Below are positions 1 to 14,640 of a DNA stretch of 14,640 bases, piece by piece; within the stretch, counting starts at the first letter, position 1, and each line of letters starts with the position of its first letter. The position numbers and the translations under genes were made by a program. The notes under the pieces were generated by a model. The model saw only the letters and a list, made by a program, of their open reading frames with translations. It ran no database searches and was not told the origin of the DNA. The stretch comes from an uncultured Clostridium sp. GTDB lineage: Bacteria > Bacillota > Clostridia > Lachnospirales > Lachnospiraceae. Location: NCBI GenBank assembly GCA_958349075.1, contig CATWBR010000051.1, positions 1-14,640 of the forward strand, written 5' to 3'.

Positions 1-26
1 AACAATATTAACACCCTCTATTTTTC

Positions 27-52
27 TATTTTAAAGAATTTCCCTTAAAATA
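27..52. repeat. 8-bp inverted repeat upstream of the sigma-54 promoter
   Basis: TATTTTAA (27-34) and TTAAAATA (45-52) are perfect inverted repeats separated by 10 bases in an AT-rich stretch. The centre is about 55 bases upstream of the predicted transcription start. It could be a regulator site or a bendable AT-rich segment. Enhancer-binding-protein sites usually lie further upstream, so a direct activator site is not certain. In an AT-rich region an 8-bp repeat may also be chance. Confidence 0.3.
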
Positions 53-66
53 CGGCCTTTCTGAAG

Positions 67-83
67 TTGGCACAGTAATTGCT
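67..83 (+). promoter_or_regulatory. Sigma-54 (RpoN) -24/-12 promoter
   Basis: The sequence reads TTGGCAC, five bases (AGTAA), then TTGCT. The invariant GG (69-70) and GC (81-82) are exactly 10 bases apart, matching the sigma-54 consensus TGGCAC-N5-TTGCW. The expected start is near base 94, giving a leader of about 35 bases before the ATG at 129. Sigma-54 promoters require an ATP-driven enhancer-binding activator. None is encoded in this window, so it would have to lie outside, perhaps just upstream. The element predicts conditional, substrate-responsive expression of the lyase/symporter operon. Confidence 0.85.
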
Positions 84-128
84 TATATAAAAGCAGAAAC
101 GTAATTAACAAACAGAGAGGAGAAATCA

Positions 129-1655
129 ATGAAACCAATTATAATGGGGGAAAAGATAACGATTGAGGATGTGGTAAATGCAGCCCGCCATCATTTCCCG
201 GTGAAATTTTCGGAAGGATACTGCAGCCGTGTTGAGAAATGCCGCGGTTTTGTAGACAAATTCAGCCGGGAGGGACAGGCAATTTACGGTCTGACAACCG
301 GGTTGGGGGATAACTGGCGAAAATTCATTCCGGAGGAGGACCGCATTGCCATCCAAAGAAATAACATCCTGGCCCACACATGTTCCGTCGGTGAACCGAT
401 CAACGAGGAATGCACCAGAGCCATTATGTTTGTCATGCTGGCGCACTTTGGAAGCGGCCATACGGGAATCCGCCTTGAAACTTTAAATCTGCTGAAAGAT
501 ATGCTAAATTATAATGTAATACCAAGGGTGCCCGGCCATGGCTCGGTCGGTTACATCTCCCTGGAGGGACATATCGGCATGGTCATGATAGGAGAGGGAA
601 AAGCCTGGTACCGGGGGAGGCTTTGGGACGGCAAAAACGCCCTGGCCGAAGCCGGTCTGAAACCAACAATCCTGTCTTCCAAAGAAGGGCTGACCATCGT
701 CTCCGGAACCACCTCGGTCACTGCCTTTGCTGCGCTGGCCCTCTATGACGCCGTAACCCTGACCCAAACCGGTGATATCGCGGCCGCCCTGACCCTGGAG
801 GTCCTGAAGGGTAATCTGATGGCCATGGATCCCCGCATCATGGAGGCGAGGCCCCATCCCGATCAGGGATACACCGCCGCCAATATAAGAACTATCCTGA
901 AGGACAGCCCCATCCTGGAAGCATACAAAGGGCATCGGCTCCAGGACGCGCTTTCCGTCCGCTGTGTCCCGCAGCTTCACGGCGCAGTCAAAAAATATAT
1001 CAAGGACGGAATCGATGTCCTGAATATTGAGCTGAATTCCTCGGTGGACAACCCGCTCCTGTTTGAGCAGGAAGACGGCACCCCTATTGCGCTGATGGCC
1101 TGCAATGCAGACGGCACTTATCCGGGATTCACCTCAGACATCCTGCTAATCGGCATCACCGACATGTGCAAAATGGCCGCCAGCCGCATTGATCGGATGC
1201 TGAACCGTCTGGTCAGCGAGCTTCCCGCCTTTTTAAACAGGAATTCCGAATATAATAACGGCCTTATGATGATACAGTACGCCGCAGCCGGTCTTTTGGG
1301 CGAACTGAGAATCCTGTCTCACCCGGCGGTTGTTGATAACCTGGTAACCTGCGCCAACCAGGAGGATTACGTCAACATGGGCTATAACGCTGCAAAAAAG
1401 GCATACGACGGCGTACATCTGGCAAAATATATCTGTGCCATTGAGTTAATCTGCGGAACGCAGGCTCTCGACTGCTACGACAGTCTGGAACCCGCAGCCG
1501 CAACAAAAGCCGTTTACAATCTGCTGCGGAGCGTTGTACCGGCAATGGAAAGCGACTCCGCCCTGGAACCGTTCATGGAATCCGTCTCTTCCCAGATAAT
1601 CGGGCGCGGATATATTGACGCCGTGGAGAAAGTGACAGGAACGCTGCGATTTTAA
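129..1655 (+). CDS. MIO-less HAL/PAL-superfamily lyase (ergothionase-like candidate)
   Basis: This cytoplasmic protein of 508 residues has the full length and fold markers of histidine/aromatic amino acid ammonia-lyases: IYGLTTGLG (52-60, catalytic Tyr53), QRNNILAH (76-83), GSVG (138-141), QDALSVRC (272-279) with Arg278, the ELNSSVDNPL block (301-310), and NQEDYVNMG (410-418) with Glu412. The key oddity is that Ala-Ser-Gly, which normally follows GSVG and cyclises to the MIO cofactor, is replaced by Tyr142-Ile143-Ser144, and the segment is about three residues shorter. Two MIO-supporting residues also differ: the Asn of the usual LINGT is Ser192 (IVSGT), and the Tyr of QD-x-YS is Leu275. The base (Tyr53) and the carboxylate-binding Arg278 remain. 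Known precedent: ergothionase, a HAL homologue that eliminates trimethylamine from ergothioneine. Inference: elimination from a substrate that already has a good leaving group, not HutH. A pseudoenzyme is possible but unlikely, since the frame is intact. AGAGAGGAG lies six bases before the ATG, favouring it over the ATG at 144. Confidence 0.85.
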   Translation: MKPIIMGEKITIEDVVNAARHHFPVKFSEGYCSRVEKCRGFVDKFSREGQAIYGLTTGLGDNWRKFIPEEDRIAIQRNNILAHTCSVGEPINEECTRAIMFVMLAHFGSGHTGIRLETLNLLKDMLNYNVIPRVPGHGSVGYISLEGHIGMVMIGEGKAWYRGRLWDGKNALAEAGLKPTILSSKEGLTIVSGTTSVTAFAALALYDAVTLTQTGDIAAALTLEVLKGNLMAMDPRIMEARPHPDQGYTAANIRTILKDSPILEAYKGHRLQDALSVRCVPQLHGAVKKYIKDGIDVLNIELNSSVDNPLLFEQEDGTPIALMACNADGTYPGFTSDILLIGITDMCKMAASRIDRMLNRLVSELPAFLNRNSEYNNGLMMIQYAAAGLLGELRILSHPAVVDNLVTCANQEDYVNMGYNAAKKAYDGVHLAKYICAIELICGTQALDCYDSLEPAAATKAVYNLLRSVVPAMESDSALEPFMESVSSQIIGRGYIDAVEKVTGTLRF

Positions 1656-1685
1656 TAATCAGATTACATTAAGGAGGAACTCAAT

Positions 1686-3119
1686 ATGCTTACCGCAATC
1701 GATAACATTGTATTACTGGCATGTGTCGCAGGCGTCCTGCTGATCGGCAAATATTTCTCGAAAACCTCTCAGAATATGGACAGCTTCTACCAGGCCAACA
1801 AGTCCCTGCCCTGGTCCCTGGCCGTTGGAACCCTGGTTGCATCCTGGTACGGCGGGGCGGGCGTCATCGGAACAATCGGTTATTCCACCACAATGGGTAT
1901 TTCCGCGTTTTTCATCTGGTCCCTGTGCGTCCACATGACGAGGTTTCCGCTGGCTCTCTGGGTTGCTCCCAGGATTTCCATCAAGGTCAATACGACGATG
2001 ACAGAGCTGTTAAACCGCTACTACGGAAGGGCCGCCTCTTTCATAGGAGCCATCGTTCTCGTGGTATCCTGTCTTTCCATCGCCGAAATCGCCGCCACCG
2101 GGTATGTCGGCGTGGCAGCATGGAATATCAATAAATTTGTCGTCGCCTTCGGCGTAGTGCTGATAGCCACGGTCATAACGTGCCTCGGCGGACTGATGGG
2201 CGTCGCCGTCACGGATATGATTTTTTTCTTTCTGATGATAGCCTGCGTAACGTCCGTATTTCCTAAAATATTCTTCAGCGTGGGCGGTTTTGCAGGCATC
2301 GAGGCATCACTGAATTCCGTTGCACCCGAGGTGCTGACCCCGCTCGGGGGAACGCCCGTCGGCAGGGCCATCTGTCTGATTGTACTGTGCATCAATGTGT
2401 ATAAAGATCCCGCATTTTATCAGCGTTTTACCGCATCCAACTCGATAAAAACGGGAAAGAGAGCCATGCTGACCTGCCTTTCCATCTGGATTTCCTTCGA
2501 CGTGGTGCTGATTTTTACAGGTATCATCCTGAGGGCAATGGATCCGTTCTCAACCGCCCAGCCGGAAGTGGCCTATGTTCAGTTAATCCTCTCATACCTA
2601 CCGGCTGCCGTCCGCGGGCTGTTCATCTTTGGCCTGATGGGGGCTATCATCTCGACCATTGACTCTTACTTCCTGATCGGCGGAGAAATTTTCTCCCGTG
2701 ACATTATCGGTGCGTTCAGGAAAGAGCCTCTGACCGACAGGCAGAGTATCGGGATTACCAGAATCTGCTGTATCGTGTTCGGCGTCATCGGCCTGTTTAC
2801 CGCATTTAAGTTTCCTCTGGTTTATGACGCATTCCTGTTTATCAACAGCCTCAGCATGTGCGGCCTGTTCGTCCCGGTCCTCGCCGCAATCATGTACAAC
2901 GGCAAAAAGACCACCACAGCCGGTATTCTGAGTATGATTTCCGGAACGTTATCCTGGATTTATTTTACCTCGTTCCCGGTATCATGTGAACTGCTTGGAG
3001 GAACCGTAGACGCCCTGCTGATCGCCCTCCCCATCTCTTTTATCGGATATCTGATAGGAAACCGGTTCGGCAAAGTACTTTACATTGACAATGGAGGAAA
3101 TTATGGAAAAATACAATAA
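1686..3119 (+). CDS. Sodium:solute symporter (SSS family) permease
   Basis: A polytopic inner-membrane transporter of 477 residues, the usual size for the solute/sodium symporter family, with about 12-13 hydrophobic segments. Family signatures seen: the N-terminal NKSLPWSLAVGTLVASWYGG (39-57 and on), DPAFYQRF (241-248), and the helix-8 motif ISTIDSYFLIGGEIFSRDI (322-340). In that motif Ser323-Thr324 correspond to the Na2-site Ser-Thr of PutP/vSGLT. AAGGAGGA precedes the ATG by seven bases. It starts 30 bases after the lyase gene, so the two are almost certainly co-transcribed from the sigma-54 promoter and the symporter probably imports the lyase substrate. SSS members carry amino acids, betaines, sugars, vitamins and short acids, so the substrate cannot be read from sequence alone; a zwitterionic or amino-acid-like compound fits the partner enzyme. 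Confidence 0.9.
   Translation: MLTAIDNIVLLACVAGVLLIGKYFSKTSQNMDSFYQANKSLPWSLAVGTLVASWYGGAGVIGTIGYSTTMGISAFFIWSLCVHMTRFPLALWVAPRISIKVNTTMTELLNRYYGRAASFIGAIVLVVSCLSIAEIAATGYVGVAAWNINKFVVAFGVVLIATVITCLGGLMGVAVTDMIFFFLMIACVTSVFPKIFFSVGGFAGIEASLNSVAPEVLTPLGGTPVGRAICLIVLCINVYKDPAFYQRFTASNSIKTGKRAMLTCLSIWISFDVVLIFTGIILRAMDPFSTAQPEVAYVQLILSYLPAAVRGLFIFGLMGAIISTIDSYFLIGGEIFSRDIIGAFRKEPLTDRQSIGITRICCIVFGVIGLFTAFKFPLVYDAFLFINSLSMCGLFVPVLAAIMYNGKKTTTAGILSMISGTLSWIYFTSFPVSCELLGGTVDALLIALPISFIGYLIGNRFGKVLYIDNGGNYGKIQ
3093..3097 (+). promoter_or_regulatory. RBS that sets the start of the small membrane protein
   Basis: GGAGG lies five bases before the ATG at 3103, inside the end of the symporter gene. This favours 3103 over the in-frame TTG at 3085 and ATG at 3091, neither of which has a comparable Shine-Dalgarno sequence at the right distance. 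Confidence 0.65.
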
Positions 3120-3396
3120 TACCACACCTGCAGCTCCCGGCGGGGAAGACACCGGAAAAAAGAGCCCCGAAGTAAATGAAGATATCCGCGTGGAATGGTT
3201 CGGCGCCGACGGCGGCCTGATCCTCCTGTACTTCATTCTTGCCGCCGTTTACACCTATGGCATTCTCTGCCGCGTAGACATCATAGTGGGAGTGATTGCC
3301 CCGGGCATCGCGTTCGGTATCACCGCCGCTATCTTCCTCCGCTACTGTTTTGAGGTGTTCCATTTTACCAAAGGAGCCAAAAAAGGAGGAAAATAG
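3103..3396 (+). CDS. Small two-helix membrane protein, putative symporter accessory subunit
   Basis: A protein of 97 residues with a polar N-terminus rich in Pro, Gly and charged residues (1-37), two hydrophobic helices (about 38-56 and 58-78), and a short basic tail ending in GAKKGGK. The start overlaps the symporter stop by 17 bases, which implies translational coupling and near-stoichiometric production. Small membrane proteins encoded beside SSS transporters are a recurring theme: YhdT (DUF997) with PanF, the DUF485 protein with ActP, and DUF4212 proteins. By that analogy it is inferred to be a transporter subunit. I cannot assign it to one of those families from the residues seen. Confidence 0.75.
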   Translation: MEKYNNTTPAAPGGEDTGKKSPEVNEDIRVEWFGADGGLILLYFILAAVYTYGILCRVDIIVGVIAPGIAFGITAAIFLRYCFEVFHFTKGAKKGGK

Positions 3397-3476
3397 AAGA
3401 AATCATGTGAACATGCAGATTACCTTCCGAGGCTGATTGACTGCGCCCGGTCCGGTTGATACAGGAGGATACCAGA

Positions 3477-4019
3477 ATGGAAATTATGGCTTTGCCAAAA
3501 CTTATGACAGTAGAAACAGCAATGGAAATCGCCGAAAAGCGGGGAAATTTCCTCGGCAGGCTGGTGCTAAAGGAAAAGAAGATTACGCTGAAACTGATGT
3601 ACCTCGAAAGTAAAGAAATTATTTACAACATGACTTATCAGCCTCTGCCTCTGATGAAAAAATCCCGCCTATCAACCGGCGGGCCTCAGGTGCAGAAAAT
3701 CCGAATAATGGTTGAAGGGACCCGGTGCACTCCCGCATTTCTGGACGAGCCGTTAAAAACAGTCAGGGTACGGATTGATGAGGAAGACCAGCTTCAGAAT
3801 ACGCCCTTTCCGGATCAAAAGCTGATTGAGGAGGGCAAATACCTGGCGCGGCGTATGGTGCGCCGGCAGTCCGGCAGGAATGTCTGCATGGAAGCTGAAT
3901 CCGTACATTCCGTCTACCGGCCTTATTATGTGGCTTTTTATGGGGATATAGTGCAGGGGACCCGCGTGCAGTACCTGCCGATCCCGGCGGACGGGAATGA
4001 AATCAGGAGAACCTTTTAG
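3477..4019 (+). CDS. Unrecognised 180-residue soluble protein of the lyase/symporter operon
   Basis: I do not recognise this family. It is a basic, mixed alpha/beta-looking protein with no signal peptide or membrane segment. Visible features: an N-terminal amphipathic helix (about 10-22), a Lys-rich strand region (28-50), a central KIRIMVEGTRCTPAFLDEPL stretch (74-93), a basic LARRMVRRQSGR patch (123-134), and an aromatic C-terminal block, SVYRPYYVAFYG (145-156) then TRVQYLPIPADG (162-173). It has only two Cys and no obvious nucleotide-binding or metal motif. AGGAGG lies eight bases before the ATG at 3477; an in-frame TTG at 3456 lacks such a site. The 80-base gap after the accessory gene, with no clear terminator, suggests the same operon. 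A role with the lyase or its product is inference only. Confidence 0.7.
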   Translation: MEIMALPKLMTVETAMEIAEKRGNFLGRLVLKEKKITLKLMYLESKEIIYNMTYQPLPLMKKSRLSTGGPQVQKIRIMVEGTRCTPAFLDEPLKTVRVRIDEEDQLQNTPFPDQKLIEEGKYLARRMVRRQSGRNVCMEAESVHSVYRPYYVAFYGDIVQGTRVQYLPIPADGNEIRRTF

Positions 4020-4133
4020 AAAGGAATAAAATTTCCGTTTATTCCCCCTCTCCGGTGTGTTAAGATAGTATCTATATTAGGTTCTCCTGATGCCGGCACG
4101 GTCTGTCTCATCCGTATCAATATCAGGAAAACC
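4002..4133. repeat. Triple 12-base repeat in alternating orientation
   Basis: ATCAGGAGAACCT (4002-4014) is perfectly complementary to AGGTTCTCCTGAT (4079-4091), a 13-bp inverted repeat. A third copy, ATCAGGAAAACC (4122-4133), is a direct repeat of the first (11 of 12) and can pair with the middle copy with one mismatch. In RNA the middle copy can pair with either flanking copy but not both. The first copy overlaps the last codons of the preceding gene, and the third ends eight bases before the GGAGGG of the following gene. It may be an alternative-hairpin switch or paired regulator sites. Confidence 0.6.
4023..4045 (+). terminator. Hairpin after the lyase/symporter operon (possible terminator)
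   Basis: GGAATAAA (4023-4030) and TTTATTCC (4038-4045) form a perfect 8-bp stem with a seven-base loop, beginning four bases after the stop codon at 4017-4019. It is AU-rich and is followed by a C-rich rather than U-rich tract, so it is a poor intrinsic terminator. It may mark the operon end or protect the 3' end. It sits inside the larger 13-bp inverted repeat. Confidence 0.35.
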
Positions 4134-4151
4134 GGCACATCGGAGGGATTT

Positions 4152-4814
4152 ATGAGTCAAGCTCTTATTATTTACATCGCAGTTGTCACAATATTTTCTT
4201 TAACAGGTTCCGCTTTTATTTTAGCCTTTGTTTTCAGACGGAAAAGGGAACGCGAACGCCAATTAAACAGCGCCGTCACCCACAGGGAAGGATGGACGGA
4301 TCCCCGCCTGAAAGTGAGTCCCCGCCCTATTATCCTGTTCTGGCTTGTCTACTACTGTGTCATTGGAGCCATCCTCCTGTGGCAGGCCCATCGGGGAATA
4401 CCCGGCCGAGACTATGCAGACATCGTATCGGTCCTTGTTCCTCCGGTGTTCCTGGCCATAGGCGCCTCCATGAAGTACAGTTTTGACAAGAGACGCCGGC
4501 TTGCAACGTCCCCAGCCTCCGCGGAGGTAGTTTCCGTTGAACGAAAGGTGAGCAGCAAGGGCCGCGTTACCTATGCGCCGGTCTATGAGTTTTTTGCCGA
4601 GGGCTCCATATTCAAGGTAACCTCGCCTTCCGATTTCCCAAAATGTCCGCTGAAGGCCGGGGACCATATTGATCTTTTATTCACGCCGGACCTGCCGTCG
4701 TTCATCTATGTACCGGGTTATGAGAATCCTCCCACCCTGTTTATTGTTTATTCTCACATAATTGGAATCCTGTTTCCCCTGATCTTTCTGGCCGGCCCGG
4801 TTCTGAGGCGCTGA
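4152..4814 (+). CDS. DUF3592-like membrane protein
   Basis: A membrane protein of 220 residues. Hydrophobic segments lie at about 4-28, 58-78, 89-107 and 195-217, with a soluble region between the last two. That region carries the pattern of DUF3592 proteins: AEVVSVERK (124-132), YAPVYEFFAEG (141-151), a Gly-Asp turn at 170-171, and LLFTPDLPSF (175-184), which resembles the usual Y-x-P-x-x-P element. The function of the family is unknown. GGAGGG (4142-4147) precedes the ATG by four bases. The gene ends 20 bases before the stop of the convergent DUF4132 gene. A 132-base gap and a hairpin separate it from the operon to the left, so it may be a separate unit. Confidence 0.75.
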   Translation: MSQALIIYIAVVTIFSLTGSAFILAFVFRRKRERERQLNSAVTHREGWTDPRLKVSPRPIILFWLVYYCVIGAILLWQAHRGIPGRDYADIVSVLVPPVFLAIGASMKYSFDKRRRLATSPASAEVVSVERKVSSKGRVTYAPVYEFFAEGSIFKVTSPSDFPKCPLKAGDHIDLLFTPDLPSFIYVPGYENPPTLFIVYSHIIGILFPLIFLAGPVLRR

Positions 4815-4834
4815 CCGGAATAAGGCGGTACCCG

Positions 4835-7800
4835 CTACCGTATCTGTTCCAGAATACTCGGGTCTTTAATCTTCGTATCTTCCGCAAACAAAAGGATTTT
4901 TGACAAAATCTCGGCCGTCTTCGGGTCGTCATCAATAAACGGAAGGAAAATACGCCCTCTGTGCTGTGAATGGACCGGAACGACAAAGAGCATTGCGTTG
5001 CCCATCTGATGCACGACGCCGCTTCCCAGATGTACCGTATACTGGCCCAGTTTTCCGTCGATAAACGCGTGGCTGCCCTCCAGGCGCACGTTTTTAATCT
5101 TAAACAGCTCCAGGTTGCATTCCACGATGGCTTTTCGCATCTCAACCGTAGAGTGGCTGGTCTCCGGATCCACGCCTCCGGCATGGGCAACGCTGACCGC
5201 CAGATCCACGTCTCTCATAACCTCGCTGTAAAGCACGTCGGGGATTTCCCTGATTTTGAGCTGCCTGAATGTTTTCCTGTCGGAGAACACCACCCATTCA
5301 AGAGTCGGAGCCTCCACGTCACTCGGCGAGAACCAGTCGGCCATTGCATATATCCTGGCTACGATATTTTCTTTATAGTATATCTTCTGCAGCCCATCCT
5401 CATAATCGGCAACCCAGCGGCGGCTCCGCAATGCGCCGACCGTCTTCTGCGGCTGAATCTGATTGCCTGAGAACATCCTGGAATCATCCTTATCGAGTTC
5501 CTCCGTGAGTTTCACATACAACTCGCGGAATACCTGCTTAAACGGCTGCTTTATCTGCCTGTCAAACAGCATCTTCTGATATTCGTGCCAGTGTCCTTCC
5601 CTGTAGAGATCGGACGGGTGGGCAATCAGAATCTTCTCATCCGGCTTCAATGGCGTTACGGTGCCGGACCAGTCCTCCAGTCCCTCCTCTTTCAGAAATC
5701 CCAGCCGGATTTTGGCATCCGTATTGCCTCCGTCTCCGGAAACGGCATCCTCTGCGGCCATCACCACAAGGGGTGTTACAATCGGCCTTACCACCGGATT
5801 TTTAGCCAGCTCCAGGAACTCCCAAACCTCGAAGGACGTCCTGTCCTCCATCGCCTGTTCCATCATCTGTTTTGTCCGGCTGTACTGCTCCTTTAACTTT
5901 TTGTTGACATCCTGATATTCCAGAACCGTCTCATTTTTCTTATATTTTGCAGGGATTGATTTGAGCATCTTCCCGCCCTTGGCGCACTGAAGGCTGCTCT
6001 TCCCGTTTTCATCCACCAGAATCCTCAGTTCCACTTCGCCCTGGCTGCTCCAGTCAAAATAACGTTCCATCGTCTCCACCAGGCGGTTTTCCATCCTGAG
6101 CGTCAGGCGTGTCACATCCGTGAATCCCGCATTGACACTGAGGTTCTGAAGCGCCAGCGCCACGGCGCGTCCCTCACTGGCCCGGCGCTGTGCGCCGAAT
6201 TTCTTACTCTCTTTATGGAACTTCTGAATAAACTGGTATCGGTCCAGGAGATCTTCTTCCCGCTTCTTTTTGTCACGTTCGGAAATTTTCCCTCCGGTGT
6301 TTTTTTCATTTCCGGCCAAGGGCAGGAGGCCGATACTCATCAGCAGATCTTTATTTCTCTTATCCGTAATTTCCGCTTTCAGAGTCTCTTTATCCACTTT
6401 TCCCAGTGCGGCGTCGGCATACTTCCTGGCGCGGGCATGGGCAGCTCCGGTCGAGGAGTATTTTGCCGCATCGTACAAAAGCTTAAATTCTTTATCACCC
6501 AGTTTATCATAGGCCTCAAAGAACCAGTGGATGTCAAAAGCCCCGTCCCTCAGTTCCTCCGGCGTCAGAGGAGTGTATTTGGCAATCATTGATGTCGTAA
6601 ACTCGTCCAGGCGCTCGCCGGTGTGGGCCATAAAGTAATAGCATCCGCTCTGGAATCCCGGAAGTCCCAGGTACTCCTCCAAAAGAGGTATCCACTGCTG
6701 GGCATACATGGCCATCTCCACCAGGCGCTTTTTCGTGATATCCGTCCCCTTCAGCGCCTTTTTCAGATCCTTCGCCGTCTCCCCCGGGTTCGGACGGCAT
6801 ACTTTCAGCAGATGGCTTAGAACCATCTTCCGGTCGCAGTTATTGGAATAATATCCTCCGGCTCTCTGTAATGTCTCTTTTCCCAGCGCCGTCAGGATCT
6901 GAATCATCAAATCAATGCCGTAAATCACACGAATCGAGGAGACATACCCGGAAAACGGTGTCTCCTGTTCCCCGCGTTTCAGCTCCACCTTGAGAACCAG
7001 CGGGACTATCTCATGGTAAATCTCGTGCGCCAGCTTCATGGCCGGAATCTCATCCCCAATCTGGTCAAAGTGATATTTTCCGTCTGCCGGCTTTATTACT
7101 CCCTGTCCGAAAAATGAATTCAGTTCTCCCACGCGGGCGTCCCTCGACGACACAGCTCCTTTTTGTTCCACCGCACTGACCGGGCCTAAAAGGCTCTTCA
7201 TATCCAGGAAACTGAATACGGATTTATAAAAAAGATCCTTATCCCAGATTCCCCTCACATAACACTGCACATAATCGGACAAATTCAGATAGCCCGCCCG
7301 CACTCTGTTGTAACGGCGGAACTTCTCACTGTCTTTGATCTTCCCATAGAATTCCTGGAGCTTAAAACGGAGCGTAAAGGCGCTTCCCCAGTCTTTTTCA
7401 TCCGCCAGGGACAGCCACCAGCGCATTTCCTCAAATACAGGGAGATCCGCGGCCCGTTTCGTATATTTCTCTATCGTGCCGTTCCATGCTTTTTCCTCGC
7501 ACTCATAGAGGGCATTGGATTTATCAAGGACTGAGACCAGCTTTGCCGTCCCGATAAGACCAAACCGGGCTTTGATTCCGGCAGGCACAAACTGGGAATA
7601 CAGTGTGTCAATCACCGTTCTGGCCTGCGCGCCGCATCTCAGTCCCTGGATCAGGTCCTTAAACGGCGGTTTCTTTATCAGGCCGCTTCCGAAAACCTTC
7701 TTATACAAATCAATATTTCTCTCGTAGGGTCCTCTCTGGGCACGGCATTTCTGGTAGAGATAAAGCTCCAGGAGCATTTCCGGAGTTTTAATTTCATTTC

Positions 7801-10036
7801 TGTAAAATTCCTCCCACATTTCCCTGAACGGCAGAGCATCCAGGGGTTCTGCATCGGGATCCCCGTGGATAAAACGGCAGTTATCCAGTTTTGTCCCCAG
7901 AAGCATCTCCACGCCCCAGGCCGTTGTGTATTCCAGTTCCTTCTTTTCCTCAATCAGCTCGTTTAACCGGTTCAGGATACTGATGCAGGCGCCTTCTCCG
8001 TTCGCAAACAACTTTGACGCCTGTTTTTCGTCTACATCCACGGGCGGCAGAATCCACTCTTTTTTTGTATCGTAGAGCCCGTATCCCGGCGTGTTTAAGA
8101 TATCCTGAGCCTCACTTTTCTCCCCCAGCAGTTCGCCGAGCAGCACCTGTTCACGCCCCGTAGGCTCCGTCAGCTCCTGCAGAAGCGGTTTGACTGCCGG
8201 AAATTCCTCAGGCTGTTCATTTTTTATCTGGAGGGCTAAGTCGAGAGCGCCCATCCGGCATTCTTCGGACCCGGTCCTGATCAGCCTGCCGACGGAGGCC
8301 TGCAGCGCGGCCGGCCCCTGCTTTCTGAGAAGCTTAAGCACTCCGGCCCTGCCCTTCTTATATTTGAGGTTCTGTTCAATTTTCAGATAATCTTCCGCTG
8401 TCAATTCCATATCCTCCACCAGAAGAAAGGCGGACTGCATCGTGTACTCCTCCGGGTTGTGAAGCAGTTCAAATAGGACGTCCCGCCTTATCTGGGACTG
8501 CGGCCGGTATAACAGCACGCGGGCGGCCGCAGCGCGGGAAGCGCCGGACGAGTTACCCTGGCCGACCGTCGGGATCAGCCCCGCCGCTTCATCCAGGTAT
8601 GATTCATCCTGGAGCATCCAGGCAATCAGGCACATCCTGACCGCAATGTCGGACTGGGTCATGGTCACGCGGTACCATGGAAAGATACATGGGTTTAAAT
8701 CCAGCCCCTTTTTGGGAATCCGCCCAAGAATATCCCGGAGCAGGCCGTAAATCTTCCTGGCCTCTTCCTCATTTTCAAACAGATCGGTCACCGGCTTCCC
8801 GTCCGGTTTTCTGATTTTCCCGTCGCGAAGCTGGAAATAGGATTTTCCGTCTTTCTCCTCGATCAGTGTTCGGAAATCGCCGTATGTATTGTCCATAAAA
8901 CCGGGAAGGAAACAGGCCACCAATTCCAAATCCTCAGGCCAGCTTAAGATGACCTCTTTTGCCGCTTTCCTCTTCAGATGTCCATACTGCAGGGAGCGGT
9001 TAAAATAGGAGGCCGTCATCTTCTGGTTCTTCGTCCCCTGCCTAATCAGTTTCTGCATCGCATCGATTGCCCGCTCTGCATCATAGAATCCGAGCGCCCA
9101 CAGGCCGCAGCTAATCGCCACGGAATCATTGCTTTCGAGCTGTTCCCTGCAGGCAGCTTCATCTCTCAGGCAGTTTCCCATCAGGCGCACCAGCTTTTCC
9201 GTAATACGGTCGATGTTTTTTTCATCGAAAATGCCGATCCAGGTACTGACGGCCCGTTTGATGGAAGAATAGCGGACAAGATCATTTTCCTCGATCACCG
9301 CAAACAGGTGCAGGAATGCCTCGGGACGGCCGGCATCCATGGTTTCACAAACAGCCTGTCTGGCCCCCTCCTGAAGCCTCGCAGCCAAAAGGAATTTGCC
9401 GAGCACTTCATAGAGCCCGCTGTTTTTGCTCATAACGATTCCGCGGATCAGTTCATGGCTGAGCATCAGGGTGTTTCCTTCTCCCATCAGGATATCTTCC
9501 ACAGCCCGGATTGTTTCCGTTTCTCCCCGGTCAATCCTGGCCGCCAGCATTCCCGCGTAGCTGAAACGTTCCGATCTGGCATGGTCGTAAATCTCCGGAT
9601 CCACCTGCCCGGTCAGAACCGCGGAAAGCGATGCCCCGTAGAAATCCAGCCTCGAATAAGCCCAGAGAAGCAGTATACTCTGAAATACAAACGGCAGGTA
9701 GCTCTTTGAGCGCACGCTGCGCCTGTACCATCCGGCCGTCATCTGGAACTGGTTCATCTGATCCAGGGCATAATAAAATTCTTCGGTCAGGTATTCCGGC
9801 ACACAGACCTCCACCAGTCCCCGCAGTTCGTTTTTATAAAGCTCACTGAGTGTCCCATATCTGCCGCTCTCCAGTTGTTCCCTCATCCATCTCTGGGGTT
9901 CCTGGGGTACAGAATAGTATGCCATTCCAGGCAGCAGTTGTTTCTCTCCGGCGGAAAGGGCATGTGCCTTCTCCTTGACACCCGCAATCCAGTTTTCCGT
10001 CATTTTACGTCTTGTCTGATATGTATAATCCGCCAT
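4835..10036 (-). CDS. Giant DUF5724/DUF4132 (MolR/YehI-like) protein
   Basis: A protein of 1733 residues, mostly alpha-helical with helical-repeat-like N-terminal two-thirds, no signal peptide and no clear membrane helix. The C-terminal third carries marks I associate with DUF5724/DUF4132 proteins: FGAQRRASE (1280-1288) followed by LQNLSVNAGFTDVTRL; HPSDL at 1473 with the QIKQPFKQVFRELY block ending at 1507; IPDVLYSEVMRDVDLAVSVA (about 1598-1617); and YTVHLGSGVVH (about 1666-1676). The E. coli relative YehI (MolR) lies in a locus with an AAA+ ATPase, a VWA protein and a SWIM zinc-finger protein; none of these is in this window. Biochemical function is unknown, and the old link of MolR to molybdate regulation is weak. 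GGAGG (10042-10046) lies five bases before the ATG. It follows the 143-residue gene by 17 bases, so the two form an operon. Family assignment is from remembered motifs. Confidence 0.8.
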   Translation of the reverse strand: MADYTYQTRRKMTENWIAGVKEKAHALSAGEKQLLPGMAYYSVPQEPQRWMREQLESGRYGTLSELYKNELRGLVEVCVPEYLTEEFYYALDQMNQFQMTAGWYRRSVRSKSYLPFVFQSILLLWAYSRLDFYGASLSAVLTGQVDPEIYDHARSERFSYAGMLAARIDRGETETIRAVEDILMGEGNTLMLSHELIRGIVMSKNSGLYEVLGKFLLAARLQEGARQAVCETMDAGRPEAFLHLFAVIEENDLVRYSSIKRAVSTWIGIFDEKNIDRITEKLVRLMGNCLRDEAACREQLESNDSVAISCGLWALGFYDAERAIDAMQKLIRQGTKNQKMTASYFNRSLQYGHLKRKAAKEVILSWPEDLELVACFLPGFMDNTYGDFRTLIEEKDGKSYFQLRDGKIRKPDGKPVTDLFENEEEARKIYGLLRDILGRIPKKGLDLNPCIFPWYRVTMTQSDIAVRMCLIAWMLQDESYLDEAAGLIPTVGQGNSSGASRAAAARVLLYRPQSQIRRDVLFELLHNPEEYTMQSAFLLVEDMELTAEDYLKIEQNLKYKKGRAGVLKLLRKQGPAALQASVGRLIRTGSEECRMGALDLALQIKNEQPEEFPAVKPLLQELTEPTGREQVLLGELLGEKSEAQDILNTPGYGLYDTKKEWILPPVDVDEKQASKLFANGEGACISILNRLNELIEEKKELEYTTAWGVEMLLGTKLDNCRFIHGDPDAEPLDALPFREMWEEFYRNEIKTPEMLLELYLYQKCRAQRGPYERNIDLYKKVFGSGLIKKPPFKDLIQGLRCGAQARTVIDTLYSQFVPAGIKARFGLIGTAKLVSVLDKSNALYECEEKAWNGTIEKYTKRAADLPVFEEMRWWLSLADEKDWGSAFTLRFKLQEFYGKIKDSEKFRRYNRVRAGYLNLSDYVQCYVRGIWDKDLFYKSVFSFLDMKSLLGPVSAVEQKGAVSSRDARVGELNSFFGQGVIKPADGKYHFDQIGDEIPAMKLAHEIYHEIVPLVLKVELKRGEQETPFSGYVSSIRVIYGIDLMIQILTALGKETLQRAGGYYSNNCDRKMVLSHLLKVCRPNPGETAKDLKKALKGTDITKKRLVEMAMYAQQWIPLLEEYLGLPGFQSGCYYFMAHTGERLDEFTTSMIAKYTPLTPEELRDGAFDIHWFFEAYDKLGDKEFKLLYDAAKYSSTGAAHARARKYADAALGKVDKETLKAEITDKRNKDLLMSIGLLPLAGNEKNTGGKISERDKKKREEDLLDRYQFIQKFHKESKKFGAQRRASEGRAVALALQNLSVNAGFTDVTRLTLRMENRLVETMERYFDWSSQGEVELRILVDENGKSSLQCAKGGKMLKSIPAKYKKNETVLEYQDVNKKLKEQYSRTKQMMEQAMEDRTSFEVWEFLELAKNPVVRPIVTPLVVMAAEDAVSGDGGNTDAKIRLGFLKEEGLEDWSGTVTPLKPDEKILIAHPSDLYREGHWHEYQKMLFDRQIKQPFKQVFRELYVKLTEELDKDDSRMFSGNQIQPQKTVGALRSRRWVADYEDGLQKIYYKENIVARIYAMADWFSPSDVEAPTLEWVVFSDRKTFRQLKIREIPDVLYSEVMRDVDLAVSVAHAGGVDPETSHSTVEMRKAIVECNLELFKIKNVRLEGSHAFIDGKLGQYTVHLGSGVVHQMGNAMLFVVPVHSQHRGRIFLPFIDDDPKTAEILSKILLFAEDTKIKDPSILEQIR

Positions 10037-10053
10037 CTAATCCTCCGTTTCCC

Positions 10054-10485
10054 TTACCAGCCCGACAGCATTGTAAGTCTTATGAATGTAAATACGGGTT
10101 CTCCGCCTTCACCGGCTCCCCACGGAACCGCCTGCTCCAGAGCGGTCAGTTCCTCCGCGCCGGCAAACACGCGGTATATTCCGTCTTTAAAGCATTGGAC
10201 TGCATTTTCCGCCGCCTTTTCGGGATCCGCATCGCTGCCTCCCCGAAGGCCGAAGGAAACCTTCCCCGCAGCGGCCTGCCCGCTGATTTGATCCTTTGTC
10301 AGGTAAGAAAGCACCTGCCCCTCATCCCTCCGCTCATTATATTGCCTTACGGAAAGACTCACCAGTTCCGTGAGAAGTTCCCGCACCGTATCCGGCCTTC
10401 TTACCAGTTCAAAAGCGATCGGAGACAGGTCTTCTTTTTTCTGTTTTCCGGCCCTCTTCATCCTTGCATAGATTGTGTAAGCCAT
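10054..10485 (-). CDS. Unrecognised 143-residue partner of the DUF4132 protein
   Basis: A soluble protein of 143 residues that I cannot name. It starts MAYTIYARMKRAGKQKK, a short strand plus a basic segment. It then has an amphipathic helix (about 32-52, RELLTELVSLSVRQYNERRD), a Gly-rich turn with a strand (KVSFGLRGG, about 74-82), a helix (PEKAAENAVQCFKDGIYRVF), and a C-terminal strand, PVFTFIRLTMLSGW. The alternating strand/helix layout suggests a compact alpha/beta fold. GGGAGGTG lies just before the ATG. It is the first gene of a two-gene operon, 17 bases ahead of the DUF4132 gene, so a physical or functional partnership is likely. No catalytic motif is evident. Confidence 0.7.
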   Translation of the reverse strand: MAYTIYARMKRAGKQKKEDLSPIAFELVRRPDTVRELLTELVSLSVRQYNERRDEGQVLSYLTKDQISGQAAAGKVSFGLRGGSDADPEKAAENAVQCFKDGIYRVFAGAEELTALEQAVPWGAGEGGEPVFTFIRLTMLSGW

Positions 10486-10515
10486 ATGACACCTCCCATA
10501 ACAATACTTACTATC

Positions 10516-10544
10516 AGTTTAACGTTAATGGAATGAATAAACAA
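10516..10544 (-). promoter_or_regulatory. Candidate housekeeping promoter of the DUF4132 operon with overlapping palindrome
   Basis: On the minus strand TTGTTT (plus-strand bases 10539-10544) and TAAACT (10516-10521) are separated by 17 bases, a sigma-A arrangement with about four of six matches in each box. The perfect palindrome TTAACGTTAA (10519-10528) overlaps the -10 box and could be an operator. The start would be about 25 bases before the ATG at 10485. A weak AAGC/GCTT stem just upstream, after the amidohydrolase stop at 10569, may be a poor terminator for that gene. Confidence 0.45.
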
Positions 10545-10568
10545 GCGGTTTTCGCAGCGGCTTTGCTG

Positions 10569-11768
10569 TTATTTCCGTAAGAATTCAAATGCCGCCAGCG
10601 CCATTGCCCTGGTTGCCAGTTTGATATATTTTTCATCCACCATGAATTGTCCGCTGTGGGCAGGGGCGAAATTCCCCGTCCCAAGCTGGAGGTAACAGGA
10701 GGGCGCCTTTTGGGAATAAAAGCCGAAATCTTCCGCCGTCAGTGCCTGGCGGCTTCCCGTCAGCACACCGGGTTCCGGAATCTGCTCCATAATTCCGCCG
10801 TAAAGCTCGGAAGTATATTTTGCCATAAGCGAAGTGACAAATTCCGTAAGCGGCCCATCATTGTATATAGCCGGATATCCCGGACTGATATCCACATCAC
10901 ATGTGCCGCCGGCGGCCGCCGCTATCCCTGCACAAATCTCCCGGATCTGCCGGAACATGATTTCCCTTGTCTCCTCCCTTGCATTCCGCATCATGCAGAA
11001 GAGTTCGGCCCTGTCGGCCACGATATTGCCGGCCCGGCCTCCGCAAATCCGTCCCACGTTCAGGGTTGACTGCTGCATGGGGCTTATGTTTCTCGACACA
11101 ATGGTATTCAGCGCCATCACGATATTGGCGGCAATCTGGATTGCATCGATTCCGTCCTGGGGCGCGGAGGAGTGGGCCGCCTTTCCGTGAACCGTGATAT
11201 GGCAGCCGTCCGAGTAAGAAGTCAGATACCCGGTCCCAATCAGAAACTGCCCTGCCCGGACCGGATTAACATGCAGCCCGAAACAGGCGTCCGGCAGTTC
11301 ATCCATCAGTCCCTGCTCTATCATTTTCCGGCCGCCTCCGCCCCGCTCTTCCCCGGGCTGAAATACGAGTTTTGCCCGGCCGGACCAGGAGTCCTTCATT
11401 CTGTTGAGAATTTCTCCCACCGCCAGAAGGTTGGCCGTATGCACATCATGTCCGCATGCATGCATAATTCCTTCCCTTTTTGATTTAAACGACAGTTCCC
11501 TCTCCTCACCGATAGGCAGCGCGTCCATATCCGCCCGCAGCATCAGAAGCTTTCCCGGCCTTCCGCTGTCGATGCACGCCACAATGCCGGGTTCCACTGG
11601 GCTTTTATCATAGGGTATTCCCATCCGTTTAAGCTCATCTGCCACCAGTGCGCTTGTTTCATACTCCTCAAAAGCCGTTTCAGGGTTCTGGTGAATCCTG
11701 CGCCGGATGGAGATTGTGTTGTTTTCCAGTTCGTCTGAGAGTTTTATAATTCTTTCTATGGGCTCCAT
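10569..11768 (-). CDS. M20-family amidohydrolase (N-acyl amino acid hydrolase/HipO-like)
   Basis: A cytoplasmic metallo-amidohydrolase of 399 residues, the usual size for the M20D/HipO-AbgB group. Motifs seen: RRRIHQNPETAFEE (22-35), LRADMDALPI (77-86), MHACGHDVHT (102-111) with metal-site Cys105 and His107, QPGEERGGGG (137-146) with the Glu140-Glu141 pair, GLHV (164-167), GKAAHSS (195-201) in the dimerisation/lid domain, and the C-terminal AEDFGFY and HSGQF. The family uses two divalent metals to hydrolyse N-acyl or N-aroyl amino acids, and some members act on amidated conjugates or dipeptides. AGGAGG at 11778-11783 sits nine bases before the ATG at 11768; the in-frame ATG at 11810 has no ribosome site and would begin inside a hairpin, so I use 11768. 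Exact substrate is unknown. The 196-base gap to the upstream dehydrogenase gene holds its own promoter candidate. Confidence 0.9.
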   Translation of the reverse strand: MEPIERIIKLSDELENNTISIRRRIHQNPETAFEEYETSALVADELKRMGIPYDKSPVEPGIVACIDSGRPGKLLMLRADMDALPIGEERELSFKSKREGIMHACGHDVHTANLLAVGEILNRMKDSWSGRAKLVFQPGEERGGGGRKMIEQGLMDELPDACFGLHVNPVRAGQFLIGTGYLTSYSDGCHITVHGKAAHSSAPQDGIDAIQIAANIVMALNTIVSRNISPMQQSTLNVGRICGGRAGNIVADRAELFCMMRNAREETREIMFRQIREICAGIAAAAGGTCDVDISPGYPAIYNDGPLTEFVTSLMAKYTSELYGGIMEQIPEPGVLTGSRQALTAEDFGFYSQKAPSCYLQLGTGNFAPAHSGQFMVDEKYIKLATRAMALAAFEFLRK

Positions 11769-11777
11769 AGGCCGCTG

Positions 11778-11783
11778 CCTCCT
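11778..11783 (-). promoter_or_regulatory. RBS that sets the amidohydrolase start
   Basis: The minus strand reads AGGAGG, nine bases before the ATG at 11768. It lies inside the extension that would be translated from the ATG at 11810 and therefore argues for the shorter protein, whose N-terminus (MEPIER) also fits the family better. Confidence 0.7.
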
Positions 11784-11809
11784 GCTGCCGGTAATATTAT
11801 AATAATCCA

Positions 11810-11847
11810 TACAAAGCGGATGCCCCTATTCGGACATCCGCTTTGTA
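11810..11847 (-). other. 13-bp perfect hairpin in the amidohydrolase leader
   Basis: TACAAAGCGGATG (11810-11822) and CATCCGCTTTGTA (11835-11847) form a perfect 13-bp stem with a 12-base loop. Two further C-G pairs inside the loop (11824-11825 with 11832-11833) are possible after a mismatch. No U-run follows on either strand, so it is not a canonical intrinsic terminator. On the minus strand it ends 41 bases before the amidohydrolase ATG, so it would lie in the 5' leader. It may be a processing, stability or regulatory hairpin. Confidence 0.6.
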
Positions 11848-11885
11848 CAGATCGTTTCAGTTATTTTCATAAACCTGTTATGAAC

Positions 11886-11917
11886 GGAATCCTTTGTCTG
11901 AATCATAGCAGGATTCC
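11886..11917. repeat. 8-bp inverted repeat in the dehydrogenase-amidohydrolase gap
   Basis: GGAATCCT (11886-11893) and AGGATTCC (11910-11917) are perfect inverted repeats with a 16-base loop. They lie 48 bases or more past the dehydrogenase stop (11965) and overlap the candidate -10 region of the amidohydrolase promoter. It could act as a weak 3'-end hairpin for the upstream genes or as regulator half-sites. No U-tract follows. Confidence 0.35.
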
Positions 11918-11931
11918 TGCCTCTTATGCAA
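11902..11931 (-). promoter_or_regulatory. Candidate promoter of the M20 amidohydrolase with palindromic spacer
   Basis: The minus strand reads TTGCAT (plus bases 11926-11931), 18 bases, then TATGAT (11902-11907), preceded by TG one base away to give an extended -10 (TGCTATGAT). The -10 box matches five of six consensus bases. The spacer holds a near-perfect palindrome, GCAGGATTCCTGC (11908-11920, central T), a plausible operator. The start would be near 11895, giving a leader of about 125 bases that includes the 13-bp hairpin. Confidence 0.5.
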
Positions 11932-11964
11932 GGGGTTAGGGCTTCAAACATTAAGAGTTTCACC

Positions 11965-13077
11965 TTAATACAGCCTGCCGTAAATCTCCAGCACCTGCTC
12001 CAGGTTTATCTCCACATAACTGTTGGCCATCAGCCTGCCCTGGTTTTCCATAACGGAGCCCGCAAATTCCGCCAGCTTCTCACGCGGTACTCCATATTCA
12101 TGCAGGGCCTTTTTAGGAAGAAGGAATCCCAGCAGTTTTTCCAGTTCCTCATATACTTCCCCCTCCCGGCATTCCAGAATACCGGCCAGGAAACGGTTCA
12201 GCACGGCAATCTCCCCATCCGCCCTGCGCTCCATATAATAGTTCATGACACCGGTGAAGACAGCGTAGTTCGATTCCCCATGTGCAACGTGGAAGGCGGC
12301 TCCCAGGGGGTAGCTCAGTGCATGGACCGCCGCGCAGCCTGCATTTCCAAAGGCAATTCCGGCAAAACAGCTCGCAGTCAGGAAATCGTCCGTCAGCTCC
12401 GCCCTGACTCCCTCTCCCTCTGCGAGGATTTTTTGATACCCCCTCAGAATCATTTCGATTGCCTTGTATCCAAAAAGCCGGGTGAACTCATTCCCCTTGG
12501 GGGACAGGATTGACTCCACCGCGTGGATTAGGGCATCGATTGAACTGGTGGCAAATACATAAGGCGGCAGCTTTTCCAGCAGCTCCGGCACCAGCACTGC
12601 CCGATCCGCATACATTGCATTGCCGGCCATCCCCTTTTTCGTCCCTTTTGAGATTAAAGCAAGTATGGAGATATTGGTCATCTCGCTCCCAGTGCCGCAG
12701 GTTGTCGGAACAAGTATCAGTTCCCTGGCCTTTTCCGGCCGGATTCTGCCCTCGTAAAGTCCGGCAACCGGAGTCAGCGTTTTCAGGGCAAACAGCTTTG
12801 CAATATCGATTACGGTTCCCCCGCCGATTCCAATGATACGTTTATACTCACCTTTCCGGTCGCGGGCCATTGCCTCCACCATTTCGTCCGACGGCTCCCC
12901 CGCGCCGTACCGTTCCTGATACAATACATCGCAGGCCAGCCTGAGCTTGTCAAAATACGGACGGTAAACGGCCTCATTTGTAATAATCAAATCACCGGCC
13001 CCCAGCTTCAAGTCAGCGGCAAACGCTTCTGCCGTCCGGTACCGCCAGATGGCCGGCCTTATCATAAATTGTTCCAC
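11965..13077 (-). CDS. 4hbD: 4-hydroxybutyrate dehydrogenase (iron-containing ADH family)
   Basis: A cytoplasmic NAD-dependent group III alcohol dehydrogenase of 370 residues. It interconverts 4-hydroxybutyrate and succinic semialdehyde in the succinate/4-aminobutyrate pathways of clostridia. Seen in the sequence: the GGGTVID nucleotide-binding loop (85-91), TTCGTGSE (125-132), and the metal ligands Asp181, His185 (SSIDALIHAVES), His252 (AVHALSYPLG) and His266 (HVAHGESN). The stretches LGAGDLIITNE, ERYGAGEPSDEM and LVPTTCGTGSEMTN closely resemble the Clostridium kluyveri enzyme as I remember it, including total length. A GTG start at 13077 is chosen because AGGAGG lies five bases ahead; the ATG at 13125 would add 16 residues, has no ribosome site and lacks family similarity. 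It follows the CoA-transferase gene by 51 bases, same operon. A related short-chain hydroxyacid dehydrogenase is the main alternative. Confidence 0.85.
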   Translation of the reverse strand: MEQFMIRPAIWRYRTAEAFAADLKLGAGDLIITNEAVYRPYFDKLRLACDVLYQERYGAGEPSDEMVEAMARDRKGEYKRIIGIGGGTVIDIAKLFALKTLTPVAGLYEGRIRPEKARELILVPTTCGTGSEMTNISILALISKGTKKGMAGNAMYADRAVLVPELLEKLPPYVFATSSIDALIHAVESILSPKGNEFTRLFGYKAIEMILRGYQKILAEGEGVRAELTDDFLTASCFAGIAFGNAGCAAVHALSYPLGAAFHVAHGESNYAVFTGVMNYYMERRADGEIAVLNRFLAGILECREGEVYEELEKLLGFLLPKKALHEYGVPREKLAEFAGSVMENQGRLMANSYVEINLEQVLEIYGRLY

Positions 13078-13082
13078 GGTTT

Positions 13083-13088
13083 CCTCCT
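13083..13088 (-). promoter_or_regulatory. RBS that sets the GTG start of 4-hydroxybutyrate dehydrogenase
   Basis: The minus strand reads AGGAGG followed by AAACC and then GTG at 13077. The spacing of five bases and the strong match decide for the GTG over the upstream ATG at 13125 and the in-frame ATG at 13065. Confidence 0.65.
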
Positions 13089-13128
13089 GTCCTCCATTTT
13101 CCCCATTATCATACCTTTGCGGCATCCG

Positions 13129-14319
13129 CTAAATTACCCCTTCCCGCTTCAGCCTCTCAAGCTCATCTGCCGAGAATCCGAGCATCTTACCGTATATCTC
13201 GTCATTATGCTGTCCCAGAAGCGGCGGCGTCCTGAAAATATCAGGATCTGTTTCCGACATTTTCACCACCGGACCGTTCATCGTAAGCGTTCCCAGCTCC
13301 GGGTGCTCCACCTGCCGGATCATCTTCCTGTAGAGTAATTGTTCATCCCGCACCATCTCGTCAATCGTGTTCACCCGCGCCGCAGGTATTCCGTATGTCC
13401 CGCAGAGCGATAGAATCTCATCCATCTTTTTCGTTTTCACCCATTTTTCCACAATGGAATCACATTCTTTAATGTGATGGATACGCCCTGAAAGGAACCG
13501 GAAGTCCGGATCCTCCAACAGTTCCTCCCTCCCAATCATCCTGCACAGGTTTTTAAACGCCGTGTCCTGGCCTGCATGGATAAACGCCTGCCTGCCGTCC
13601 GCCGTCTCGTAAAAGTTTGCGGGGTAGGAGGCCCGATCCTGGTTGCCGTTGCGCTTCATTACTTCGCCCAGCTGATAGTAATTGATTATCGCCGAGTGGG
13701 TCAGCGAACTTGCGGCATCCAGAAGCGAAACATCCACAACCTGCCCTCTGCCGGTTTTCTGCCTTGCCTGAAGCGCTGCCAGGGTACCGATTGCACCGTA
13801 CAGCCCGGAGGTAAAGTCGCACACATATGTCCCTATCATCGTCGGTTTCCCTTCCGGTTCCCCGGTAATGTCCATCAGGCCGCTGACGGACTGGCCGACG
13901 GCGTCAAAGCATACTCTGTTTTTATAAGGCCCGTCCTGGCCGAAGCCGGATAATCTTGTAATAATAAGACGTGGATTCCGTTTCAGAAGCTCATCGGGAG
14001 CCAGCCCCATCTTTTCAAGCGTACCCGCCCTGAAATTTTCTACCAGGATGTCGGCGTCCTCCAGAAGCCGGTGCAGAATCTGCTGTGCCTCCGGTTTCCG
14101 GAAATCCAGTGTAATGCTTCTCTTATTCCTGTTGTGTGTCATAAAATAGGTACTCTCACCTTTATAAAACGGCGCATACCCCCTTGCCATGTCCCCCTCA
14201 TCCTTTTTCTCCACCTTTATGACATCGGCGCCGAAATCGCCCAGAATCATTGAGCAGTGAGGCCCTGCTATGACCCGCGACAAATCAATGACTCGTATAC
14301 CGTCTAATGCTTTTTCCAT
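13129..14319 (-). CDS. CaiB/BaiF (family III) CoA-transferase
   Basis: A cytoplasmic protein of 396 residues, the normal length for family III CoA-transferases, which swap CoA between acyl-CoA and free acid through an aspartyl-CoA anhydride intermediate. Seen: the N-terminal LDGIRVIDLSRVIAGPHCSM (5-24), LGDFGADVIKVEK (26-38), the NRNKRSITLDFRKPE stretch (63-77), ADILVENFRAGTLEKMGL (89-106), RLIITRLSGFGQDGPY (117-132), and the catalytic aspartate in TYVCDFTSGLYG (Asp168). The C-terminal LGQHNDEI is also typical. AAGGAGGA lies four bases before the ATG. The next gene is 4-hydroxybutyrate dehydrogenase and the preceding one a TctA permease, which suggests activation of an imported carboxylate, perhaps a C4 hydroxyacid. 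The acid cannot be told from sequence; relatives act on formate/oxalate, carnitine, bile acids, succinate and others. Confidence 0.9.
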   Translation of the reverse strand: MEKALDGIRVIDLSRVIAGPHCSMILGDFGADVIKVEKKDEGDMARGYAPFYKGESTYFMTHNRNKRSITLDFRKPEAQQILHRLLEDADILVENFRAGTLEKMGLAPDELLKRNPRLIITRLSGFGQDGPYKNRVCFDAVGQSVSGLMDITGEPEGKPTMIGTYVCDFTSGLYGAIGTLAALQARQKTGRGQVVDVSLLDAASSLTHSAIINYYQLGEVMKRNGNQDRASYPANFYETADGRQAFIHAGQDTAFKNLCRMIGREELLEDPDFRFLSGRIHHIKECDSIVEKWVKTKKMDEILSLCGTYGIPAARVNTIDEMVRDEQLLYRKMIRQVEHPELGTLTMNGPVVKMSETDPDIFRTPPLLGQHNDEIYGKMLGFSADELERLKREGVI

Positions 14320-14385
14320 AAAATCCTCCTTGTCCTATTCGTTACCGGTGCTTTCCAGCCGCTGTTCCCGGCAGTTTTGTCTCCG

Positions 14386-14640
14386 TTACCGGCTGCTCTT
14401 GCACCGGCCGGCACCTCTGGCTACCGCCACCTTAATAACCGGCAAAAGTATCGGAGAGAGCAGGGAAACCGCCGCGATAATGAGCAGGGCACAGGAGATC
14501 GGCCTCGTAAAAAAGATTGAGAAGCTTCCGTCTGAAATTGCCAGCGACTTCGACAGGTTGGTCTCTATCTTCGTTCCCAGGATCAGGCCCAGAATCACCG
14601 GAGGCATCGCAAAGTCCAGCTTGAGCAGAACAAACCCGGC
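14386..14640 (-). CDS. tctA: TctA-type tripartite tricarboxylate transporter permease, C-terminal fragment
   Basis: Only the last 84 codons lie in the window; the reading frame continues past the right edge, so this is a partial gene, not a truncated one. The frame is open from 14640 and includes the residues AGFVLLKLDFAMPPVILG, then LILGTKIETNLSKSLAISDG and FFTRPISCALL, matching the conserved C-terminal end of TctA permeases (a P-x-x-LG-x-ILG segment, E-x-N-L-R/S, and FFTRPIS). Two hydrophobic stretches are visible. TctA is the large membrane subunit of a three-part system that uses an extracytoplasmic solute-binding protein to import carboxylates with the ion gradient; TctB and TctC would be expected further right. 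The stop lies 66 bases before the CoA-transferase gene, consistent with one operon. Confidence 0.85.
   Translation of the reverse strand, partial: AGFVLLKLDFAMPPVILGLILGTKIETNLSKSLAISDGSFSIFFTRPISCALLIIAAVSLLSPILLPVIKVAVARGAGRCKSSR

Follow-up and report, generated by a model that had tools for sequence, protein, structure and literature searches.

The gene at 129..1655 on the forward strand of the window (the whole 14,640-nt stretch of DNA analysed here) encodes a lyase of the histidine ammonia-lyase (HAL) fold from which the MIO triad has been lost. Judged by alignment and trees, the protein is a member of a distinct MIO-less clade, here termed GSVGY, and no ergothionase. It is probably an MIO-independent, substrate-induced eliminase, which would expel trimethylamine from an imported aromatic or imidazole amino-acid betaine. 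A non-thiolated aromatic betaine, be it histidine betaine (hercynine) or another, is the favoured substrate rather than ergothioneine. The lyase and its surroundings comprise the following features:

68..83, + strand: sigma-54 (-24/-12) promoter match TGGCACAGTAATTGCT, 46 nt 5' of the lyase start, perfect match to TGGCACN5TTGCW
129..1655, + strand: MIO-less HAL-fold lyase of GSVGY clade subgroup A, 508 aa (alignment, Pfam, trees)
540..572, + strand: shortened loop GSVGYISLEGH, codons 138-148, in place of the MIO-forming ASG loop (alignment)
1686..3119, + strand: sodium:solute symporter (SSS, PF00474; Pfam), 90% identity to the symporter of locus L039
3085..3396, + strand: small membrane protein, 103-aa ORF overlapping the symporter end, no Pfam match
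3477..4019, + strand: 180-aa protein, companion of the lyase (co-occurrence, predicted fold)

Lyase gene and active-site residues

The reading frame 129..1655 is intact and its product belongs to the Pfam family Lyase_aromatic; with 446.5 bits it missed the curated hutH cut-off of 539.15 bits. Seven partial or duplicate rows were removed ahead of the residue alignment. In the alignment with P. putida HAL, the segment ASGDLAPLAH is replaced by Y-ISLEGH, so that Tyr142-Ile143-Ser144 and a three-residue gap lie opposite HAL ASGD. HAL Asn195 is exchanged for Ser192, HAL Tyr280 for Leu275 and HAL Phe329 for Ala327; Tyr53, His83, Gln272, Arg278 and Glu412 are kept and Met380 (HAL Met382) is retained. 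An earlier, sequence-only reading had described a HAL/PAL-type lyase without the MIO triad, with Tyr-Ile-Ser at 142-144 after GSVG and a short deletion, Ser192 and Leu275 exchanged and Tyr53, His83, Arg278 and Glu412 intact, and the alignment bears out each of these points. Both the retention of HAL-like His83, Met380 and Glu412 and the match of the Ser/Leu substitutions to ergothionase, a trimethylamine-lyase without MIO, favour a betaine as substrate.

Conservation was determined in 121 rows, which comprised the query and the best 120 of 1062 homologues. In this set Tyr142 of the loop, Ser192, Arg278, Tyr384, Glu412 and Tyr53 were each present in 121/121 rows and Leu275 in 119/121; an ASGD-like triad ([AST][SCT]GD) was found in none. 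Features shared by nearly all rows point to a conserved family and not to decay. Across the wider clade the residue code is uneven, since Asn195 is kept by some members (subgroups C and D) and Tyr280 by most of subgroup D, which weakens the case for a betaine. Source names, where given among the matches listed, were histidine ammonia-lyase, aromatic amino acid ammonia-lyase or HAL/PAL/TAL family ammonia-lyase, in line with the misannotation anticipated from the sequence. In P0046 and P0052, both close relatives and about 620 aa long, a PF02583 (metal-sensitive repressor) domain lies at the C-terminus, which may be a fusion or an assembly artefact.

Phylogenetic placement and distribution

Two quick trees were computed with SH-aLRT as the sole measure of support. 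The first comprised 50 rows (31 GSVGY, 14 MIO and 5 ergothionase-type) after removal of eight near-duplicates; for the second (48 rows), seven more near-copies were removed and five MIO outgroup rows were added. Support was 100 for the ergothionases, 99 for the core GSVGY clade and 100 for the query's subgroup A in either tree, and 75 (50 rows) or 81 (48 rows) for the whole GSVGY clade. The GSVGY lyase encoded on Klebsiella plasmids groups with the core clade (support 88) as a deep, separate branch. GSVGY and ergothionase sequences form one side of a branch in the 48-row tree with a support of only 59, on which the question of one versus two MIO losses turns. L048 and L010 form long branches. 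In agreement with the sequence-only reading, neither a placement of the window lyase in the MIO clade nor a shifted ASG triad was found in tree and alignment. Excluded from both trees was L049, a Sinorhizobium meliloti plasmid locus (4926-6566) with the ergothionase-type loop GSVGQADM and an N-terminal signal-peptide-like stretch judged by eye. The plasmid matches L006, L008, L009 and L048 were rejected as GSVGY lyases because the ASG triad is present, and L007 because it is broken.

GSVGY genes were found in at least 4 of 250 Lachnospiraceae genomes in a first draw, at least 8 of 397 when that family was drawn on again and, at class level with a strict cut-off, at least 5 of 391 genomes; the draws overlap and few candidates were scored per genome in the first look, so that these counts are lower bounds. 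More than one copy is present in each of the genomes G001, G028, G030, G138 and G349. Proteobacteria also hold members, and the distribution of the clade is patchy. For the window, a gut origin is suggested by its relatives. A search of 245 genomes of the order of G002 at E 1e-150 gave no match; this is uninformative, as G002's own gene (matched in two pieces) was missed as well.

Gene neighbourhoods

Neighbouring genes were called by a simple script and labelled by phmmer, and Pfam or NCBIfam supplied the names for representatives (sigma-54 activators, BCCT, SSS, MttB, AcnX, AcnX swivel, Ldh_2, RidA, urocanase and xanthine-dehydrogenase). BCCT, MttB, AcnX and all eight sigma-54 activators were checked by Pfam or NCBIfam; the label HutI denotes an amidohydrolase named by eye, for which Pfam gives the superfamily only. 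Seventeen GSVGY loci, the window included, were compared with 21 MIO loci. Left out of both sets were L002 (contig end), the plasmid loci L003-L010, short duplicates, the ergothionase loci L045, L046 and L051, and the loci L059 and L060. Both of the latter have an MIO triad, but the lyase of L059 escaped the gene caller and L060 is unscored; in L059, HutU and HutI are present and the five markers considered below are all absent. The sets contain the short contigs L042 (3.9 kb), L083 (5.3 kb) and L056 (6.0 kb).

Among the 17 GSVGY loci, BCCT was found in 6, SSS in 6, MttB in 3, AcnX in 5 and a sigma-54 activator in 8. At least one of these five markers was present in 16 loci, the exception being L056 on its 6 kb contig, and none in the 21 MIO loci (Fisher p 8e-10; for BCCT or SSS, p 2e-6); the compared loci are related and come partly from the same genomes, which takes weight from the contrast as an argument for a betaine. 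HutI was found in 0/17 and HutU in 3/17 GSVGY loci, HutU or HutI in 12/21 MIO loci. The presence of BCCT/SSS, MttB, AcnX and sigma-54 markers at GSVGY loci and at no MIO locus favours a betaine-type substrate. To this extent the betaine substrate proposed from the sequence finds support, at the level of the clade, in transporters of betaine type and MttB-family methyltransferases, the window itself having an SSS symporter; ergothioneine itself is disfavoured.

In L064, one cluster unites a GSVGY lyase with an ergothionase-type gene, BCCT and xanthine-dehydrogenase genes, and L062 has the same set, its ergothionase-type gene being a 218-aa piece at the contig end; such shared clusters likewise favour a betaine. 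Genomes G001 and G349 have subgroup A and C lyases with AcnX, Ldh_2, MttB and SSS, in G349 also with RidA, and no simple betaine route accounts for AcnX, Ldh_2 and RidA there, which weakens the case. No in-frame stop was present in the four MttB homologues checked, and the two that were scored both fall under the pyrrolysine-type cut-off; the homologues checked thus seem to be of the non-pyrrolysine type. At L001 (4066-7415), L053, L055 and L041, MIO-less lyases have AcnX large and swivel subunits next to them, often as two pairs, accompanied by Ldh_2, RidA and MttB.

Operon structure and sigma-54 promoters

The lyase, the SSS symporter, the small membrane protein and the 180-aa protein are encoded in the same direction. 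The symporter is the probable importer of the substrate. Locus L039 (genome G138) has the same gene set, with 82% identity for the lyase, 90% for the symporter and 67% for the 180-aa partner; in L039 and L058, the symporter carries a fused segment homologous to the small membrane protein. That subgroup A in the window and L039 is accompanied by SSS and not BCCT, and lacks HutU, weakens the betaine reading. The 180-aa family has 81 members including that of the window, and stands beside lyases in L001, L039 and L058. For 8 of the 81, the longest contig is exactly as long as that of one of 120 lyase clusters, which suggests that the family tends to accompany the lyase. The structure of the 180-aa protein was predicted with a mean pLDDT of 88; no PDB fold match was obtained at E 0.001, and the window copy has no Pfam match at E 1.

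When one mismatch was allowed, the window contained 2 sigma-54 matches versus 0.46 expected, and 15 of 200 shuffles reached 2. Taken alone, the site upstream of the lyase is modest evidence; it gains support because related loci carry sites at a like distance. The pattern TGGCA[CT]N5TTGC[AT] was matched at 13 sites of the 17 GSVGY loci (291,012 bases) and at none of the 21 MIO loci (341,883 bases), which again favours the betaine reading. Seven of these 13 sites lie 45 to 63 nt 5' of a lyase or BCCT start, one lies 149 nt before a called lyase start and one 13 nt before MttB; for the other four, no start was called within 200 nt. The loci L039, L040, L042, L043, L052, L058, L061 and L063 encode activators in which Pfam recognises a sigma-54 interaction domain; none was found in the window, the left edge of which is 128 nt before the lyase. 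Read from the DNA, sites and activators follow the logic of an inducible catabolic operon.

The remainder of the window is encoded on the reverse strand. A 1733-aa protein with DUF5724, DUF4132 and DUF7737 (4835-10036) looks unrelated to the lyase operon. Between 10569 and 14319, an M20 amidohydrolase, an iron-containing alcohol dehydrogenase and a CaiB/BaiF CoA-transferase run in one direction, which looks like a separate catabolic cluster.

GSVGY lyase in a Klebsiella plasmid hut cluster

On the Klebsiella pneumoniae plasmid pKPN-065 (55880-69223; L005/L089), a GSVGY lyase annotated as aromatic amino acid ammonia-lyase takes the position of HutH in a hut cluster whose other steps are all present, next to HutU, HutI, HutG, a formimidoylglutamate deiminase, HutC, HutD and an ABC importer. 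No second HAL-like place was found in this record, which favours the betaine reading. Among 72,556 plasmid records, 203 contain a gene at least 90% identical, and 191 of these 203 are from Klebsiella; in 163 the match spans at least 80% of the gene.

The Klebsiella lyase shares with the query the GSVGY loop, the three-residue deletion, His83, Leu at HAL 280 and Glu414. It differs by Gly at HAL 195, Pro at Gln383 and its deep, separate branch, and its cluster, unlike the window, has an ABC importer and the full urocanate pathway. A full urocanate pathway with an MIO-less entry enzyme points to a derivative of histidine that carries a better leaving group, e.g. histidine betaine. This suggests histidine betaine as the substrate of the Klebsiella branch, which is far from the query, and makes the pKPN-065 locus a candidate histidine-betaine utilisation cluster. 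For the window lyase the argument is weakened by the distance of that branch and its Gly at HAL 195.

Proposed reaction and alternative explanations

In the proposed reaction, the neighbouring sodium symporter would bring in a quaternary amino-acid betaine whose side chain is an imidazole or another aromatic group, and the sigma-54 promoter would turn on the operon, presumably via a substrate-sensing activator. The catalytic roles of the residues are those of HAL and ergothionase, which we take to apply to the window lyase. The carboxylate would be held by Arg278 and Gln272 and the ring by His83 and Glu412, and the beta-proton would be taken by Tyr53. Trimethylamine, in itself a good leaving group, would then depart from the alpha-carbon without help from an electrophilic cofactor. 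Space for the trimethylammonium head could be provided by Ser192, Leu275 and the shortened Tyr142 loop. The overall similarity of the query is greater to HAL (290 bits, 7tqr) than to T. denticola ergothionase (174 bits, PDB 6s7j), which weakens the case for a betaine.

An MIO-free lyase might expel another leaving group (sulfonium, pyridinium or hydroxyl), or ammonia from an amino acid with an acidic beta-proton, as the aspartase/fumarase fold relatives do. We consider this unlikely, as the clade keeps the company of BCCT and MttB, and the ring-binding residues His83 and Glu412 are combined with the ergothionase-like Ser/Leu pair.

Ergothionase proper, which would convert ergothioneine to thiourocanate and trimethylamine, is quite improbable. 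Tyr53, Asn62, His83, Ser192, Gln272, Leu275, Arg278 and Glu412 are common to both enzymes, and ergothionase-type and GSVGY genes occur together in L062 and L064. Against this stand the separate clades (support 100 each for the ergothionases and subgroup A), the different loop and Tyr384 in place of Lys; moreover, G001 and G620 already hold a true ergothionase-type gene beside GSVGY genes, which would make a second redundant. Ergothionase identity was consequently dropped. Least credible of all is a HAL paralogue that is catalytically dead or regulatory, or a normal HAL with MIO formed elsewhere: loss of the cofactor triad speaks for it, but Tyr53, Arg278 and Glu412 are present in 121/121 rows with no other [AST][SCT]GD triad (best 120 of 1062 plus query), the operon with transporter and promoter is conserved, and in the Klebsiella plasmid record, where the remaining hut steps are encoded, the clade supplies the sole HAL-like place found.

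There is a broader proposal, to which we give even chances: that GSVGY is an undescribed, patchy family of Firmicutes and Proteobacteria comprising MIO-free trimethylamine-lyases for non-thiolated amino-acid betaines, under sigma-54 control and with the 180-aa partner, and that it is a trimethylamine source missing from gene inventories. The substrate would be histidine betaine for the Klebsiella plasmid cluster and other aromatic betaines for the gut Firmicutes, and where a genome has several paralogues, each would serve a different substrate. If so, genes now labelled histidine or aromatic ammonia-lyase would be betaine trimethylamine-lyases, and the clade would show an MIO-built fold working without MIO. 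Trimethylamine is the precursor of TMAO. An inventory of gut trimethylamine formation lists four routes, namely choline, glycine betaine, carnitine and butyrobetaine, and its main text does not contain the string 'ergothion' (PMC10653893). Ergothionase was judged rare by a BLAST search in 2026, for which, by that paper's own warning, divergent homologues are unaccounted for (PMC13405746).

Comparison with known systems

Ergothionase is an established trimethylamine-lyase without MIO, and Maurer 2019 is cited for the absence of MIO (both as given in PMC13405746). Besides ergothionase, no MIO-free lyase was described among the matches listed from the open-access literature searched. The ergothionase group was identified by the Blautia parvula protein of locus L045, which gave 523 bits to 6s7j; a close copy of the Treponema enzyme is encoded in L064. 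Like the query, 6s7j and the L045 protein have the HAL fold without MIO, and the shared Ser, Leu and Glu occupy HAL positions 195, 280 and 414. The ergothionase loop reads GEGDI, GEADI/L or GQADI versus GSVGY in the query clade, where two further residues are absent. A profile of the loop alone (13 GSVGY segments) ranked HALs over 6s7j in the PDB, which shows only that the ergothionase loop is longer. Ergothionases have Phe in place of Ala327, and Lys (4/4 ergothionase-type rows aligned) in place of Tyr384; this Lys, at Td chain position 383, is missing from the query family, which has Tyr384 in 121/121 rows (best 120 of 1062 plus query). That Lys and Glu411 were reportedly found essential in ergothionase by Maurer in 2019. 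BCCT adjoins ergothionase-type genes in L045 and L064.

HutH of P. putida and the MIO types of Lachnospiraceae share with the query the fold, Tyr53, His83, Met382, Gln277, Arg283 and Glu414. Unlike them, the query has no ASG (or SSG) triad, Asn195 and Tyr280 are replaced, and near GSVGY lyases HutI is absent and HutU seldom found. The known gut routes (choline CutC, carnitine CntA, glycine betaine, butyrobetaine and MttB-family demethylases) act, as the clade would, on quaternary amines, and MttB homologues adjoin some clade members; the folds and chemistry of these other trimethylamine enzymes are unrelated to those of the GSVGY lyases.
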